Positions 1-64,000 of a stretch of 64,000 bases of DNA are shown in pieces. The stretch's first letter is position 1; each line of letters begins with the position of its first letter. Where the stretch lies: NCBI GenBank assembly GCA_913057205.1, contig CAJXNO010000001.1, positions 1 through 64,000 of the forward strand, in the 5' to 3' direction. The position numbers and the translations under genes are program-made. This DNA is from an uncultured Flavobacteriales bacterium. GTDB taxonomy: Bacteria > Bacteroidota > Bacteroidia > Flavobacteriales_G > Salibacteraceae. The notes beneath the pieces were generated by a model. It ran no database searches. It worked only from the letters and a program-made list of their open reading frames with translations, and was not told where the DNA came from.

Positions 1-509
1 AGCAGAATGGCGTCAAAGTCTCCGCTGCGTAGTTTGTTGATGCGGGTCGGTACGTTTCCGCGAATGTCTTTGATGCTGACATCCGTTCGGAGGGAGGTCA
101 CTTGTCCCTTTCTACGAGCAGATGAAGTACCTATGACCGCGTCCGCTTTGAAATGGAGGGGCTGTGATAGATCCACGCATTCCTTTCGGATTAGCAACAG
201 TTCAGACGGGTCTTCTCGGTACGATACACCCGCGATTTTCAAGCCCGGAGGCATCTGGGTTTCGAGGTCTTTGTGCGAGTGAATAGCAACGTCAACATCG
301 CCCTTCAGTAAAGCCTCTTCGATCTCTTTTGTAAAGAATCCTTTCCCCTCGATCTTATCGAAGCTCAGGTGTTGGATCCGGTCTCCTTTGGTGGTGATGA
401 TGATGATCTCCGTCTCTACACCAATGGCGGTCATTTGGTCTTGAAAGTAGTGTGCTTGCCAGAGTGCTAGATCGCTTCCGCGACTTCCAATACGAATCTT
501 CTTACTCAA
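1..509 (-). CDS. hemC: Hydroxymethylbilane synthase, N-terminal part (runs off window)
   Basis: Cytosolic enzyme that polymerises four porphobilinogen molecules into hydroxymethylbilane in haem/tetrapyrrole synthesis. The reverse-strand translation begins MSKKIRIGSRGSDLALW and contains IEEALLKGDVDVAIHSHKD, GTSSARRKGQ and GNVPTRINKLRSGDFDAILL, all landmarks of the family. About 169 codons are present; the C-terminal half, with the cofactor-binding cysteine, lies beyond the left edge. The best start is a TTG whose bases overlap the end of hemA, so the two genes are probably translationally coupled. An ATG start is not available at this position. Confidence 0.93.
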   Translation of the reverse strand, partial: MSKKIRIGSRGSDLALWQAHYFQDQMTAIGVETEIIIITTKGDRIQHLSFDKIEGKGFFTKEIEEALLKGDVDVAIHSHKDLETQMPPGLKIAGVSYREDPSELLLIRKECVDLSQPLHFKADAVIGTSSARRKGQVTSLRTDVSIKDIRGNVPTRINKLRSGDFDAIL

Positions 510-1752
510 TGATCGGGTCTTTTAGGTCTTGTTCCAACATCACCTGCTTCGCCATTTTCATGGGGATGGAAATGTACTTCTTCTCTAAGTAGTCTACGAT
601 CCGTTGCACTGTTTCTCTACTCTCATCATCCAGCTTCTCAAGGTCTTTCGAGAAGGTCTTGTCCAAGGCGCGTTGCTTGATCTCCTTCATCAGTGATGGC
701 ACTTCCTGCATGGCCAATTCTAACTTTCGCGTCTTGAACGCTTCCTCAAACTCTTCCAAGCGGGTTTCAACCAGACTCTCACAACGGAAGATCTCCTTCT
801 CACGCTCCTTCAAGTTGCGCTTGGCGATCTCTTTGAGGTCATCAATGGCGATGTAATCGATATCGAAGTGGGTGAGTACTGAAGCATCGATATCATTCGG
901 TATGGCTAAGTCTACGATGATTTTCTTTCCCGCCACTTTCATCTGCTTGAATGTCTCCGCGTCAATGATTGAGCGGTCAGCACCTGTGCAGGTGATCAGT
1001 ACATCAAACGTACCTCCTTCTTTTACCAGGTCGTTCAACGAGTAGCCTTTGCCCCCCAGCACTTCGGCCAGCCGCTCCGCTTTCTCTCGGGTGCGGTTGA
1101 AGACTTTTACTGACTCGAAATCATGCTTCTTGAGGTTTCCAGCAATGGCCTCAATGGTCTGACCGGCTCCCACGTAAATCACTCTCATGCTTGCATGCAA
1201 TTCTCTATCGAGCAGATGGCGATAGGCAAGGTTTACCACCGATACAGGTTTTGTAGCGATCTCGGTCTCCGTATAGACCTGCTTTGCAGTCTCTATGGCC
1301 TTTTGAACAGCTAGTCGGATGAAGTCGCCAGTGAAACCATTCTTATGGGCACGTTCGTAAGATTGCCGTACCTGTGTGATGATTTCTCGCTCACCAATGA
1401 CCAATGAATCCAACGAACTGGCTACATGGAATAGGTGACGAACCGCCTCAAGTCCGTTGTAAGTCCGCGCCCCTTCTGCAGCCTTTTCTGCTTGTTCGTC
1501 GGTGAGGGTGGGGTAGAGAAAGTCGATGAGCTTTCGCACCAATACCTGATCGAGCTCAGACGGACAGCGGAAAAAGAACTCAACCCGGTTGCAGGTAGAA
1601 AGGAACATCAGCTCCTTCATTCCAAATGCCTCCATGGCCGGCTCAAGGCGAAGCTTTTGATGTTCGGGTTCAATGTGGAATTTACCCACCAAGTCCAGTC
1701 CGAGGTTACGATGGGTGAGTGCTATGACTTTAAAGTGCTTCAATGCGAGCAC
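502..1752 (-). CDS. hemA: Glutamyl-tRNA reductase
   Basis: Reduces glutamyl-tRNA to glutamate-1-semialdehyde, the first committed step of C5-pathway haem synthesis. The 416-residue length is normal. The N-terminal catalytic domain has STCNRVEFF with the nucleophilic cysteine at about residue 54, then SLVIGEREIITQVRQSY. A NADPH-binding Rossmann domain (VIYVGAGQT near residue 190) and a C-terminal dimerisation helix region follow. The listed start is GTG; an in-frame TTG three codons later would give MKHFKVIALTHRN, which resembles relatives more closely. The gene leads directly into hemC, forming a haem-synthesis unit. Confidence 0.95.
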   Translation of the reverse strand: MLALKHFKVIALTHRNLGLDLVGKFHIEPEHQKLRLEPAMEAFGMKELMFLSTCNRVEFFFRCPSELDQVLVRKLIDFLYPTLTDEQAEKAAEGARTYNGLEAVRHLFHVASSLDSLVIGEREIITQVRQSYERAHKNGFTGDFIRLAVQKAIETAKQVYTETEIATKPVSVVNLAYRHLLDRELHASMRVIYVGAGQTIEAIAGNLKKHDFESVKVFNRTREKAERLAEVLGGKGYSLNDLVKEGGTFDVLITCTGADRSIIDAETFKQMKVAGKKIIVDLAIPNDIDASVLTHFDIDYIAIDDLKEIAKRNLKEREKEIFRCESLVETRLEEFEEAFKTRKLELAMQEVPSLMKEIKQRALDKTFSKDLEKLDDESRETVQRIVDYLEKKYISIPMKMAKQVMLEQDLKDPIIE

Positions 1753-1792
1753 GAAAATCTATAGCCAGCGGGGCTTTTGTGTCATGAAATTG

Positions 1793-4700
1793 TCAAGGAG
1801 CCAAGTGGAAGATCTCGATCCTTCTGGCGTCTAAACGTTCGCCATAGGTCATCTCTGTACCTTCCTCAGGAGCGATGCCATCGATCTCAATGCGACCGGC
1901 ATCGAGGCCCAGTTCCACCAAGTAGTCTTTCGCCTTTTGGGCGCGCTCTAGGGCTACTTGCCTGTTCACCTCAGGGGAGCCAAGGTTACAGGTATAGCCA
2001 ACGATTAAAATCGGTTGACCGCTCCGCTTCACTTTCTGGTACACACTATTGTTGAGGTGGTAACGGTCATAATTACTCAAGCGAACGCTGTTGAAGTTGA
2101 AATAAAGTGTTTTCAGCTTGAGCTCATTCTTTCCTCCGGTCAGCGCTACCAAGCCTCCCATCGGCATGTCTACCTGACGCTTGCCAGCCATTTTTTCTTC
2201 CTTTTCAGAGCGCTCTGGCATGAACTTATCAAAGTCTAAACCCTTATCGCCTTGTTCCATACCAGCCATTTCATCTTCAGAACGTGGCAAGGTCACAAAT
2301 GCGAAGCCTTCTTCCGTGACTTCTTGTTCTTGCTGAAGAGGCTGGTTGTTCTCGTCCATCATCACAAGACTTGACGCATCCAACAGGCCAGCATCTTGTT
2401 CAGATAAGCGCACGAAGTAGTTCGACTCCTTTGCCAATTGCTTGAAGCGGAAATTACCATCGGCACCGGTATAAGCGATTGCAATCACCTTGTTGTTCTC
2501 ATCCAGAAGCTCCAGCAAGACCCCTTCTTTCGCTAAGTTCTTATACTTGAACTTACCTAAGACATCCTTGAAGCTTTCGGTGATGATGAGCTCGGTTTCT
2601 CCGTTGTTGACCTGGGAGATGGAGAAGAAATACTCCGCATCCAATTGGTCGAACTTATAGGTGTCTTTTTCCAACAAACCGGTCATTACGATGCCCTGCT
2701 TGTCTACGAAGTAAAGTTGGCTTTCAATCAGGGATTCGTCTTCAATACCGACTACCTGAACCCTATAGTTCTTATCCGGATTCAGCATGGAGAAGACGAA
2801 ATGTCCGTTGGCATCTGTGGTAACCGTTTCGATCACCTTCTCGTTTTCATCCAAGAGTCGGAGCACAATTCCTTCTTTCGGGAGGTTCTTGTACTTGAAC
2901 AAACCGATCGAGAACACGAAGTTTTGTGCCACATCGATTTGGGAGTCTTCTTCCGCTAACAATTGAAGTCCACGGATGATGTCATTGTCTAAGGCTTCGT
3001 ATTGGAATCCAAACTCTGATGCAGCAAGCGTATTCACAATGTTTCCATCGCGATCGGTAAACACAAGGCTTCCGTCGCCCATGCCATCGTCGGCAGGTTT
3101 GATCTTGAAGTTCTGATCGGCCTTGAGCTTGCTGAACTTGAAGCGACCATCCGCATCGGTCACGACCGTTTCAACCAAGTTGTCATTCTCGTCATAGAGG
3201 TAGAGCGTCACCCCTTCTTGCGGGAGGTTATCGTATTTGAAGATACCCGAGCTTTCCAACTTTGACGGACTTATAGGCGTATCTGCCGCCGCCAGGCTCT
3301 TCAAACGTCCGAGCTCTTGCGCCTTGATCTTTTGATACTTGAAGGTCCCCGTCTCAGAGGCAACGGACTTGAACAGTTTTCTTTCGGAAGGATCGGTGTA
3401 GTAAATCACTCCGTTTCGCTTTACATATTCCAGCGATGAAAGCACCTTGATCTGAAGGTCTAGGCTGTCGTTGGTTTCCGCAAAGGAGAAGCGACCGTTT
3501 CCATCGGTCATGGCGTATTGCTGCACTTTGCCTGAGGTGTCTACCAAAGCCAGCGCAATGTTCTTGACGGGAACGCGGTCAACCTCAAAGATGCCATGCA
3601 TACCAGCCACAAAGCGGGGCTTATCAATGGTTTTGGCCTTTGCCAGTTGTTCTGGGGTTCGTGGATTGAGCAGTACCGTGCCATCTTCGCTGAAGCGCAA
3701 GATCTCTATCACATCCCCAACTTTGTTCAAAAGGAAAGGCGTTGTCCGGTCGATCTCAATGTCGTCATGGGTGGGTACGAGGGTATATTCCTTTTTTTCC
3801 TTCAAGCCGTCAATGTTCACCAGTCCGTTTTTATCAGAAACATGGGTTCCAAGCGATTCTCCTTCTTCATCCAACACCTCTACACTCACATCGCTCATTC
3901 GGTTGCCATAGGATTCGAAAGCGATGCGCATAGTGTCGGCTTGAAGGTAGTAGCGCTCGTTCTGTGCCGTAAAGATGTTGCTGAAGGTATCGCCTCGATT
4001 ACTGGCGAAGTACATCTGTGCGCCAACGGCGTATGGGAAAGCGTCAAAGCGATCAGAATTGATTCCCTTGCCCGCATTCTTTGGGGTAGTCCAAGAAGTC
4101 CAAGTAGAGTCTTTCCGATAGGCATAGAAAATATCGCAATCCCCAAGTCCACCGTACCCATTCGAAGCGAACATCAGGGTTTTTTCATCCTCAAAAAGGA
4201 AGGGGGAGATCTCATACCCTGTGCTGTTGATGCTGTCTCCCAACCAGATTGGTGTAGACCATCCGTTTTCACCTTTGAATGAAACGTACAGGTCTTCTTC
4301 TCCTAAGCTGTTTTTTGCGTTCATGGAAATGATCATCACGCGTTCATCAGGACTCACATAACCCCCATAAAAGAGCGGCGCCTTGATGTTCAATGGATCC
4401 ATCTCCAGCGCGGTTGGACGTGGCCACTCACCGGTTTCATCCTTGGTGCTGTAGGAGAACCCTGTTTGTAGATTCACCTTCTTGATGTATGTTCCAACGA
4501 GGTAGAGGCGGTTGCCATCTTCAGAGATACCGATGGCAGAATTGTTCAAGTAGTTGTTGAGGTTCTTTAAGTCGTTGGAAGGTGCTCCCCAACTGTTGCC
4601 TTGAAGGTCTACGTACCACAGGTCTTGTCCCAGGTCTTTCCCTCCCTTATTATCTGGATGCAGTGTTCGGGTAAAGTAGAGGCGTTCGTCTACCGGGTCC

Positions 4701-4834
4701 CAAAGCGGACAAGACTCTTCATATTCACTGTTGATGAAGTCTGGAAGCTTCTTGATTCCAGAGAACTCAAATTCAACCTGGCTGAAAACGGGAAAGCTCA
4801 GGATAAGGGACAGGGCAATAAGGAGGTGCTTCAT
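1793..4834 (-). CDS. OmpA-family outer-membrane protein with PD40 and carboxypeptidase-regulatory-like repeats
   Basis: Predicted periplasmic/outer-membrane protein of 1013 residues. It has a signal peptide (MKHLLIALSLILSFPVFSQ), then PD40/WD40-like beta-propeller repeats (residues about 25-290, with motifs such as LYFTRTLHPDN, LMFASNGYGGLGDCDIFYA and MYFASNRG). At least four carboxypeptidase-regulatory-like modules follow with the recurring pattern G-x-F-K-Y-x-N-L and T-D-A-x-G-x-F. A C-terminal OmpA-like domain (from about residue 905, LYFNFNSVRLS, ending DARRIEIF) should bind peptidoglycan. It is the last gene of a unit behind a PorP/SprF gene and a giant adhesin, an arrangement known for T9SS type B substrates. 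Its role as periplasmic anchor or support for the secretion partner is inferred. Confidence 0.85.
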   Translation of the reverse strand: MKHLLIALSLILSFPVFSQVEFEFSGIKKLPDFINSEYEESCPLWDPVDERLYFTRTLHPDNKGGKDLGQDLWYVDLQGNSWGAPSNDLKNLNNYLNNSAIGISEDGNRLYLVGTYIKKVNLQTGFSYSTKDETGEWPRPTALEMDPLNIKAPLFYGGYVSPDERVMIISMNAKNSLGEEDLYVSFKGENGWSTPIWLGDSINSTGYEISPFLFEDEKTLMFASNGYGGLGDCDIFYAYRKDSTWTSWTTPKNAGKGINSDRFDAFPYAVGAQMYFASNRGDTFSNIFTAQNERYYLQADTMRIAFESYGNRMSDVSVEVLDEEGESLGTHVSDKNGLVNIDGLKEKKEYTLVPTHDDIEIDRTTPFLLNKVGDVIEILRFSEDGTVLLNPRTPEQLAKAKTIDKPRFVAGMHGIFEVDRVPVKNIALALVDTSGKVQQYAMTDGNGRFSFAETNDSLDLQIKVLSSLEYVKRNGVIYYTDPSERKLFKSVASETGTFKYQKIKAQELGRLKSLAAADTPISPSKLESSGIFKYDNLPQEGVTLYLYDENDNLVETVVTDADGRFKFSKLKADQNFKIKPADDGMGDGSLVFTDRDGNIVNTLAASEFGFQYEALDNDIIRGLQLLAEEDSQIDVAQNFVFSIGLFKYKNLPKEGIVLRLLDENEKVIETVTTDANGHFVFSMLNPDKNYRVQVVGIEDESLIESQLYFVDKQGIVMTGLLEKDTYKFDQLDAEYFFSISQVNNGETELIITESFKDVLGKFKYKNLAKEGVLLELLDENNKVIAIAYTGADGNFRFKQLAKESNYFVRLSEQDAGLLDASSLVMMDENNQPLQQEQEVTEEGFAFVTLPRSEDEMAGMEQGDKGLDFDKFMPERSEKEEKMAGKRQVDMPMGGLVALTGGKNELKLKTLYFNFNSVRLSNYDRYHLNNSVYQKVKRSGQPILIVGYTCNLGSPEVNRQVALERAQKAKDYLVELGLDAGRIEIDGIAPEEGTEMTYGERLDARRIEIFHLAP

Positions 4835-4843
4835 TTGGAGGGG

Positions 4844-5836
4844 TTAAAACACGGCTTTTTCCTTGTTAAAGAGGTTCAGACCAATCATGACTTCATGGCT
4901 ACCGATGTTTTGAAGCTGCACGGAAGACATGGTGAAGTCAAAGGCATAGCCGAAGCGCAGGGTGTTCGATAAGTGGAGCCCCGCCATACCAACAATGGAT
5001 TGGCTGTTTCGGTAAGATACCCCAGCCCAAAAACGGTCTTGGTAATCGAGGCGGGTATTAAAGTCAAAGGAGAAGGGGGCTTGATCTACATAGCGAAGCA
5101 ACACGCTCGGGGTCAAGGTGAGGTCACGGCTCAACCTAAAATGGTAGCCGCCGATCACGTTGTGATGCGCCTTGATCTCTTCAAAACTCACCTGATTGCT
5201 TAACCGCAAGCGGTCTTGCACAAGCTGGTCGCTGGAGTAACCCAAAAAGAACTTCGGGTGGTATAACCAAAACGCAACATTGATGTCCATCTGACTCGTA
5301 CGTGCCTGGTTTGCGATGTATCCAGCATAGGTAGGATCGCCACTGAACTCTACTTGGGCTTTGTTCTGATCAAAGTTCACGGAGTTGTAGCTGGTACTCG
5401 GAGAGAAACTGATGGTCAATTCGTCCCCCACTGGCAAGTGAAAGGTGTAGGACAACCCCGCCATGGTAATGCCGAATGGTCCGAACTGATCCTGTGCTAC
5501 GTATCCGCCTACCGCGTGGAAAGACTCTCGTTGAATCGTTTGATAGGCCTGTGGACTAGAGATCCGCACGGATGATGCCTCTGGCTTTATGTCTAGCCGC
5601 TTACCGATCGGGGTGTTCACACTCACGTAATAGGTCGTTGGTGAATTGTCTATTCCGATCCACTGCTTGCGGTAACTCATGTTTACTTCCGTGTAATCAT
5701 GCAGGCCGGCAGTAGCCGTATTCAAAATATACAGGTTCTGCAAGTACTGGCTGAACTGGTAGACCTGTTGAGACCTTACCGAAAAGGCCGAATTCAAAAC
5801 CAAGAGTATAAGCGTTATTCTGAGACTCACTTTCAT
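4844..5836 (-). CDS. PorP/SprF family T9SS outer-membrane protein
   Basis: 330-residue outer-membrane beta-barrel protein with a signal peptide. It shows the PorP/SprF family opening (QQVYQFSQYLQNLYILNTATAG, here interrupted for quoting: QVYQFSQYLQN then LYILNTATAGL), YRKQWIGID, and many alternating beta strands to the C-terminus. SprF-type proteins are needed for secretion and surface attachment of cognate giant adhesins with type B C-terminal domains. The start codon overlaps the stop of the upstream adhesin gene (ATGA), so the two are almost certainly co-translated and this is that adhesin's dedicated partner. Assignment to the family is firm; the specific pairing is inferred from context. 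Confidence 0.9.
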   Translation of the reverse strand: MKVSLRITLILLVLNSAFSVRSQQVYQFSQYLQNLYILNTATAGLHDYTEVNMSYRKQWIGIDNSPTTYYVSVNTPIGKRLDIKPEASSVRISSPQAYQTIQRESFHAVGGYVAQDQFGPFGITMAGLSYTFHLPVGDELTISFSPSTSYNSVNFDQNKAQVEFSGDPTYAGYIANQARTSQMDINVAFWLYHPKFFLGYSSDQLVQDRLRLSNQVSFEEIKAHHNVIGGYHFRLSRDLTLTPSVLLRYVDQAPFSFDFNTRLDYQDRFWAGVSYRNSQSIVGMAGLHLSNTLRFGYAFDFTMSSVQLQNIGSHEVMIGLNLFNKEKAVF

Positions 5837-8800
5837 CCTTTGATTATGGTTACGGAGCCCGTCATGGGAGCGAGGCTTCCAGGCCCAAGTTCTATTACGT
5901 AGAAATAGCTTCCAGTAGGGAGAGGACTTCCATTGTAGTTACCGTCCCAAGGGGTCTCGTAGCCTTCAGATTCAAAGATCAGGTGCCCCCAACGGTTATA
6001 GATCTTTACCGAACAGTTTGGATAGTTCTCTAGCTCCTTGATGTTCCATACGTCATTCCAACCATCGCTATCTGGCGTGAATGCGGTAGGGATCTCTAAA
6101 CTTTCATTTACGAAGACGGTCACGCTGTCTTTTCCTGGACATCCAAATTCTGTTACCCCTCGCACCTCGTATGATGTGGTCTCTTCTGGGTCTACTACCA
6201 CGATGCTGTCAGCAACGTTCGTTACCGTAAACGCTGGCGACCATGAGAAGGTAACAGGAAGCGAGCTGCTTGCACGGAGGGTTACGGGAGAAGTTTTGAA
6301 AATGTGTGATGAGTCATCTAGGATGGTGATGACCGGATAAGGAACCACATCAATACGGATCTCATCGAAAAGCACTTCGCATACACCGCTTACCACCTGC
6401 CAAGTGAAGGTGTAGCTGCCGAGCTCTAAGTTGGAAATCATGGCATTCTCTACGGTGGTATCGGCAATGGTGGCGCCATTGGTTGGAATCAACCAACTAC
6501 CTGTTCCGATGGTATCAACAACAGGTTGCAACATAGCGAGCGTAGTGTCGCAGAGCACTTGATCTTCACCCGCATTGATGAAGTTAGGGTTCAGGTACTC
6601 CGTAACCGTCATGGTGTCGCGTTCGATCGAACAAACACCATTCTGGATGCGGTACTCGAAGGTATTCACTCCTGGACGCATACCGCTGACTGCGGAGTTC
6701 GGATTCAGGGAGTCTTCAATAGCTCCACTACCATCGATCAAGGTCCAAATTCCTATTCCAACCAATGGGATATTTCCTTCAAACGTGGTTGAGAACGTTT
6801 CGCACTGTTCTTGGTCTGCCCCCGCATCAGCTACGGTTGGGAAATCGTAACGCAGTACTTCAGTAGAGCAGGTGTCGCTGTTACCATAACTGTCGGTCAC
6901 CACGAAGGTGTTTACCGTTGTACCCACAGGATAGAATTCACCGCTTGCAATACCCTCGATTTGGATCACTTGGAATCCGGGGCAGTTGTCAATGTAGTCT
7001 GGTAAATCGAACACGAAGGTGGTGTCGCAGATCTGCGTATCAGGTGCGCAGAAGAGTTGTGGCACCTCCACATCTTGTACTTCGATGATGAACGAACAAC
7101 TATCGGTGTTGCCGCTTTGATCGTAGGCCACATAACTCAGTTGCGTGAAGCCAACGGGGAAGAAGCTTCCGCTGTCGAGTCCAGTTGCGTCGATCTGTAC
7201 GATGGAGTCAACCGTGCAGTTATCCCAAGCTGTCGGGAATGGGAAACCAACGATAGCACCACATCCCCCACTGTCATTAGGTACGATGACACTATCGTTG
7301 CACGAAATGATGGGTAGAATCGTGTCCAAGAAGGTCACGGTTACCAATGCGGAATCAATGTTTTCATGGATGTCTTGCGCAAAGAAGGTGATGTCAAAAG
7401 TTGAATCAACCACTTCGCACGAGAACAGGGTGTCTGAAAGGTAGAGCGAATCAATGGCACAGTTGTCCATGGTGCTGTCATCCAGCATAATTGGAGCAAC
7501 CACGAATTGTCCTGAGCTGTCGAGGAAGAAAGTATCGTTGTGCACAAACAATACCGGAGGAAGGGTATCTAGAATGATGAAGATCGATGTGTCTGTGCTT
7601 ACGTTATTGTGGATGTCTGTGGCGGTGAAGATCACATTGAGCGTATCACCATGGTTCGCACAAGAGAAGTTGGATGTGTCGATTGCGATGGATGCTATGC
7701 CACAGCTGTCCCAGGTCCCGATATCGACCGAGTCTGCGGTTACACTAGCCAGTCCACTGGAGTCAAGGTAGACCATGAGGTCTTGGATCACGATCGTAGG
7801 GGCAATGGTATCTTCAACAGTTATGTCTACACTAGCAGAAGAAATATTGCCATGAACATCTTCCGCGAAGAAGGTGATGGTATTCACACCGATGTCACCA
7901 CAACCAAAACTGGAGTCGCTCAAAGAGAGGCTGGCAATGCCGCAGCTATCCCATGTACCAGCGTCAACCGTATCATGAAGGATCTCTGCAACACCATGTG
8001 AATCGAGGTAGATGGTGATGTTCTGTACAAGGGGTTGCGGGGCGATGGTGTCTACCACGGTAACCTGGGCAGTCTGGCTGTTAATGTTACCGCTAACATC
8101 CTCAGCGAACAGGGTTACGGTAACGGTAGTGGCCGCTTGTCCGCAGTCAAAATCATATTGATCTAACCAAAGGCTATCTACTTGACAGTTATCGCTGGTG
8201 CCGTTGTCTACATCGATGGTCCCAATGGATGCGAACCCAAAGGAATCAAGGTGTACCGTAATGTTCTGGGTCTGCATAACAGGAGCCAGGTTGTCTAAAA
8301 TGGTCATGTTCGCTGTGGCTGAGTCTATGTTTCCGCTCACGTCCTGAACGTACATGGTGACGACTTGAACTGCAGCCGTATCGGCGCAGCTGAACGTGGA
8401 GTCACTCAACCAGCGCGCGGCAATGCCACAATTATCAAATGAACCGTTGTCTACGGCGATGGCAGAGGTATTTACCGCACCGCTTGCATTCAAAAAGAGG
8501 GTAAGGTCTTGGGTGATCACAACAGATGATTGGGTATCGATCACCGTGATCTGCAAGAGTGCTGAATCAAGGTTTTGGTGGATGTCACGCGCAAAGAAGA
8601 GCACATTGTTTACCCCAGTATCCGAGCACCCAAAGCTCGTTTCGCTCAGCCAAAGCGAATCCACGCCGCAGATATCCCAAGTACCCCAATCCACAATGGC
8701 GGGTGAGATGCTTGTGTTTCCTGTGCTGTCGAGGGAGATGGTAATGTTCTGAGCGATGATGGTAGGCGCTACATTGTCTTCAACGACCACTTCAAAACTC

Positions 8801-11800
8801 TCCATACTCACATTGCCATTCACGTCTGTAGCGGTAAAGTTTACCATGAGAGGCACACCCACATTTGCACAAGAAAAGTTGGAGCTATCAATGACCAGCG
8901 AGGCAATTCCACAGCTGTCCCATGTGCCATTATCGACCATGGCAGGAGTGATTGACGCCTGTCCAGCACTGTCAAGTTGAACCACCAGGTTGTTCAGGAT
9001 CACATGCGGTGCTACTGTATCCAAGATTTGGATGTTGGCAGTGGAACTGTTCGAGTTTCCATGTATGTCTGAAACGGTCAGCGTAACGGTATTCGGACCC
9101 ACATTACCACAATTGAAGGCTTGAATGTCTAAAGTGATGGAGTCTACGCCACAACTGTCCCATGACCCATCATCAACCATGGCGGGAGTGATCGACGCTG
9201 TTCCAAAGCTATCGAGGTAGACCGTGAGGTTTTGGGTGATCACTTCCGGTGCGATCGTATCCAGGACATAAAGCTCCACTTGTGCCGTGGAGGTGTTTCC
9301 GTTCACATCAACAGCGGTGAAGGTGGTAATAATTGTATCCCCATGTCCAGAGCAGTTGAATGTGGTCGTATCCAAGCTTAAGCTTGCAATGGCACAGTTG
9401 TCATTGGTGCCGCCATCCACCAAAGCTGGGGTGATCGTAACGCTGCCACTTGAGTCTACATAGACGAAGCTATTGTTCACGAATACGGTTGGACTAACCG
9501 TATCGAGCACCGTGATCTGAACGTTTGCGGTATCGGTGTTCCCATTTACATCCGTTACGGTAAGCACTACAGGTACAGGAGCTCCAACATCAGCGCATGT
9601 GAAGGTTGAGTCGTTCAAGAATCGGTTGGCGATGCCACAAGTGTCTGCAGACCCATTATCAACAGCGCTTGCTGATGTACTTGCGTTTCCACTCGCATCA
9701 AGGTAAAGCGTAAGGTTCTGCCCAGCAGCGGTAGGGGCGAAGGTGTCGAGTATCGTTACTATAGCCACACCCGTATTCACATTGCCGTTCACGTCGGTTG
9801 CCGTGAGGGTCACATTATTTGACCCTGTGTTAGCACATGTAAAGCTCGATACGTCGATGCTGAGGCTTGCTATACCACAACTATCCCAGGTGCCGCTATT
9901 TACATCACCCGCCACGATGCTCGCGTCACCTAGTGCATCCAGGTGCACGGTGATGTTTTGGGTGATGACCGTCGGACTTACCGTATCCAAGACCGTTACT
10001 GTAGCTGTCGTGCTGGCGGTGTTGCCAGTGGGGTCCGTACCGGTCAAAGTTACGGTGAGCGGCGTGCCAACGTTGGTACAGTTGAAATTCGCCGTGTCGA
10101 TGCTCAGGGTGAGTGCACAATTGTCAGACGAACCTACATCGATCATTGCTGGTGTTAACGTAAACACACCATTTATATCTAGGTAAACCGTGTCGTCTTG
10201 CGCAACAACTGTAGGCGTAATGGTATCAAATACATTCACCGTAGCGGTATTGGTGCCGATGTTTCCATTGCCGTCTTGTACGGAGAGCGTAACGGTGTTT
10301 GCTCCCGTGTCGGCGCAGGTGAAATTGTAAACATCTAAGAAGATCGTATCAATTCCACAGCTATCCCATGAACCATTATCGATCATCGCTGCGGTAATGC
10401 TTGCATTCCCGGTAGCGTCCAGGTAAACATCAAGGTCGGAGGTCAGAGTACTGGGGGCAAGTGTGTCTAGTACGGTGACAGTAACCGTTTCAGAGCTTTG
10501 GTTTCCGCTTAAATCCTCGGCAAAAACGGTCACCGAGTTCGCTCCAACGTTCGCGCAAGAAAAATCGTACTGAGAGAGGAAGCTGGTGTCTAGTTGGCAG
10601 TTATCTGAACTGCTGGTGATAACGGTATCAGCGGCGATGGTTGCCAGTCCTGACGAATCCAAGAAGATGGTGATGTTCTGCGTAGTAAGTGCTGGGGGGT
10701 CGTTATCAACGACGGTAACGATGGTGGTATCGTAACCAATCAAACCACCTTGGTCGGTACCTCTAAGTACAATCAAGTTATCACCCGTATCCGAACAGGT
10801 TACGCCAAAAGAGCTAGCAAAATTTACCGGGACATCAAACTCAATGATCGAACGATAAGGGTTGGCGCATGGTATATCATTCCACAGTCCAGTCGTGTAA
10901 TAGATCTGCACACAGTCTTCGTTTCCGAGGTTGTTCGGCTCGGTGGCACTCCAATTAAAAAAGCCCGTTAGCTCCCCATTATCCCAAACAAACGTTCCTT
11001 CAACGGCGATATCGTTCAAACCGATGTAAGGGAAGTATCCAGTGATCCATTCTTGCAGTTGAGCGTTCTCGGCTGCATCGTTGATCGTGGCGAGGTAGCC
11101 TCCTGCTGCAGTAGCATTTGACCGTGCCGTAGCAAAGTTTGAAGTGTTCTTCGAAACGAAGTATGCATGGCCGTTGTAATTGCCAAGGAAGCGATAGTTG
11201 TTCTCTAGGCCATTCAGACTGAATTCTGGAGCAACCTCAAGTGTTAGGGGACAGTCATCCACACTTGCTGAGTCGATGGCTGCAGGTGTTACGTTGGCGT
11301 TTCCAACAGCATCCAGCGCGATGCTGAAGCTGCTTGACGCAAATACTTGAGGTGGATTAGTATCCGTTGCTACGGTCACCGTGTCGATGGTGTAACAGCC
11401 ATATGAATCGCTTGCAGTTACGGTGTAGGTACCCGCGCCTAGAGAAGTGATTGTAGAGGAGGTGGCACCCGTATTCCAATTGAACGTTTGACCAGCTGTA
11501 CCAAAAACGGAGTTAACCGCGATTTGTCCGTCATTGTCGCCAACGCAGGTTTCATTGGTTACGCTGGTTGTCCATTCCTCCCGTACAACAATCGCAGCAA
11601 ATTCGTTACTACCGTTTGGAACGGGCAGATATGGATTTGGAGCCCCGCAACCGAAGAGCCAAGAACCACCGAGTGTAAAGTAATAGACACCTGGCGTTGT
11701 AGGTGCAGTGAAGCTTGTGCTGAAGTTGTTGGTACAGTTACAGTACCCCCCATAGCTGTTAACACAAGCGCCCCACTCGTCTTTGATGCCGACGTATGTT

Positions 11801-12792
11801 TGGGTGATACAGCCAGGACACCCACCCCCACCATTGGTGATGTTGTAGGTGAAAGAAAGGGTAACGTTTTGTCCAGGGTTGACAAAAGCAGCGTTATTAC
11901 CTGTACCAGCAACGTTCACATTGGTCAAGGTATGCAACCTGCTCAGAACGTTGGTAACGAACGGACTCGTCGGCGTGGGCAGCACGCATTGGTCGTAGGT
12001 GATGCTCAGGTCACCGTTTCCAGTTTGAAAGCCTTGGGTGTGAATAACGTTGGTTGCAATGGCGCCATCGGTGTAGCTGGAGCCCCCGCCGCCGCCAGCC
12101 CATTGACCTCCGCCGCCGCCGTAGTAGCCGCCCCCACCACCGCCAGCAAAACTTGGGCCTGGAGCCCCACCTTGACCCAGTGAACCTGCACTGCCGAAGA
12201 GGCCAAACAAATTACCAGGGGCACCACCCGCAGACTGTGTTCCGCCAGTGGCTTCAACGGTGGAACCGTTGTTTCCAGGTGCAGCAGTACCACCAACTAA
12301 TCCTCCTCCTGCGCCGCCATTTGTTGGTCCGCCATCTTGACCAGCACCACCACCACCACCGGCAACCAAGACTCGGTTTCCGAGGGCAGTGCCGCCAATT
12401 CTAATATCCGTAGCACCACCACCACCACCACCTGCAAAGCCAGAGCTTCCACTTCCTCCGGCTCCACCGTTATATCCCCCAAGGATAGGTGCAGTGCCTG
12501 CTCCAGATTGACCCACACCACCTACAAACAAATAGAGTGTTTCTCCAGGAGTTACAGCGAGTGTTGCTTGAACGCGACCGCCAGGTCCTCCAATACCGCC
12601 ATTAAAGGCTGTTCCGCCCTGCGCTCCCTGTGCATCAACCTCAATACTTGTGACGCCAGGAGGCACCACCCAGGTCTGCATACCCCCTGTAAAACCAAAG
12701 GATTCGGTCACAGATAGTTGCGCTAATCCGTAATTTGCTATCACGGATAGCAGCACGAATAGGATGGCTCGGGAGTATAGGTTTGGCTTCAT
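5833..12792 (-). CDS. Giant SprB-like surface adhesin with glycine-rich, C-type lectin, HYR-like repeats and T9SS type B C-terminal domain
   Basis: 2319-residue secreted protein. In order: signal peptide; glycine-rich domain (about residues 25-265); a mid region with many cysteines; a SprB-type repeat (about 405-480, LGAGTYTVTASDSYGC); a C-type lectin domain (about 535-652, with the EPN sugar-binding motif and LWNDIPC); fourteen tandem repeats of about 80 residues (about 697-1822) with conserved TWDSCGI and FxC cysteine pairs; two HYR domains; PKD/Ig-like modules; and a gliding-motility-associated C-terminal domain (about 2232-2319, IPTAFTPDSDGWNDVW, IYNRWGHLIF, LPTGSYFYVI). The lectin is inserted within the first copy of the repeat family. 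EPN suggests mannose-type ligands, by knowledge of C-type lectins. Probably a T9SS-exported, surface-retained adhesin. Confidence 0.88.
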   Translation of the reverse strand: MKPNLYSRAILFVLLSVIANYGLAQLSVTESFGFTGGMQTWVVPPGVTSIEVDAQGAQGGTAFNGGIGGPGGRVQATLAVTPGETLYLFVGGVGQSGAGTAPILGGYNGGAGGSGSSGFAGGGGGGATDIRIGGTALGNRVLVAGGGGGAGQDGGPTNGGAGGGLVGGTAAPGNNGSTVEATGGTQSAGGAPGNLFGLFGSAGSLGQGGAPGPSFAGGGGGGYYGGGGGQWAGGGGGSSYTDGAIATNVIHTQGFQTGNGDLSITYDQCVLPTPTSPFVTNVLSRLHTLTNVNVAGTGNNAAFVNPGQNVTLSFTYNITNGGGGCPGCITQTYVGIKDEWGACVNSYGGYCNCTNNFSTSFTAPTTPGVYYFTLGGSWLFGCGAPNPYLPVPNGSNEFAAIVVREEWTTSVTNETCVGDNDGQIAVNSVFGTAGQTFNWNTGATSSTITSLGAGTYTVTASDSYGCYTIDTVTVATDTNPPQVFASSSFSIALDAVGNANVTPAAIDSASVDDCPLTLEVAPEFSLNGLENNYRFLGNYNGHAYFVSKNTSNFATARSNATAAGGYLATINDAAENAQLQEWITGYFPYIGLNDIAVEGTFVWDNGELTGFFNWSATEPNNLGNEDCVQIYYTTGLWNDIPCANPYRSIIEFDVPVNFASSFGVTCSDTGDNLIVLRGTDQGGLIGYDTTIVTVVDNDPPALTTQNITIFLDSSGLATIAADTVITSSSDNCQLDTSFLSQYDFSCANVGANSVTVFAEDLSGNQSSETVTVTVLDTLAPSTLTSDLDVYLDATGNASITAAMIDNGSWDSCGIDTIFLDVYNFTCADTGANTVTLSVQDGNGNIGTNTATVNVFDTITPTVVAQDDTVYLDINGVFTLTPAMIDVGSSDNCALTLSIDTANFNCTNVGTPLTVTLTGTDPTGNTASTTATVTVLDTVSPTVITQNITVHLDALGDASIVAGDVNSGTWDSCGIASLSIDVSSFTCANTGSNNVTLTATDVNGNVNTGVAIVTILDTFAPTAAGQNLTLYLDASGNASTSASAVDNGSADTCGIANRFLNDSTFTCADVGAPVPVVLTVTDVNGNTDTANVQITVLDTVSPTVFVNNSFVYVDSSGSVTITPALVDGGTNDNCAIASLSLDTTTFNCSGHGDTIITTFTAVDVNGNTSTAQVELYVLDTIAPEVITQNLTVYLDSFGTASITPAMVDDGSWDSCGVDSITLDIQAFNCGNVGPNTVTLTVSDIHGNSNSSTANIQILDTVAPHVILNNLVVQLDSAGQASITPAMVDNGTWDSCGIASLVIDSSNFSCANVGVPLMVNFTATDVNGNVSMESFEVVVEDNVAPTIIAQNITISLDSTGNTSISPAIVDWGTWDICGVDSLWLSETSFGCSDTGVNNVLFFARDIHQNLDSALLQITVIDTQSSVVITQDLTLFLNASGAVNTSAIAVDNGSFDNCGIAARWLSDSTFSCADTAAVQVVTMYVQDVSGNIDSATANMTILDNLAPVMQTQNITVHLDSFGFASIGTIDVDNGTSDNCQVDSLWLDQYDFDCGQAATTVTVTLFAEDVSGNINSQTAQVTVVDTIAPQPLVQNITIYLDSHGVAEILHDTVDAGTWDSCGIASLSLSDSSFGCGDIGVNTITFFAEDVHGNISSASVDITVEDTIAPTIVIQDLMVYLDSSGLASVTADSVDIGTWDSCGIASIAIDTSNFSCANHGDTLNVIFTATDIHNNVSTDTSIFIILDTLPPVLFVHNDTFFLDSSGQFVVAPIMLDDSTMDNCAIDSLYLSDTLFSCEVVDSTFDITFFAQDIHENIDSALVTVTFLDTILPIISCNDSVIVPNDSGGCGAIVGFPFPTAWDNCTVDSIVQIDATGLDSGSFFPVGFTQLSYVAYDQSGNTDSCSFIIEVQDVEVPQLFCAPDTQICDTTFVFDLPDYIDNCPGFQVIQIEGIASGEFYPVGTTVNTFVVTDSYGNSDTCSTEVLRYDFPTVADAGADQEQCETFSTTFEGNIPLVGIGIWTLIDGSGAIEDSLNPNSAVSGMRPGVNTFEYRIQNGVCSIERDTMTVTEYLNPNFINAGEDQVLCDTTLAMLQPVVDTIGTGSWLIPTNGATIADTTVENAMISNLELGSYTFTWQVVSGVCEVLFDEIRIDVVPYPVITILDDSSHIFKTSPVTLRASSSLPVTFSWSPAFTVTNVADSIVVVDPEETTSYEVRGVTEFGCPGKDSVTVFVNESLEIPTAFTPDSDGWNDVWNIKELENYPNCSVKIYNRWGHLIFESEGYETPWDGNYNGSPLPTGSYFYVIELGPGSLAPMTGSVTIIKG

Positions 12793-12884
12793 AGGACCAG
12801 AGGGCGGTCAGTACAAATTACGCGCTTTTTCTTCAATTGGTTGGTAATCAGCAAAATTTTGCACTTCGCGGCGAAAGTAGGGAG

Positions 12885-12913
12885 CAAAAAAAGCCCGGCA
12901 ATGCGGCCGGGCT
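12885..12913 (-). terminator. Rho-independent terminator after nrdA
   Basis: Stem AGCCCGGC / GCCGGGCT (8 bp, 6-nt loop) followed on the minus strand by a run of seven T, 25 bp beyond the nrdA stop codon. It separates the nrd genes from the adhesin operon. Confidence 0.85.
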
Positions 12914-12938
12914 ATATATTGAACATGGGGTAGCTGAA

Positions 12939-15317
12939 TTAACTACCGCACATCTCGCAATCGTCTGGATTTTCGAGCGAACAAGCGATCTCTGCTTGGC
13001 GCTGCTCCTCGCTTATGGGCTCCAATGTAGCCGCTTCAGGCTTCGGCTCAGCGAGCTTAGACTTGTCTAAGGTGAACTTGATCGCGTCGCGTGCTGCTTT
13101 CGTGCGTAGGTAATACATACCGGTCTTCAAACCAGCTTTCCAGCCGTAGAAGTGCATAGACGTAAGCTTCGCAAAGTTGGCATCCTCCATGAAGATGTTC
13201 AACGATTGACTTTGATCTACGTAAGCACCGCGGTCCGCTGAAAGGTCGATGATCACGCGCTGACTGATCTCCCAAGCCGTTTTGTACAGCTCTTTGATGT
13301 TGTCTGGGATCTCGTCGATGTTTTGTACAGACCCATTGCTTGCGATCAACTTGTTCTTCAAGGTCTCATTCCATAGACCCAGCTTCACCAAGTCGCGCAT
13401 CAAGTGCTTGTTCACAATCACAAACTCGCCAGAAAGGGTTCTACGTGTGTAGATGTTTGAGGTATACGGCTCGATACACTCGTTGTTACCCAAGATTTGG
13501 CTCGTTGAAGCGGTAGGCATCGGTGCCAACAACAGTGAGTTGCGGATACCGTGCTCCTTGATCTCGTCTTTCAAGATATCCCACTCCCAAAGGTCGGTTG
13601 GCGTAACACCCCAAAGGTCGTGTTGGAACTTGCCTTGCGACATAGGGGACCCTTCGTAGGTTTCGTACGGGCCGTGCTCTTTGGCTAAGTCTTTAGAGGC
13701 CGTCAGTGCGGAATAATAGATCGTTTCGAAGATCTGCTTGTTCAACAACTTCGCCTCTTCGCTATCGAATGGGTAGCGCATCAAGATGAAGGCGTCTGCC
13801 AAGCCTTGTACACCCAATCCGATCGGACGGTGACGGAGGTTGGAGTTCTTCGCCTCTGGCACTGGATAGTAGTTGCCATCGATGATCTTGTTCAAGTTCT
13901 TCGTCGCCACGTAGGTGATGTCGAAGAGCTTCTGGAAGTCGAACTTGCCATCCTTCACGAACATAGGGAGGGCGATGGAAGCAAGGTTGCACACCGCTAC
14001 TTCATCAGGAGCAGTGTACTCGATGATCTCTGTACACAAGTTTGAACTCTTGATGGTACCGAGGTTCTGCTGGTTCGACTTACCATTCGCTGCATCCTTA
14101 TAAAGCATGTAAGGCGTGCCAGTTTCGATCTGTGATTCGAGTACCTTGAACCAAAGATCTTGTGCCTTTATGGTTTTCTTGCCTTTTCCTTCCTTCTCGT
14201 ACTTCGTGTAAAGTTTCTCGAATTCTTCACCCCAGCAGTCAGAGAGGCCTGCACATTCATCTGGACACATCAAAGTCCAATCTCCACCTTCTTCTACCCG
14301 CTTCATGAACAGGTCTGGCACCCAAAGGGCATAGAACAGATCACGTGCGCGGTGCTCTTCTTTACCGTGGTTCTTCTTCAGGTCGAGGAAGTCGAAGATA
14401 TCTGCGTGCCATGGTTCAACGTAGATCGCAAAGGAACCTTTACGCTTTCCACCTCCTTGATCCACGTAGCGTGCAGTATCGTTGAATACACGCAACATCG
14501 GTACGATGCCGTTGCTGGTGCCGTTTGTTCCGCGGATGTATGATCCGGTAGCGCGAATGTTGTGGATGCTCAAACCGATACCGCCTGCGCTTTGAGAGAT
14601 CTTAGCGCATTGTGAAAGGGTCTCGTAGATGCCGCTGATGCTATCATCCTTCGTGGTCAACAAGAAGCAAGAAGACATCTGTGGCTTCGGTGTTCCTGAG
14701 TTGAAGAGGGTTGGTGTAGCGTGTGTGAACCAGCGCTGACTCATCAAATCATAAGTTTCGATTGCGGCATCAATATCGTCTTTGTGAATACCGATGGAAA
14801 CGCGCATCAACATGTGCTGCGGACGCTCAACCACCTTGTTGTTCATCTTCAAGAGGTACGAACGCTCCAAGGTTTTGAACCCGAAGAAGTCGTAACCGAA
14901 ATCACGATCGTAGATGATGTGACTATCCAACTGCTCCGCGTTATCCATGATGAGCTTGTGTACATCATCGGCTAGGAGGGGAGCCTTCTTTCCTGTTTTA
15001 GGGTCGATGTAGTTGTACAACGCGTCCATGGTCGCAGAAAAAGACTTCTCTGTGCTCTTGTGGAGGTTAGAAACAGCGATGCGAGATGCCAACAACGCAT
15101 AGTCTGGATGCGTGGTGGTCATGGAAGCTGCTGTTTCCGCTGCAAGGTCGTCCAACTGTGAGGTGGATACACCTTCGTAGATGCCCTCGATGACTTTCAT
15201 CGAGATCTTCACCGGATCAACACTGGCGTGCAATCCGTAGCAGAGTTTTTTGATCCGGCCGGTGATCTTGTCGAATTTAACCGCTTCTGTGCGGCCGTCG
15301 CGTTTAACTACATACAT
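12939..15317 (-). CDS. nrdA: Ribonucleoside-diphosphate reductase class Ia, alpha subunit
   Basis: Large catalytic subunit that reduces NDPs to dNDPs. Of its 792 residues, an ATP-cone allosteric domain occupies about 1-90 ([20 protein letters not shown]). The active-site cysteines are visible in PQMSSCFLL and [10 protein letters not shown], with the thiyl-radical cysteine in SNLCTEI, where the Asn and Glu catalytic partners are also kept. The C-terminus ends CEMCGS, the mobile CxxC that accepts electrons from thioredoxin. The sequence resembles eukaryotic R1, as is usual in Bacteroidota. It follows nrdB by 46 bp on the same strand and ends in a strong terminator, so the two are one operon. 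Confidence 0.97.
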
Positions 15318-15363
15318 AAAGCGAGGAATTTATGAGGTTATGGATAGGTAGGGTGTGTTATGC

Positions 15364-16419
15364 TTAAAAGTCTTCGTCGAGCTTGAATACTTGACTGTCT
15401 GTTCCGCCAGCTACACCAGATTTCTGGTATTCAGCCACGCGCTTTTCAAAGAAGTTGGTCTTGCCTTGCAAGCTGATCATCTCCATGAAGTCAAATGGGT
15501 TTGCGCTGTTGTAAACTTTGTCGCAGTTCAATTCTGCCAACAATCGATCGGCAACGAACTCAATGTATTGCTGCATCAACTTGGCATTCATTCCGATCAG
15601 GGAAACAGGAAGGGCATCGGTAACGAACTCCTTTTCGATCTCTACCGCATCGGTGATGATCTTGGTTACGGTTTCCTTTGGAAGCTTGTTGATTAAATGA
15701 TCGTTGTAGAGCAAGCAGGCAAAATCGCAGTGCATTCCTTCGTCACGAGAAATCAACTCATTGCTGAAGCTCAAACCTGGCATCAAGCCGCGCTTCTTCA
15801 ACCAGAAGATTGAGCAGAAAGATCCTGAGAAGAAGATTCCTTCAACAGCAGCAAAGGCGATCAAGCGCTCCGCAAACGACCCGTTGTCGATCCACTTCAG
15901 TGCCCAATCGGCTTTTTTCTTAACGCAAGGGATGGTCTCGATTGCGTTGAGCAACTTCGACTTGTCTTCTTTATCCTTGATGTAAGTATCGATTAACAAA
16001 GAGTAGGTCTCCGAGTGGATGTTCTCCATCGCGATCTGGAAACCATAGAAGAATTTAGCTTCTGTATACTGAACCTCTGCTACGAAGTTCTCGGCCAAGT
16101 TTTCATTTACGATGCCATCGCTCGCAGCGAAGAAGGCAAGCACGTGTTTGATGAAGTAACGCTCGTCATCGTTCAACTTATGCTCCCAAACGTGAAGGTC
16201 TGGTCCAAGATCAATCTCTTCCGCCGTCCAGAAACTTGCTTCAGATTTCTTGTAAAACGCCCAAATGTCATCGTGCTTGATCGGGAATAGAACAAAGCGG
16301 TTCGGATCTTCTTGTAGGATGGGTTCTTCTGACATGTTTTGGTTGCTTTCGGATGTTACATTTTCTGGAAGGACTCCGTCGAGTTCTGCTTCCGTTTTTG
16401 TTTTCTCTTTTTGGTCCAT
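15364..16419 (-). CDS. nrdB: Ribonucleoside-diphosphate reductase class Ia, beta subunit
   Basis: 351-residue radical-generating subunit, strongly similar to eukaryotic R2. It shows [13 protein letters not shown], then [14 protein letters not shown], which carries the iron ligands Glu and His plus the radical-bearing Tyr, and [13 protein letters not shown] and [10 protein letters not shown] with the remaining ligands. The C-terminal tail FKLDEDF is the expected docking peptide for the alpha subunit. A poorly conserved acidic N-terminal 45 residues precede the core. The upstream region is rich in inverted repeats and may carry regulation. Confidence 0.96.
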
Positions 16420-16792
16420 CAGTATTGCTGTTTTACGCGTTATCCCTTTAGTTAAGAGTCGAAAAAGCCTTAGGCCGTTTGAAAGCGGCTTTGAAATAAA
16501 GCCCTGATTTTCAGCTTATTTAAAGCAGGTTTTGCTTTAGGCGTCGAAGGGGGCCTTCACCCCCTTCTGTTTTTCTTGACGGAACAAAACTTCACAAAAA
16601 TGCCGCTCGAGTCAAACCAATTTTATTGACAATTGGTCCACTTTTTTAACACTGGGCGTTGACGGATTTTGTTCAAAAACTTATTTCCTCAACCTTATCT
16701 CAGTGTTAACGGTGGATTGGGTCATTTCCACCTGTTAGTTGGTAAAAAAATACGACGAGAAATTTTTTTATCCGGATGGTTAAGTCCATTTT
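16420..16792 (-). promoter_or_regulatory. nrdB upstream region rich in inverted repeats
   Basis: No gene is visible in these 373 bp. They hold a perfect 8-bp hairpin GAAGGGGG/CCCCCTTC (16546-16567, followed by TGTTTTT on the plus strand), a 7-bp palindrome ACCAATT/AATTGGT (16616-16637) and a 9-bp inverted pair TTAACACTG (16646-16654) / CAGTGTTAA (16701-16709). Shorter repeats AAAGCC/GGCTTT and AAAGC/GCTTT lie closer to nrdB. They are candidates for operators or a structured 5' leader controlling the nrd operon. I do not see a confident -33/-7 pair, a canonical NrdR box pair, or a B12-box. Confidence 0.4.
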
Positions 16793-17356
16793 TTAGAGCG
16801 ATCGAGAAGCCTCATCCAAGGCATTGAACCAATCCTCCCCGTACTTCCTGATCAAGGCCTCTTTGGCAAACTGATGCACAGACACTTTTAGCGATTGACC
16901 TAAGGTGCACGCATCACTACAAATGTTCCATCGCTCATAGTTTACCGCTTCAAAGTCGCGATAGCGCTTGGTTCGGATCGGGTAGAGGTGGCAACTGATG
17001 GGCTTTCGGAAGTGGGTCTTTCCTTCCTTCCATGCCAACTCGATGCCACACATGGCCATGCCTTCTTTTGAAAAGACGGTGTATGCGCATTCCTTCCCAT
17101 CGCGCAAGGGGGTAACAAAATCGCCGTCGTCATCTACAACAGAAGTTCCTTGAGCCTCAACCGAGTCGACCCCCTCCTGACGCAGGTAGGGTTTGAAGTT
17201 TTCGTATTCATCCTTCAGAATACCCACTTCTTCTTCTGTAAGTGGCGCGCCTGAATCACCCTCAACGCAACAGGCTCCCTTACATGCATGGAGATCGCAT
17301 ACGAAGGCTTTTTGAACCACCTCCAACGACACGATCTTATCGTCGATCTGAATCAT
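16793..17356 (-). CDS. DUF3109 family cysteine-rich protein
   Basis: 187-residue protein of unknown function, typical of DUF3109 in Bacteroidota. The early segment CDLHACKGACCVEGDSGAP and later cysteines (CAYTVF, MCGIE, SCHLYPI, NICSDACTLG) suggest a metal or Fe-S centre, which is inference. The open frame extends about 190 codons further upstream, but that part is antisense to glyS; I chose the ATG giving MIQIDDKIVS because the conserved family start is there and a TAnnTTTG box sits just before it. Divergent from glyS over 66 bp. Confidence 0.88.
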   Translation of the reverse strand: MIQIDDKIVSLEVVQKAFVCDLHACKGACCVEGDSGAPLTEEEVGILKDEYENFKPYLRQEGVDSVEAQGTSVVDDDGDFVTPLRDGKECAYTVFSKEGMAMCGIELAWKEGKTHFRKPISCHLYPIRTKRYRDFEAVNYERWNICSDACTLGQSLKVSVHQFAKEALIRKYGEDWFNALDEASRSL

Positions 17357-17360
17357 CGGA

Positions 17361-17418
17361 CAAAGGTATGCTTCGACGGAAGTTTTTATCGTAGCAATCA
17401 TTTGCCCTTCTACTTTTG
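17361..17418. promoter_or_regulatory. Divergent -7 boxes for DUF3109 gene and glyS
   Basis: Minus strand: TACCTTTG (17368-17361), then 4 nt, then the DUF3109 ATG. Plus strand: TACTTTTG (17411-17418), then 4 nt, then the glyS ATG. Both match the Bacteroidota -7 consensus TAnnTTTG exactly. With initiation a few bases past the box, both mRNAs would start at or next to the start codon. Clear -33 TTG boxes at ideal spacing are not seen. Confidence 0.6.
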
Positions 17419-17422
17419 CGCC

Positions 17423-18940
17423 ATGAATCAAGAGGACCTCTTTAAGAATGTGATCTCCCATGCCAAGGAGTATGGGTTTGTGTTTCCATCCAGCGAGATT
17501 TACGATGGGTTGAGTGCGGTGTATGACTACGGACAACTCGGTGCCGAGCTCAAGAATAACATCAAGGCATACTGGTGGAAGAGTATGGTTCAAATGCACG
17601 AGAACATCGTTGGGATCGATTCTGCGATCTTCATGCATCCGACCACCTGGAAGGCTTCCGGACACGTAGACGCTTTCAACGACCCGTTGATCGACAACAA
17701 AGACAGCAAGAAGCGCTACCGGGCAGACGTTCTCATCGAAGACCACATCACCAAGATCGAAGCCAAGATCGATAAGGAGATCAAGAAGGCAGAAAAACGC
17801 TTTGGTGACTCCTTTGATGCGGACATGTATAAGGAAACCAATCCGAGGGTCAAAGGCTACATCGACAAGATCTCCTCGATTGAAAAACGCATGAAGCGTT
17901 GCTTGGATGAAGGCGACCTTGAAGACCTGAAGCAACTCATCCTCGACGAAGAGATCGCTGATCCGATTGGGGGTTCACGTAATTGGACAGACGTTCGCCA
18001 ATTCAACCTTATGTTCAGTACGGAGATGGGTTCTGTGGCAGAGGGGTCGAATAAGATCTACCTGAGACCGGAGACCGCGCAAGGCATATTTGTGAATTAC
18101 CTCAATGTGCAGAAGACCGGACGGATGAAGATCCCTTTTGGTATCGCACAGATCGGTAAGGCGTTCCGAAATGAGATCGTAGCCCGACAGTTCATCTTCC
18201 GTATGCGAGAATTTGAGCAGATGGAGATGCAGTTCTTCGTGAAGCCTGGAACTGAAATGGAATGGTATGCCTACTGGAAGGAAGAGCGCATGAAATGGCA
18301 CCGATCCCTCGGCATCAGCGAAGACTCCTACCGTTTTCATGATCATATCAAGTTGGCGCACTATGCAAACGCCGCAGCCGATATTGAATTCAAGTTCCCA
18401 TTCGGCTTTAAGGAGTTGGAGGGCATCCACTCCCGCACGGACTTCGACCTTAAGCAGCATGAAGAACACAGTGGAAAGAAACTCCAGTATTTCGATCCAG
18501 AAGAGAACAAGAACTATGTACCTTACGTGGTAGAGACTTCCATCGGACTCGACCGTATGTTCTTAGCGATGCTTTCCTACGCCTACACCGAAGAGCAATT
18601 GGAAGATGGCTCTGAACGAACGGTACTTAAACTTCCGGCAAAACTCGCGCCGTATAAAGTTGCCATCTTGCCGCTCTTGAAGAAAGACGGACTACCGGAG
18701 AAAGCACGCGAGATCATGGCGCAACTTCAAGAAGATTACATGTGCCAGTATGATGAGAAGGATGCCATCGGACGCCGATACCGCCGTCAGGATGCTATCG
18801 GCACTCCTTTCGCCGTTACCGTAGACCATCAGACCCTAGAAGACCAAACCGTCACCATTCGTGAGCGTGACTCCATGCAACAAGAACGTGTGAGCATCGA
18901 CCAGCTCGACGGTATCATTCGCGCCAAGCTAAAGTCATAG
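17423..18940 (+). CDS. glyS: Glycine--tRNA ligase, dimeric (eukaryote-type)
   Basis: Class II aminoacyl-tRNA synthetase that charges tRNA-Gly. The chosen start gives MNQEDLFKNVISHAKEYGFVFP (quoted in part) and a 505-residue protein, the normal size. Landmarks are YDGLSAVYDYGQLG, the motif 2 region FRNEIVARQFIFRMREFEQME, and motif 3 ETSIGLDRMFLAML. The C-terminal anticodon-binding domain starts near APYKVAILPL. A longer in-frame version extends 45 codons upstream but overlaps the divergent gene and lacks family similarity. Confidence 0.96.
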   Translation: MNQEDLFKNVISHAKEYGFVFPSSEIYDGLSAVYDYGQLGAELKNNIKAYWWKSMVQMHENIVGIDSAIFMHPTTWKASGHVDAFNDPLIDNKDSKKRYRADVLIEDHITKIEAKIDKEIKKAEKRFGDSFDADMYKETNPRVKGYIDKISSIEKRMKRCLDEGDLEDLKQLILDEEIADPIGGSRNWTDVRQFNLMFSTEMGSVAEGSNKIYLRPETAQGIFVNYLNVQKTGRMKIPFGIAQIGKAFRNEIVARQFIFRMREFEQMEMQFFVKPGTEMEWYAYWKEERMKWHRSLGISEDSYRFHDHIKLAHYANAAADIEFKFPFGFKELEGIHSRTDFDLKQHEEHSGKKLQYFDPEENKNYVPYVVETSIGLDRMFLAMLSYAYTEEQLEDGSERTVLKLPAKLAPYKVAILPLLKKDGLPEKAREIMAQLQEDYMCQYDEKDAIGRRYRRQDAIGTPFAVTVDHQTLEDQTVTIRERDSMQQERVSIDQLDGIIRAKLKS

Positions 18941-19007
18941 GCAGAAAATCAACGTATTAGATGCGTTCCTAAGATTCAGGTAATGTTTCGGATAAGAAAT
19001 CTTTATC

Positions 19008-19093
19008 TAGAATCATTCTAAATACCACATTTATGGTATTGTGCTGCAAGCTGTTCTAGGCTGACTTTTGTCGCTGTTTAGAATTATTCTTAA
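19008..19093 (+). promoter_or_regulatory. Promoter and two Fur-like inverted repeats of the haem-uptake operon
   Basis: Two similar 1-nt-spaced inverted repeats: TAGAATcATTCTA (19008-19020) and TTAGAATtATTCTTA (19078-19092). Between them are TTG (19039-19041) and, 21 bp on, GACTTTTG (19063-19070), close to the -33/-7 consensus. The second repeat would cover the transcription start, where a repressor would act. A third palindrome AATACCA/TGGTATT lies at 19021-19040. The layout fits an iron or haem repressor such as Fur; that identity is inferred. Confidence 0.5.
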
Positions 19094-19104
19094 TAACAGC
19101 ACAC

Positions 19105-20355
19105 ATGAAACACGTTCTACCCTTGCTCTTAGCAGCATTCGTCTCTTATTCAAGCCTTGCGCAAACAAAAGACTCCGTGATGATCGGAGCCGGCTACAGC
19201 GATCATGTCTGGTACAGCCTGGAAACAGGTGAAGTAGCCAGATCAGCCAAAGACCGCTGGGACTTCGCCTTTTCCGTCTCAGGATTCGGTAGCTCCATTC
19301 TGTTGAATCACTTGAATGACAACAAGCTTTATGTCTATCCCAACGGCGATACCGCCTCATGGACTACGCTGGACACCAACGGTATCAGTACTTGGAGCCA
19401 GCTTTACAACAGCGATACATCTTGGAACTATGGAGCGTTCAACGCCAATACAGACCGAGATAACGACTTCGACCTCGGTTGGGGCGTGTACAACATGATC
19501 ACTCATCAAGTGGTTGGTGACAGCCTTTTTGTTCTTCAACAGGGCAACGCATTCAAGAAGATATGGATCAAAGGCTTAGCCGGAGGCGTCTACACCGTGA
19601 AGTTGGCCAACCTTGATGGAAGCCAAGAAGTGGATGTTGCCATCAATAAAGCGGATTATGGTCAACGCAACTTCGTTTACTACTCCGTATCAGCCAACGA
19701 GATCCGTAACCTTGAGCCACTCAATGATGCTTGGGACGTAAAATTCACCCAATACACCACCATCATTCCGAGCTTCGGGGGTTATCCAGCGAGCGGCGTC
19801 TTGCAGAATGGTAACGTTACTACGGCTCAGGTTTCAGAAGTTGGAGACCCACTGAATTTTGACGACCATGAGCGCCAGGAGTTCTCTACAGAGATCAATA
19901 CCATCGGCCACGACTGGAAATCATTCGACTTCGCCACCAACCAGTGGTCGATCGATGACAGCACGGTCTACTTCGTACGTGCTCGGAATGGAGCTTTGTG
20001 GCGCTTGGTCTTTACTGACTTCGGGGGCAGCGCAACGGGAAAATATGTATTCCAAAAGGAGCTGATCGAAGAGGCGAGTGAGCTTCCACAGGGCGTTGAA
20101 GCACCTTCTAAGGCATCGCTCCAGATCTACCCGAATCCGAGCAATCAAGGTTGGGCCAATCTTTTGTATGCTTCCAATGCTCCTGTTCAACTCACGATTC
20201 ACGACCTGCAGGGAAGGGTGGTGTACAGCGCGCAGCAAGGTGCCGCCGTGCTTGGACAAATACAGCTCTCAACACAAGCCTGGTCTGCCGGCATGTATAT
20301 CGTACGCATGGAGAGCAGCGGAGCAACACAAACCCAAAAACTGATCATAAACTAA
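19105..20355 (+). CDS. HmuY-like haem-binding protein with T9SS type A sorting domain
   Basis: 416 residues. Signal peptide MKHVLPLLLAAFVSYSSLAQ, then a HmuY-family domain. The family hallmarks are YSDHVWYSLETGEV, RWDFAFSVSGF, WDVKFTQYTT followed by the YPASGVLQN turn, and the closing YFVRARNGALWRLVFTDF. The C-terminal 75 residues (LQIYPNPSNQG, GRVVYS, AGMYIVRM, KLIIN) are a typical T9SS type A sorting domain, so the protein is probably exported to the surface or medium. HmuY proteins capture haem for TonB-dependent receptors. First gene of a five-gene unit ending in a second HmuY-like protein. Confidence 0.88.
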   Translation: MKHVLPLLLAAFVSYSSLAQTKDSVMIGAGYSDHVWYSLETGEVARSAKDRWDFAFSVSGFGSSILLNHLNDNKLYVYPNGDTASWTTLDTNGISTWSQLYNSDTSWNYGAFNANTDRDNDFDLGWGVYNMITHQVVGDSLFVLQQGNAFKKIWIKGLAGGVYTVKLANLDGSQEVDVAINKADYGQRNFVYYSVSANEIRNLEPLNDAWDVKFTQYTTIIPSFGGYPASGVLQNGNVTTAQVSEVGDPLNFDDHERQEFSTEINTIGHDWKSFDFATNQWSIDDSTVYFVRARNGALWRLVFTDFGGSATGKYVFQKELIEEASELPQGVEAPSKASLQIYPNPSNQGWANLLYASNAPVQLTIHDLQGRVVYSAQQGAAVLGQIQLSTQAWSAGMYIVRMESSGATQTQKLIIN

Positions 20356-20373
20356 CATGACGAAGACTCCCTG

Positions 20374-20389
20374 CCCAGCTTCGGTTGGG
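20374..20389 (+). other. UUCG-capped hairpin between HmuY-like gene and DUF6607 gene
   Basis: CCCAGC-TTCG-GTTGGG forms a 6-bp stem with the very stable UUCG tetraloop, in the 66-bp gap of the operon. There is no T-run, so it may be a processing or stability element rather than a terminator. Confidence 0.4.
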
Positions 20390-20421
20390 TGGGGTTTACT
20401 TTCTCCTTAAACCAATACGAC

Positions 20422-21369
20422 ATGAAAACAAAAAACACCCTCGCCATCGCTGTCGCACTCGTCTTTTCTGCCGTGAGCATGGCCCAAGACAAAGCTGCAG
20501 ACGTGGAAGCCATCAAGGCGATGTGCGGCTGCTATGCAATCACCTTTGATTATGCAGAAACCTTTTCACCAGACACCAATTACCAACTCAAAGACTCCTA
20601 TCATGCCAAGGCAGATGCAGAGTGGGTGTTTATAGAAGAGGAAAGCGAAGACGAACTTGTCCTTCAACACCTGTTGGTGATCGGTGATACCATGGTGATT
20701 AAGCACTGGCGTCAAGACTGGATCTATGAGAACACCGATTTCCACCATTTTGACAAGAACAAGACGTGGAACTACGTAGCAGCGACACCTGAGTCGGTGA
20801 AAGGTCAGTGGACACAAAAGGTCTATCAGGTAGATGACAGTCCACGCTACGAAGGATCTGCCTCATGGGTACACGTAGACGGCAGACACTATTGGGAAAG
20901 TATCACAGATGCCCCTCTACCTCGACGCGAGTTCACCAAGCGCTCAGACTACGATGTGATGAAGCGCCGCAACCGTCACGAGATCACGAACTACGGTTGG
21001 GTGCATGAGCAAGACAATGAAAAACTTGTGCGTGAGCAGGGAGGCGACCGTTTGATCGCAGAAGAGAAGGGGTGGAATAAGTACACCAAGGTAGATGAGT
21101 CGAAATGTCAAGCAGCCAAAGATTGGTGGCAAGAGCACAAGGATTATTGGGCATTGGTACGTGCGGAATGGGATGCGGTCTTCGCCCAAAAGGAAAGTTT
21201 GTCCTTGGCGAGTACGGTGAATGACCAGAAGCTTTTTCAAGCCCTCTTTGCTTTGGGTGACGAAGCGAAGGAGAGTGCCAAGAAAAACCCTGAGGCCGTG
21301 CGCAAGGAGATCGCGGCTACCATTAGTAGCTTCCAATCTGCCGCTGCAACCACAGGAATGACAGAGTAG
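20422..21369 (+). CDS. DUF6607 family secreted protein
   Basis: 315 residues with a signal peptide (MKTKNTLAIAVALVFSAVSMAQ, cleaved after AQ). The mature protein is rich in aromatic and charged residues (HWRQDWIYENTDFHHFD, WNYVAATPESVKGQWTQKVYQ in parts), with a helical, Lys-rich C-terminal third. I recognise it as DUF6607-like, a family of unknown function; the match is from memory and not certain. Its position between a HmuY-like gene and a TonB-dependent receptor argues for a periplasmic role in haem uptake or handling. The start was chosen for the signal peptide; an upstream in-frame ATG adds 11 residues. Confidence 0.75.
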   Translation: MKTKNTLAIAVALVFSAVSMAQDKAADVEAIKAMCGCYAITFDYAETFSPDTNYQLKDSYHAKADAEWVFIEEESEDELVLQHLLVIGDTMVIKHWRQDWIYENTDFHHFDKNKTWNYVAATPESVKGQWTQKVYQVDDSPRYEGSASWVHVDGRHYWESITDAPLPRREFTKRSDYDVMKRRNRHEITNYGWVHEQDNEKLVREQGGDRLIAEEKGWNKYTKVDESKCQAAKDWWQEHKDYWALVRAEWDAVFAQKESLSLASTVNDQKLFQALFALGDEAKESAKKNPEAVRKEIAATISSFQSAAATTGMTE

Positions 21370-21400
21370 GGTCTCATAGGTTATGAGGTAATGACCCTGA

Positions 21401-21426
21401 GAGAGCGGCATTCGCCGCTCTCTTTT
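21401..21426 (+). terminator. Rho-independent terminator inside the haem operon
   Basis: Perfect 9-bp stem GAGAGCGGC / GCCGCTCTC with an ATTC loop, followed by TTTT, between the DUF6607 gene and the four-TM gene. It should reduce or end transcription, so the distal receptor genes may need read-through or a second promoter. Confidence 0.75.
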
Positions 21427-21440
21427 AAATCAACGCAAGA

Positions 21441-21872
21441 ATGGAAAAGCATCAAATAAGAGTGATTGTATTGTGGGTGGTATGCTTGATCGGAATGATC
21501 TTGCATTTCAACTATCACGTCAGCAAGATCTTCTATGGCATCAACGTAGTTCGTCCCGGCGCTACCGGAGAGATCTCTGCTATGGCGCATGTCATGAAGA
21601 GTGTTTACTACCATCTGCCCATGATCTTCATCGTGGCGCAGTTGTATTTCACCGCAGCTTGGTTTCGTTTGACCATGTTTGGTATCAGCATCATCTACAG
21701 TTTCTCTCACGTATTGCACGTGGTCGATGAGGTCACCAAGCCCGTCTTGGACTGGTCGCAAATACCCTTGTTGAGCCTGGTATTGATCTTCAGTCTGCTT
21801 CTCAATTGGAGTTCATGGATGTACTACAGGGCAGCAGTGCCAGCTAAGCGTACAACAGCACAATTAGCGTGA
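21441..21872 (+). CDS. Small integral membrane protein (four TM) in haem-uptake operon
   Basis: 143 residues with four predicted transmembrane segments: about 8-24 (VIVLWVVCLIGMILHF), 56-74 (YYHLPMIFIVAQLYFTAAWF), 77-93 and 105-124. Several conserved-looking histidines (HFNYHV, AHVMKSVYYH, SHVLHVVDE) lie in or near the membrane and could bind haem or metal; that is inference. I do not recognise a named family. The stop overlaps the GTG start of the receptor gene, so it is co-translated with it. Confidence 0.75.
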   Translation: MEKHQIRVIVLWVVCLIGMILHFNYHVSKIFYGINVVRPGATGEISAMAHVMKSVYYHLPMIFIVAQLYFTAAWFRLTMFGISIIYSFSHVLHVVDEVTKPVLDWSQIPLLSLVLIFSLLLNWSSWMYYRAAVPAKRTTAQLA

Positions 21873-24127
21873 GGCCCTCGTTCTACATAGCGCTAGTGGC
21901 AGGCTTGTTTTCTTTCTTTTCCTCAACGGCCCAGGTAGCGGTGCGCATCATCGATGAGGAAGAACGGAATCCATTGGCCTTTGCTCATGTGCTTCGCTAC
22001 GACCTGACAGGTAAGCGCGTTGAAGCATTCGTCACCAACGCTTCTGGAGAGGTCATGATTCAAGAACGACCATCGCGCAGTAATCCGTTGATCATCGAGT
22101 TGAAGTACTTGGGGTATGAGACCCAACGAGATACGCTGGTTAGCAATAACGCGGTGACCTATATGCTTGCACCCTCTGACATCTACCTGAATGAGGTGGT
22201 GATCACTGCTCAATACGGTCAGGCTTCCGCCGAGCAGTCGGTGCACAAGGTGAAGGTCATCGATGAGCAGAAGATCCAGAAGATGGCAGCGGTGAACCTG
22301 GAGGATGTACTGACCAACGAGGTCAACATCCGTATTTCACAGGATGCCGTGCTTGGGAGTGGGGTGAGCATGCAGGGCTTGAGCGGACAGAACGTCAAGA
22401 TCATGATCGATGGGGTGCCTGTGATCGGTCGACAGAACGGCAACATAGACCTCAGACAGATCAACTTGAACGATGTGGAGCGAATCGAGATCATCGAGGG
22501 TCCGCTTAGTGTGAACTATGGAACGGATGCTTTGGCCGGGACCATCAACATCATCACCAAGAAAACATCCAGCGACAAGACTTCCCTTCAAGTGAGTTCT
22601 TACAATGAAACGGTGGGGCGCTACAACCTGAATGCGTCGTTGAATCAACAGATCGGACCGCTACGCGCATCGCTCAGTGGAGGTAGGAATTTCTTCAACG
22701 GATGGGCTCCAAACGATCGGATAGAACCCAACAGTGAGCAGCCGGTCGCAGATACCACCCGCGTGAAGCCTTGGGATCCCAGGATGCAATACTTCGGTCG
22801 GGCTCAATTGAGCCTGGTTCAAACCAAACACCGCTTTACCTGGCGTTCCGAGCTCTTCGATGAGCGCATCGATAACCGAGGTATGCCACGAGCCCCCTAT
22901 TTTGAGCAAGCCTTTGACGATGTCTACATCACCCGTAGAAGCGATCACGCCCTCAGTGTCAGTGGACAGTTCAGCACTGCCTTAAGCTATCAAGCCGTAG
23001 CAGGTTACAACACCTTCGAGCGCATCAGCAACACCTACCGCACCGACCTTACTACCTTGGAACGCCAACTCACTACCGTGCCTGGCGATCAAGATACCGC
23101 ACTGGCGCAGCAGTGGATGAGTAGGGCAAGCCTCGTACACACCTTGATCCCCACCCAATTGACTTGGGAGATTGGTTATGACGTGAACAGAGAAACAGCT
23201 GTGGGTGCACGCATTGAAGACGGGCGTCAAGTCATGGGCGACTACGCTGCTTTTGCTACGGCAGAATGGAGTCCGAATGAGCATTTTACCCTTCGTCCGG
23301 GATTGCGCTATGCCTACAACACCGCATATGATGCTCCGCTGACACCTTCCCTCAACATACGATATGCAATCAAAGACTGGGTGATTCGCTCCTCCTATGC
23401 ACGGGGTTTTCGAGCACCCGGCTTGAAAGAGCTGTATTTCACTTTTGTAGACATCAACCATAATATCGTTGGTAATACGGCCCTTGAGGCGGAGTACAGC
23501 CACAACTTCAACGCATCAGCCAAGTACAAGCATCTTTTCAAGCAAACCTTGGTGCAATGGGAAGCTTCCGGGTTTTACAACAGCATCGAGAACCAGATTA
23601 CCCTTGGATTAGTGGATCAAGCCACCCAAGAATACAGCTACATTAATGTAGGTCGCACACAAACCATGGGGTTGAATACAAGCGCCGGGCTGGTGCTCGA
23701 GCATTTAAAGTGGAACGCTGCCGTTGCGCTCATCGGCTTGCGCAATGCCTTTGCGGTGGAGGAAGAGGTGGGGTTTTCCTACTATCCTGAGGTGACCTCC
23801 AACCTTACCTACACGTGGCAGCGCACGGGCCTTGAAGCCTCCTTGTTCTACAAGTACCAAGGTAGGCTCCCACAGGTGCAGCTGGATGCAAATGGAGAGC
23901 CCTTCACAGGCTTCATAGATGCTTACCACACCCTTGATGCGAACCTGGCACGCGACCTGATGGATGATCGTTTTCGCTTGAGCCTTGGTGCCAAGAACCT
24001 GTTTAATGTGCAGAATGTTGCCATGCTCGGTGCAGGAGGCGGCGCGCATGGGGGAGGTGGCAATGCGGCGTTGGTAGGAATGGGACGTATTTACTTCCTA
24101 AAGCTTGATTTCAAATGGACACGATGA
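21869..24127 (+). CDS. TonB-dependent outer-membrane receptor, probably for haem
   Basis: 752-residue receptor, starting at GTG inside the previous stop. Signal peptide to about residue 22, a carboxypeptidase-regulatory-like domain (about 23-105, ending YLNEVVITA), plug domain (about 120-230, with MIDGVPVIGRQNG, IEIIEGPLSVNYGTDALAGTINIIT, quoted in parts) and a 22-strand-type barrel. HmuR-like features near the barrel are SYARGFRAPGLKELYF and HNIVGNTALEAEYSHNF. It should import a TonB-energised ligand; flanking HmuY-like genes point to haem. The stop overlaps the next start. Confidence 0.9.
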   Translation: MRPSFYIALVAGLFSFFSSTAQVAVRIIDEEERNPLAFAHVLRYDLTGKRVEAFVTNASGEVMIQERPSRSNPLIIELKYLGYETQRDTLVSNNAVTYMLAPSDIYLNEVVITAQYGQASAEQSVHKVKVIDEQKIQKMAAVNLEDVLTNEVNIRISQDAVLGSGVSMQGLSGQNVKIMIDGVPVIGRQNGNIDLRQINLNDVERIEIIEGPLSVNYGTDALAGTINIITKKTSSDKTSLQVSSYNETVGRYNLNASLNQQIGPLRASLSGGRNFFNGWAPNDRIEPNSEQPVADTTRVKPWDPRMQYFGRAQLSLVQTKHRFTWRSELFDERIDNRGMPRAPYFEQAFDDVYITRRSDHALSVSGQFSTALSYQAVAGYNTFERISNTYRTDLTTLERQLTTVPGDQDTALAQQWMSRASLVHTLIPTQLTWEIGYDVNRETAVGARIEDGRQVMGDYAAFATAEWSPNEHFTLRPGLRYAYNTAYDAPLTPSLNIRYAIKDWVIRSSYARGFRAPGLKELYFTFVDINHNIVGNTALEAEYSHNFNASAKYKHLFKQTLVQWEASGFYNSIENQITLGLVDQATQEYSYINVGRTQTMGLNTSAGLVLEHLKWNAAVALIGLRNAFAVEEEVGFSYYPEVTSNLTYTWQRTGLEASLFYKYQGRLPQVQLDANGEPFTGFIDAYHTLDANLARDLMDDRFRLSLGAKNLFNVQNVAMLGAGGGAHGGGGNAALVGMGRIYFLKLDFKWTR

Positions 24128-25104
24128 GGACGAGGCTTTGCAGCTTTTGGAGGGGACTCGTGCTTGGACCGGTCTTCCTGTTGCTTTTGGCATGCGAGAA
24201 GGAGGAGCTTCCGGTTAAGCCCTATGACCGCGGAGATGCGGAAGAGATGGTGATCCCAATCGGGGTAGATTATAGCGACCAGGTTTGGTTTGACTTGGGC
24301 ACGAAGAGCATAGTTGCTACCAACGAAAAACTATCCTGGGATTTTGCCTTTGATTGCCGAGACTCGCTGCACTACATCTACCTGAACACTTCGCTTGCGA
24401 TGATGGCAGCGCCCACCGGACAAACGGAGTTTGATGCTCCGATCGACGAGGCATCCTTGCGTTTTCGTCCCGATCATTCCTCTGGTTCCTTGGATAGCCT
24501 AGCCTTGGGAACGTGGTGGCGCACCGAGGAGGTGTTTGTCCTGGACTTGGGTTTCCGGTTGAACGGGAATATACGGGGTAAGCGGAAGGTGCAGTTTTTT
24601 CTCGAAGGTGATGTGCTTCGCTTCGTAATTGCTGATCTCGATGGATCCAACCGTCAAGAAGGTCAACTGGAGAAGCAGTCGGGATATGGCAAGGTGGCCT
24701 ACTCGTTAAGGGATGCTTCACCCGTTCAGATCGAACCAGGCGAGGACGATTATGACCTAGTGTTCACCCAGTACACCTACGCCTTCTATAATCCATATAC
24801 GCCATACTTGGTCACCGGAGTGCTCAATAACCCGAGGCTTCAAGGCAGTGCCGAGATCAACCATAAGCCCTTTGATGAAGTGAGTTTAGAAGACGCCATG
24901 GCGGTTGAGATGAGGGATAGTTTGGACCTGATTGGCTATGATTGGAAGGTGTATGACTTCGATCAAGGCAGCTATACGATCTTTTCGGATAAGGTCTACA
25001 TCGTTCGCGACCATGAAGGGTTCTATTACAAGCTTCACTTTCTTGATTTCTACAATGAACAAGGAGAACGCGGCTACCCATCCTTGCGCATTCAGCAACT
25101 CTAA
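24124..25104 (+). CDS. HmuY-like lipoprotein
   Basis: 326 residues. The lipobox LLLLACEKEE near residue 24 marks it as a lipoprotein. The HmuY-family pattern is clear: VDYSDQVWFDLGTKSIV, SWDFAFDC, YDLVFTQYTY then YLVTGVLNN, and VYIVRDHEGFYYKLHFLDF. It is a diverged paralogue of the first gene of the operon but membrane-anchored and without a T9SS domain. The start at the ATGA overlap with the receptor is preferred; an in-frame ATG 9 bp upstream is possible. Likely the surface-anchored haem-binding partner of the receptor. Confidence 0.85.
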   Translation: MRTRLCSFWRGLVLGPVFLLLLACEKEELPVKPYDRGDAEEMVIPIGVDYSDQVWFDLGTKSIVATNEKLSWDFAFDCRDSLHYIYLNTSLAMMAAPTGQTEFDAPIDEASLRFRPDHSSGSLDSLALGTWWRTEEVFVLDLGFRLNGNIRGKRKVQFFLEGDVLRFVIADLDGSNRQEGQLEKQSGYGKVAYSLRDASPVQIEPGEDDYDLVFTQYTYAFYNPYTPYLVTGVLNNPRLQGSAEINHKPFDEVSLEDAMAVEMRDSLDLIGYDWKVYDFDQGSYTIFSDKVYIVRDHEGFYYKLHFLDFYNEQGERGYPSLRIQQL

Positions 25105-25145
25105 TACGTGGTGGTGGAGCAGAGAGGATTTCCTATCTCTGTAGG

Positions 25146-26582
25146 ATGAATCGCTCCTACTGGGCCTTGCTCATCCTACTCCTTACCGCAGTGCTCTTGC
25201 GCCTGCCCATGATTTTGGGTGACCATTTTGTGCTGGATGGCGATGAAGCGATTGTGGCACTGATGAGCCTGGAAGCGCTTGAGGAAGGTGTTTGGCGACC
25301 GCTTTTTTGGGGCCAGAACTACGGCTTCGTCTTGCCAGAGATGCTCACCACCGTTCCATTCATTGCGGCGTTTGGGTTGAACGCCTTTACCACCAAACTT
25401 CCCATGTTACTGTGGTTTCTGCTTGGTGCAGTAGCCATTTTCGGGACACTTGAACGCTTCACTTCGTCCACACCCCGCCTTCTGCTTACGCTGTTAGTTT
25501 TGCTAGCGCCAACTTGGCTCCTTTGGTCGGTGCGCTTGCGTGGAGGATATGTTCCGGCTTTTGCAGTGGCTCATCTCGCCATTTACTTATCCGTCGTCAG
25601 CGATGAAATGCGGCCCACAAGGGGTTCCTTGATCGGTGTACTGCTGGGTTTAACATTCGTGCTACAAGCGATTTGGTTTCCGGGTGCGGTGTGCTTTGCG
25701 TTGGTTGCTTGGTGGCGAACAGGAAGGGATGTGCGGTCCATACTGGCAGCCACAGTTTCCATGGTGATTCCTTACTTGGCGCTCCTGCCTTTTCAAGTGG
25801 ACGCCCCCTTTCACCAACCACCATTCTTTCAGTTCGATGCAGATGTGATTGCGTTCAATACTTCGGTTTACGTGAGTTACCTAGAACGCGGTATGCAAGG
25901 CCTGCACCTACATGGCAGAGCATTCCGTGAGTTGGTCAGTGCCAACATCTTTTCGATCGGGTTTTTGTTGCTAACGCTGGTGGTGCTAGGAGTAGGGTTA
26001 CGTCGTCTCCTTTCCGGAAAGAAGCTAGGATACTTGGTTGCTGCCATTGCAGCGATCCTCGGCTTATTGCTGTGGTCTTTCTTTCTAGGCAGCGCCGCAC
26101 CGCGCTATGCGCTTCCGATGTTCGGTTACGTCATCTTAGCGCTTGGAATGCTCTGGCCGAAACAGGGTGGCAGTTGGTTAACCCTTGTCTTGCTGGGATT
26201 CATTGGCTTGGGTGTGCATACGCTGATCAATGGTCATGAGGTAAAGTATGAGGACAATACCCGCAGTGCAACCCACGAGCTCATCCGTATGCTGGAAGAA
26301 GAGGAGGTTGAATTGATCTTTACAGAGAACTACCTGCTCCAGTGGCAGCTGATGTACTATGCAGATGGAAAGATACTGGCTCGTTCGTTGACGCGCTTTG
26401 ATCGGCGTCCAGACCGCATGGAAAAGGCAGAAGAGATCTATGCAAATCGAAGCAACCGAACGGCGCTGGTTGATTTTAGGAAGGACGCAAGATTTGATCC
26501 AGATTGGTTGAACCGAGAGTTCTGCGTGCGCATCGCTCCTACGGAAGCATTCCTGCAAGAGCGAGGCTTCAGGGAATTCTAA
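25146..26582 (+). CDS. GT-C type membrane glycosyltransferase (ArnT/PMT-like)
   Basis: 478 residues with about ten transmembrane helices. The first extracytoplasmic loop holds the acidic motif LDGDEAIVAL, the site of the catalytic Asp in GT39/GT83-like enzymes that use polyprenyl-phosphate sugars. A soluble C-terminal part of about 100 residues follows. Substrate cannot be told. It begins 41 bp after the HmuY-like lipoprotein gene; a TATCTCTG box 4 nt before its ATG is one mismatch from the -7 consensus, so it may have its own promoter. Confidence 0.75.
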   Translation: MNRSYWALLILLLTAVLLRLPMILGDHFVLDGDEAIVALMSLEALEEGVWRPLFWGQNYGFVLPEMLTTVPFIAAFGLNAFTTKLPMLLWFLLGAVAIFGTLERFTSSTPRLLLTLLVLLAPTWLLWSVRLRGGYVPAFAVAHLAIYLSVVSDEMRPTRGSLIGVLLGLTFVLQAIWFPGAVCFALVAWWRTGRDVRSILAATVSMVIPYLALLPFQVDAPFHQPPFFQFDADVIAFNTSVYVSYLERGMQGLHLHGRAFRELVSANIFSIGFLLLTLVVLGVGLRRLLSGKKLGYLVAAIAAILGLLLWSFFLGSAAPRYALPMFGYVILALGMLWPKQGGSWLTLVLLGFIGLGVHTLINGHEVKYEDNTRSATHELIRMLEEEEVELIFTENYLLQWQLMYYADGKILARSLTRFDRRPDRMEKAEEIYANRSNRTALVDFRKDARFDPDWLNREFCVRIAPTEAFLQERGFREF

Positions 26583-26585
26583 AAG

Positions 26586-27149
26586 CTACTTGTTGTTGTA
26601 GAAATTCATCGTCCGCTCCAAGCCGATGGTAGGAAAGGCCAACAATGCTTCTTCCACGACCTTCAGGCGTTCCGGCATTTGTTCCGCTTCTTCCGCTTCC
26701 CACGGTGCTAAGACATATTGAACTTGCTGTCCAGGGTGGAAGTCGCTGCCAACACCAAACCGAAGACGCGGATATTTCTGCGTTCCAATAAGCTCCTCAA
26801 TGTTTCTCAAGCCGTTATGTCCGCCGTGACTCCCCTTAGCCCGAATGCGGATCTTTCCAAAAGGCAGCGCGATGTCATCCGTAATGATCATGGTACGTTC
26901 TATCGGAACCTTTTCTTGTTGCATCCAATAGTTCACCGCCTTGCCGCTGAGGTTCATGTAGGTCATCGGCTTGATCAAGACCAGGGTTCTCCCCTTGTGC
27001 TTGACCTCGGCACGATCACCGTAACGGGCGGGGCTAAAAACAACATTGGACGCTCCGGCAAGAGCGTCCAATGCTTTGAATCCTATGTTGTGTCGGGTCT
27101 CGGCGTATTCTGCGCCAGGGTTTCCGAGTCCAACGATTAAATACTTCAT
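26586..27149 (-). CDS. pth: Peptidyl-tRNA hydrolase
   Basis: Releases tRNA from prematurely dropped peptidyl-tRNA. 187 residues. The N-terminus MKYLIVGLGNPGAEYAETRH places the family Asn10 and catalytic His20; TYMNLSG and DDIALPFGKIR, with the catalytic Asp, follow, plus KGSHGGHNGLRNIEE. Converges with the glycosyltransferase gene with only 3 bp between them. It lies just downstream of rplY, a common pairing. Confidence 0.97.
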   Translation of the reverse strand: MKYLIVGLGNPGAEYAETRHNIGFKALDALAGASNVVFSPARYGDRAEVKHKGRTLVLIKPMTYMNLSGKAVNYWMQQEKVPIERTMIITDDIALPFGKIRIRAKGSHGGHNGLRNIEELIGTQKYPRLRFGVGSDFHPGQQVQYVLAPWEAEEAEQMPERLKVVEEALLAFPTIGLERTMNFYNNK

Positions 27150-27172
27150 AGAAGTAAGGAGGCGTTAAGGAG

Positions 27173-27820
27173 TTATCCTTCTGCTGGTGCTTCGGCTCCT
27201 TCCTCGCCGCCTTCAGCAGCAGACTCTTCGCCTTCAGCTCCCTCTTCTGCTTCTTCCGCTTCTTCGTCGGCAATTGCCTTACGAGAAGTTTTAATCGCAA
27301 CAACCACGCGGTTAGCTGCTTCCAGCATCTCCACGCCTGCGATGTTCAGATCGCCTACCTTGATGGTATGTCCGATACGCATCTTTGAGATGTCGATGGT
27401 AATGGTATCTGGAAGATCGTCTACCATACCTTTCACGTAAAGCATTTTCGCGTTACGACGGAGCACACCACCGTTTCGAACACCGATCGCGTTTCCGGTC
27501 AATACTACCGGAAGCTTCAAGGAGATCGCTTTACCAGGAACCACCTCTACAAAATCCATGTGCAAGAGGTTGTCCTTTACAGGGTGAAACTGTGCGTCGC
27601 GACGAACAGCTTGAACCTTTGTGTCGCCAAGGACCAAGTTGATCAAGAACACGTCTGGCGTGTAGATGATCTTGTCTAATTCGCGTTCGTCTGCGTAAAA
27701 GTGGAGGTTCTCACTACCACCATAAACAACGCAAGGAACCATGCCTTCTCTACGCAGCTGCTTGGCGTCTTGACTGCCTACAGCCTCTCGTAGATGTCCA
27801 CTGATTTCAATCGTTTTCAT
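27173..27820 (-). CDS. rplY: 50S ribosomal protein L25/general stress protein Ctc
   Basis: 215-residue CTC-type L25 that binds 5S rRNA. The N-terminal L25 domain (about 1-92) includes LREAVGSQDAKQLRREGMVPCVVYGG; a beta-rich TL5 domain follows to about residue 180. The last 30 residues are a very acidic Glu/Ala/Gly tail, as in many Bacteroidota homologues. Lies between prs and pth on the same strand with short gaps, so probably co-transcribed. Confidence 0.95.
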   Translation of the reverse strand: MKTIEISGHLREAVGSQDAKQLRREGMVPCVVYGGSENLHFYADERELDKIIYTPDVFLINLVLGDTKVQAVRRDAQFHPVKDNLLHMDFVEVVPGKAISLKLPVVLTGNAIGVRNGGVLRRNAKMLYVKGMVDDLPDTITIDISKMRIGHTIKVGDLNIAGVEMLEAANRVVVAIKTSRKAIADEEAEEAEEGAEGEESAAEGGEEGAEAPAEG

Positions 27821-27838
27821 GTTTGATTATATAGTTGA

Positions 27839-28771
27839 TTAAATAAGAAATTGCGTACTGATCGACTCATGGCTGACGATGCTCTTCATGGTATTCGCGA
27901 AGAGATCAGCTACGCTGAGCACCTTGATCTTATCGCTCTTTTGTTTGAGCGGAATGGTGTCGGTAACCACGAGTTCTGTCAATTGAGAATCATTGATGCG
28001 GTCGTAAGCAGGACCACTCAACACAGGGTGGGTGATCAATGCACGAACCGAGTTTGCGCCGTTGTCCATCATCATGGCTGCCGATGTGGTCAAGGTACCT
28101 GCGGTGTCGATCAAATCGTCCACCAGGATAACATCTTTTCCTTCGATGTCGCCGATCACGGTCATTGACTCAATCTGGTTGGCCACCTTGCGCTGCTTGT
28201 AGCATATCGCCAGGTCGCAGTTCAGGTATTTTGAATAAGCGTTGGCGCGCTTGGTACCACCGGTATCCGGTGCTGCCATCACCAAGTTCGGAAGGTTCAA
28301 CGAAGTGATGTAAGGCAAGAAGATGCTCGACGCGAACAAGTGATCAACAGGTACTTCAAAGAAGCCCTGGATCTGATCTGCGTGCAGGTCCATCGTCATC
28401 ACGCGTGTAACTCCAGCAGCCCCAAGCAAGTTGGCTACAAGTTTAGACCCGATAGAAACACGGGGCTTATCCTTGCGATCTTGTCGAGCATAACCGTAAT
28501 AAGGCATCACCGCGATGATGTTCTTAGCAGAGGCCCGTTTTGCTGCATCTACCATTTGGAGGAGCTCCATCAGGTTATCAGCTGGAGGCGTGGTGCTCTG
28601 TACGATGAATACATCCGCACCGCGGACGGTCTCTTCAAAGGAAGGCTGAAACTCTCCATCACTGAAGTGAAGGATATTGACGTTGGCAAGGCTAAGTCCG
28701 TAACTCTTGGCAATACGTTCTCCGAGTTCCTTGGATGCTGTTCCTGCACAAATTTTTACTTCTCTAGACAT
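27839..28771 (-). CDS. prs: Ribose-phosphate pyrophosphokinase
   Basis: Makes PRPP from ribose 5-phosphate and ATP. 310 residues. Landmarks: FSDGEFQP, PYYGYARQDRKDKPR, TMDLHADQIQGFF, the pyrophosphate loop in MAAPDTGG, and the PRPP-binding motif VILVDDLIDTAGTL. The ATG giving MSREVKICAG fits relatives; an upstream in-frame ATG adds 22 residues across the promoter and was rejected. First gene of prs-rplY-pth. Confidence 0.97.
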   Translation of the reverse strand: MSREVKICAGTASKELGERIAKSYGLSLANVNILHFSDGEFQPSFEETVRGADVFIVQSTTPPADNLMELLQMVDAAKRASAKNIIAVMPYYGYARQDRKDKPRVSIGSKLVANLLGAAGVTRVMTMDLHADQIQGFFEVPVDHLFASSIFLPYITSLNLPNLVMAAPDTGGTKRANAYSKYLNCDLAICYKQRKVANQIESMTVIGDIEGKDVILVDDLIDTAGTLTTSAAMMMDNGANSVRALITHPVLSGPAYDRINDSQLTELVVTDTIPLKQKSDKIKVLSVADLFANTMKSIVSHESISTQFLI

Positions 28772-28795
28772 GCGCTCACCAATTTTTTGGGGGCG

Positions 28796-28803
28796 CAAAT
28801 GTA
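28796..28803 (-). promoter_or_regulatory. -7 box of prs operon
   Basis: TACATTTG on the minus strand matches TAnnTTTG exactly, 24 nt before the prs ATG. A -33 TTG at the usual distance is not clear. Confidence 0.5.
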
Positions 28804-28924
28804 AGCAATGCCGTGTTGAAAACACGTTGAAAACCAAAGAATTTATCGCTGGAAAAGTGAGGTTCGTTCACCCGTTCTGGAAGTCCTTACGAAGCGTTTG
28901 ACACGGATTCTAATTCCGGTTCTA

Positions 28925-29049
28925 CCCTGAACATCCACAGATCCCGATGTGCATCGGGATGTTCAGCGTTGAAGAACGTGTATGATCGGAGGTGATAGCA
29001 TGAACCTTTCAAAGAATGTGCGAGGGCTTGGAGAACTCAGCGCGGCAGC
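28925..29049 (+). repeat. Dispersed intergenic repeat, copy A
   Basis: About 125 bp. The left part has a palindrome ATCCCGAT-gtgc-ATCGGGAT; the right part reads GATCGGAGGTGATAGCATGA and then TGTGCGAGGGCTTGGAGAAC before CTCAGCGCGGCAGC. It is nearly identical to copy C apart from a divergent centre. No coding potential is evident. Confidence 0.75.
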
Positions 29050-29233
29050 ATTGTGGGTGCGCAGCGGGGGTGTTTAGCAGAGCAGCGATGGGGCTTTGCG
29101 GGCAAAACACCGAAGGGCTTGAGTTCTCCGATTTTTGGATACTTTTTCTAAAAAAGTATCGGACAGAAAACAAAATTCATTGGGATGTTGAATGATAGGG
29201 GAATCTTGTCATTGACCCTGAACGCTTTTCTTT

Positions 29234-29312
29234 CATGAACGTCCACAGATCCCGTGTGCCTTGGGATGTGCGACGTTGATCAGAGGTGCCAACATGAGCT
29301 TCATCAAACGAC
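29234..29312 (+). repeat. Dispersed intergenic repeat, partial copy B
   Basis: Matches the left part of copies A and C (ATGAACGTCCACAGATCCC), with a degraded palindrome (CCCGTGTGCCTTGGG), then diverges after GATCAGAGGTGCCAACATGA. Probably a decayed member of the family. Confidence 0.6.
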
Positions 29313-29416
29313 CTACGCCGGTTCGGATAACAACCAATGGCAACTACAAAAACAAAAAGCATTCAGACTTCAGTGGACCCTTGACCTATTTTTGAATAAA
29401 CCTAATCATACACACC

Positions 29417-29743
29417 ATGAAAAATCTATTCAGCTTTCTCGCCAGTGCTTCGCTTTCATTTTTTCTGTTCAGTTGTGAGCAATGCTCAGAATGCACTACA
29501 GCAGAATATTTAGGAACCTGCGATTGCACCGGCTTTTTCGGAGACGGAACCATCAGCACAGACACCTACCTCGAGCATGAAGTAGAGAGCGCCGAGTTCT
29601 CTTGTTCGTTTTCCTTCTGTTTGTGGAGTGCGGTGCAAACAGGACAAGTGTCTGAAGAAGTTTGCGGCAGAAAGAAAGACGTAGAAGAAGAGGTCAGCGA
29701 TCTAGAGCGAGACGATTGGGACTGCACCTCACCTTCGAGATAG
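29417..29743 (+). CDS. Small cysteine-rich lipoprotein, unknown function
   Basis: 108 residues. MKNLFSFLASASLSFFLFSC looks like a lipoprotein signal with the lipidated Cys at 20. The mature part has about eight further cysteines (EQCSECTT, GTCDCTGFF, FSCSFSFCLW, VCGRK, DWDCTSP) and many acidic residues, suggesting a disulfide-stabilised surface or periplasmic protein. No family recognised. It lies between dispersed-repeat copies B and C. Confidence 0.6.
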   Translation: MKNLFSFLASASLSFFLFSCEQCSECTTAEYLGTCDCTGFFGDGTISTDTYLEHEVESAEFSCSFSFCLWSAVQTGQVSEEVCGRKKDVEEEVSDLERDDWDCTSPSR

Positions 29744-29860
29744 GGTTGGGGAGCTAGACCGTTTGGTTCTGTTGGTGTGGGCATGATGACAGCCTCGAAA
29801 GGACTTAGAACCAACAACGAATTAGAGGACATTTTGTAATTCACCCTGAGTGCATTTCTT

Positions 29861-29984
29861 CCCTGAACGTCCACAGATCCCGATATGCATCGGGATGTGC
29901 GGCGTTCATGAACCTGTTTGATCGGAGGTGATAGCATGAACCTCTCAAAGAATGTGCGAGGGCTTGGAGAACTCAGCGCGGCAG
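29861..29984 (+). repeat. Dispersed intergenic repeat, copy C
   Basis: Same layout as copy A: CCCTGAACGTCCACAGATCC, a palindrome ATCCCGAT-atgc-ATCGGGAT, then GATCGGAGGTGATAGCATGA and ACTCAGCGCGGCAGC. It fills most of the gap between the Cys-rich lipoprotein and the four-helix-bundle gene; the remainder carries only GCGAAGA three times in tandem at 30001-30021. Confidence 0.75.
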
Positions 29985-30054
29985 CTGAATGAGAGTGAGT
30001 GCGAAGAGCGAAGAGCGAAGAGAAAGAGAGCTAGGAATCGGGAATACCGCAGTG

Positions 30055-30417
30055 CTAATTGCTTAGCTTTCGAATCATTGCAAACAGGATTCGAGATAAC
30101 TCATCCGCCATGCTGAAAATGGTTGACTTCTTCTCCTTCGATATCAAGCCCTCATCTGAAAGTATATCCACAATGGCGACGCACTCAAATACAGTCGCCC
30201 TTGCTGTGGTGAAGTAGTTCTTTCGATCAGCTTTGGAGAATTTGCCTGACCCCTCCGCTATGTTCAAAGAGACGCTCAATGAAGCCCTGCCGAGTTGGTT
30301 CCGCGTGTAGTTTGCTACATTCTGATCAGACAGTAAGTCCTTGCAGGCAGAATGAAATGCTTTGGCTTTTTGGTAAACAACCAGCTTCTGGAAATCGAAT
30401 AGGTTTTCTTCGCACAT
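30055..30417 (-). CDS. Four-helix-bundle protein (23S rRNA intervening-sequence type)
   Basis: 120 residues of the S23/IVS four-helix-bundle family: FQKLVVYQKAKAFHSAC, RASLSVSLNIAEGSGKFSKA, DRKNYFTTARATVFECVAI. Members were first seen in intervening sequences of 23S rRNA genes but are common free-standing in Bacteroidota. Function is unknown, though a nucleic-acid role is often assumed. Here it stands alone in an accessory region beside a repeat copy, with no rRNA in sight. Confidence 0.88.
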   Translation of the reverse strand: MCEENLFDFQKLVVYQKAKAFHSACKDLLSDQNVANYTRNQLGRASLSVSLNIAEGSGKFSKADRKNYFTTARATVFECVAIVDILSDEGLISKEKKSTIFSMADELSRILFAMIRKLSN

Positions 30418-30549
30418 ACCCTGCGGATTTTGTTCGAACGCTAAGCTACTTTACCACGAATGAGGCCGGAAACGGAATGGAGCAAGGGAAATGTGGACTG
30501 GAATTGAAAAACGCGGAAGAGCAGTTCTGAGTGAGAGTGAGAGCGAAGA

Positions 30550-30600
30550 AAAAAGAGAGTGGCACTCCCCGCTCTCGCACTACGCACTCACTCTCTTTTT
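30550..30600 (-). terminator. Terminator after tRNA-Leu
   Basis: Inverted repeat AAAAAGAGAGTG (30550-30561) / CACTCTCTTTTT (30589-30600), a 12-bp stem with a 27-nt loop and A/T flanks. It could act in both directions and ends the tRNA transcript. Confidence 0.65.
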
Positions 30601-30601
30601 G

Positions 30602-30685
30602 TACCCGGGGCGGGAATCGAACCCGCACTCTCGTGAAAGAACTGGATTTTGAATCCAGCGCGTCTACCAATTCCGCCACCCGGGC
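30602..30685 (-). tRNA. tRNA-Leu (CAA)
   Basis: 84 nt on the minus strand, starting GCCCGGGTGGCGGAATTGG. The anticodon stem-loop CTGGA-TTCAAAA-TCCAG gives anticodon CAA, reading UUG. There is a long variable arm as in type II tRNAs, a T-arm GCGGGTTCGATTCCCGC, an acceptor stem GCCCGGG/CCCGGGT and discriminator A. The CCA end is not encoded. Confidence 0.97.
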
Positions 30686-30745
30686 AAGGTGTTGGATCGT
30701 TTTCCCCCTGAAAGGGCCGGCGAAAATAAGGAAAGTTTCAGAATC

Positions 30746-32032
30746 CTAATCAGAAATGATCGCGGTCCAAATACTCAGGCGCTGATTCTTTTCTCTGGTC
30801 CAGATCGGACGTACGTTTCCTTTTACCACGTCAATGTTGATGTAATCACCAAAGAACACCTTGCCGCTTGGCTCAAAGGGCTCTTTGCTGATCTTTCTGT
30901 TTTCCCACGTATCTCCGCCGTCATGTGAGATGGCTAGGTATACGTCGGTCATGTTGCCTTCGTGGTCCCTGCGATCGTAAAAGACCACATACAAATACCC
31001 GGTCTCTTGATCGATCGCCATCCAAGACATGAATTGATGTTTTCCCGCAGCGTCGTCGTTTACGCGGATCGGCTCTGACCAGGTAAAGCCACCATCGGTA
31101 GATTTTACGATCCAAACATCGGTGTCGTCTTCGCCGTTGCGCTGGTCGGTCCAATTGATGTAGACATTACCTCTGGTCGGACGCGCACTTCGATCAGCAA
31201 CCGTCACCGGCATGCCATTCATTCGACGGAAGCCCGGCACATCAAACGACCAATTGGCGTTGTCTACGATCTCTTTTTCCTGACCTACAGGCTTACCCGA
31301 CTGGGCAGAAATGGTTTGAAAGTAGATCTTTCCATCTCGGTTCCAGGCTACAAGGGTGTTGCCATACGCGTCTACCGCTGGTACCGCTCCTTCTGCGGTC
31401 TGGCTATTGTCTTCACAGTTGCCCGGTGTGGTGTTGATCTGGATGGGCTTCTTCCACTTTTTACCGTTCTTGCTGGTGGAGAGTAAGATGTTCGACTCAC
31501 ATCTTGGATCCTTGCTTCCGTACTCGTCAAACTGGGTCCAAGTTACCACTAGGCGCTGTTGGTAGGGGTCCCAGGTGGCCCACTCTTTGTCTTGATCCTT
31601 TGGTGGGTTGTGACCAATGCCTTTTCCCTTGCTCCAGTGGTTTCTCTTGTTCCGTTTTTGCACCACGATCCGGTCTAAGAGTTTATCGCTGTTCCAGCCT
31701 TCACCTTCGGGGTCGCTCAGGTGGAAGTAGTAGAACTGTTCGTTATCATCTGCCACAATGCAAGGATCACCGTACACCCCGTATTTTGATTTCAACTGAT
31801 AGGTGTTCCAGCTCAACCCGTTGTTCTTGGAAACAAACATGTAATCCATCACCGCTCCAGCGATCATCTCTCGGCTATTGCTCGGATCAATGGCAATAGA
31901 CGGTTCGCACGGTGCATATTTACCGGGCTCCTGCTCGTAGATGAGCACATTCTTTTGCGCCACCGCGCGATTCGGTAGCATACTGAGGCTGCAGAGGATC
32001 GCTGCAATCACCAAATAGGAGCATGTTTTCAT
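30746..32032 (-). CDS. Secreted BNR/Asp-box repeat (sialidase-fold) protein
   Basis: 428 residues with a signal peptide ending NRAVAQ. At least four Asp boxes are visible: VSKNNGLSW, STSKNGKKW, KSTDGGFTW and SHDGGDTW, spread over a six-bladed beta-propeller. This fold occurs in sialidases and other exo-acting enzymes, but I cannot place the sialidase arginine triad, so enzyme activity is not shown. Its start overlaps the end of the M1 peptidase gene by 4 bp (ATGA), making it the last gene of a three-gene unit. Confidence 0.8.
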   Translation of the reverse strand: MKTCSYLVIAAILCSLSMLPNRAVAQKNVLIYEQEPGKYAPCEPSIAIDPSNSREMIAGAVMDYMFVSKNNGLSWNTYQLKSKYGVYGDPCIVADDNEQFYYFHLSDPEGEGWNSDKLLDRIVVQKRNKRNHWSKGKGIGHNPPKDQDKEWATWDPYQQRLVVTWTQFDEYGSKDPRCESNILLSTSKNGKKWKKPIQINTTPGNCEDNSQTAEGAVPAVDAYGNTLVAWNRDGKIYFQTISAQSGKPVGQEKEIVDNANWSFDVPGFRRMNGMPVTVADRSARPTRGNVYINWTDQRNGEDDTDVWIVKSTDGGFTWSEPIRVNDDAAGKHQFMSWMAIDQETGYLYVVFYDRRDHEGNMTDVYLAISHDGGDTWENRKISKEPFEPSGKVFFGDYINIDVVKGNVRPIWTREKNQRLSIWTAIISD

Positions 32033-33870
32033 GGTGCGCTCTGGTATCGAATGTTGTTCTGTGGGTAGCGTTGGTTCTCTGGATTCAAATCTGCGACTTT
32101 TCCTTCTGGGTCGAGCACAATGGATTCAATTTCTGTTGTTGGAAATGGCACAGACAAGCTGTAGATCGGATAGGCCCACGGCCAGTCTGGCATTTGATGC
32201 CAGTTGCCTTCACCGCTAGGCGTCGGTTTTTCGCCACGCATGATCTGCAATGGAATGTAGTAGTAGTGCTCTTCGCCATTCTTCAGACTCACCTTCACTT
32301 CCGCTGGGAAGGGCAGGCTTCCGTTCCGTTGCAGTTCAACCAGGGTGTTTTCTCCTTGTGAGATCACATTGTGCAGATCGTACTCAATGTGCTTGGTCGT
32401 GCCGATCCATGCGTCGAAGTACCAATCCAACTCAATGCCTGAAGTACGCTCCATGATGCGCTTGAAATCCGTTGGAGTCGGATGCTTGAACTTCCATTGG
32501 TTGAAGTAGCGAAGCATCCCCTTTCTGAAAGCGTCTTCACCAACGATGTATTCCAACTGACTCAGGAACACGCAGCCTTTGCTGTAAGAGTTCACCCCGT
32601 AATCCTTGTTGGTCTCGTACAGATCAGCGTTCGTTGAGAGGGGCTCCTCGTCGCCTGATTTTGCGTTGGCTACGTAACTTCGGTAGCTCCGCTCGTGGGG
32701 GTTACTGCGTCCACGTTCAAATAAACTGTCGAGCACAATGTTCTGGGCGTAGGTGGTAAACCCTTCATCCATCCAGGGGTACTTGGATTCGTTGGATGCC
32801 AGCACGCCATAGTACCAGTTGTGGATCGCTTCATGCACCGTTACGCTCACCAACCCACCAAAGCTTCCACCGCCTGCGATCATCGTACACATCGGGTATT
32901 CCATTCCGCCATCGCCCCCTTGGATTACGCTGAATTGCTCGTAAGGATATTCCCCAAACTCAGCATTCATGATCTCAAAAAGCTGCACGGTGTAGGGCAC
33001 GAGTCGATCCCAGTTCTCATTCAAGGTGGAGTCCTCTACGTGAAAGAAGTGAAGCACCGTACCATTCTCCATGTTTTGGGTCAAGTGGCGATAATCAGGG
33101 TCTGCGGCCCAAGCAAAGTCATGCACATTTTCAGCCTTGAAATACCACTTCAACGCTTTTGAATCGTTCGAAGTTTCGGCATAGCTATGTCCGACTTCCT
33201 CTGGATTTTGCAATACCCCGGTGCCTGCCAAAGTGTAAGCCGCATCGATGTTGATGGTAACATCAAAGCTTCCAAAAACCCCGTGAAACTCCCGAGCAAC
33301 GTATGGCTCCGTGTGCCAGCCTTCACGATCATATTCGGCCATTTTTGGATACCACTGCGTCATGGTATAGTCTACGCCCTCTTGATTGAAGCGACCACTC
33401 CTGCGGATCTGCACTGGAACTTGACTCTTGAATTCCATTTCAAAACGAACCTCCTCACCCGGGAGGATGGGCTCTTTGAGCAATACTTCGCAAACCGTCC
33501 CTACCACCGTGAAGTCGAGCTTTTCCCCATCTTGTTTGATCCAGGCGATCTCGTGGTAGCCGATCTCATCGTCTTTCAACATACTGATGCGGTCGCGTAT
33601 CCTTGGGTCTGGGTCTTCGATGGTGCGAGACCGCACATCCATCATACTGCCTGGCTGAAAAGCGTTGAAATACAAATGATAGAAAACCTTCGTCAGCGTG
33701 TCTGGTGAATGATTGGTGTATTGGATCGTTTGCTCACCATCGAAGCGATGCGTCTCCACATCGAAATCAATGGTCATGGTATAATCGGCCTGCTGTTGCC
33801 AATAGCCATCTTGAGCAATGGAGGGTGCGGCAAGTAGAGAACAGAGAAAAAGCGGGATTAATCGTGTCAT
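32029..33870 (-). CDS. M1 family zinc metallopeptidase
   Basis: 613-residue secreted gluzincin. The signal peptide MTRLIPLFLCSLLAAPSIAQ supports this start; an ATG 66 bp upstream overlaps the stop of the previous gene and would add 22 residues ahead of the signal. An N-terminal M1 beta-sandwich precedes the catalytic domain with GGMEYP (the GxMEN-like substrate motif) and HEAIH at 346-350, with the third zinc ligand E369 in MDEGFTTYAQ. Aminopeptidase activity is expected from the family. The same unit holds an ACMSD-like gene and a BNR protein. Confidence 0.92.
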   Translation of the reverse strand: MTRLIPLFLCSLLAAPSIAQDGYWQQQADYTMTIDFDVETHRFDGEQTIQYTNHSPDTLTKVFYHLYFNAFQPGSMMDVRSRTIEDPDPRIRDRISMLKDDEIGYHEIAWIKQDGEKLDFTVVGTVCEVLLKEPILPGEEVRFEMEFKSQVPVQIRRSGRFNQEGVDYTMTQWYPKMAEYDREGWHTEPYVAREFHGVFGSFDVTINIDAAYTLAGTGVLQNPEEVGHSYAETSNDSKALKWYFKAENVHDFAWAADPDYRHLTQNMENGTVLHFFHVEDSTLNENWDRLVPYTVQLFEIMNAEFGEYPYEQFSVIQGGDGGMEYPMCTMIAGGGSFGGLVSVTVHEAIHNWYYGVLASNESKYPWMDEGFTTYAQNIVLDSLFERGRSNPHERSYRSYVANAKSGDEEPLSTNADLYETNKDYGVNSYSKGCVFLSQLEYIVGEDAFRKGMLRYFNQWKFKHPTPTDFKRIMERTSGIELDWYFDAWIGTTKHIEYDLHNVISQGENTLVELQRNGSLPFPAEVKVSLKNGEEHYYYIPLQIMRGEKPTPSGEGNWHQMPDWPWAYPIYSLSVPFPTTEIESIVLDPEGKVADLNPENQRYPQNNIRYQSAP

Positions 33871-33932
33871 GCTGCGATGATAAATGGATTTTCCTAAACG
33901 CAACAGCCAAAAGGTGTCAACGGTTGAGCGGG

Positions 33933-34949
33933 TCATGCTCCTTCATAGAATGCCTTATCCAGCTTCAACCACTCCAAAGTACTGTTGGCGAAGATGTTCT
34001 CGACGTCTTTGTGAGGAAGCCCCATCTCTTCGATGAAGGCACCGATCTCTAGATCGCCCAACGGGAAGGGATAGTCTGATCCGAGGCAAACGCGCTCAGA
34101 CCCCTGATGATCGAGAATGAACTCCAAGGCTTTCGCATCGTGGGTGATGCAATCCACCCAAAACTGACCGATGTACTTGCGCGGGTTGTGGTCATTGTCG
34201 ATCGCTACAAGGTCTGGTCGACAATTGTAACCATGCTCGATGCGCCCGATGGTGCCGAAGAAGGATCCGCCGGCATGAGAGAAGCAAACCCTCAGGTTAG
34301 GCAATCGCTCGAACACGCCCCCGAAGATCATGGAACACATGGCCCGGGAGGTTTCGCCCGGCATACCAACCAACCAGGGAAGCCAGTACTTCCCCATGCT
34401 TTCCATGCCCATCATGTTCCAAGGATGCACCATGATGGCCAAATCAAGTTCCTCACAGGCTTCGAAAATTGGGAAGAACTGCTCTTCACTGAGATTGAGG
34501 TCATTGATGTTGCTGCCGATTTGAATACCGGGTAGTTTAAGCTCTTCTTTGATGCGGCGCAGCTCTTTGATGGCAAGCGCTGTATCCTGCATGGGCACGG
34601 TGCCAAGTCCGATGTAGTGTTTTGGGTCGTTGGCGACAAGCTCTGCCAAATGATCGTTCAGGAAGCGCGATAGCTCCAGGCAATCTTCGCCTTTTGCCCA
34701 ATAACTGAACATGACCGGGATCGTGCAAACCACTTGCACTTGCGTGTTGTGTGTTGCATACTCATCTACCCTCATCTGTGGATCCCAGCAATTCGGCTGT
34801 ATGGTTCTGAAATACTTATCGCCCTTCATCATATCTGCCGCACCGTCTTCCCGTGGCATCAAGTGGATGAAGTCTCCGTAACCAAATTTATCTGCGAAAC
34901 GAGGCAAACGCTCGGGCAGAATATGCGAGTGCATGTCGATCTTGAGCAT
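33933..34949 (-). CDS. 2-amino-3-carboxymuconate-6-semialdehyde decarboxylase (amidohydrolase family)
   Basis: 338 residues, close to the animal and bacterial ACMSD along its whole length. It has the zinc motif DMHSHILP (H7, H9), NCWDP, IPVMFSYWAKGED, IMVHPW with another ligand, KYWLPWLVGMP, VCFSHAGG and the terminal LGSDYPFPLGD with the catalytic Asp. ACMSD diverts the tryptophan/3-hydroxyanthranilate degradation intermediate from quinolinate to 2-aminomuconate semialdehyde. No other kynurenine-pathway gene is in view, so the pathway is inferred only from the enzyme. First gene of an overlapping unit. Confidence 0.9.
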   Translation of the reverse strand: MLKIDMHSHILPERLPRFADKFGYGDFIHLMPREDGAADMMKGDKYFRTIQPNCWDPQMRVDEYATHNTQVQVVCTIPVMFSYWAKGEDCLELSRFLNDHLAELVANDPKHYIGLGTVPMQDTALAIKELRRIKEELKLPGIQIGSNINDLNLSEEQFFPIFEACEELDLAIMVHPWNMMGMESMGKYWLPWLVGMPGETSRAMCSMIFGGVFERLPNLRVCFSHAGGSFFGTIGRIEHGYNCRPDLVAIDNDHNPRKYIGQFWVDCITHDAKALEFILDHQGSERVCLGSDYPFPLGDLEIGAFIEEMGLPHKDVENIFANSTLEWLKLDKAFYEGA

Positions 34950-35032
34950 AGTAGAAGGTTTGGCCCGAAAGTATGATTCTCATTCAATTTTTCTCGAAAT
35001 GTCTGTCAACAGGCGGGTTCTGCTGAATTTGC

Positions 35033-36727
35033 TTGCATACCTACAACCGATGCGTAGCTTGTTCCATTTTTTTTCTTTCGGCTGTGATGCTCTTTCTTCC
35101 CGTTATCACCCTAGCACAGAGCGACTATGAGATCGTAAGTGCCCGAAAGGTGAAGATGGGCTATGAAGCCTTTCCTAGGGATGTACGCGCGGAGGGTTTG
35201 AAATGGACCGGCCTGGACCATAGCTGCCTGAACACCGTTGCACAAGGCAATTGGTTCGATCTCAAATTCAAAGGCGATCGCATGCAGTTCACGGTGCATA
35301 CGGGCGGACGTTTTGGCGACACCAGTGACCCCGGTATCTACCTAGGTAAAGTGGTTACTGATCGGGGCGCGCGGTCATTGGAGGAGGTGAAGTGTATTCA
35401 GCACCAAGGAGATGAAGGAAGCTTCCACCTACAAGCCACAGCGCTGGATCCGGAGGCCAGCTACTTCCTATTGGTAACCGCACCGAAGGAAGGCATGAGT
35501 TATGCCATCAGCACTACCACTTCCTTTGGATTGGAAACACAAAAAGTGGAAGAAGAGGACCCCATCCCGTCTGAGACGGCGACTCAAGAACAGGCGTCCA
35601 GTCAGAAGATTAACCCGGCCGTTCAGCCAGAGGGACAAGCGATGATCCTCGGTAGGTTACGGGATGCAAGTGGCAAAGTCCTTGTCAACACGAAGGTCTT
35701 ACTGATGAACGACGACCTGCAACAGGTACAGGAAGTAACCACAGACGAGTACAGAGGATTCCGTTTTGAAGGGGTGAATCCAGATAAGATTAACTTGGTG
35801 AAGATGACCAAGGATGACAGCAAGTGGATGATCGACATGTATATGTACGATGAAGACTTTGAGGTAATTGGAAAGCCTATTCCTCTGGGTCACCGATTGC
35901 ATAGCTTTAAAGCCCGAGACGACTATTTCAGAGACCTGCGCATCCTCACCGAGAACGATGTGTTTGTAGATGTTGAGCAGGGTGGAAGCTACATGACCGG
36001 TAAGGTGGTAGATAAGGAAACCTATTTAGTGGGCCGTGAGGGGGTCAAGGTAGGCCTCTACAACAACACAAGAAGTTTGGTCAAGACAGCGATTACGGAC
36101 CTGAATGGCCGATTCTCATTCTACGATCTGGAAAACGAGGAATACATCGTAAAAGTGGAGCATAATCCGGATAAGGATTATGTGGAGATTGTGATATCGG
36201 ATAGCCTTCACGTACCCTATAAGTCGGCTAATTCCAATGACATGACCGAAGATGGCTTCTTCAAGTTCAAGGCCCTTCCGATGGAGATTGTGGAGCTGCG
36301 TAGAATGGAGGTGATGGAAGATCGTGGTATGCTTGCGAGCGCCATGGAGGAGGAGCTGAAAGTGCTCATTGATGAGAAAAATGTTGGAGTTGCCATTGAA
36401 CTGTCGACCATCGAGTTCAATACAGGGTCATCGCAGCTCACGCTTGCGAAGAACCGTGAATTGGATCAACTGGCGGAAGAGCTGATCAGCAAACCAGCCA
36501 TTCGCATAAAGATCGATGGACACACAGACAATGTTGGTAATGAGGCGGACAACAAGCGTCTTTCGGATGAACGTGCAGCTGCTGTTAAGAGCTACCTTTT
36601 AGGACACGGTGTCGCGTCTAGCCGTATCATCACCGAAGGCTTTGGATCGAGTAAACCCCTTGCTTCAAATGACAGCGAAGATGGTCGAAGCAAGAACCGA
36701 CGCGTAGAATTCACGATCCTGAACTAG
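35033..36727 (+). CDS. OmpA-family lipid/peptidoglycan-associated outer-membrane protein
   Basis: 564 residues. N-terminal signal peptide, a beta-rich region (about 30-160), carboxypeptidase-regulatory-like modules with DLNGRFSFYDLENEEY, and a C-terminal OmpA domain (about 455-564: IEFNTGSSQLT, KIDGHTDNVGNE, RLSDERAAAVKSYLL, NRRVEF) expected to bind peptidoglycan. The start is uncertain: in this frame only a TTG opens it. An ATG at 35050 gives a better signal sequence but is one base out of frame, separated by a T8 tract at 35067-35074. Confidence 0.82.
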   Translation: MHTYNRCVACSIFFLSAVMLFLPVITLAQSDYEIVSARKVKMGYEAFPRDVRAEGLKWTGLDHSCLNTVAQGNWFDLKFKGDRMQFTVHTGGRFGDTSDPGIYLGKVVTDRGARSLEEVKCIQHQGDEGSFHLQATALDPEASYFLLVTAPKEGMSYAISTTTSFGLETQKVEEEDPIPSETATQEQASSQKINPAVQPEGQAMILGRLRDASGKVLVNTKVLLMNDDLQQVQEVTTDEYRGFRFEGVNPDKINLVKMTKDDSKWMIDMYMYDEDFEVIGKPIPLGHRLHSFKARDDYFRDLRILTENDVFVDVEQGGSYMTGKVVDKETYLVGREGVKVGLYNNTRSLVKTAITDLNGRFSFYDLENEEYIVKVEHNPDKDYVEIVISDSLHVPYKSANSNDMTEDGFFKFKALPMEIVELRRMEVMEDRGMLASAMEEELKVLIDEKNVGVAIELSTIEFNTGSSQLTLAKNRELDQLAEELISKPAIRIKIDGHTDNVGNEADNKRLSDERAAAVKSYLLGHGVASSRIITEGFGSSKPLASNDSEDGRSKNRRVEFTILN

Positions 36728-36780
36728 CGGAAAGCGCCTTCTTCCTTTCTTTCCAAACATTCACGTTACACATCGGGAAC

Positions 36781-36814
36781 AAAAAAAAGCAGCCACTCAA
36801 AGTAGAGTGACTGC
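36781..36814 (-). terminator. Rho-independent terminator after the S9 peptidase gene
   Basis: Minus strand: GCAGTCACTC / GAGTGGCTGC, a 10-bp stem with one G-T pair and a 6-nt loop, followed by eight T. It ends the S9 peptidase transcript and lies between two convergent genes. Confidence 0.9.
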
Positions 36815-36842
36815 CCTTGTTTTCTGTGAACGAACAGCGATC

Positions 36843-38798
36843 CTAGACCGCTTCTTCTTGTACTTCATCTTTGGCCCCGATATGGGTTGCCAAGAAGGAT
36901 TCCATTGCACGGTAGAAATCAAACTTATTCTCTTGGTTACGGAATCCATGACCTTCGTTATCCTTCACCATGTATTCTACTTCTACCCCGCGGGCTTTCA
37001 TCGCCTCTACCATTTGGTCAGACTCTGACTTCACCACGCGTGGATCATTTGCTCCTTGAGCGATGAATAAAGGTGAGGTGATCTTGTCCGCATTCAATGC
37101 GGGCGATGTTGCCGCCATGCGTGCGCTGTCTTCTGGATTGTTCGGATCACCTACCATTTCATGCATCATCTCCAAGTAAGGCTTCCAATAGGGAGGGATG
37201 CCGTTCATGAAGGTGAATAGGTTTGAAACTCCTACGTAGTCAACACCGCAAGCATAGAACTCAGGATCCTTCACTAAGCCCTGAAGCGTAGCGTAGCCGC
37301 CATAACTGCCACCGTAGATCGCGATGCGCTCTGGATCAGCAATGCCTTGTTCGATCAACCATTGAGCTCCGTCTTGCACGTCTTCTTGCATGGAAAGTCC
37401 CCACTGGTCGAAGGAAGCCTCCCAGAACGCCTTACCGTAGGTGGTAGAGCCACGGAAGTTCATCTGCAATACCGCATAACCGCGGTTCGCAAGGAATTGC
37501 ACCTCTGGGTTGAAGCCCCAGTAATCACGAGCCCAAGGTCCACCGTGCACATTCACTACCAAAGGCAGGTTTTTAGCATTCTCCATCCCTTTAGGCAAGG
37601 TCAAGTAACCGTGAATGGTCAATCCATCACGAGATGTATACTGGATCGGTTTCATGGTAGCCATCTGGTTCTCGTCGATCCAAGGACTTACATCAGCCAA
37701 TTTCTCAAGCTTGTCGCTACCCTTGTCGTAGAGGTAGTAAGCGCCCAATGAACGGTCACTGTAGGTGCGAACGATATAGCGTTCTTCGTCGCGGGTTGCG
37801 CTGCTGATGGCCACTTCATAACCATCTAACTCTTCCTGAATGCGCTCATAGGTCTTCTTTGCTTCTGGATCAAAGAAGTGACGCTTTGCCTTGTCTGCTG
37901 TGTAGGAAGCAGAAAGGAGTTTCTTGTCTTTGCGCGAATAGCTCAGGCCGTTCACATCGTTCATATCGTTCTCATAGAGCACTTCTTCTTCTTCGCCGGA
38001 TTCCAGGTTGAATATAACGGCTGCCGACTTATCACGACCGATGTTTGAAGTAGCGTAAAGGTGCTTATTATCGAAGGTGAAGAAGTTCGGGGAGAGCGAC
38101 TCTTTGAAATTGGTGGTGATTACCGTTTCCCAAGCATCTTTTTCGGTTGCGCGATGCATCAAGGAGGTATTAACCCCATCGGTAGTGATGGCGATGCGCA
38201 GTTTGCCGTCGTGATCGGTCATCCAGCCGGTGATGTTGCCTGGGTTCTCCGCGATCATGGTCAGCTCACCTGTTTCCAAGTTGAGGCGGTACGGATCGAA
38301 GATCTGTGGATTTCGCTTGTTCAAGCCTACAATCATTTCATTGGGCATGTCCTCCAGGTCATCGATGATCTGCGAACGAACGCCTTCCATTTTGGTCAGT
38401 TCGCGCTCTTCTCCGCTTTCAATGTCTGTGGCAACCAAGTACCAGTTTTCGTCACCACCATCGTCGCGCATGAAAACCAAGGTGTTGTTATTGGCCCAGA
38501 AGTACCCAGCGATATCGCGGTCATTTTGTGACGTAACACGTTTTGTCTCACCGGTTTCGATGTTCTGAACGTGGATGTTCTTACGGTCCTCCCAATTGGC
38601 CAAGTAGCTGTAGTGTGTACCTTCTGGTGATATCTGGTACGAGCTGCGTTCCGGATTCTTGAAAAAGTCTTCCAATGGAATGGTAGCGGCTGTCTCCGTC
38701 ATGTTGCTTTCTTCTGTGTTCTGTTCCGTCGACCCGCCGCAGCTTCCGAAGAAGAGTACGGCCGCCATCGACCCAATGCTCAATCGTTTCAGTTTCAT
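36843..38798 (-). CDS. S9 family prolyl oligopeptidase-type lipoprotein
   Basis: 651 residues. Lipobox VLFFGSCGGS near residue 18 indicates anchoring to a membrane. A seven-bladed propeller precedes the alpha/beta-hydrolase domain (from about residue 400): VVNVHGGPWARD, the nucleophile motif IYGGSYGGYATLQG, the Asp in AQGANDPRVVKSESD, and the His in DNEGHGFRNQENK. All triad residues are kept. Expected to be a dipeptidyl or acylaminoacyl peptidase acting in the periplasm or at the surface. An upstream in-frame ATG adds 49 non-signal residues and was rejected. Confidence 0.92.
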   Translation of the reverse strand: MKLKRLSIGSMAAVLFFGSCGGSTEQNTEESNMTETAATIPLEDFFKNPERSSYQISPEGTHYSYLANWEDRKNIHVQNIETGETKRVTSQNDRDIAGYFWANNNTLVFMRDDGGDENWYLVATDIESGEERELTKMEGVRSQIIDDLEDMPNEMIVGLNKRNPQIFDPYRLNLETGELTMIAENPGNITGWMTDHDGKLRIAITTDGVNTSLMHRATEKDAWETVITTNFKESLSPNFFTFDNKHLYATSNIGRDKSAAVIFNLESGEEEEVLYENDMNDVNGLSYSRKDKKLLSASYTADKAKRHFFDPEAKKTYERIQEELDGYEVAISSATRDEERYIVRTYSDRSLGAYYLYDKGSDKLEKLADVSPWIDENQMATMKPIQYTSRDGLTIHGYLTLPKGMENAKNLPLVVNVHGGPWARDYWGFNPEVQFLANRGYAVLQMNFRGSTTYGKAFWEASFDQWGLSMQEDVQDGAQWLIEQGIADPERIAIYGGSYGGYATLQGLVKDPEFYACGVDYVGVSNLFTFMNGIPPYWKPYLEMMHEMVGDPNNPEDSARMAATSPALNADKITSPLFIAQGANDPRVVKSESDQMVEAMKARGVEVEYMVKDNEGHGFRNQENKFDFYRAMESFLATHIGAKDEVQEEAV

Positions 38799-38912
38799 AG
38801 TATGGTCTTTTATGCAATTACAAAAGAAAGGAAAACAGTAAGCGCATACACGGGTTTGTGGTGAACGGTTGCAGGAATACACCATTGGGGTTTTTTGGCC
38901 GTGTGGTCCTGC

Positions 38913-38920
38913 TATTTTTG
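38913..38920 (+). promoter_or_regulatory. -7 box of the deaminase/S41 protease unit
   Basis: TATTTTTG matches TAnnTTTG and ends 4 nt before the ATG, the same spacing as at glyS and the DUF3109 gene. T-rich sequence at 38891-38896 could serve as the upstream element. Confidence 0.5.
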
Positions 38921-38924
38921 TTGC

Positions 38925-39416
38925 ATGCAAGGTGCCAAGACTCAAGAGGAAAAAGCAGCAAAGCGCGAGCGGTATGATCGAGCATACCTCCGACTAGCAA
39001 AGGAATGGGCAAAACTCAGTCATTGCAGGCGAAAGCAGGTAGGAGCTATCATCGTGAAAGACAATACCATCATCGCAGATGGCTACAACGGTACTCCCAC
39101 CGGTTTTGAGAATGAATGCGAAGACGCGGAAGGCAACACCAAGTGGTACGTGCTGCACGCAGAAGCAAATGCGATCCTCAAAGTAGCCCGCACAACGAAC
39201 AACGCGGATGGAGCTACCCTTTACCTCACGCATTCACCATGCAAGGACTGCAGTAAGCTGATCTTGCAATCGGGAATTCGTAGGTTGGTGTACCAAGTAG
39301 GCTACAAAGATCCAAGTGGATTGGAGTTCCTTGAAATGGCGGGCTTGGAGATCCAACAGATTGAGCATCTTGCTGACCCTGAGAACTCTTCATCCGCTCA
39401 GACGTTGGATACCTGA
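38925..39416 (+). CDS. Deoxycytidylate (dCMP) deaminase family protein
   Basis: 163 residues. The zinc-dependent deaminase motif is complete: HAE at 78-80 and PCKDC with C106 and C109. The insert GTPTGFENECEDAEG is typical of dCMP deaminases (ComEB-like), which make dUMP for thymidylate synthesis. The ATG after the -7 box was chosen over an in-frame ATG 30 bp upstream. The stop overlaps the start of the S41 protease by one base (TGATG), so the two are co-translated despite unrelated functions. Confidence 0.9.
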   Translation: MQGAKTQEEKAAKRERYDRAYLRLAKEWAKLSHCRRKQVGAIIVKDNTIIADGYNGTPTGFENECEDAEGNTKWYVLHAEANAILKVARTTNNADGATLYLTHSPCKDCSKLILQSGIRRLVYQVGYKDPSGLEFLEMAGLEIQQIEHLADPENSSSAQTLDT

Positions 39417-40918
39417 TGAATCGCGCCTACATACCTGTACTCGTTGGGTTGGCCATGGCAATTGGCGTCTGGCTGGGGAGCGGCTTGACCAACCCCTTTG
39501 CACGACCAGAGCAATCTGCGAATTGGAACAAGATCGAGCACATCCTCCAGTATGTTTCCTCGGATTACGTAGATACCATATCGCGAAAGCAGCTAGAAGA
39601 AGAAGTTGTAGCTTTTTTAATGCAAAGGCTAGATCCTCACTCGCATTACATTCCAGAACAAGACCTGGCTCGCATCAATGAACCCCTGGAAGGAAACTTC
39701 GATGGCATTGGGATTCAATTCAATTTGCGCAACGATACCATCTACGTAGTCAGCACCATAAAGAACGGACCTTCCGAACGCGCAGGCATTCATCCGGGCG
39801 ATTTGATCGTTACGGTGGATGGCGATACCGTTGCCGGCACGGGGTTGAGCAATAGCACGGTAACGCAATTATTGAAAGGTCCGAAAGGAAGTAAGGTGAA
39901 GGTTGGGGTTCAACGTTTAGGTATCGCCGGATTGAAGCCTGTGACCGTTGAACGCGGGGAGATACCGATCAAGAGTATTGAAGCGGCTTACCTCATCAAT
40001 GACTCTACCATTTTTGTTCGGCTTGCCCGGTTTTCCAAGCACACCCATGAAGAGTTTAAGGAGGAGGTGTACCCACTGAAAGGTCCTGGCGTGAATGGGA
40101 TGGTGCTAGACCTTCGCGGAAACGGAGGTGGGTATTTGGATGGTGCAATCAACCTAGCAGATGAGTTTTTAGAGAAGGGACAACTGATTACGTATACAGA
40201 AGGCCGGACACGTCCTCGATTGGAGTATAGGTCGAGCTCGGACGGTATTTTTGAAGACTTAAGATTATCGATCATCATAGATGGTTTCAGTGCGAGCGCT
40301 TCGGAGATCCTGGCCGGATGCGTTCAAGACCTCGGACGTGGCGCCGTGGTGGGTAGTAGGTCTTTCGGTAAAGGATTGGTGCAAGAGCAGAATGAGTGGA
40401 CCGATGGAAGTGCAACGCGTCTTACCGTTGCGCGCTACTATACCCCAAATGGACGAAGCATACAACGCCCCTACAACGAACAAGGAAACTACGAGCTTAA
40501 CCTATCCGACAGTGTTTTGGGTGGAATCATCCCAGACATTGAAGTGAAGCGCGATACCAGCGGCATCACTTGGCTCTATGCAGAAGCGGTTCACATGGGA
40601 CTTTTGACGCGCTTTGCCTACCACTTCCGTGATATTCAAATGGAGCGATTCCTTTCCTATACGGAGGAGGAGTTCATCCATGAGCTAACAGAAGAAGAGA
40701 TCAAGACAGCGCTCTACGACTATTTGAAAGCAGATATGGGCGAGCTGAACGAGCGCGAGTGGAAGCGTTCAAGCAGTCGCATGGCGCAACGGGTAAGAGC
40801 GGTGATTGGTCGTAGTCTGTTCTCTGAAGAGACCTACTTCCGGGTGCATAATACCTCGGATAACTTCGTAGAAACAGCCATCAAGTCGCTGAAAACGGCG
40901 AACCCTAAGGCATCATAG
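39416..40918 (+). CDS. S41 family C-terminal processing peptidase
   Basis: 500 residues. One N-terminal membrane anchor or signal (IPVLVGLAMAIGVWLGSGL), a PDZ domain (about 90-170: GIGIQFNLRNDTIYVVSTI, AGIHPGDLIVTVDGD), then the protease core with the nucleophilic Ser in GFSASASEIL and the general-base Lys in SFGKGLVQE. Periplasmic tail-specific protease. The C-terminal 120 residues are helical, as in Bacteroidota members. Confidence 0.94.
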   Translation: MNRAYIPVLVGLAMAIGVWLGSGLTNPFARPEQSANWNKIEHILQYVSSDYVDTISRKQLEEEVVAFLMQRLDPHSHYIPEQDLARINEPLEGNFDGIGIQFNLRNDTIYVVSTIKNGPSERAGIHPGDLIVTVDGDTVAGTGLSNSTVTQLLKGPKGSKVKVGVQRLGIAGLKPVTVERGEIPIKSIEAAYLINDSTIFVRLARFSKHTHEEFKEEVYPLKGPGVNGMVLDLRGNGGGYLDGAINLADEFLEKGQLITYTEGRTRPRLEYRSSSDGIFEDLRLSIIIDGFSASASEILAGCVQDLGRGAVVGSRSFGKGLVQEQNEWTDGSATRLTVARYYTPNGRSIQRPYNEQGNYELNLSDSVLGGIIPDIEVKRDTSGITWLYAEAVHMGLLTRFAYHFRDIQMERFLSYTEEEFIHELTEEEIKTALYDYLKADMGELNEREWKRSSSRMAQRVRAVIGRSLFSEETYFRVHNTSDNFVETAIKSLKTANPKAS

Positions 40919-40922
40919 GTGC

Positions 40923-41150
40923 TTACAAAGCGGATGCTGGCGCAGCTGTAGAGTCGCTGGCAGCACTGTCGACAGGTGAAGAAACCTCTTCCTTGGGAAG
41001 AGCTTCGAGCTTCTGCATGATCTCATTCACCTTCTCATTGATCATGGCCTCATTCTTTTCCTGTTCGGCCTTTCTCTCTTCTTCACTCTGACCACACGCC
41101 TGAAGCATCAATAATCCTGAAATCAAGGAAAACATTAGCAGTTTTTTCAT
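40923..41150 (-). CDS. Small lipoprotein, unknown function
   Basis: 75 residues: MKKLLMFSLISGLLMLQACG has a clear lipobox with Cys 19. The mature part is a short charged helix (EEERKAEQEKNEAMINEKVN region) with a Ser/Ala-rich end. Converges with the S41 protease gene with 4 bp between them. No family recognised. Confidence 0.65.
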   Translation of the reverse strand: MKKLLMFSLISGLLMLQACGQSEEERKAEQEKNEAMINEKVNEIMQKLEALPKEEVSSPVDSAASDSTAAPASAL

Positions 41151-41281
41151 CTTTTGGGTTGGTATAAACGGGATAGAATTAAAACCTTTGAGCGAAAGTA
41201 ACCGAAATCAGATCGGGCGGCTGAAACAAATGCCGTCAGATGATGTTCATCTCTTATAACCACTAAATTTAAATACAGATT

Positions 41282-41890
41282 ATGGCTTTTGAATTACCAT
41301 CACTCGACTACGCGCACGCTGCGCTTGAACCGCACATCGACGCTCGCACCATGGAGATCCACCACGGCAAGCACCACGCTGGCTACACCAGTAAGTTGAA
41401 CGCTGCCATCGAAGGCACTGACCTAGACGGAAAATCTATCGATGAGATCCTGAAGAACCTAGACATGAGCAACGGAGCTGTTCGCAACAATGGCGGCGGA
41501 TTTTACAACCACAGCTTGTTCTGGAAGGTAATGTCTCCAAATGGAGGCGGACAACCATCCGGCGCTTTGGCAGATGCAATCAACGCAGCTTACGGTTCGT
41601 TCGAAGGCTTCAAAGAAGCATTCAGCAATGCTGCAGCAACCCAGTTTGGATCAGGTTGGGCATGGTTGTGTGTGCATCCTGGCGGAAAAGTGGAGGTTTG
41701 TTCCACACCGAATCAAGATAACCCACTCATGCCAGGCATTGGTTGTGGTGGAACGCCTATCCTCGGTTTGGATGTATGGGAGCATGCATACTACTTGAAC
41801 TACCAAAACCGACGTCCAGATTATATATCTGAATTTTTTAATGTGATTAATTGGGCTGAAGTTTCCGCACGCTACGCAGCTGAAAGCTAG
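41282..41890 (+). CDS. sodA: Superoxide dismutase, Mn-type
   Basis: 202 residues, cytosolic. Metal ligands are visible in [12 protein letters not shown] (H27), FYNHSLFW, and DVWEHAYY (Asp and His). Gly in the [11 protein letters not shown] segment and Gln in [10 protein letters not shown] are the pattern of Mn enzymes, so manganese is favoured. Dismutes superoxide to peroxide and oxygen. The glmS-associated island begins 35 bp after its stop codon. Confidence 0.95.
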
Positions 41891-41924
41891 TTTTTTATAG
41901 ATGGGCTCAAAATTCAAAGAAGAG

Positions 41925-42194
41925 ACCCCTTTTTGTAAATAGAATGTACTTTGGAGTTTGTGAATGAAGTACCACGAGGTGTTTTTAACCCCTCATCATT
42001 GAAGATTTTTGAAATACGACGATAACCAATAGGGGTTACAGAATTCTCAATTAAACCTTTTATTCTGTCGTACAAATACTGTTGGTAATCCGAATAATTG
42101 GATTCCCATAGTTTTGTAGAAGTTATTGATACAGAGAAATATACTAATCTGAGTCCGGAGTTACATTTCTTATCCCATAACCTTACTCCACTGT
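41925..42194. repeat. 270-bp perfect direct repeat, copy R1
   Basis: Identical by eye to 47064-47333. One edge coincides with the stop-codon region of a glmS 3' end in both places. On the minus strand it encodes the tail of a protein (YLYDRIKGLIEN, GYRRISKIFNDEGLKTPRG, SIYKKG) resembling the DNA-binding end of recombinases; no start is available, so it is a remnant. Confidence 0.9.
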
Positions 42195-42658
42195 AACGCT
42201 CTTCGCCAAGTTTCTGGATTGATCCACATTGCATCCCCGCATCACGGCGATTTGATACGACAACAACTGCAGCGGTATAGCAGTCAAAAGTGGACTAAAA
42301 GCCTCCGAACTCTCAGGGATCTCGAGGGTGTAGTCGGACATCTTAGCAATTTCAGTATCACCTTCGCTCACGATGGCAATGATCTTACCGTCGCGCCCCT
42401 TAACCTCTTGGATGTTACTTACCACTTTGTCGTATTGTCCGTTTTTAGGAGCAATCACAAATACGGGCATGTTCTCATCGATTAGGGCGATTGGACCGTG
42501 CTTCATTTCCGCAGCAAGATATCCTTCAGCATGGATATAGCTGATTTCCTTGAGTTTTAGGGCCCCTTCAAGGGCTACTGGGAAGGTATATCCTCGTCCG
42601 AGATACAGGCAATTCTGCGCGTCTTTATATTTCTCTGAAATCTCGCGAACCTTGATGT
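42183..42658 (-). pseudogene. glmS 3' fragment (about 158 codons)
   Basis: C-terminal piece of glucosamine-6-phosphate synthase ([46 protein letters not shown], ending LAKSVTVE). It is diverged from the intact glmS 5 kb away, so it is not a recent copy. It is cut abruptly at its 5' side next to a terminator. Substitutions at normally fixed positions (AEGYLAAEM for [17 protein letters not shown] for DQPRNLAK, MRGC for MREC) suggest decay. It lacks the glutaminase and first isomerase halves and cannot work alone. Confidence 0.9.
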
Positions 42659-42680
42659 ATTAATAAAGACCGACACGGAT

Positions 42681-42713
42681 AAAAAAAGCCCCAAGATTAA
42701 TGTCTCGGGGCTT
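42681..42713 (-). terminator. Rho-independent terminator after the 823-residue membrane protein
   Basis: Minus strand stem AAGCCCC / GGGGCTT extended by AGA/TCT across a mismatch, followed by seven T, 30 bp after the stop codon. Confidence 0.85.
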
Positions 42714-42743
42714 AGATTTTCAGAAAAAGTTAATAAGGATATT

Positions 42744-45215
42744 TTACCCCATCTTATCTATAAAAGAGGGCCAGGTAATCTCCTGAATTAACCCTTTAAT
42801 CTGTTTTAGATGCTCCATGAACTGCCCTAAGTACTCCTTATATTGGTCAAAGCCTAAGTAAGTAGTAATTGCAAAAAGGACAGCAATTATGAATAGACCC
42901 ATATATGGAAATCCGTCATACTTTCCTTTATATTCTGTTAACGTAGAATTGAAGTATGTCGCGCCGTCTTGATTCATGTCGTAAAGACCTCCGAAATATT
43001 TAGAAGACCAAACCACCATGAAGTTAAGAAGGATTCCAAAAAGGAAACTCATGGTAACTAGAAGCAATAATTTTCCTAATAAGTTTAAAATCCAGGTAGT
43101 TGAATTACCGGAAGCTTCTGAAGCAGCATTCTGGACAAATGCCTCAAAAACAATTAGCTCATTAGTTGTATTGAAAACGTAGGTTTTCTTTTCCGCTTCG
43201 GCAAAATTAACTTCATCTTGTGCTTTATCGACTTCAGCATTTGCCTCTTCCAAAGTAACAGGATAATATTTAAGGGAAGCAGGTTCTGGTTTTGAAGGTT
43301 CAGCCGTTCTACCCTCATCATTAACCACAACTCCTGGCGCACCTGTTGCTGAAACGTATAAGCGTGAGGGGGCTGAAATTTCACCGTCTTTTTCGCCTTT
43401 CACAGAGATTTCACCAGAGGTTTTACCCCATTTCACCTTAATTGAATTTTGATCATTATCACCAAGTATTTCTACTCCTGAAGGTACGGACCATGAATAG
43501 AAGTCCATTCCTATTGATGTAGAATATGTATACTCCTTTCCAATGCAAACTTCAATTGGGCCATTAACTCCGCCCAAAGATGTTGGAACGGGTGGAACTT
43601 CATTTACCGAAACCGAATAGGAAGACCAAGTTCCCGATCCACAACCATTTATAGGTGCGGCAAGAACAGTGTAATTACCACTGGTAAAGCGGTAACTAAT
43701 TACATCACCATTTCTTGAAGAGATTGTATCACCTTCTGCATCCGTGATTTGCCATTTTAACCCGCTTGCATCTTCAGGAATAGGCATCCCAAAGCGTAAC
43801 TCCGTTCCATTTTCAATTGAATTGTCTTCCGAAGCTGTAATTCCTGATAAATTAACACGATTTTTTCGAGCAACCGCGTTCTCTAACTGTCCTTTTGCAT
43901 AATCAATTGTGCTGTCTAAAACAGAAATTTCTGCCTCCATTTCAATTTTAAAGGTGTCTAGAAGTGCCTTTAATGAATCAACATCTTTTTCAGTTGTTTG
44001 AAACGGCTTATTAATCTCCATAAAGACAATATCACGCAATGTGTCAGGTATTGCAGACCAAAACGTATTTCCAGACTTTATCGATCGAATATCTGCGTAG
44101 GCAATCGAAAGGGAATCTGCACTAATTGTATCTGCCGATAAAGCAGCGGAAAGATCTTCTTTGGCCTTTTCCAAAGCAACCGCATTTTCTTCTTGACGTT
44201 GATCAATAGCAGAAATGAATTCATTATAGGGCATTGCTGTAACTTGCTGAACCTCGTCATAAATCCACATTCCAATTGTGTTATATGCCAACGTAAAGAC
44301 TAGGATAGAGCCAAGACTCTTAAGCCATCTTGAACGGAAAGAATCGCGTAGAGCGGTTAACCAATTAAAGGACCCATCATTCCTTAGGTAGGCTGGGATG
44401 ATCAAAGATAAGAATTGAACAGCCGCAGCGGCGATGATCACTCCGAACAACCAAGTTACAACAGATACGCCTAAAACCACGCCCCCTAAAAAACCTGCCG
44501 CTTGATTAAGTAAAAGGAAGTCTTGCGCAAGAGATTCAGCTAAATAAACCACGAATGCGGTCAGAATTAGTGCGCTGTAAGTAGGGCGCATACCCTTTGC
44601 TTTTACCCCCATAGCATTGGCCATGTGCATTCCAAAAGCATCAAGTAATAATAGTAAGCCTGCAACAAGAGTAATATCACTGAAACCGAACAAATTAAAT
44701 GTATAGATATCATCGAGAACGAATCCACTTACTGCGATAATTACAGCAAGTACAACCTTCTTGTAAGATGCTTTATTGGCCTCCCAATTAAAGCTATCGA
44801 AAAATGTTGAAAGGATTTTAGAAAATAACCTGTAAGGCCAAATAATTAAATAATGCCATAAAACAGAAAAGGAAAACACTCCTAGGCCCAAAATTAATTG
44901 GGTCCATAGCCAATATAATTTATCGGCTATCCAGTGTACCACGATTCCAACTAGGTTGACGATCCACATAAGACCATAAACCGCATAAATAAAAACGTTT
45001 AAGACATACGCTAGTGGTAAAAGAAACACATAAAGTAGCGTCCACAGTTTATTGAACTCGGTTGATTTTAAAAGGTCCTTTGGAACACTAAGCAACCCGG
45101 GCACTTTTGACTGAGTATGCTGCTGCCTAAAATATCCAGTCATTGCGCCTACAACTAGGAGCAAAATCGGAATAAATTCGGGTGATGCAAAAGCATCGGT
45201 AAAATATTTTAACAT
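42744..45215 (-). CDS. Large multi-domain membrane protein, unrecognised family
   Basis: 823 residues. About seven hydrophobic segments occupy residues 12-330 (for example FIPILLLVVGAMTGYF, LLPLAYVLNVFIYAVYGL, FLGGVVLGVSVVTWLFGVII). A helical, probable coiled-coil stretch follows (about 345-440, rich in Glu, Asp, Lys and Ser). Then come two beta-sandwich modules of PKD/Ig type (about 445-640, GNYTVLAAPINGCGSG and IEVCIGKEYTYSTSIGM), a second helical stretch, and two C-terminal TM segments (LLLLVTMSFLFGILLNFMVV, GLFIIAVLFAITTYLG). The gene is AT-rich compared with flanking core genes. I recognise no family; function unknown. Confidence 0.75.
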   Translation of the reverse strand: MLKYFTDAFASPEFIPILLLVVGAMTGYFRQQHTQSKVPGLLSVPKDLLKSTEFNKLWTLLYVFLLPLAYVLNVFIYAVYGLMWIVNLVGIVVHWIADKLYWLWTQLILGLGVFSFSVLWHYLIIWPYRLFSKILSTFFDSFNWEANKASYKKVVLAVIIAVSGFVLDDIYTFNLFGFSDITLVAGLLLLLDAFGMHMANAMGVKAKGMRPTYSALILTAFVVYLAESLAQDFLLLNQAAGFLGGVVLGVSVVTWLFGVIIAAAAVQFLSLIIPAYLRNDGSFNWLTALRDSFRSRWLKSLGSILVFTLAYNTIGMWIYDEVQQVTAMPYNEFISAIDQRQEENAVALEKAKEDLSAALSADTISADSLSIAYADIRSIKSGNTFWSAIPDTLRDIVFMEINKPFQTTEKDVDSLKALLDTFKIEMEAEISVLDSTIDYAKGQLENAVARKNRVNLSGITASEDNSIENGTELRFGMPIPEDASGLKWQITDAEGDTISSRNGDVISYRFTSGNYTVLAAPINGCGSGTWSSYSVSVNEVPPVPTSLGGVNGPIEVCIGKEYTYSTSIGMDFYSWSVPSGVEILGDNDQNSIKVKWGKTSGEISVKGEKDGEISAPSRLYVSATGAPGVVVNDEGRTAEPSKPEPASLKYYPVTLEEANAEVDKAQDEVNFAEAEKKTYVFNTTNELIVFEAFVQNAASEASGNSTTWILNLLGKLLLLVTMSFLFGILLNFMVVWSSKYFGGLYDMNQDGATYFNSTLTEYKGKYDGFPYMGLFIIAVLFAITTYLGFDQYKEYLGQFMEHLKQIKGLIQEITWPSFIDKMG

Positions 45216-45313
45216 ACAATTATTGGTTAGGTTTTTCCAAATTTATATAAATCATTGAATTTGTCATACTCCTGAAGACTAACCTTTTAAAATCTTAAAA
45301 TGCAGAGGTCTCT

Positions 45314-45791
45314 TTATGTTCTCCAAGGATTATAATCGTTTTGATCCATTTTTCCGCGAGGAGCATTTGATCGAGCAAAATCTTTATCGCTAAAAAGCTT
45401 TTCTTTAAACTCTTCGAAAGGCATAGGAGTATCTAATTCCCACCTATCAGCAGCTGCCATACGCTCGTAACTATTATTGATCATGGTTTCTGTCCAAGTG
45501 CGTGGGTCTTGGGGGTCTATGCCTTTTACTACTGTTAATCTGGCTTCTATTTCTTCCTGGAGTTTTTGCCGTTCTTCTTTAATTTCTTTCAAAATATCGA
45601 GCGCGATAGCAGTGTACTTAGTCTCTTGATTTGATTGAGCTGCCTTTATTTCTCTTTCGCAAAACTCCATGGCAGAATTATCTTTACTAGAACCATGCGA
45701 ACTAATTGGCGAAACACCTAATCTGGCGCGTTTTCTATTTAGTCTTGCTGTGTGTTCTTGGCTCCACCCATCTTTTTCTAGATATATTCTA
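45314..45791 (-). pseudogene. Hypothetical protein, 5' end removed by IS insertion
   Basis: The open frame continues without stop from the C-terminus (PFEEFKEKLFSDKDF, ending DYNPWRT) up to the IS edge, where it reads HRIYLEKDGWSQEHTARLNR. An internal ATG would give 118 residues, but the frame upstream is open and looks coding, so I take this as a truncated gene. The middle is a charged helix (EIKEERQKLQEEIEARL). The missing 5' part is not found on the other side of the IS. Confidence 0.6.
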
Positions 45792-45854
45792 TGTAATACC
45801 CCCCAATCGTAGGACAGGAATTAGTCAAAGTTAAGTTAGATTGATTTACTGTTT

Positions 45855-46652
45855 TCATGCTGCTTGTTTCATGGCCTCAAAGTCTTGTTTAGGCGTTCTG
45901 TATTCCAGAGACTGGTGAGGTCTTTCTTCGTTGTAAAACTCCATGTACTTCTTCATGCCTTTGTAAAGCTCTATGCCTCCGTTGGCAGGGTTGATATGCA
46001 CGTATTCCGTCTTGACGCTACGCCATAGTCGTTCGATGAACACGTTGTCTATTGCTCGTCCTTTTCCATCCATCGAGATCCTAATGTCGTTTGCTTTGAG
46101 CACATCGGTAAACTGAAGTGAGGTAAACTGACTGCCTTAATCTGTATTAAAGATCTCTGGACAGCCGTGCTGTTCGATCGCTTCCTTTAGCACTTCAGCA
46201 CACCACGCCGCATCCATCGTGTTGGAGATGCTCCAATTTACCACGTAGCGGCTGTTCAGATCGATGATCGCCATTAGATACATAAAGCCCTGCTTCATCG
46301 GTATCCAGGTGATGTCTGCTGCCCAAACTTGGTTCACACGCTCGATCTTTAGTCCTCTAAGCAAGTATGGATACTTCTTGTGACCTTTTGCAGGCTTCGA
46401 AGTGTTCTTCTTGGGATAGATCACACGAACATCCATCAGACGGTAGAGCCGTGCCACGCGCTTGTGGTTGACTATAAGACCCATGTGTCGCAAATGATGC
46501 GTCATCCTTCGTACGCCATAGAATGGCCGATCAAATAAGGTGTTATCGATGATCTTCATCAGATACAGGTTCATGGGAGTCTCGCTGCGAGGCTTGTAGT
46601 ACAGACCACTTCGGTGAATACTCAGCAGCTCACACTGCCGGGATATACTCAA
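45855..46652 (-). pseudogene. IS3-family transposase OrfB (DDE integrase) with internal stop
   Basis: rve-type DDE transposase: [42 protein letters not shown] with the first Asp, then FNTD with the second Asp, and after the break GSQFTS, DGKGRAIDNVFIERLWRSVK with the Glu, and NEERPHQSLEYRTP. An in-frame TAA at 46137-46139 replaces the residue after FNTD (Gln in relatives), splitting the catalytic domain. The frame before it also lies +1, not -1, to OrfA. The product is almost certainly inactive. Confidence 0.9.
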
Positions 46653-46983
46653 CCGGTCGTGCTCTACGTTGACCAGCCTGCGCTTGCGATACAGGCTCAG
46701 TCCTCGCCCAAGCTTTTTTTAAAAAGTCTACCTCTACCTGAAGTTGACCAATCTTCTTGTACAGCTTGGCCTGTTCTTCTTCCGAGCGCTTCTCCGGAGC
46801 CTTGACATCCCCATTGAACACACCCTCAGCTCCATCTAAAAACTGACGCTTCCACATACTGATCTGGTTCGGGTGGATCTCATAGCGCGCCGCGATCTGT
46901 TGGACCGTCTCTCGCTCTTTAAGCACCTCCAAGACGACCTTTGTCTTGAAATTGCTGCTAAACTTTCTTCTGCTTCTTTTCAT
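46630..46983 (-). CDS. IS3-family transposase OrfA
   Basis: 117 residues: an HTH_Tnp_1 helix-turn-helix (KFSSNFKTKVVLEVLKE, IAARYEIHPNQISMWKRQ) followed by a leucine-zipper-like helix (KLYKKIGQLQVEVDFLKKAW). In intact IS3 elements a slippery A-run fuses OrfA to OrfB; here TTTTTAAAAAAAGC is present, but a -1 slip reaches a TGA after five codons, so no fusion can form as written. Confidence 0.88.
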   Translation of the reverse strand: MKRSRRKFSSNFKTKVVLEVLKERETVQQIAARYEIHPNQISMWKRQFLDGAEGVFNGDVKAPEKRSEEEQAKLYKKIGQLQVEVDFLKKAWARTEPVSQAQAGQRRARPVEYIPAV

Positions 46984-47063
46984 TGTTCAGGTTGTTAAAA
47001 TTAGGTCTTTTCCTAACTTAACTCCCTGTCCTAAATATAGGGGGCATTACACTTCCCGAATCA

Positions 47064-47333
47064 ACCCCTTTTTGTAAATAGAATGTACTTTGGAGTTTGT
47101 GAATGAAGTACCACGAGGTGTTTTTAACCCCTCATCATTGAAGATTTTTGAAATACGACGATAACCAATAGGGGTTACAGAATTCTCAATTAAACCTTTT
47201 ATTCTGTCGTACAAATACTGTTGGTAATCCGAATAATTGGATTCCCATAGTTTTGTAGAAGTTATTGATACAGAGAAATATACTAATCTGAGTCCGGAGT
47301 TACATTTCTTATCCCATAACCTTACTCCACTGT
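47064..47333. repeat. 270-bp perfect direct repeat, copy R2
   Basis: Second copy of the repeat, in direct orientation, between the IS right end and the stop codon of intact glmS. The protein remnant it encodes reads on past the repeat as GLIREV before stopping, whereas in R1 it reads SLL. Confidence 0.9.
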
Positions 47334-49163
47334 CACACTCTTAGCCAAGTTCCTTGGCTGATCTACGTTACACTCACGCATCACCGCGATGTGATAAGAG
47401 AGCAGTTGTAGTGGAATAGATGCTACCAATGGTGTGAACATCTCTTCGATCTCGGGGATCTCAATGGTATAATCTGCCATTTCCTTCACTTGGGTATCAC
47501 CCTCCGTAACGATGGCGATAATGACGCCTTTACGCGCTTTCACCTCTTGGATGTTGCTTACGACTTTCTCGTAGGAAGGTCCCTTCGTAGCGATTACCAC
47601 CACTGGCATTTCTTCGTCGATCAGGGCAATTGGACCGTGCTTCATCTCCGCCGCGGGATATCCCTCCGCATGGATGTAGGAGATCTCTTTCAACTTCAAT
47701 GCACCTTCTAATGCTACAGGGAAACAATAACCCCGTCCGAGGTAGAGGAAGTTACGGGCGTCTTTGAACTTCGCTGAGATCTTCTCGACTAGTTCATTCG
47801 TTTGCAGTGCCCGTTCGATCTTGTCTGGGATCGCATCTAAACCTAATAAAAGACGCTGGAACCTGCTGCGGTCGATTGTGCCCTTGCGGTTGCCAAGCAT
47901 GAGTGCCATCAAGGTCAGTACTGTGACCTGCGCCGTAAACGCCTTTGTACTGGCGACACCAATCTCTGGTCCGGCATGGGTGTAAGAACCACCATGGGTT
48001 GTACGTGCAATGGAGCTTCCCACCACGTTGCACACGCCGAGGATGGTAGCACCCTTTGACTTGGCGAGTTCAAGTGCTGCGAGTGTATCAGCGGTTTCTC
48101 CAGATTGCGAGATCGCGATGACCACGTCCTTTTCGGTTATGATCGGATTACGGTAACGGAACTCCGAAGCGTATTCCACTTCCACTGGAATGCGTGCAAG
48201 GTCTTCGATGAGGTATTCCCCAACAAGGCCAGCATGCCAAGAGGTGCCGCAGGCCACGATGATGATACGCTGCGCATTGATGAGTTTCTGCTCATAGTCT
48301 GCAATTCCTCCAAGTTGAACGATGCCTTTATTGATGCTCAAGCGGCCGCGCATACTATCGCGTACGCTTCTTGGCTGCTCATAGATCTCCTTCAACATGA
48401 AATGGTCGTAGCCGCCTTTTTCAAGCTGCTCTAAGTGGAGTTCAAGTTCTTGAATGAAGGGCGTTACCTTCTGCTCCTTGATGTTGAAGAGCTTCATCTC
48501 GTGGTCTGGATGCAATTCAGCGATCTCACCATCTTCCAGGTAAACTACGTTCTTGGTATACTCTACAATCGGCGTGGCGTCAGAGGCAACATAGAAATCA
48601 CCATCGCCACCGAGGCCCACTACAAGCGGACTACTCTTTCGCGCTGCTACCAAGGTGCCAGGCTCGTTCTTAGACATCACCACAATAGCATATGCGCCAA
48701 TCACTTCTTTTAATGCACGACGCACGGCCGTGCTGAGCGACATCTCTTCTTGCTTCTTGATCTCTTCGATCAAGTTCACCAACACCTCGGTATCGGTGTC
48801 AGACTGGAACTCATAACCACGTTGCTGTAATTCTTTCTTGATGCTGTCGTAGTTCTCGATGATTCCATTGTGGATCAATACCAATTCGCCAGACATCGAC
48901 ATGTGAGGGTGTGCATTGGCATCATTGGGAGGACCGTGCGTTGCCCAACGCGTATGGCCGATACCAGCAGAGCCGGAGGTATCTGATTTGCCTACGTGAT
49001 CCTCAAGATCGCTCACCTTTCCTTTGCACTTGAAAAGCTGAATACCATCGCGCATCAACGCAACACCAGCGCTATCATAGCCCCGATACTCTAATCGATG
49101 TAACCCCTTAACGACAATGGGGTAGGCGTCGTTCTTTCCGGTGTAGCCTACAATTCCGCACAT
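47322..49163 (-). CDS. glmS: Glutamine--fructose-6-phosphate aminotransferase (isomerizing)
   Basis: 613-residue enzyme that makes glucosamine 6-phosphate for peptidoglycan and lipopolysaccharide. The glutaminase domain starts MCGIVGYTG with catalytic Cys2; two SIS isomerase domains follow (ACGTSWHAGLVGEY, ISQSGETADT) and the conserved end is [13 protein letters not shown]. Last gene of a three-gene unit with a glycogen synthase-like gene and a DUF4270 gene, a common Flavobacteriia layout. Its stop codon adjoins the direct repeat that bounds an island. Confidence 0.97.
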   Translation of the reverse strand: MCGIVGYTGKNDAYPIVVKGLHRLEYRGYDSAGVALMRDGIQLFKCKGKVSDLEDHVGKSDTSGSAGIGHTRWATHGPPNDANAHPHMSMSGELVLIHNGIIENYDSIKKELQQRGYEFQSDTDTEVLVNLIEEIKKQEEMSLSTAVRRALKEVIGAYAIVVMSKNEPGTLVAARKSSPLVVGLGGDGDFYVASDATPIVEYTKNVVYLEDGEIAELHPDHEMKLFNIKEQKVTPFIQELELHLEQLEKGGYDHFMLKEIYEQPRSVRDSMRGRLSINKGIVQLGGIADYEQKLINAQRIIIVACGTSWHAGLVGEYLIEDLARIPVEVEYASEFRYRNPIITEKDVVIAISQSGETADTLAALELAKSKGATILGVCNVVGSSIARTTHGGSYTHAGPEIGVASTKAFTAQVTVLTLMALMLGNRKGTIDRSRFQRLLLGLDAIPDKIERALQTNELVEKISAKFKDARNFLYLGRGYCFPVALEGALKLKEISYIHAEGYPAAEMKHGPIALIDEEMPVVVIATKGPSYEKVVSNIQEVKARKGVIIAIVTEGDTQVKEMADYTIEIPEIEEMFTPLVASIPLQLLSYHIAVMRECNVDQPRNLAKSVTVE

Positions 49164-49164
49164 A

Positions 49165-50532
49165 CTATTGACTTATATCTGTGTAATAAACCTTGAATAC
49201 AATATTATCAGAACCGCTGAGAACAGTTTGATGCATACTGTTTTGATTAAGAACAGGTACCTGTGCATTAAGGGTGAAACCGAAGTTGATATCATCCCCT
49301 TCTTCCGCTGCTTCAAGGATCTTTTGCACCTGACGCGTGATGTCAAAGGTGTAGGTGTTCTCCTCTTCGTTTAGCGCACCACCGTGCCGGTTAGAGCTGA
49401 AGATGTAGTCCAGGTTCAAGGTTTCGATCGTATCACCCGTAGCCGGATCGATCTCATAATCCAACAGGTAGAGGATAGGCGCAGCAGCGATGTAGTCTGG
49501 ATCCAAGGCATCAATACTGAAAGTCAGCGTAGCTAAGTTGACGGCCAGATCAGCATTGGCGCCAAACTCGTCGAGATATGGGATCTCGATGTTAGCTTTT
49601 GTACCATTCAGTCCCTGCACAAAAAGTTGATTGGCATCAAAACCTTCGGTGCTCAACGCATCTCCTAAGGCGGAGGTGCCTGGCGTGTGGATGAAGCTGT
49701 TCACCCGAGAGGTGTTATCGGCCATTTCATAAATGATCTGCAGTTTATCGTCTGGGTTATCATTCGCATGGTATTCGAGTACGATGCCCGTCTCGCCGGA
49801 TGCAATTGCAAAATCGTACAATGCACCGCCCCCACTTAGGATAGCATCTTCCGCAACACGGAATTGGATGCCTTTGAAATAGGACTGAAACTGCTCTGTA
49901 TTGGTGTAAACAGTACCTAACCCATTGAGCAGATAGGAACCGATATCAGGATCCATTTCCCAAACTATACCCTGAAACGCAGAATCAATCAGCAGTTCTC
50001 CGATCGCTTGATTGTCTTCGATTTGGAGGTTTGTTCGTGCTACGGGACCATCATCCAACCTAAAGATACGATTGGCCGTGTAGGTAGAGTCTAAGAAAAG
50101 TTGTTCATCCAAAAGGTAGAGCTCAATGGGCAGGGAATCGTTCCCGTTGCCATAGACCTCCCGCGGAAAGATCCGAAAGCTGACACGGTCTACGGTGTAG
50201 TCTGAAGGAGTACCGTCTAGCGAGATGTTCTCGCTCTCCAGCCTGAAGTTCAGTGAGAGGCGCGCTTCTGTTGATCCAAACGCTTCGTTTTCTAGCCTGC
50301 CTATGAAGGCCCTGAACTGAGAAGACTGTTGTGGGTCTGTTGTGATCGTTCTGGCTTTTATGGTGAACGTATCGATGAATTGAACGGGCGATAGCGAACC
50401 CTCTGGCTGCACTTCAAGACCAAGCACGCTATCATCATTGCATCCTCCTAACAGCGAGAGCATGCTTAAAAAAACAACGGCTCGCCCTAGGGCAAACCGT
50501 TGAAAGATTGTCAGTGAAAAGTGTTTCCTCAC
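49165..50532 (-). CDS. DUF4270 family lipoprotein
   Basis: 455 residues with lipobox LSLLGGCNDD (Cys about 31), then the family pattern near the N-terminus (LGLEVQPEG, IDTFTIKARTI) and a beta-rich body. Function unknown; probably outer-membrane or surface-exposed. It lies one base upstream of glmS and one base downstream of the glycogen synthase-like gene, so the three are translated from one message. Confidence 0.88.
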   Translation of the reverse strand: MRKHFSLTIFQRFALGRAVVFLSMLSLLGGCNDDSVLGLEVQPEGSLSPVQFIDTFTIKARTITTDPQQSSQFRAFIGRLENEAFGSTEARLSLNFRLESENISLDGTPSDYTVDRVSFRIFPREVYGNGNDSLPIELYLLDEQLFLDSTYTANRIFRLDDGPVARTNLQIEDNQAIGELLIDSAFQGIVWEMDPDIGSYLLNGLGTVYTNTEQFQSYFKGIQFRVAEDAILSGGGALYDFAIASGETGIVLEYHANDNPDDKLQIIYEMADNTSRVNSFIHTPGTSALGDALSTEGFDANQLFVQGLNGTKANIEIPYLDEFGANADLAVNLATLTFSIDALDPDYIAAAPILYLLDYEIDPATGDTIETLNLDYIFSSNRHGGALNEEENTYTFDITRQVQKILEAAEEGDDINFGFTLNAQVPVLNQNSMHQTVLSGSDNIVFKVYYTDISQ

Positions 50533-50533
50533 G

Positions 50534-51364
50534 TTATTGTGCGATAACAGGGCTCTCCTCCATCACTTTTGAATAGAAGTCATCGAAGGTCGCCATCAAG
50601 TTTTCTTCTGGCTGTGCATCGAGCACAGGTTTTCCTAACGACTCGACGTAGCTTTTTATTTCGTCGCTCACGTATTCGGAACCGTAAACGATGGCATCCG
50701 AGTGCTTGGCAGCCATCTTCACCCAGTTCTCGTAGGTGGGCTCTTTCATGATCTCCACATCTTCGCCGGTGATGTGATCGTACTTCAACTTCTCGATGAA
50801 GCGAGGATCTAGGCTCTCATCAAACTCTTCGTCGTAAATCGAGAACACCACCTTAGCATCGCCAAACAATGGATCGTCTGCGTAGAAGGTCTTTTGGTAA
50901 ACGGCCATCAATGCACTGAACCAGCCGTGGCAGTGGATGATCTCTGGCATCCATCCGAGTTTCTTCACGGTCTCAAATACGCCGCGACAGAAGAAGATTG
51001 AGCGCTCGTCGTTGTCTTCGAAGAAATTATCGTCCTCATCAAAGAAGGTTGCTTTACGCTTGAAGTATTCCTCGTTGTCGATGAAGTAAACCTGCATACG
51101 TGTAGGCTGGATGGAGGCCACCTTGATGATCAATGGGTGATCCGTGTCGTCTACGATCAAGTTCATCCCCGAAAGACGGATCACTTCATGAAGCTGGTGC
51201 CTTCTCTCATTTACACAACCGAAGCGCGGCATGAAAAGTCGGATCTCCTTTCCGAAGTCTTGGGCTTCCTGTGGAAGTTGTCGGCCCATGTAAGACATAT
51301 AGTTCTCTGGCAGGTATGGGTTGATTTCGTGGGAAACGTACAGAACGCGATCGTAATTACTCAT
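50534..51364 (-). CDS. Glycogen/starch synthase catalytic-domain protein (short GT5)
   Basis: 276 residues, matching only the N-terminal half of GT5 glycogen synthase: VLYVSHEINPYLPENYMS, GKEIRLFMPRFGCVNERRHQ, IIHCHGWFSALMAVY, DAIVYGSEYVS. The C-terminal nucleotide-sugar-binding Rossmann domain is absent, as in other Flavobacteriia homologues at this position. Complete glycogen synthase activity is therefore doubtful. First gene of the unit with DUF4270 and glmS, behind a clear promoter. Confidence 0.85.
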   Translation of the reverse strand: MSNYDRVLYVSHEINPYLPENYMSYMGRQLPQEAQDFGKEIRLFMPRFGCVNERRHQLHEVIRLSGMNLIVDDTDHPLIIKVASIQPTRMQVYFIDNEEYFKRKATFFDEDDNFFEDNDERSIFFCRGVFETVKKLGWMPEIIHCHGWFSALMAVYQKTFYADDPLFGDAKVVFSIYDEEFDESLDPRFIEKLKYDHITGEDVEIMKEPTYENWVKMAAKHSDAIVYGSEYVSDEIKSYVESLGKPVLDAQPEENLMATFDDFYSKVMEESPVIAQ

Positions 51365-51415
51365 AAATTCATCCTTGGGTTAAAAAAAGAACTCTTTTTT
51401 TGCGAAAAAGTCTTG

Positions 51416-51446
51416 CAAATTTACGCATTCTAGCCCCAACCATCAA
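51416..51446 (-). promoter_or_regulatory. Promoter of the glycogen synthase-like/DUF4270/glmS unit
   Basis: Minus strand TTG (51446-51444), 20 bp, TAAATTTG (51423-51416): a full match to the Bacteroidota -33/-7 layout. The start codon is about 50 nt downstream. Confidence 0.8.
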
Positions 51447-51467
51447 TAAGAACCTCCTTTTGCCCCG

Positions 51468-52307
51468 ATGAAGATTGTAAAAACCAAAGCTGAACTGCAG
51501 CGTACCCTGCAAGAACTAAAACTTAAGATCGGCTTTGTACCTACCATGGGTGCTTTGCATGATGGCCATCTGTCTCTAGTGGGGGAGAGCAAGAAGCGCG
51601 AGCTCTACACGGTTGCGAGCATATTCGTTAATCCCACCCAATTCAATGATCCGAAGGACTATGAAAAGTACCCAATAGACACAGATGCAGACCTCGACGA
51701 GCTATCTTCTGTGGAATGTGATCTGGTCTTTTTACCTTCTCGGGATGAGATCTATTCAGATCAAAATGACCCCAAGTATTTGCATGACTTCGATCATTTG
51801 GAACGCGCCTATGAGGGGGCTTACCGTCCCGGCCATTTTCGAGGGGTGGGACAGGTAGTACACCTTCTGTTTGAAGCGGTTCGACCGGATGTTGCCTTTT
51901 TTGGAGAGAAAGATTTTCAGCAGTTGCAGGTTATTCGAGCGCTGGTGAAAAAGATGGAGGCCGACATTGAGATCGTCGGACTGCCTACGGTTCGGGAAGA
52001 CGATGGCCTGGCAATGAGCTCGCGCAATCGAAGATTGAATCCCGCACAACGTGAACAAAGTGTTATGCTTTATCGCTCCCTTAAGTTGGCCAAAGAGCGG
52101 CACGGAAAAGAAAGTGTTCCTGCGATCAAGGCACATGTGGAACAACTCTTTGAGCAAGCGCCAGAACTACGTTTGGAGTATTTTGACATCATTGATCCAG
52201 AACGATTTGAATCCCTTGATTCGGTCGATGCGTGCGCACATCCGCATGCCGTGATTGCCGCCTATGCAGGTGAAGTTCGGTTGATCGATAACATGGCCCT
52301 TGCGTAG
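51468..52307 (+). CDS. panC: Pantoate--beta-alanine ligase
   Basis: Last step of pantothenate synthesis. 279 residues: GFVPTMGALHDGHLSLV with the ATP-binding HxGH-like motif, SIFVNPTQFNDPKDYEKYP, FGEKDFQQLQVIRALV, and MSSRNRRLNPAQR carrying the KMSKS-equivalent. Divergent from the glycogen synthase-like gene. A TCCTTTTG, one mismatch from the -7 consensus, ends 5 nt before the ATG. Confidence 0.96.
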   Translation: MKIVKTKAELQRTLQELKLKIGFVPTMGALHDGHLSLVGESKKRELYTVASIFVNPTQFNDPKDYEKYPIDTDADLDELSSVECDLVFLPSRDEIYSDQNDPKYLHDFDHLERAYEGAYRPGHFRGVGQVVHLLFEAVRPDVAFFGEKDFQQLQVIRALVKKMEADIEIVGLPTVREDDGLAMSSRNRRLNPAQREQSVMLYRSLKLAKERHGKESVPAIKAHVEQLFEQAPELRLEYFDIIDPERFESLDSVDACAHPHAVIAAYAGEVRLIDNMALA

Positions 52308-52331
52308 CCAAGCGTTCAATCGTAACCTTTG
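52300..52331 (+). promoter_or_regulatory. Promoter of cysH
   Basis: TTG (52300-52302), 20 bp, TAACCTTTG (52323-52331), close to the -33/-7 consensus with one extra base in the -7 box. It lies at the very end of panC. Confidence 0.6.
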
Positions 52332-52354
52332 CAGTTCCAATCAATGTCCAACTT

Positions 52355-53032
52355 ATGAACCTGGAAGCTTCCATCCAACCAAAGCTTGCGGTGATCAAGG
52401 ATCACATTCAAGAATTTCGAAACGAGGGTAGAACCTTCTTTGCTTCTTCTTCCTTTCAGACCCACAGCTTACCGATGTTGCACATCCTTGGTGAGATGGC
52501 GCTGGAAATGCCCGTTTACTTTATCCAAACAGGTTTTCACTTTCCTGAAACACTGCGCTTCCGAGATGAGGTGGCAGATGCTTTCGGTATACAAGTGATG
52601 AATGTGGAATCGCATGTGCCCAAGATCCAACAGCGCAATGCCCAAGGCAACTTTTACTTCACCTCAGATCCGGATTATTGCTGCTTCTTGAACAAAACCC
52701 AGCCGATGCAACCCTTGCTGGAGCGCTTCGATGTGTGGGTGAATGGCGTACGTGCAGACCAGAACGCGAATCGGAAAAACCTCAAGGTATTCGAGCATAC
52801 GCCTCAAGGAGGGATGCGTTTTCACCCGATGTTGGATTGGAGCAAACAGGAGATCTGGCATTACATCAGTTCGAGAAACCTACCGAGGCATCCGCTGGAT
52901 GATCAAGGGTATGTGAGCATCGGCTGTGAACCCTGCACCGTGAAGCCATCGCTCAACGATGAGCGGGGTGGCCGATGGCTGGGACAAAGCAAAACGGAAT
53001 GTGGACTGCACACGGAGTTGGTAAGCAAATAA
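52355..53032 (+). CDS. cysH: Adenylylsulfate (APS-type) reductase, CysH family
   Basis: 225 residues. Reduces activated sulfate to sulfite. It has SSSFQTHSLPMLHIL, QTGFHFPETL, the cysteine pairs C109-C110 (DYCCFLN) and C191/C194 (GCEPC) that hold a 4Fe-4S cluster in APS reductases, and the catalytic C216 in KTECGLH. The cluster cysteines point to APS rather than PAPS as substrate. No other sulfate-assimilation gene is in the window; the composition changes sharply just after it. Confidence 0.92.
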   Translation: MNLEASIQPKLAVIKDHIQEFRNEGRTFFASSSFQTHSLPMLHILGEMALEMPVYFIQTGFHFPETLRFRDEVADAFGIQVMNVESHVPKIQQRNAQGNFYFTSDPDYCCFLNKTQPMQPLLERFDVWVNGVRADQNANRKNLKVFEHTPQGGMRFHPMLDWSKQEIWHYISSRNLPRHPLDDQGYVSIGCEPCTVKPSLNDERGGRWLGQSKTECGLHTELVSK

Positions 53033-53046
53033 TAGATTGTAAGAAA

Positions 53047-53961
53047 ATGAAAGTATTAATTACGGGAGGCGCAGGTTATTTAGGCACCGCGCTGTGTGAG
53101 GCTTTGGCGAACGAAAAAAGCATCAAAGAGGTAATCATTTATGATAACCTCAGCAGGCAGAATTATAACCTATTGATAGGTAAGTCAAAATTAGATGAGC
53201 GGTTCAAGTTGGTAGAAGCAGACATTTTGGATTCACGAAACCTGAGAAAAGCCGTGAATGCGGTAGATGTAGTCTTCCATTTCGCCGCTAAGGTAACAAC
53301 CCCATTTGCCGATCAAAATGCACATCTTTTTGAGCAGGTAAATCATTGGGGTACTGCCGAGCTTACCTATGCGATTGAAGAAAGCAAGGTGCAGAAGCTG
53401 ATTTACATGAGTTCGGTTTCGGTTTATGGTTCTGGTGATGATGTGAAAGCGATAGACCAGTCGTTAAATCCGAAGACTTTTTATGGAATTTCGAAAATGC
53501 GCGGTGAGGAGCATGTAAGTCGACTTCAAGATAAATATGAAACTTACATTGTGCGCTGTGGTAATGTTTATGGCTACAATAAGAGTATGCGTTTTGATGC
53601 GGTAATCAATAAGTTTTTGTTTGAGGCTAACTTTCATGGGAAGATAAATATTCATGGAAACGGAGAGCAGCACAGGCCTTTTGTGCATATTGATACAGTA
53701 ACGCGTCAAATGATATCCATACTAAATGGCGAACATCAATCAGGAACTTTTAACCTTATTGAGCACAATTACAGCGTTAATAACATTGTGGAGGTTTTAC
53801 AGGAGCTTTATCCTGATCTGGAAATGATTTTCATTAATAATAACATGAAGTTCAGGGAGTTGAAAGTTGACGCTGGAAAAGGAAATATGGGACAATCCGA
53901 CCAGCGGCTTTCGTTATTACGTGAAAGATTATTTGCTTTTAAACACGAGTTTACGTTTTGA
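53047..53961 (+). CDS. NAD-dependent epimerase/dehydratase (extended SDR)
   Basis: 304 residues. MKVLITGGAGYLGTALCEAL is the Rossmann GxxGxxG motif; SSVSVYG carries the catalytic Ser and YGISKM the YxxxK pair. RCGNVYGYNKSMRFD and GEQHRPFVHIDTV are typical of nucleotide-sugar epimerases/dehydratases. Substrate unknown. A longer frame begins inside cysH and was rejected. The gene is AT-richer than its left neighbours and marks the start of a compositionally distinct stretch. Confidence 0.88.
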   Translation: MKVLITGGAGYLGTALCEALANEKSIKEVIIYDNLSRQNYNLLIGKSKLDERFKLVEADILDSRNLRKAVNAVDVVFHFAAKVTTPFADQNAHLFEQVNHWGTAELTYAIEESKVQKLIYMSSVSVYGSGDDVKAIDQSLNPKTFYGISKMRGEEHVSRLQDKYETYIVRCGNVYGYNKSMRFDAVINKFLFEANFHGKINIHGNGEQHRPFVHIDTVTRQMISILNGEHQSGTFNLIEHNYSVNNIVEVLQELYPDLEMIFINNNMKFRELKVDAGKGNMGQSDQRLSLLRERLFAFKHEFTF

Positions 53962-54157
53962 TTTTAGCACGTAGCGTTTCGCCTAATTCTTGTAACCACT
54001 TACCCGGATCATTGGTTTCATTTTAAAGGATCTTATAGCCTTCCACCATAATCTGAAGGTCCTCGTTTTTTGACAATTCTGATTCAAAAGAAACCAAGTC
54101 AGATGCACTCATATTACCTTCAATACAGGCTTGAATTTTTATAGTTAAGTCGTCCAT
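53951..54157 (-). pseudogene. Small ORF with in-frame stop
   Basis: ATG at 54157 opens a 44-codon frame (MDDLTIKIQACIEGNMSASD...LSKNEDLQ) ending in TAA at 54023-54025. The frame then continues in phase for 22 more codons (NDPGKWLQELGETLRAKIKT) to a stop overlapping the epimerase end. It may be a broken small gene, or a true 44-residue protein. The N-terminus vaguely resembles the start of anti-sigma factors, and it lies just after a sigma-factor gene on the same strand. Confidence 0.4.
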
Positions 54158-54181
54158 AAGTTTTGTTGGTTCTGACTAAGT

Positions 54182-54688
54182 TTATTGCATAAATACCTCC
54201 CAAAAGTGTCTTACCTTCTTTTTGGAAGTGACCAATGTGTTTTTTACCGTGTTATAAGAGATTTTAAGTTTTTCTGAGATTTCTTCATTTGTATAGCCAG
54301 ACAGATGTAGATCTAAGATTTTATGCTGCTGATTACCAAGGAATGAGTTCGCTGTTTGCAGAGCCTCAAGGTCAAACCTATGAACTGATTGATTCGAAGT
54401 TTCTGTTTGAATTTCGTCAGAAATTTTATCCTGAATGATGGCCCTTCCCTGCTTGATTTTTATAAAGTCCAAACATCGATGCTTAACAACTAAACGCAAA
54501 TAGGATTCTACCTCTTTTTCGCTGTAGTTAGCAGCTGGAACTAATAAATATTGATGGGCTAGAAGCTTTTCGAACATGGCTATTATCAAGTCTCTCGCTT
54601 CTTCATGGTCTTTAATAATTCCGACGGCATAAAGCGTGAGCGATTGAAAATACCTTAAAAACAAGTGTTCAATAGTAGGAGGACTCAT
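54182..54688 (-). CDS. ECF-type RNA polymerase sigma factor
   Basis: 168 residues. Region 2 spans about 5-70 (HLFLRYFQSLTLYAVGIIKD, EARDLIIAMFEKL) and region 4 about 110-160 (LGNQQHKILDLHLSGYTNEEISEKLKISYNTVKNTL, quoted in part). Diverged from housekeeping ECFs, with a hydrophobic, AT-rich composition. It lies downstream of a SPOR-like gene on the same strand and directs unknown promoters. Confidence 0.85.
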   Translation of the reverse strand: MSPPTIEHLFLRYFQSLTLYAVGIIKDHEEARDLIIAMFEKLLAHQYLLVPAANYSEKEVESYLRLVVKHRCLDFIKIKQGRAIIQDKISDEIQTETSNQSVHRFDLEALQTANSFLGNQQHKILDLHLSGYTNEEISEKLKISYNTVKNTLVTSKKKVRHFWEVFMQ

Positions 54689-54724
54689 TTAAACCCATTT
54701 CATCAGCGCAATGAATAAAAAATA

Positions 54725-55978
54725 TTAACTTTCTGACAAAATGTGTTTTACGTCTATAATATTGTTTGCCTGAATGGCTATAATGAAGACGTCAATTCCG
54801 TTTGCGCGAAATTCATCCTTCTGTTTTTTTGCTTCGTTATAGGTTGAGAATGAGCCGGTATAGTATTTATACAGTCCGTTGTGCTTAATATTTTTGATGG
54901 GTAAGTTTATGTTGAAGCTACGGCTTACAACATCATTATTTTTCTTTTGGCTGAGTGCGGCAATCTGTAAATGGAAAAACACGCCTTCAAAAGTCTTATC
55001 GTAGTTGTAGTTTTCTTCTGTAGTTGTATTTGAAGTTTGGACGTCTTTTGAAGGTTCAACTCGCATTGGTTCAATTCTAGTTTCTTCCGTTTTTTCAATC
55101 TCTTGCTGGGAAGCAATTGGATTTATCTCCGCCTGTTTTACTTCTTTAAAATTGCTGACTTCGCTCGTTGTTATTGGTACTGCTGCGTTTTCTTCGAAAC
55201 GTTGATTATTATCGTCTTTCTCTTCGGCTATAGGAACGATGATTTCGGGTTCGGGTTGTACCTCGATGTTGACTACTTCGTGGTCCTGTTTTGCCTGTTT
55301 CACAGGGGGTTCTTCCTCGGCAGGTTGTGATTTTTTGGGCGTTTCTTCTATTGGTTTGTTCTCCGTTTTTGAGAAAGATTGAGCAGCCAAAATTTCACTT
55401 TTTGTAACGCTTGATATGTTTTTAACTGATGGATCTTTTAAGGAGGTCTGGTTATCGGATGGAACAGTTGCTGCTAAGGTTGATTCCGATGACGTTAACA
55501 TGAGTTCAGCTTCATTCTGAACTTTCTTTTTATTTAAGTAAGTGGCAACCAAATCATCCTGTTTTTTTACCTGATCATCGATGATCAATGGATTTTTTGA
55601 AACAGGGGTTTTCTGCTGCATAAGCATGGTGCCTATTGCCATATTTCTTTCATCTGAAGCAAAAAAGTCAGCCCTGGAAACGCGAGAGGCGGTCAAATAT
55701 TTGTCGAGCCTACTTTGGTTGAGGTCTGTGAATGCATAAATATCTCTGGACAATGAGGGTTTTGACTTATTTGCCAAGAATTCTTGGAGCTTATCGTTCT
55801 GATAAACAATAAACGGAGGAATAGCCTTTTCAATCATTGCAGTAAAACCAGAAGTAGCCTGGTCTTGGGCGCTGATGTATTGCTTTTCTTGTATGTCGCG
55901 TTCGGCGATGTTAAATTGCGCAGAACCGTGAAGAGCACAATAGACCAGGGCAAATAATAAAAAGATAGAGCGCATCAT
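54725..55978 (-). CDS. Secreted protein with C-terminal SPOR-like domain
   Basis: 417 residues. Signal peptide MMRSIFLLFALVYCALHGSAQ, then a long low-complexity region rich in Glu, Lys, Pro and Gln (about 140-330), and a C-terminal SPOR-like module (about 335-400: GVFFHLQIAALS, LYKYYTGSFSTYNEAKKQKDEFRANG in parts, DVFIIAI). SPOR domains bind denuded peptidoglycan. Upstream of the sigma-factor gene with a 36-bp gap, so possibly co-transcribed. Confidence 0.75.
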   Translation of the reverse strand: MMRSIFLLFALVYCALHGSAQFNIAERDIQEKQYISAQDQATSGFTAMIEKAIPPFIVYQNDKLQEFLANKSKPSLSRDIYAFTDLNQSRLDKYLTASRVSRADFFASDERNMAIGTMLMQQKTPVSKNPLIIDDQVKKQDDLVATYLNKKKVQNEAELMLTSSESTLAATVPSDNQTSLKDPSVKNISSVTKSEILAAQSFSKTENKPIEETPKKSQPAEEEPPVKQAKQDHEVVNIEVQPEPEIIVPIAEEKDDNNQRFEENAAVPITTSEVSNFKEVKQAEINPIASQQEIEKTEETRIEPMRVEPSKDVQTSNTTTEENYNYDKTFEGVFFHLQIAALSQKKNNDVVSRSFNINLPIKNIKHNGLYKYYTGSFSTYNEAKKQKDEFRANGIDVFIIAIQANNIIDVKHILSES

Positions 55979-55997
55979 TTATGACGGCATGTTTTTG

Positions 55998-56036
55998 AAA
56001 AAAAGAGTGCGCGTTACACACTTTGTAACGCGCACT
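55998..56036 (-). terminator. Strong Rho-independent terminator after the 249-residue lipoprotein
   Basis: Perfect 12-bp stem AGTGCGCGTTAC / GTAACGCGCACT with a 7-nt loop (56006-56036), followed on the minus strand by seven T. Among the strongest in the window. Confidence 0.93.
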
Positions 56037-56045
56037 ACTATACTG

Positions 56046-56795
56046 TTAGCGAAAAAGTCTTCCAACAAGCGGCAATCTGCCAATAGTTCTAGCTAATATA
56101 CCAGCATTTTCTTCTCCAGAATTGCCAATACCACTTTCCATGTTAAGCATGGTTGAATTGCATCCAATATTGCATGCATCTTCTGTCAATGCAAGGAATT
56201 TGTGGAACTCATCTACAATAGATGATGCGTTTTCAGTGGCATGAATAAGATGCGTATCCCCGAAGCCTTCATTGTTAGTCCCTTTACCATCGCCGCAGCA
56301 CCCTTCACGGGTATCAATTGCATAAGATGAGTTAGTTACACCAGCCTGAACTCCGTTGATTTTGGCAAATCTCTCCAATTGAGAAAGCCTTTCATTAACA
56401 GATGCTCCTCCGCTTTCAGCCGCATCAGAACCTGCAATACGTGGATTTTCATACATCGCTCCAAAGCCGACTACTTTGGCTGTGCTTGTTGTAACAAGAC
56501 CAAACCATCGTTTGGTTGCGCTTACACTGTAAATTGGGTCAACAAGTACATGCACATTGTTCGAAACGATAGCATTATAATATGCTTCTTGCTTAGCCTG
56601 AGACTCACTTTTGTGATTCCTGGTTGTTTCGCCTTTGATTACAGTTTTGAAATTAACGTTTAAATCTGCAACGTAGTTGTCAGCAATAGCAATTCCAGTT
56701 CGATTTACATCTTGTGTTCTGTAAGTGTGTTTCATGCTTACGCAAGACGTAAGCAAAAGGGAGGCGGCGCTAATCGCCAAAAAAACATTTTTCAT
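56046..56795 (-). CDS. Lipoprotein of unknown function
   Basis: 249 residues. MKNVFLAISAASLLLTSCVS is a lipoprotein signal (Cys about 18). The mature part has HTYRTQDVN, GETTRNHKSESQAKQEAYYNA and VDPIYSVSATKRWFGLVTTSTAKVVG, a segment reminiscent of small Bacteroidota lipoproteins that bind or handle envelope components, then a Cys/Gly-rich central stretch (REGCCGDGKG). No family assigned. Start chosen for the signal; two upstream in-frame ATGs are rejected. Confidence 0.65.
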   Translation of the reverse strand: MKNVFLAISAASLLLTSCVSMKHTYRTQDVNRTGIAIADNYVADLNVNFKTVIKGETTRNHKSESQAKQEAYYNAIVSNNVHVLVDPIYSVSATKRWFGLVTTSTAKVVGFGAMYENPRIAGSDAAESGGASVNERLSQLERFAKINGVQAGVTNSSYAIDTREGCCGDGKGTNNEGFGDTHLIHATENASSIVDEFHKFLALTEDACNIGCNSTMLNMESGIGNSGEENAGILARTIGRLPLVGRLFR

Positions 56796-56880
56796 ATTTA
56801 AAATATTTAGGTTAGACATCAAATATAGAACGATTAACCTAAATAGTTGTACTAGTCATCGATTTTTAAAAGCCAATTCC

Positions 56881-57906
56881 TTACCACTTCACCACCACCT
56901 TTCCGATGGTTGCTCGACCCTCTAATTTTTGATGCGCTTTATAAAGATCCGCTACGTCCCACACGGAGTCTACAGTTGGCTTCAGCGTATTAGATTGAAA
57001 ATGGGCATATACTTCTTCTAAACATTGATTCAAGTATTCAGCCTTGTTTTCACCAATTCTAAGCATGTTCACCCCAATCACTCCTTTTGACTTCATCATT
57101 AAACCTATTGGATGTAAAAAGCCAAAGCCAAAAACCAACTTAAGCTTATCCATAAAACCACCTTTGGATGCGCTCCAGTCACTTGCCCCAAATGGTACTA
57201 TCCTACCCCCAGAACCAAGTAAACCCATGCTTCTTTTAAAATTTTTGCCGCCAATTGGGTCAAAAACCACATCCAAGCGCTTTTTTGCCCCTAACAATGC
57301 ATTGATTTCTTTTTCAAAGTCTTTCTCCTTGTAGTTTATCGGATAATCTACCCCTTGCGCTTTCAAATAATTCAACTTTTGTGCTGACGAAGCTGTGCCA
57401 AAAACAATACAACCTTTTGATTTGGCGATTTGAACCAATGCAGTACCAACTCCACCAGCAGCAGCATGCACTAAAACATGATCCCCCGCTTTCAAGTTAA
57501 CCATGTGGCATGCGGCAAACCACGCTGTACAGTATTGTGTAGCCAAGGCGGTGGCTACCGAAGGGTCGGTGCCGGGCGATAACCTTACTGCACCTCGAGC
57601 ATCTGTTTTCGCATATTCAGCATAGCCTCCAAATTGTGTAAATGCCACAACGTAGTCTCCTATTGCAAACCCTAATACACTCTCTCCAACTTCTTCTACA
57701 GTACCCACAACTTCATATCCTAAAACACAGGGCAGCGGTGGTCGATCATTGTACAAGCCTTTGCGTGCCATGATGTCGGCATAGTTCAAGCCAAAGTGGC
57801 TTACCTTGACTACAATTTCTCCTTTGCCTGCTTTTGGCTTTGGTAATTCCTGTATCTCAAAGGCGGTATCTGGCCTTCCATCTTTAACAAGTACAATTGC
57901 TTTCAT
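56881..57906 (-). CDS. Quinone oxidoreductase/VAT-1-like MDR family protein
   Basis: 341-residue medium-chain dehydrogenase/reductase. The N-terminal GroES-like domain has GLNYADIMARKGLY and LPCVLGYEVVGTVEEVG; the cofactor domain has HAAAGGVGTALVQIAKSKG. The zinc ligands of alcohol dehydrogenases are absent, so it is an NADPH-dependent quinone-reductase-like enzyme; substrate unknown. It follows rsmI by 7 bp on the same strand. The composition is AT-richer than the core genes to the right. Confidence 0.88.
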   Translation of the reverse strand: MKAIVLVKDGRPDTAFEIQELPKPKAGKGEIVVKVSHFGLNYADIMARKGLYNDRPPLPCVLGYEVVGTVEEVGESVLGFAIGDYVVAFTQFGGYAEYAKTDARGAVRLSPGTDPSVATALATQYCTAWFAACHMVNLKAGDHVLVHAAAGGVGTALVQIAKSKGCIVFGTASSAQKLNYLKAQGVDYPINYKEKDFEKEINALLGAKKRLDVVFDPIGGKNFKRSMGLLGSGGRIVPFGASDWSASKGGFMDKLKLVFGFGFLHPIGLMMKSKGVIGVNMLRIGENKAEYLNQCLEEVYAHFQSNTLKPTVDSVWDVADLYKAHQKLEGRATIGKVVVKW

Positions 57907-57913
57907 TGTGTAT

Positions 57914-58642
57914 TTAAGCTTCAGAATTTGTGTCGTCACCTGCGTTTTTAAGGCGCTTTTCATAGGCTTTTAAGCCTTCAATTACCAATACGATTTCACC
58001 TTTGTAGGTTTGTTTTTCTCCTATAGATTTTAATTCGACAAGGCTGCCCCTGTGGTAGGTTTCATGCATTTTGCTCAGCTCACGCACTACTGCTGCATGC
58101 CTGTCTCCTCCAAGGGCTTCTATGGCTTCAGCCAATGCTTTTTGAATGCGGTGTGGCGACTCATACATCACCATTGTATATGCTTGTTGTGCTAAGCCTA
58201 ACCAAAATGTTTGGCGTCCTTTTTTCTGCGGAGGAAAGCCCAAATAAAGAAAGCGTTCGCAAGAGAGTCCAGATGCCACTACAGCCGGAACAAAGGCCGT
58301 TGCGCCTGGTAGCACTTCAACTTGAATGTCGGATGCAACGGCTGCATGTACCAGCAGGTAGCCCGGATCGCTGATGCCTGGAGTTCCTGCATCGGTTAGA
58401 AGCGCCAGCTGTGAGCCACCCTTCATCGCACCCACCCAGCGTTCGGTCACCTTATGCTCATTGTGCTGGTGAAAGGGATGCAGTTTGTTCTCGATCTCAT
58501 GGTGCTTCAAAAGCTTACCAGAATGCCGTGTATCTTCACAGAGGATGCCATCTGCACTGCGCAACACTTGAATGGCTCGGAGAGAGATGTCGTCTAGATT
58601 TCCGATCGGACTGGGAACCAAGATCAGCTTGCCCGTACTCAT
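57914..58642 (-). CDS. rsmI: 16S rRNA (cytidine-1402-2'-O)-methyltransferase
   Basis: 242 residues of the tetrapyrrole-methylase fold: LILVPSPIGNLDDISLRAI, CEDTRHSGKLLKH, LLTDAGTPGISDPGYLLV, VVASGLSCERFLYLGFPPQKKGR and YESPHRI. Methylates the ribosomal decoding site with SAM. The start overlaps the stop of the KdsC-like gene (ATGA). The coding sequence shifts from balanced to AT-rich composition in its 3' third, which may mark a recombination junction. Confidence 0.93.
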   Translation of the reverse strand: MSTGKLILVPSPIGNLDDISLRAIQVLRSADGILCEDTRHSGKLLKHHEIENKLHPFHQHNEHKVTERWVGAMKGGSQLALLTDAGTPGISDPGYLLVHAAVASDIQVEVLPGATAFVPAVVASGLSCERFLYLGFPPQKKGRQTFWLGLAQQAYTMVMYESPHRIQKALAEAIEALGGDRHAAVVRELSKMHETYHRGSLVELKSIGEKQTYKGEIVLVIEGLKAYEKRLKNAGDDTNSEA

Positions 58643-59271
58643 AGTGTGTTGCTCAATTTGGGATGATGTTGAAGGAATTGACGTACACATCCGTGTCCGC
58701 CTTTTGAGGTCAGAACAAAGTTGGCTGCTTTCTTGATGGGCAGTGTGGCATCAGCCGGACAAGCCGCGATGGCCACTTTCTCGAACATCTGAAGATCATT
58801 GATGTCATCACCGATGTAGCCGGTCTCATGCCAGTCTATACCGAGTTTTTGTAACCAGTTCTCGGCCACTTGAAGCTTGGGTTCCGTTCCTACATAAACG
58901 TGCTGAATACCGAACATATCGGCGCGATGCTGAATGATCGCTTTGTTCACCCCAGAGGAGATGATCCCGAATTGAAAACCTTGCTTCATCGCAACTTTGA
59001 TGGCCATCCCGTCTTTGGTATCGTAGCGTTTGAATTCATCTCCTCTCTCGGTGTAGTGCATTCCGCCTTCCGTCAAGACCCCATCTACATCTAAGAAAAT
59101 GAACTTCAATTGACCCCAGGGAAGGGCCTTTGCCTCTAGGTCAAAAAGCAATAGATCTGATAAAGAAACACCTGCTTCGTCAGCGATGGTTTCCAGTTCA
59201 CCCACGTTTAAAGAAGCAGGCGAACGTTCCGATATGCCCAGAAATGTGAGGTTACGTTGCAGGATTTCCAT
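58639..59271 (-). CDS. KdsC-like HAD phosphatase with N-terminal extension
   Basis: 210 residues. The HAD domain begins at about residue 56: FIFLDVDGVLTEGG holds the catalytic D61 and D63, followed by DTKDGMAIKVAMKQGFQFGI, SSGVNKAI, KP-type loop region and GYIGDDINDLQM. This matches 3-deoxy-D-manno-octulosonate 8-phosphate phosphatase. The first 55 residues are extra; VGELETIADEAGVSLSDLL within them resembles a Xre-type helix-turn-helix. Heads an operon with rsmI and a quinone oxidoreductase. TTACTTTG, near the -7 consensus, lies 5 nt before the ATG. Confidence 0.85.
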   Translation of the reverse strand: MEILQRNLTFLGISERSPASLNVGELETIADEAGVSLSDLLLFDLEAKALPWGQLKFIFLDVDGVLTEGGMHYTERGDEFKRYDTKDGMAIKVAMKQGFQFGIISSGVNKAIIQHRADMFGIQHVYVGTEPKLQVAENWLQKLGIDWHETGYIGDDINDLQMFEKVAIAACPADATLPIKKAANFVLTSKGGHGCVRQFLQHHPKLSNTL

Positions 59272-59295
59272 GCGCACAAAGTAAGCGTTCAGGAA

Positions 59296-59324
59296 TAAAA
59301 AAAGCCCGACCATGAGATCGAGCT
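59296..59324 (-). terminator. Rho-independent terminator after the 194-residue lipoprotein
   Basis: Minus strand AGCTCGA / TCGGGCT, 7 bp with one G-T pair and an 8-nt loop, then about seven T. It separates the lipoprotein gene from the KdsC-like operon. Confidence 0.8.
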
Positions 59325-59349
59325 CTCTGAATTCTTCATGCAGATGCTG

Positions 59350-59934
59350 CTATGGCATGAGCTCCAAGTACTCCGCCGCTTCTTGCATCAAGCGTTCGCC
59401 ATCTGAGTTGCGGACGCCATATTCCGTTTCTTCGGTGTTGTGTGCCTCTTCGATCATCTCACCTCCATGGAAGTAGTAGATCTTGTCGATGCTTTCTTTC
59501 TCCTTTCCTCGATCACCACTGCCATCGTCTTCGATCACTACCATCACTAGGTCACCGTTGTCGAAGTAGAACTCTTCTGTTCTGTTTGAAACGCCTTCGT
59601 GTGGGTAGGTCTTGATGCGAGTCACTTTGCCATCGGTCTCGTAGAAGTGGATCATCGACCATTTCTGAGCGATCTGTGAACGTAGGCCTTCGGTAGCCAA
59701 GGTCACTTTCTCCGCTGCATCCAGCGTTCCTTCGATACTGGCGCGTAATGCATCGGCTTTCTTTACATGAGCGGCAACGTCAATAGCCGGTGCTGCGCTC
59801 TCTTCTGTAGGGGCAGCTTCCTCCATTGTAGTTTGAACTTCAGGTGTAGCTTCGGATGTTTCACCGCCTGCGTTTCCGCAGCTTGCTAGGATAGCACTCA
59901 ATGCGATCCCAACGATCATCGACCGTGTCTTCAT
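59350..59934 (-). CDS. Lipoprotein of unknown function
   Basis: 194 residues. MKTRSMIVGIALSAILASCG gives lipidation at Cys 19. An acidic Glu/Ala/Pro/Thr linker is followed by a beta-rich C-terminal part (MIHFYETDGKVTRIKTYPH, EEFYFDNGDLVMVVIEDD, KIYYFHGGEMI) with the look of tandem hairpins. No family recognised. Monocistronic between two terminators or gaps. Confidence 0.75.
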   Translation of the reverse strand: MKTRSMIVGIALSAILASCGNAGGETSEATPEVQTTMEEAAPTEESAAPAIDVAAHVKKADALRASIEGTLDAAEKVTLATEGLRSQIAQKWSMIHFYETDGKVTRIKTYPHEGVSNRTEEFYFDNGDLVMVVIEDDGSGDRGKEKESIDKIYYFHGGEMIEEAHNTEETEYGVRNSDGERLMQEAAEYLELMP

Positions 59935-60012
59935 TGTTTGTTAAGTTCCCTTTCGGGTTTTGTCCGTAGTTGAACAGCAATAATAAGCGCTTGATCTAAA
60001 CGTGGTGCAAAA

Positions 60013-61011
60013 TTACACAATCGAGCGTCCAACGGCCTGTGCTACGGGACGTAATTCGCCGAGAAGTTTTGTGAATTCATCGTGGTGCAGCTGTTGAGCT
60101 GCATCGCTCTTGGCTACAGATGGATCTGGATGTACTTCGATGAGGAGGCCGTCCACGCCCATCGCCACACAGGCCTTGCTCAAGTCGGCAATGCCATAGC
60201 GGTATCCGAGCGCATGTGAAGGGTCAAGTATAATCGGCAAGTTGGTGTTTGCTTTTAGCCATGCAACACCGCAAAGGTCAAGTGTGAATCGCGTTTTCGT
60301 TTCAAAGGTTCGGATGCCGCGTTCACAGAGCATCACATTCGGGTTGCCACCGGAAAGGATGAACTCTGCCGCTTGAACAAACTCTTGTAAGGTGGTACCG
60401 AAGCCCCGCTTTAGTAAGATCGGTTTTCTTGTCTTAGCACACGCTTTTAATATACCATGATCATACATGCTCTTCGCACCGATCTGTACCACATCTGCAT
60501 GCTCAATCACATCGTCAACATGGGTTGCATCGCGCACTTCGCTTACAATGGTAAACCCATGCTGATCCCGCATTTTTGATAAGAGCTGCAGTCCCTCAAG
60601 TCCTAAACCTTGAAAGCTGTAAGGTGAGGTTCTCGGTTTGTAGCACCCACCGCGTAGGGCCTTGATGCCCAAGCCATGCATGAAGTCTGCGCTTGTGGTG
60701 ATTTGTGCCTCAGACTCTACGGAACACGGACCAGAGATCACGATGGTGTTGTTTGTTTTTCCTCCAATTTGCACATCGCCCAATTGCACCGTGCGCACTT
60801 CATCGCGGTAGTGTTTGCTCGCCAGTTGAATGTCGCTGTCGCTTACCCAAAACGCATCGGTATACGCCTTTACCATTTCAGGCAGCGACTTGACCGAAGA
60901 AGAAGTAACAAGCACGAATTTGCCTTCTTGTTCAAAATGGATGGCTTTCAATGTTTCAGCCAACTGCTCAGCCTGGCTGCGATCTACGGATGCTTTTAAG
61001 TGTATGATCAT
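60013..61011 (-). CDS. aroF: 3-deoxy-7-phosphoheptulonate synthase (DAHP synthase, type I beta)
   Basis: First enzyme of aromatic amino-acid synthesis, joining PEP and erythrose 4-phosphate. 332 residues: an N-terminal ferredoxin-like regulatory domain (about 1-70) as in Thermotoga-type enzymes, then the barrel with VISGPCSVESEAQI, GGCYKPRTSPYSFQGLG, IGAKSMYDHG, PILLKRGF, LCERGIRTFE and PIILDPSHALG. KdsA shares the fold, but the regulatory domain and the KPRTSPYSF motif favour DAHP synthase. It starts 4 bp after the epimerase-CBS fusion gene. Confidence 0.93.
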   Translation of the reverse strand: MIIHLKASVDRSQAEQLAETLKAIHFEQEGKFVLVTSSSVKSLPEMVKAYTDAFWVSDSDIQLASKHYRDEVRTVQLGDVQIGGKTNNTIVISGPCSVESEAQITTSADFMHGLGIKALRGGCYKPRTSPYSFQGLGLEGLQLLSKMRDQHGFTIVSEVRDATHVDDVIEHADVVQIGAKSMYDHGILKACAKTRKPILLKRGFGTTLQEFVQAAEFILSGGNPNVMLCERGIRTFETKTRFTLDLCGVAWLKANTNLPIILDPSHALGYRYGIADLSKACVAMGVDGLLIEVHPDPSVAKSDAAQQLHHDEFTKLLGELRPVAQAVGRSIV

Positions 61012-61015
61012 TGGT

Positions 61016-62020
61016 CTATAATTCTCCTTTTACCAAGTTCAGGAAGGAAACTACTCCGCGGACATGTTTTTCTTCGTCCACAACAGGTAAGTAATTGATG
61101 GGGAAGTCAAATTGTTTCAAGTACATGAGCATATCGCTTACCGTGGTATTCGATTGGATGGTAATGGGCTCTCGATTGATCATCGCTGAAACCTGAATGC
61201 GATCCGGGTGTTCAACGTTTCTGAGCAGCTCGCGCCGTAGGTCTGCATTGCTGATGATGCCTTCGAGTTGTTGCTCTTCGTCTTCTAAAATGGTGAAGCC
61301 CAACTTGTAGGTTTCAATGCGTTCAAGTACGTCTTTTAACCCCCGTTCTGTTCTTCCGAGGATCGGGGTTTCCTCTCGATGCCGCATGAAGTCATTCACC
61401 ACATAGTGACTTTCGATGTCGTGCGTCCTGAGGTCTAAAAGCGCTGCGCCGAGGGGCCTGTTCTTGAACAGGTAGGAACCAACTACTGCTGCATGCACGC
61501 CCATGTTTCTTAGGATGAAGCTTACCTCACCATTCACACCGCCATCTACATGGATCTGTTTACCTGGAAAGGCTTTCTTGAATTGCCGGATCTTTCGGAA
61601 GTTGATCTTGTCAAAGCTCCCACCGCTTTGTCCGGGAACCGTCGCCATCATCAACACAAAGTCATAATGCTCGGCAATGGGTTCAAAGACATCGATCTCC
61701 GTGTCTGAAATGATGCCTAATCCAACTTTGCTGGTGAGTCCGCCTTGATAGACATAACCGCCGAGCGACTCGTGTTGAAGGGTAACCAGCTCAATGTTAA
61801 GGGAGTTGATCACATCGAAGTACTGCTCCGGAGCGTCGGTGATCAGGTGAAGATCGATCGGCGTACGACTGTGCTGGCGAATGGTTCGGATGTCTTCAAA
61901 AACGCTTTCGTCATCACGGCAGTCGATGTGGATATAATCGATCCCATGCTGATCGAGGTCTTCTACCAATTCAGGTAAGGAACGTTCGTTGCTGGAGTAT
62001 ACCGATGCGGAGATCTTCAT
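61016..62020 (-). CDS. Ribulose-phosphate 3-epimerase-like domain fused to CBS pair
   Basis: 334 residues. The N-terminal TIM barrel (about 1-200) is like ribulose-phosphate 3-epimerase and keeps its metal ligands: H31 and D33 (IHIDCRD), H58 (DLHLI) and D159 (HVDGGV). MATVPGQSGGSF stands for the phosphate loop MTVNPGFGGQ. Residues about 205-330 form two CBS motifs (ISNADLRRELLR, MINREPITIQSNTTVSDM, GVVSFLNLV). CBS pairs bind adenosyl ligands, so activity may respond to energy charge. Coupled to DAHP synthase, whose substrate erythrose 4-phosphate comes from the same pentose pathway. Confidence 0.85.
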   Translation of the reverse strand: MKISASVYSSNERSLPELVEDLDQHGIDYIHIDCRDDESVFEDIRTIRQHSRTPIDLHLITDAPEQYFDVINSLNIELVTLQHESLGGYVYQGGLTSKVGLGIISDTEIDVFEPIAEHYDFVLMMATVPGQSGGSFDKINFRKIRQFKKAFPGKQIHVDGGVNGEVSFILRNMGVHAAVVGSYLFKNRPLGAALLDLRTHDIESHYVVNDFMRHREETPILGRTERGLKDVLERIETYKLGFTILEDEEQQLEGIISNADLRRELLRNVEHPDRIQVSAMINREPITIQSNTTVSDMLMYLKQFDFPINYLPVVDEEKHVRGVVSFLNLVKGEL

Positions 62021-62153
62021 GGCGCTTGATCGGCGAAGTTAGCAGGAAAAGTACTTCTCACTAGGTTCTGCTTTTCGTCGAAGCGGATAAAAAGTCATGC
62101 GTAGGCAACTTTTTACGCATGGTTGACATCTATTGAGCAGATTTGCGCCAACC

Positions 62154-62687
62154 ATGACCGACGAAGAGCTGATCAAAAAGTGCTTAGAAGGCAGTCAAAT
62201 GGCGCAAAAAGCGTTGTTTGACAAGTTTTCGAGGAAGATGATGGCGGTGTGCACGCGATATGCTGCCAGCCGTGATCTGGCTGAAGATTGGCTGCAAGAT
62301 GGCTTCATCAAGGTGTTTTCTAACTTGGAGAAATTCAAGTCAGAAGGAAGCTTTGAAGGATGGGTGCGACGAACCATGGTGAATACCTGTTTGGATCACA
62401 TCCGAAAGATGAAGGCCGATTTTGCCGATGTGGATATCTCAGAAGCCGAGTACTTGTCTGTAGACGCGGAGAAGTCGCTCGGTAAGTTGAGGGCAGAGGA
62501 GATGATGAAGTTGATCGAAGGACTCCCTTCAGGCTATCGTACGGTTTTTAACCTGTACGTGATCGAGGGATATTCTCATAAAGAGATCGCAGAGGAGCTG
62601 GGAGTAACAGAGAGCACTTCGAAAACACAGTTTAAAAAAGCACGCACCCAACTGATGGAACTGATCGTAGATCGGGAAAACATCTGA
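62154..62687 (+). CDS. ECF-type RNA polymerase sigma factor
   Basis: 177 residues. Region 2: EELIKKCLEGSQMAQKALFDKF, YAASRDLAEDWLQDGFIKVF; region 4: LPSGYRTVFNLYVIEGYSHKEIAEELGVTESTSKTQ (quoted in parts). Standard Bacteroidota ECF. ATG preferred; a TTG 21 bp upstream is in frame. A CAGATTTG box, one base from the -7 consensus, ends 8 nt before the ATG. Paired with the next gene, its probable anti-sigma factor. Confidence 0.93.
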   Translation: MTDEELIKKCLEGSQMAQKALFDKFSRKMMAVCTRYAASRDLAEDWLQDGFIKVFSNLEKFKSEGSFEGWVRRTMVNTCLDHIRKMKADFADVDISEAEYLSVDAEKSLGKLRAEEMMKLIEGLPSGYRTVFNLYVIEGYSHKEIAEELGVTESTSKTQFKKARTQLMELIVDRENI

Positions 62688-62710
62688 GGGGAACAAAGAA
62701 GAACGAAACG

Positions 62711-63706
62711 ATGGAAGATCGTCAAAACATAGAGCGCCTGTTCAAAGAGGCATTGGAACACCACGAAGTGGATGTAAGACCCGAGGTGTGGTCAAGCATC
62801 CAGCAATCATTTGCTGCACAGTCAAGCGCTGCTTCGGCATCGGCAGCTTCTGGTGCGGCTTCTTCAGTATTGACCAACGTGGTGGCTGGTATCGCTTTGG
62901 CAGGCTTGGCAACGGTGGCCACCATCAATGAGGTGCGCTATCATGAGGGGCAGCAAAGCTCGGTGAGCGCAACTACGGAGTCAAGCATCGAGGAAGTCAA
63001 GCTGCCGGCAGACCAACAGCAGCACGCAAGCTTTGATGAGCAGCCTGAAAACGAGGGTGTCCAAACAACACAAAGGCCACAGACCGAGAAGGTCAGTCCA
63101 TCGGGAACAACAGTCGAATCCACTACCGAAAAGGACGCAGTACAAGGTGCCGCGGATGAAGCTCCTGCTTCTACCATGGCTCACACCAACCTGAATGATC
63201 AGGCTCAAGGAGAAACCAGAGAAGAAAACGCTGAGTCACAAGAAGCTCAAGCCACATCATCAGCCACAACTGCGCAGCAGTTAGAGGAATCGGAGGCTAA
63301 GCAGCGTGCTGGCGATGAGCCTAAAGCGAACCAAACACCTGCACCCAAGCCTGCAGTAGCAGAAAACGAAGCGCCAACGATTCAAGGTGAGGAAAGCCAG
63401 AAGAAGACCGTCGCTCGATTCACGCATGATGCGGTTCAAACCATCACGCCGAATGGCGACATGTACAATGAGTACTTCCAAGTAGAAGGACAGGATGTAG
63501 CAGACTTCAGCATTCGCATCATGACCCGAGAGGGAGCGGTGGTATTTGAATCACGCGACATCAACTTCCAATGGAATGGCCTGGATCGCTTTGGGAACCC
63601 AGTTCCAACGGGTACCTACTTCTATCAGATCGCCGCGGTGGGTACAGATGGGTTGCCCTATCAAGAAAAGAATGCCCGAGGTAGCATTCAAGTGATCAGA
63701 AATTAG
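62711..63706 (+). CDS. Putative membrane anti-sigma factor with gliding-type C-terminal domain
   Basis: 331 residues. The cytoplasmic N-terminus (1-50: IERLFKEALEHHEVDVRPEVW) is of the kind found in Bacteroidota partners of ECF sigma factors. One TM segment spans about 52-72 (SVLTNVVAGIALAGLATVAT). A long Glu/Gln/Ala/Thr-rich linker (about 80-225) leads to a C-terminal beta domain (about 235-331: ITPNGDMYNEYF, IRIMTREGAVVFES, WNGLDRFGNPVPTGTYFYQI) like the T9SS/gliding-motility C-terminal domain. It follows the sigma factor by 23 bp. No signal peptide, so the domain should face the periplasm. Confidence 0.8.
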   Translation: MEDRQNIERLFKEALEHHEVDVRPEVWSSIQQSFAAQSSAASASAASGAASSVLTNVVAGIALAGLATVATINEVRYHEGQQSSVSATTESSIEEVKLPADQQQHASFDEQPENEGVQTTQRPQTEKVSPSGTTVESTTEKDAVQGAADEAPASTMAHTNLNDQAQGETREENAESQEAQATSSATTAQQLEESEAKQRAGDEPKANQTPAPKPAVAENEAPTIQGEESQKKTVARFTHDAVQTITPNGDMYNEYFQVEGQDVADFSIRIMTREGAVVFESRDINFQWNGLDRFGNPVPTGTYFYQIAAVGTDGLPYQEKNARGSIQVIRN

Positions 63707-63708
63707 GT

Positions 63709-64000
63709 CTATTCTCGAGCCATTGCATCCGCAAAGGTCATGATCAATTCAAACACCTGCTCGTAGTTCGTCATGGTGATGTTCTCTGGACGATCATGGA
63801 TGTCATGGTAGTGCTTATACTCTCCCATGGTGTAAATGAAAAAGCTTGGAACTCCTTTCTCATAGAATGGATAATGGTCGCTGTTCGCTGCGGAACCGCG
63901 AGGATTCACCTTTGAAAGTTGACCCACTTCTTCATTGAGTTGCACTAAACGTTCAAACGCATCCGTAAAAATCTTTCCATTCACAGCAGTGATGCCCGTT
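63709..64000 (-). CDS. M28 family metallopeptidase, C-terminal part (runs off window)
   Basis: The reverse-strand frame is open to the right edge. It contains GSAANSDHYPFYEKGVPSFFIYTMG, with the SDHYPF zinc-ligand segment, and YHDIHDRPENITMTNYEQV, with the final His ligand, both typical of M28 aminopeptidases. The N-terminal part with the other ligands lies outside. Converges with the putative anti-sigma gene, with 2 bp between stops. Confidence 0.88.
   Translation of the reverse strand, partial: TGITAVNGKIFTDAFERLVQLNEEVGQLSKVNPRGSAANSDHYPFYEKGVPSFFIYTMGEYKHYHDIHDRPENITMTNYEQVFELIMTFADAMARE

Follow-up and report, generated by a model that had tools for sequence, protein, structure and literature searches.

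A known system close to the locus described here is that of Riemerella anatipestifer, where rhuH and rhuR-rhuA are divergently oriented and a Fur box is present (PMC11967795). The matching RA-YM locus was annotated as HmuY, a receptor and a hypothetical protein, all of them Fur-regulated (PMC5609570). RhuH is a novel haemophore with a crystal structure published in 2025 (8xjc). It binds haem with a Kd of 3.4e-11 M, takes it from haemoglobin and is secreted in OMVs. Both the deletion of rhuH and the His96Ala exchange caused a growth defect, and the function is conserved in the homologues of F. columnare and F. soli (PMC11967795).

We analysed a 64,000-nt stretch of DNA from an uncultured Flavobacteriales bacterium (hereafter the window). 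At 19105-25104 it carries five genes, all on the + strand: a first HmuY-like protein (Y1), a DUF6607 protein, a protein with four transmembrane (TM) helices (M4), a TonB-dependent receptor and a second HmuY-like protein (Y2). With rhuH/rhuR-rhuA of Riemerella the locus shares a RhuH-family haemophore, a TonB receptor, an HmuY-type surface protein and the same type of Fur box (PMC11967795). Unlike in Riemerella, the genes are co-oriented with no divergent promoter, and a T9SS-secreted HmuY and M4 are added.

Other systems resemble parts of the locus. The HmuY-HmuR(STUV) system of Porphyromonas also combines an HmuY haemophore with a TonB receptor under low-iron regulation, but the window holds DUF6607/RhuH and M4 instead of a CobN-like HmuS and its partners, and the His/Met ligands of HmuY are not conserved. 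In Flavobacterium psychrophilum, hfpR-DoxX-hfpY likewise unites a receptor, a small inner-membrane protein and an HmuY-like protein in one operon (PMC9331221); there, however, the inner-membrane protein is DoxX, which showed no relation to M4 at the profile level, and DUF6607 and a second HmuY are missing. Y1, with its HmuY domain and T9SS sorting domain, is like the T9SS-secreted HmuY of Flavobacterium columnare, although the available part of that report does not describe a second HmuY, DUF6607 or a four-TM partner beside it (PMC9618737). Finally, M4 corresponds to the C-terminal domain of some PepSY_TM proteins and has His in its TM helices, as do the periplasmic reductases of that family (FoxB, HiuB and CrpH). 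Unlike these, it stands alone without a PepSY domain, and a FoxB-like activity of M4 is only putative.

Based on computational results for gene content, protein families, conserved ligand residues, the Fur-box match and recurrence, we consider it very likely that the locus is a Fur-repressed haem-scavenging operon, an enlarged version of the Riemerella rhuH/rhuR-rhuA type. This grade applies to the system as a whole and not to the M4 step. Operons of this kind are known (Rhu/Hmu); M4 and the arrangement are what is new, and DUF6607 is not.

Operon layout and predicted iron regulation

The sequence-only reading that preceded this work had proposed a five-gene haem-acquisition operon at this place, and we confirmed every gene with its position and strand; haem acquisition as the role of the operon was also supported. 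Y1 (19105..20355, + strand) encodes 416 aa, with a T9SS sorting domain at residues 341-415 and predicted T9SS secretion. It is followed by the DUF6607 gene (20422..21369, +; 315 aa with a signal peptide), M4 (21441..21872, +; a predicted inner-membrane protein of 143 aa), the receptor (21869..24127, +; 752 aa) and the lipoprotein Y2 (24115..25104, +; 329 aa). The last three of the five genes overlap. The receptor starts with a GTG at 21869 that shares four nucleotides (GTGA) with the stop of M4, as had been noticed before, and the receptor and Y2 reading frames overlap by 13 nt.

The operon ends at Y2, with no CobN-like HmuS or partner membrane genes. The uptake system had been called complete, which does not hold for the operon itself: TonB/ExbBD, ABC transporter and haem-degrading genes were not found among its five genes. 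In the flanks (17288-26582), glyS is the upstream neighbour, and a multi-TM gene for a protein of 478 aa, assigned to no family in the domain search, starts 41 nt downstream of Y2. The GC content of the operon (0.51 vs. 0.48) is about one standard deviation over the mean of 6-kb windows and is by itself no evidence of foreign origin.

Two palindromes precede Y1. The first, TAGAATCATTCTA (19008..19020, +), is perfect and corresponds to the core of the Fur box known from Riemerella, ATTTAGAATTATTCTAAAT, which has EMSA support for selected promoters (PMC5609570). The second, TAGAATTATTCTT (19079..19091, +), is Fur-box-like and lies 13 bp upstream of the Y1 ATG. These were the only two Fur-type sites with at most one mismatch in the 64-kb window, and a pair of them did not arise in any of 100 shuffled versions of it. 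Genome-wide, 10 sites were found at this threshold vs. two for the reversed control. Besides the two of the operon, they include one that ends less than 25 nt before feoA-feoB (L144, about 1507), one some 80 nt ahead of a ferritin gene (L140, about 1507) and one some 120 nt ahead of a cytochrome c gene (L142, about 1507). The genome has one Fur-family match. In many other loci, a raw pattern scan detected similar boxes ahead of the genes for the receptor, DUF6607 or a Y protein. A sigma-70 scan was of no use, as one would expect given the promoters of Bacteroidota. The Fur-box match predicts an operon that is iron-controlled and Fur-repressed.

The DUF6607 protein

The protein matched Pfam DUF6607 with E 1.6e-114. 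We found no paper that uses this name, and the connection with RhuH came from a fold search rather than a literature search by name. An AlphaFold2 model built from 44 homologues (mean pLDDT of 90.3) had a convincing Foldseek match in the PDB to one fold, 8xjc (E 1e-33); this structural match had TM scores of 0.77/0.87 and 49% identity. The RhuH sequence itself matched the window protein in phmmer with E 4e-90. DUF6607 is therefore the RhuH haemophore family, by sequence and predicted fold, which ties an unannotated Pfam family to a proven haemophore.

In RhuH, His96 is the haem-iron ligand, and R143, Y144, R170, R183 and Q198 contact the propionates (PMC11967795). The HMMER alignment places these residues at H95, R142, Y143, R169, R182 and Q197 of the window protein. 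The first five were invariant in the 44 homologues and Q197 was at least 90% conserved. By analogy with its relatives, the window protein would capture haem, taking it from haemoproteins.

DUF6607 had been regarded as a protein of unknown function and as one of two uncharacterised partners of the HmuY-like proteins. That description remains appropriate for M4, but not for DUF6607, whose family has a crystal structure published in 2025. Since DUF6607 is RhuH, the operon is the rhuH/rhuR-rhuA system of Riemerella in a larger version, and it contains three candidate haem binders instead of two.

Recurrence of the locus in Bacteroidota

The DUF6607 scan of the genome collection gave at least 80 loci, all from Bacteroidota by their titles. 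The survey set comprised 88 loci: 80 listed ones, the window and seven relatives, with two duplicate pairs included. A receptor relative was present in the fetched stretch of 79 of these 88 loci and an HmuY relative in 57; the HmuY figure is more telling because receptors are common. Thus, DUF6607 does recur beside HmuY and TonB receptors, as expected from the original proposal.

Two main layouts recurred among the loci listed. Cytophagales presented receptor-HmuY-DoxX-DUF6607, and many Flavobacteriaceae loci presented DUF6607 divergent from receptor-HmuY-DoxX, which matches rhuH / rhuR-rhuA. As in the window, a T9SS-tailed Y1 adjoined DUF6607 and/or the receptor in about a dozen listed loci, most of them with a Y2 behind the receptor.

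The slot next to DUF6607 was variable, being occupied by DoxX, DUF6686, FMN_bind, or a cassette of ankyrin, DUF2271 and PepSY_TM/flavodoxin. The nearest overall backbone to the window was that of G015, from the same family, which has DUF6686 in place of M4, whereas the nearest M4 was in G495; therefore, the slot appears exchangeable. Across the 88 loci, RhuH, HmuY and a TonB receptor make up a widespread haem-uptake module of Bacteroidota with an apparently exchangeable inner-membrane or redox slot.

Other small genes were observed at or near this position. DUF6686-type proteins lay in or near the slot of M4 in L012:8070-8408 (a weak match), L061:10886-11233 (a strong match) and L087:11790-12125 (assigned by resemblance). 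A second four-TM family of about 170 aa was seen near DUF6607 in L015:7068-7571, L014:7672-8178 and L046:11847-12365; the member in L015 had no Pfam match and adjoins an FMN-binding protein. In L013, L017, L062, L079, L084, L090 and L091, DUF6607 was followed by, or close to, ankyrin, DUF2271 and PepSY_TM/flavodoxin-reductase genes, with identities Pfam-checked in L079 only. Such neighbours suggest a redox link for RhuH-type proteins.

DUF6607 was found in none of 12 genomes of the same genus, five of which were under 90% complete. In two of these congeners (G009 and G007), glyS is directly followed by a relative of the 478-aa gene, without the operon. Thus, the operon was either inserted in the lineage of the window or lost in these congeners.

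The four-TM protein M4

M4 matched no Pfam or NCBIfam family, and the one hit of a profile search against PDB sequences was weak and looked unrelated (E 0.034). We considered DoxX as an identity for M4 and rejected it: the hhalign probability against the DoxX proteins of related loci was 0.6%, and there was no Pfam match. The AF2 model from the single sequence had a pTM of 0.36, too weak for the His22-His93 geometry or a fold search. The four TM helices reported earlier stand, but the label His-rich does not: histidines are 7 of the 143 residues, and the two invariant ones are those that matter.

A genome search for relatives of M4 found both standalone and fused copies. G495 (L127), from another family of the same class, has the identical five-gene order, with an M4 64% identical. 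In G218, G482 and G172, from another class of the phylum, the order is receptor-M4-HmuY-DUF6607-flavodoxin; in two of them, G218 and G482, the string continues with a small gene (DUF6686-type or similar) and one of the PepSY_TM type (families checked in G218), and in G172 the M4 reading frame appears broken near TM1. These strings, with or without the DUF6686-PepSY_TM extension, are in L134:5686-13453, L133 and L159. The four-TM family, like DUF6607, therefore recurs beside HmuY and TonB receptors. G279 has a receptor-M4 pair, and the family of G218 has further copies that are more remote (E 1e-10 to 1e-16). As a side observation, L134, L133 and L159 each have the flavodoxin gene inside a haem-uptake locus.

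In four genomes (G181, G404, G255 and G412), M4 forms the last ~130 residues of PepSY_TM proteins of ~690-730 aa, near TonB receptors (L129:7065-9131, L130:7598-9661, L131:7347-9527 and L132:8869-10917). In L129, two small membrane ORFs (113 and 100 aa, with no Pfam match) lie between the receptor and the fusion.

Ten M4 copies, standalone and fused, were aligned. H22 and H93 were invariant in 10/10, and the residues common to all were L11, W12, G18, H22, H93, L111 and L121. Judging from hydropathy and positive-inside charges, H22 is probably near the periplasmic end of TM1 and H93 near that of TM3. Some caution is needed, since His in helix ends also arises by chance.

An added inner-membrane component had been part of the original proposal. 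It is plausible from the four hydrophobic helices and from DoxX and PepSY_TM proteins in the same slot of relatives. PepSY_TM proteins of the FoxB type carry two haems, held between TM histidines, and reduce ferrisiderophores (PMC13038864, PMC13001220). From this, the fusion of M4 to PepSY_TM and H22/H93, we infer that M4 handles haem or acts as a haem-binding redox protein. The likeliest mechanism, which we hold tentatively, is that of an inner-membrane haem-binding redox or haem-transfer protein. With His22 (TM1) and His93 (TM3) near the periplasmic face, M4 would most likely bind haem between them and either give electrons to the haem-iron or receive the haem, filling the job of the PepSY_TM or DoxX proteins in related loci.

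An extension of this mechanism is more doubtful. With hesitation, we suggest that M4 might stand for a new family: small bis-histidine haem proteins of the inner membrane that serve haem-iron import, used either alone beside haemophores and a TonB receptor or as a module fused to PepSY_TM reductases. To our knowledge, the passage of haem or iron across the inner membrane of Bacteroidota, and its prior reduction, are poorly known. If true, a bis-histidine M4 would supply a missing link from haem uptake at the outer membrane to the reductive release of iron in this phylum. In any case, M4 is now named as a concrete, testable protein with two candidate haem ligands.

M4 could instead be a haem carrier or permease subunit across the inner membrane, a DoxX substitute with no redox role. 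Of the listed DUF6607 loci, 38 carry a DoxX-type four-TM protein, mostly placed between DUF6607, HmuY and the receptor or adjacent to them, and DoxX is also part of hfpR-DoxX-hfpY in F. psychrophilum (PMC9331221). Moreover, M4 of G025 adjoins ABC-transporter genes of the solute-binding (periplasmic-binding-protein) type. However, none of the DoxX proteins of DUF6607 loci resembles M4, as the hhalign value reflects, and its fusion to a reductase family in four genomes points to electron transfer, so we regard the permease as unlikely.

Another unlikely explanation is that M4 binds no cofactor and acts as a small modulator of the uptake system or as a partner in its assembly. For some substrates, the small membrane protein HiuC is needed in addition to HiuB, a PepSY protein (PMC13001220), and M4 can be fused to PepSY_TM. 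Nevertheless, the search of the window's genome gave no PepSY_TM protein with which M4 could pair in this way, and the invariance of two His, in helices that vary elsewhere, speaks for their being ligands. As a consequence of the absent PepSY_TM, M4 as a haem-binding protein would act alone or with another partner.

HmuY-like proteins

The earlier distinction between a secreted and an anchored HmuY-like protein, one with a T9SS tag and the other with a lipobox, was borne out. In Y1, the sorting domain was clear (Pfam E 1.4e-14; TIGR04183 5e-16), and the match to HmuY (PF14064) reached 24.3 bits, under the 27-bit cut-off. Among 12 Y1 orthologues, 10 matched HmuY at E<=0.001 and all had the sorting domain, and the Y1 and Y2 families matched each other with 100% hhalign probability. 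Y2 matched PF14064 with E 4.5e-19 (69.6 bits). The whole assembly contained two HmuY matches, both in this operon.

A clear PorV match in the window's genome indicates a T9SS machine, by which Y1 would be exported outside the cell. The lipobox Cys27 of Y2 is followed by a surface-export signal, C-E-K-E-E, which fits the published optimum for surface-exposed lipoproteins (LES), C-X-K-(D/E)2-X (PMC5080379), in its C-X-K-(D/E)2 part. Cys27, Glu31 and Pro33 were invariant in 11 Y2 orthologues. Y2 would be a surface-exposed, RhuA-like HmuY lipoprotein beside the receptor.

His134 was invariant in the 12 Y1 orthologues, and no His or Met was conserved among the Y2 orthologues. The classical axial His/His or Met/Met pair of haem ligands was kept in neither family. 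Since ligands vary within the HmuY family, their absence lowers the claim of haem binding and not that of domain membership. Their kinship with HfpY and RhuA makes haem binding by Y1 and Y2 plausible.

One could argue that Y1 and Y2 have lost haem binding and act as docking or adhesive surface proteins, leaving haem capture to DUF6607 alone. The missing His or Met pair of Y2 would fit, as would the F. columnare hmuY mutant, which grew normally in iron-limited medium (PMC9618737). Against this, HfpY of F. psychrophilum binds haem via non-classical ligands (PMC9331221), and RhuA binds haem too, but cannot extract it from haemoglobin (PMC11967795). We consider the loss of haem binding improbable.

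TonB-dependent receptor

The receptor presented a plug (8e-21) and a barrel (7e-38). Haem receptors carry a signature of the FRAP...His...NPNL type. The window receptor reads FRAP514...His531...GNTALEAE535, and a FRAP-NHN-GNxxL signature is common to the close receptor clade. Its score for NCBIfam TonB-hemin (103 vs. 317 bits) did not reach the cut-off, and its top NCBIfam score was TonB-B12, also far under the cut-off. Import of another chelate (cobalamin, siderophore or copper) could be read from that top score and from the PepSY_TM proteins that also serve siderophore and copper uptake, but it is very improbable, as every NCBIfam score of the receptor is far under its family cut-off, DUF6607 retains all the haem-contact residues of RhuH, and haem-iron is what both the HmuY proteins and the Fur boxes suggest.

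Proposed haem route and expression levels

Haem capture, secretion and hand-over are proposed here by analogy with relatives. At low iron, the three haem binders (Y1, the RhuH-type DUF6607 protein and Y2) would be made and would hand haem to the single TonB-dependent receptor for import into the periplasm.

The two genes for predicted released or haem-capturing proteins at the start of the operon are each followed by a terminator-like hairpin. The one after Y1 (20369..20394, +) has an 11 bp stem and a TTCG loop (-22.5 kcal/mol, z -3.55), and the one after DUF6607 (21399..21424, +) also has an 11 bp stem (-26.8 kcal/mol, z -4.59); each was equalled in 0/200 shuffles. In F. psychrophilum and P. 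gingivalis, haemophore mRNA exceeds receptor mRNA (PMC9331221). Together with the hairpins, this makes a stepwise drop of expression along the operon likely: the hairpins would probably raise the haemophores over the receptor, so that they are made in excess. Hairpins were also seen 3' of haemophore genes in some, not all, of the orthologous loci.
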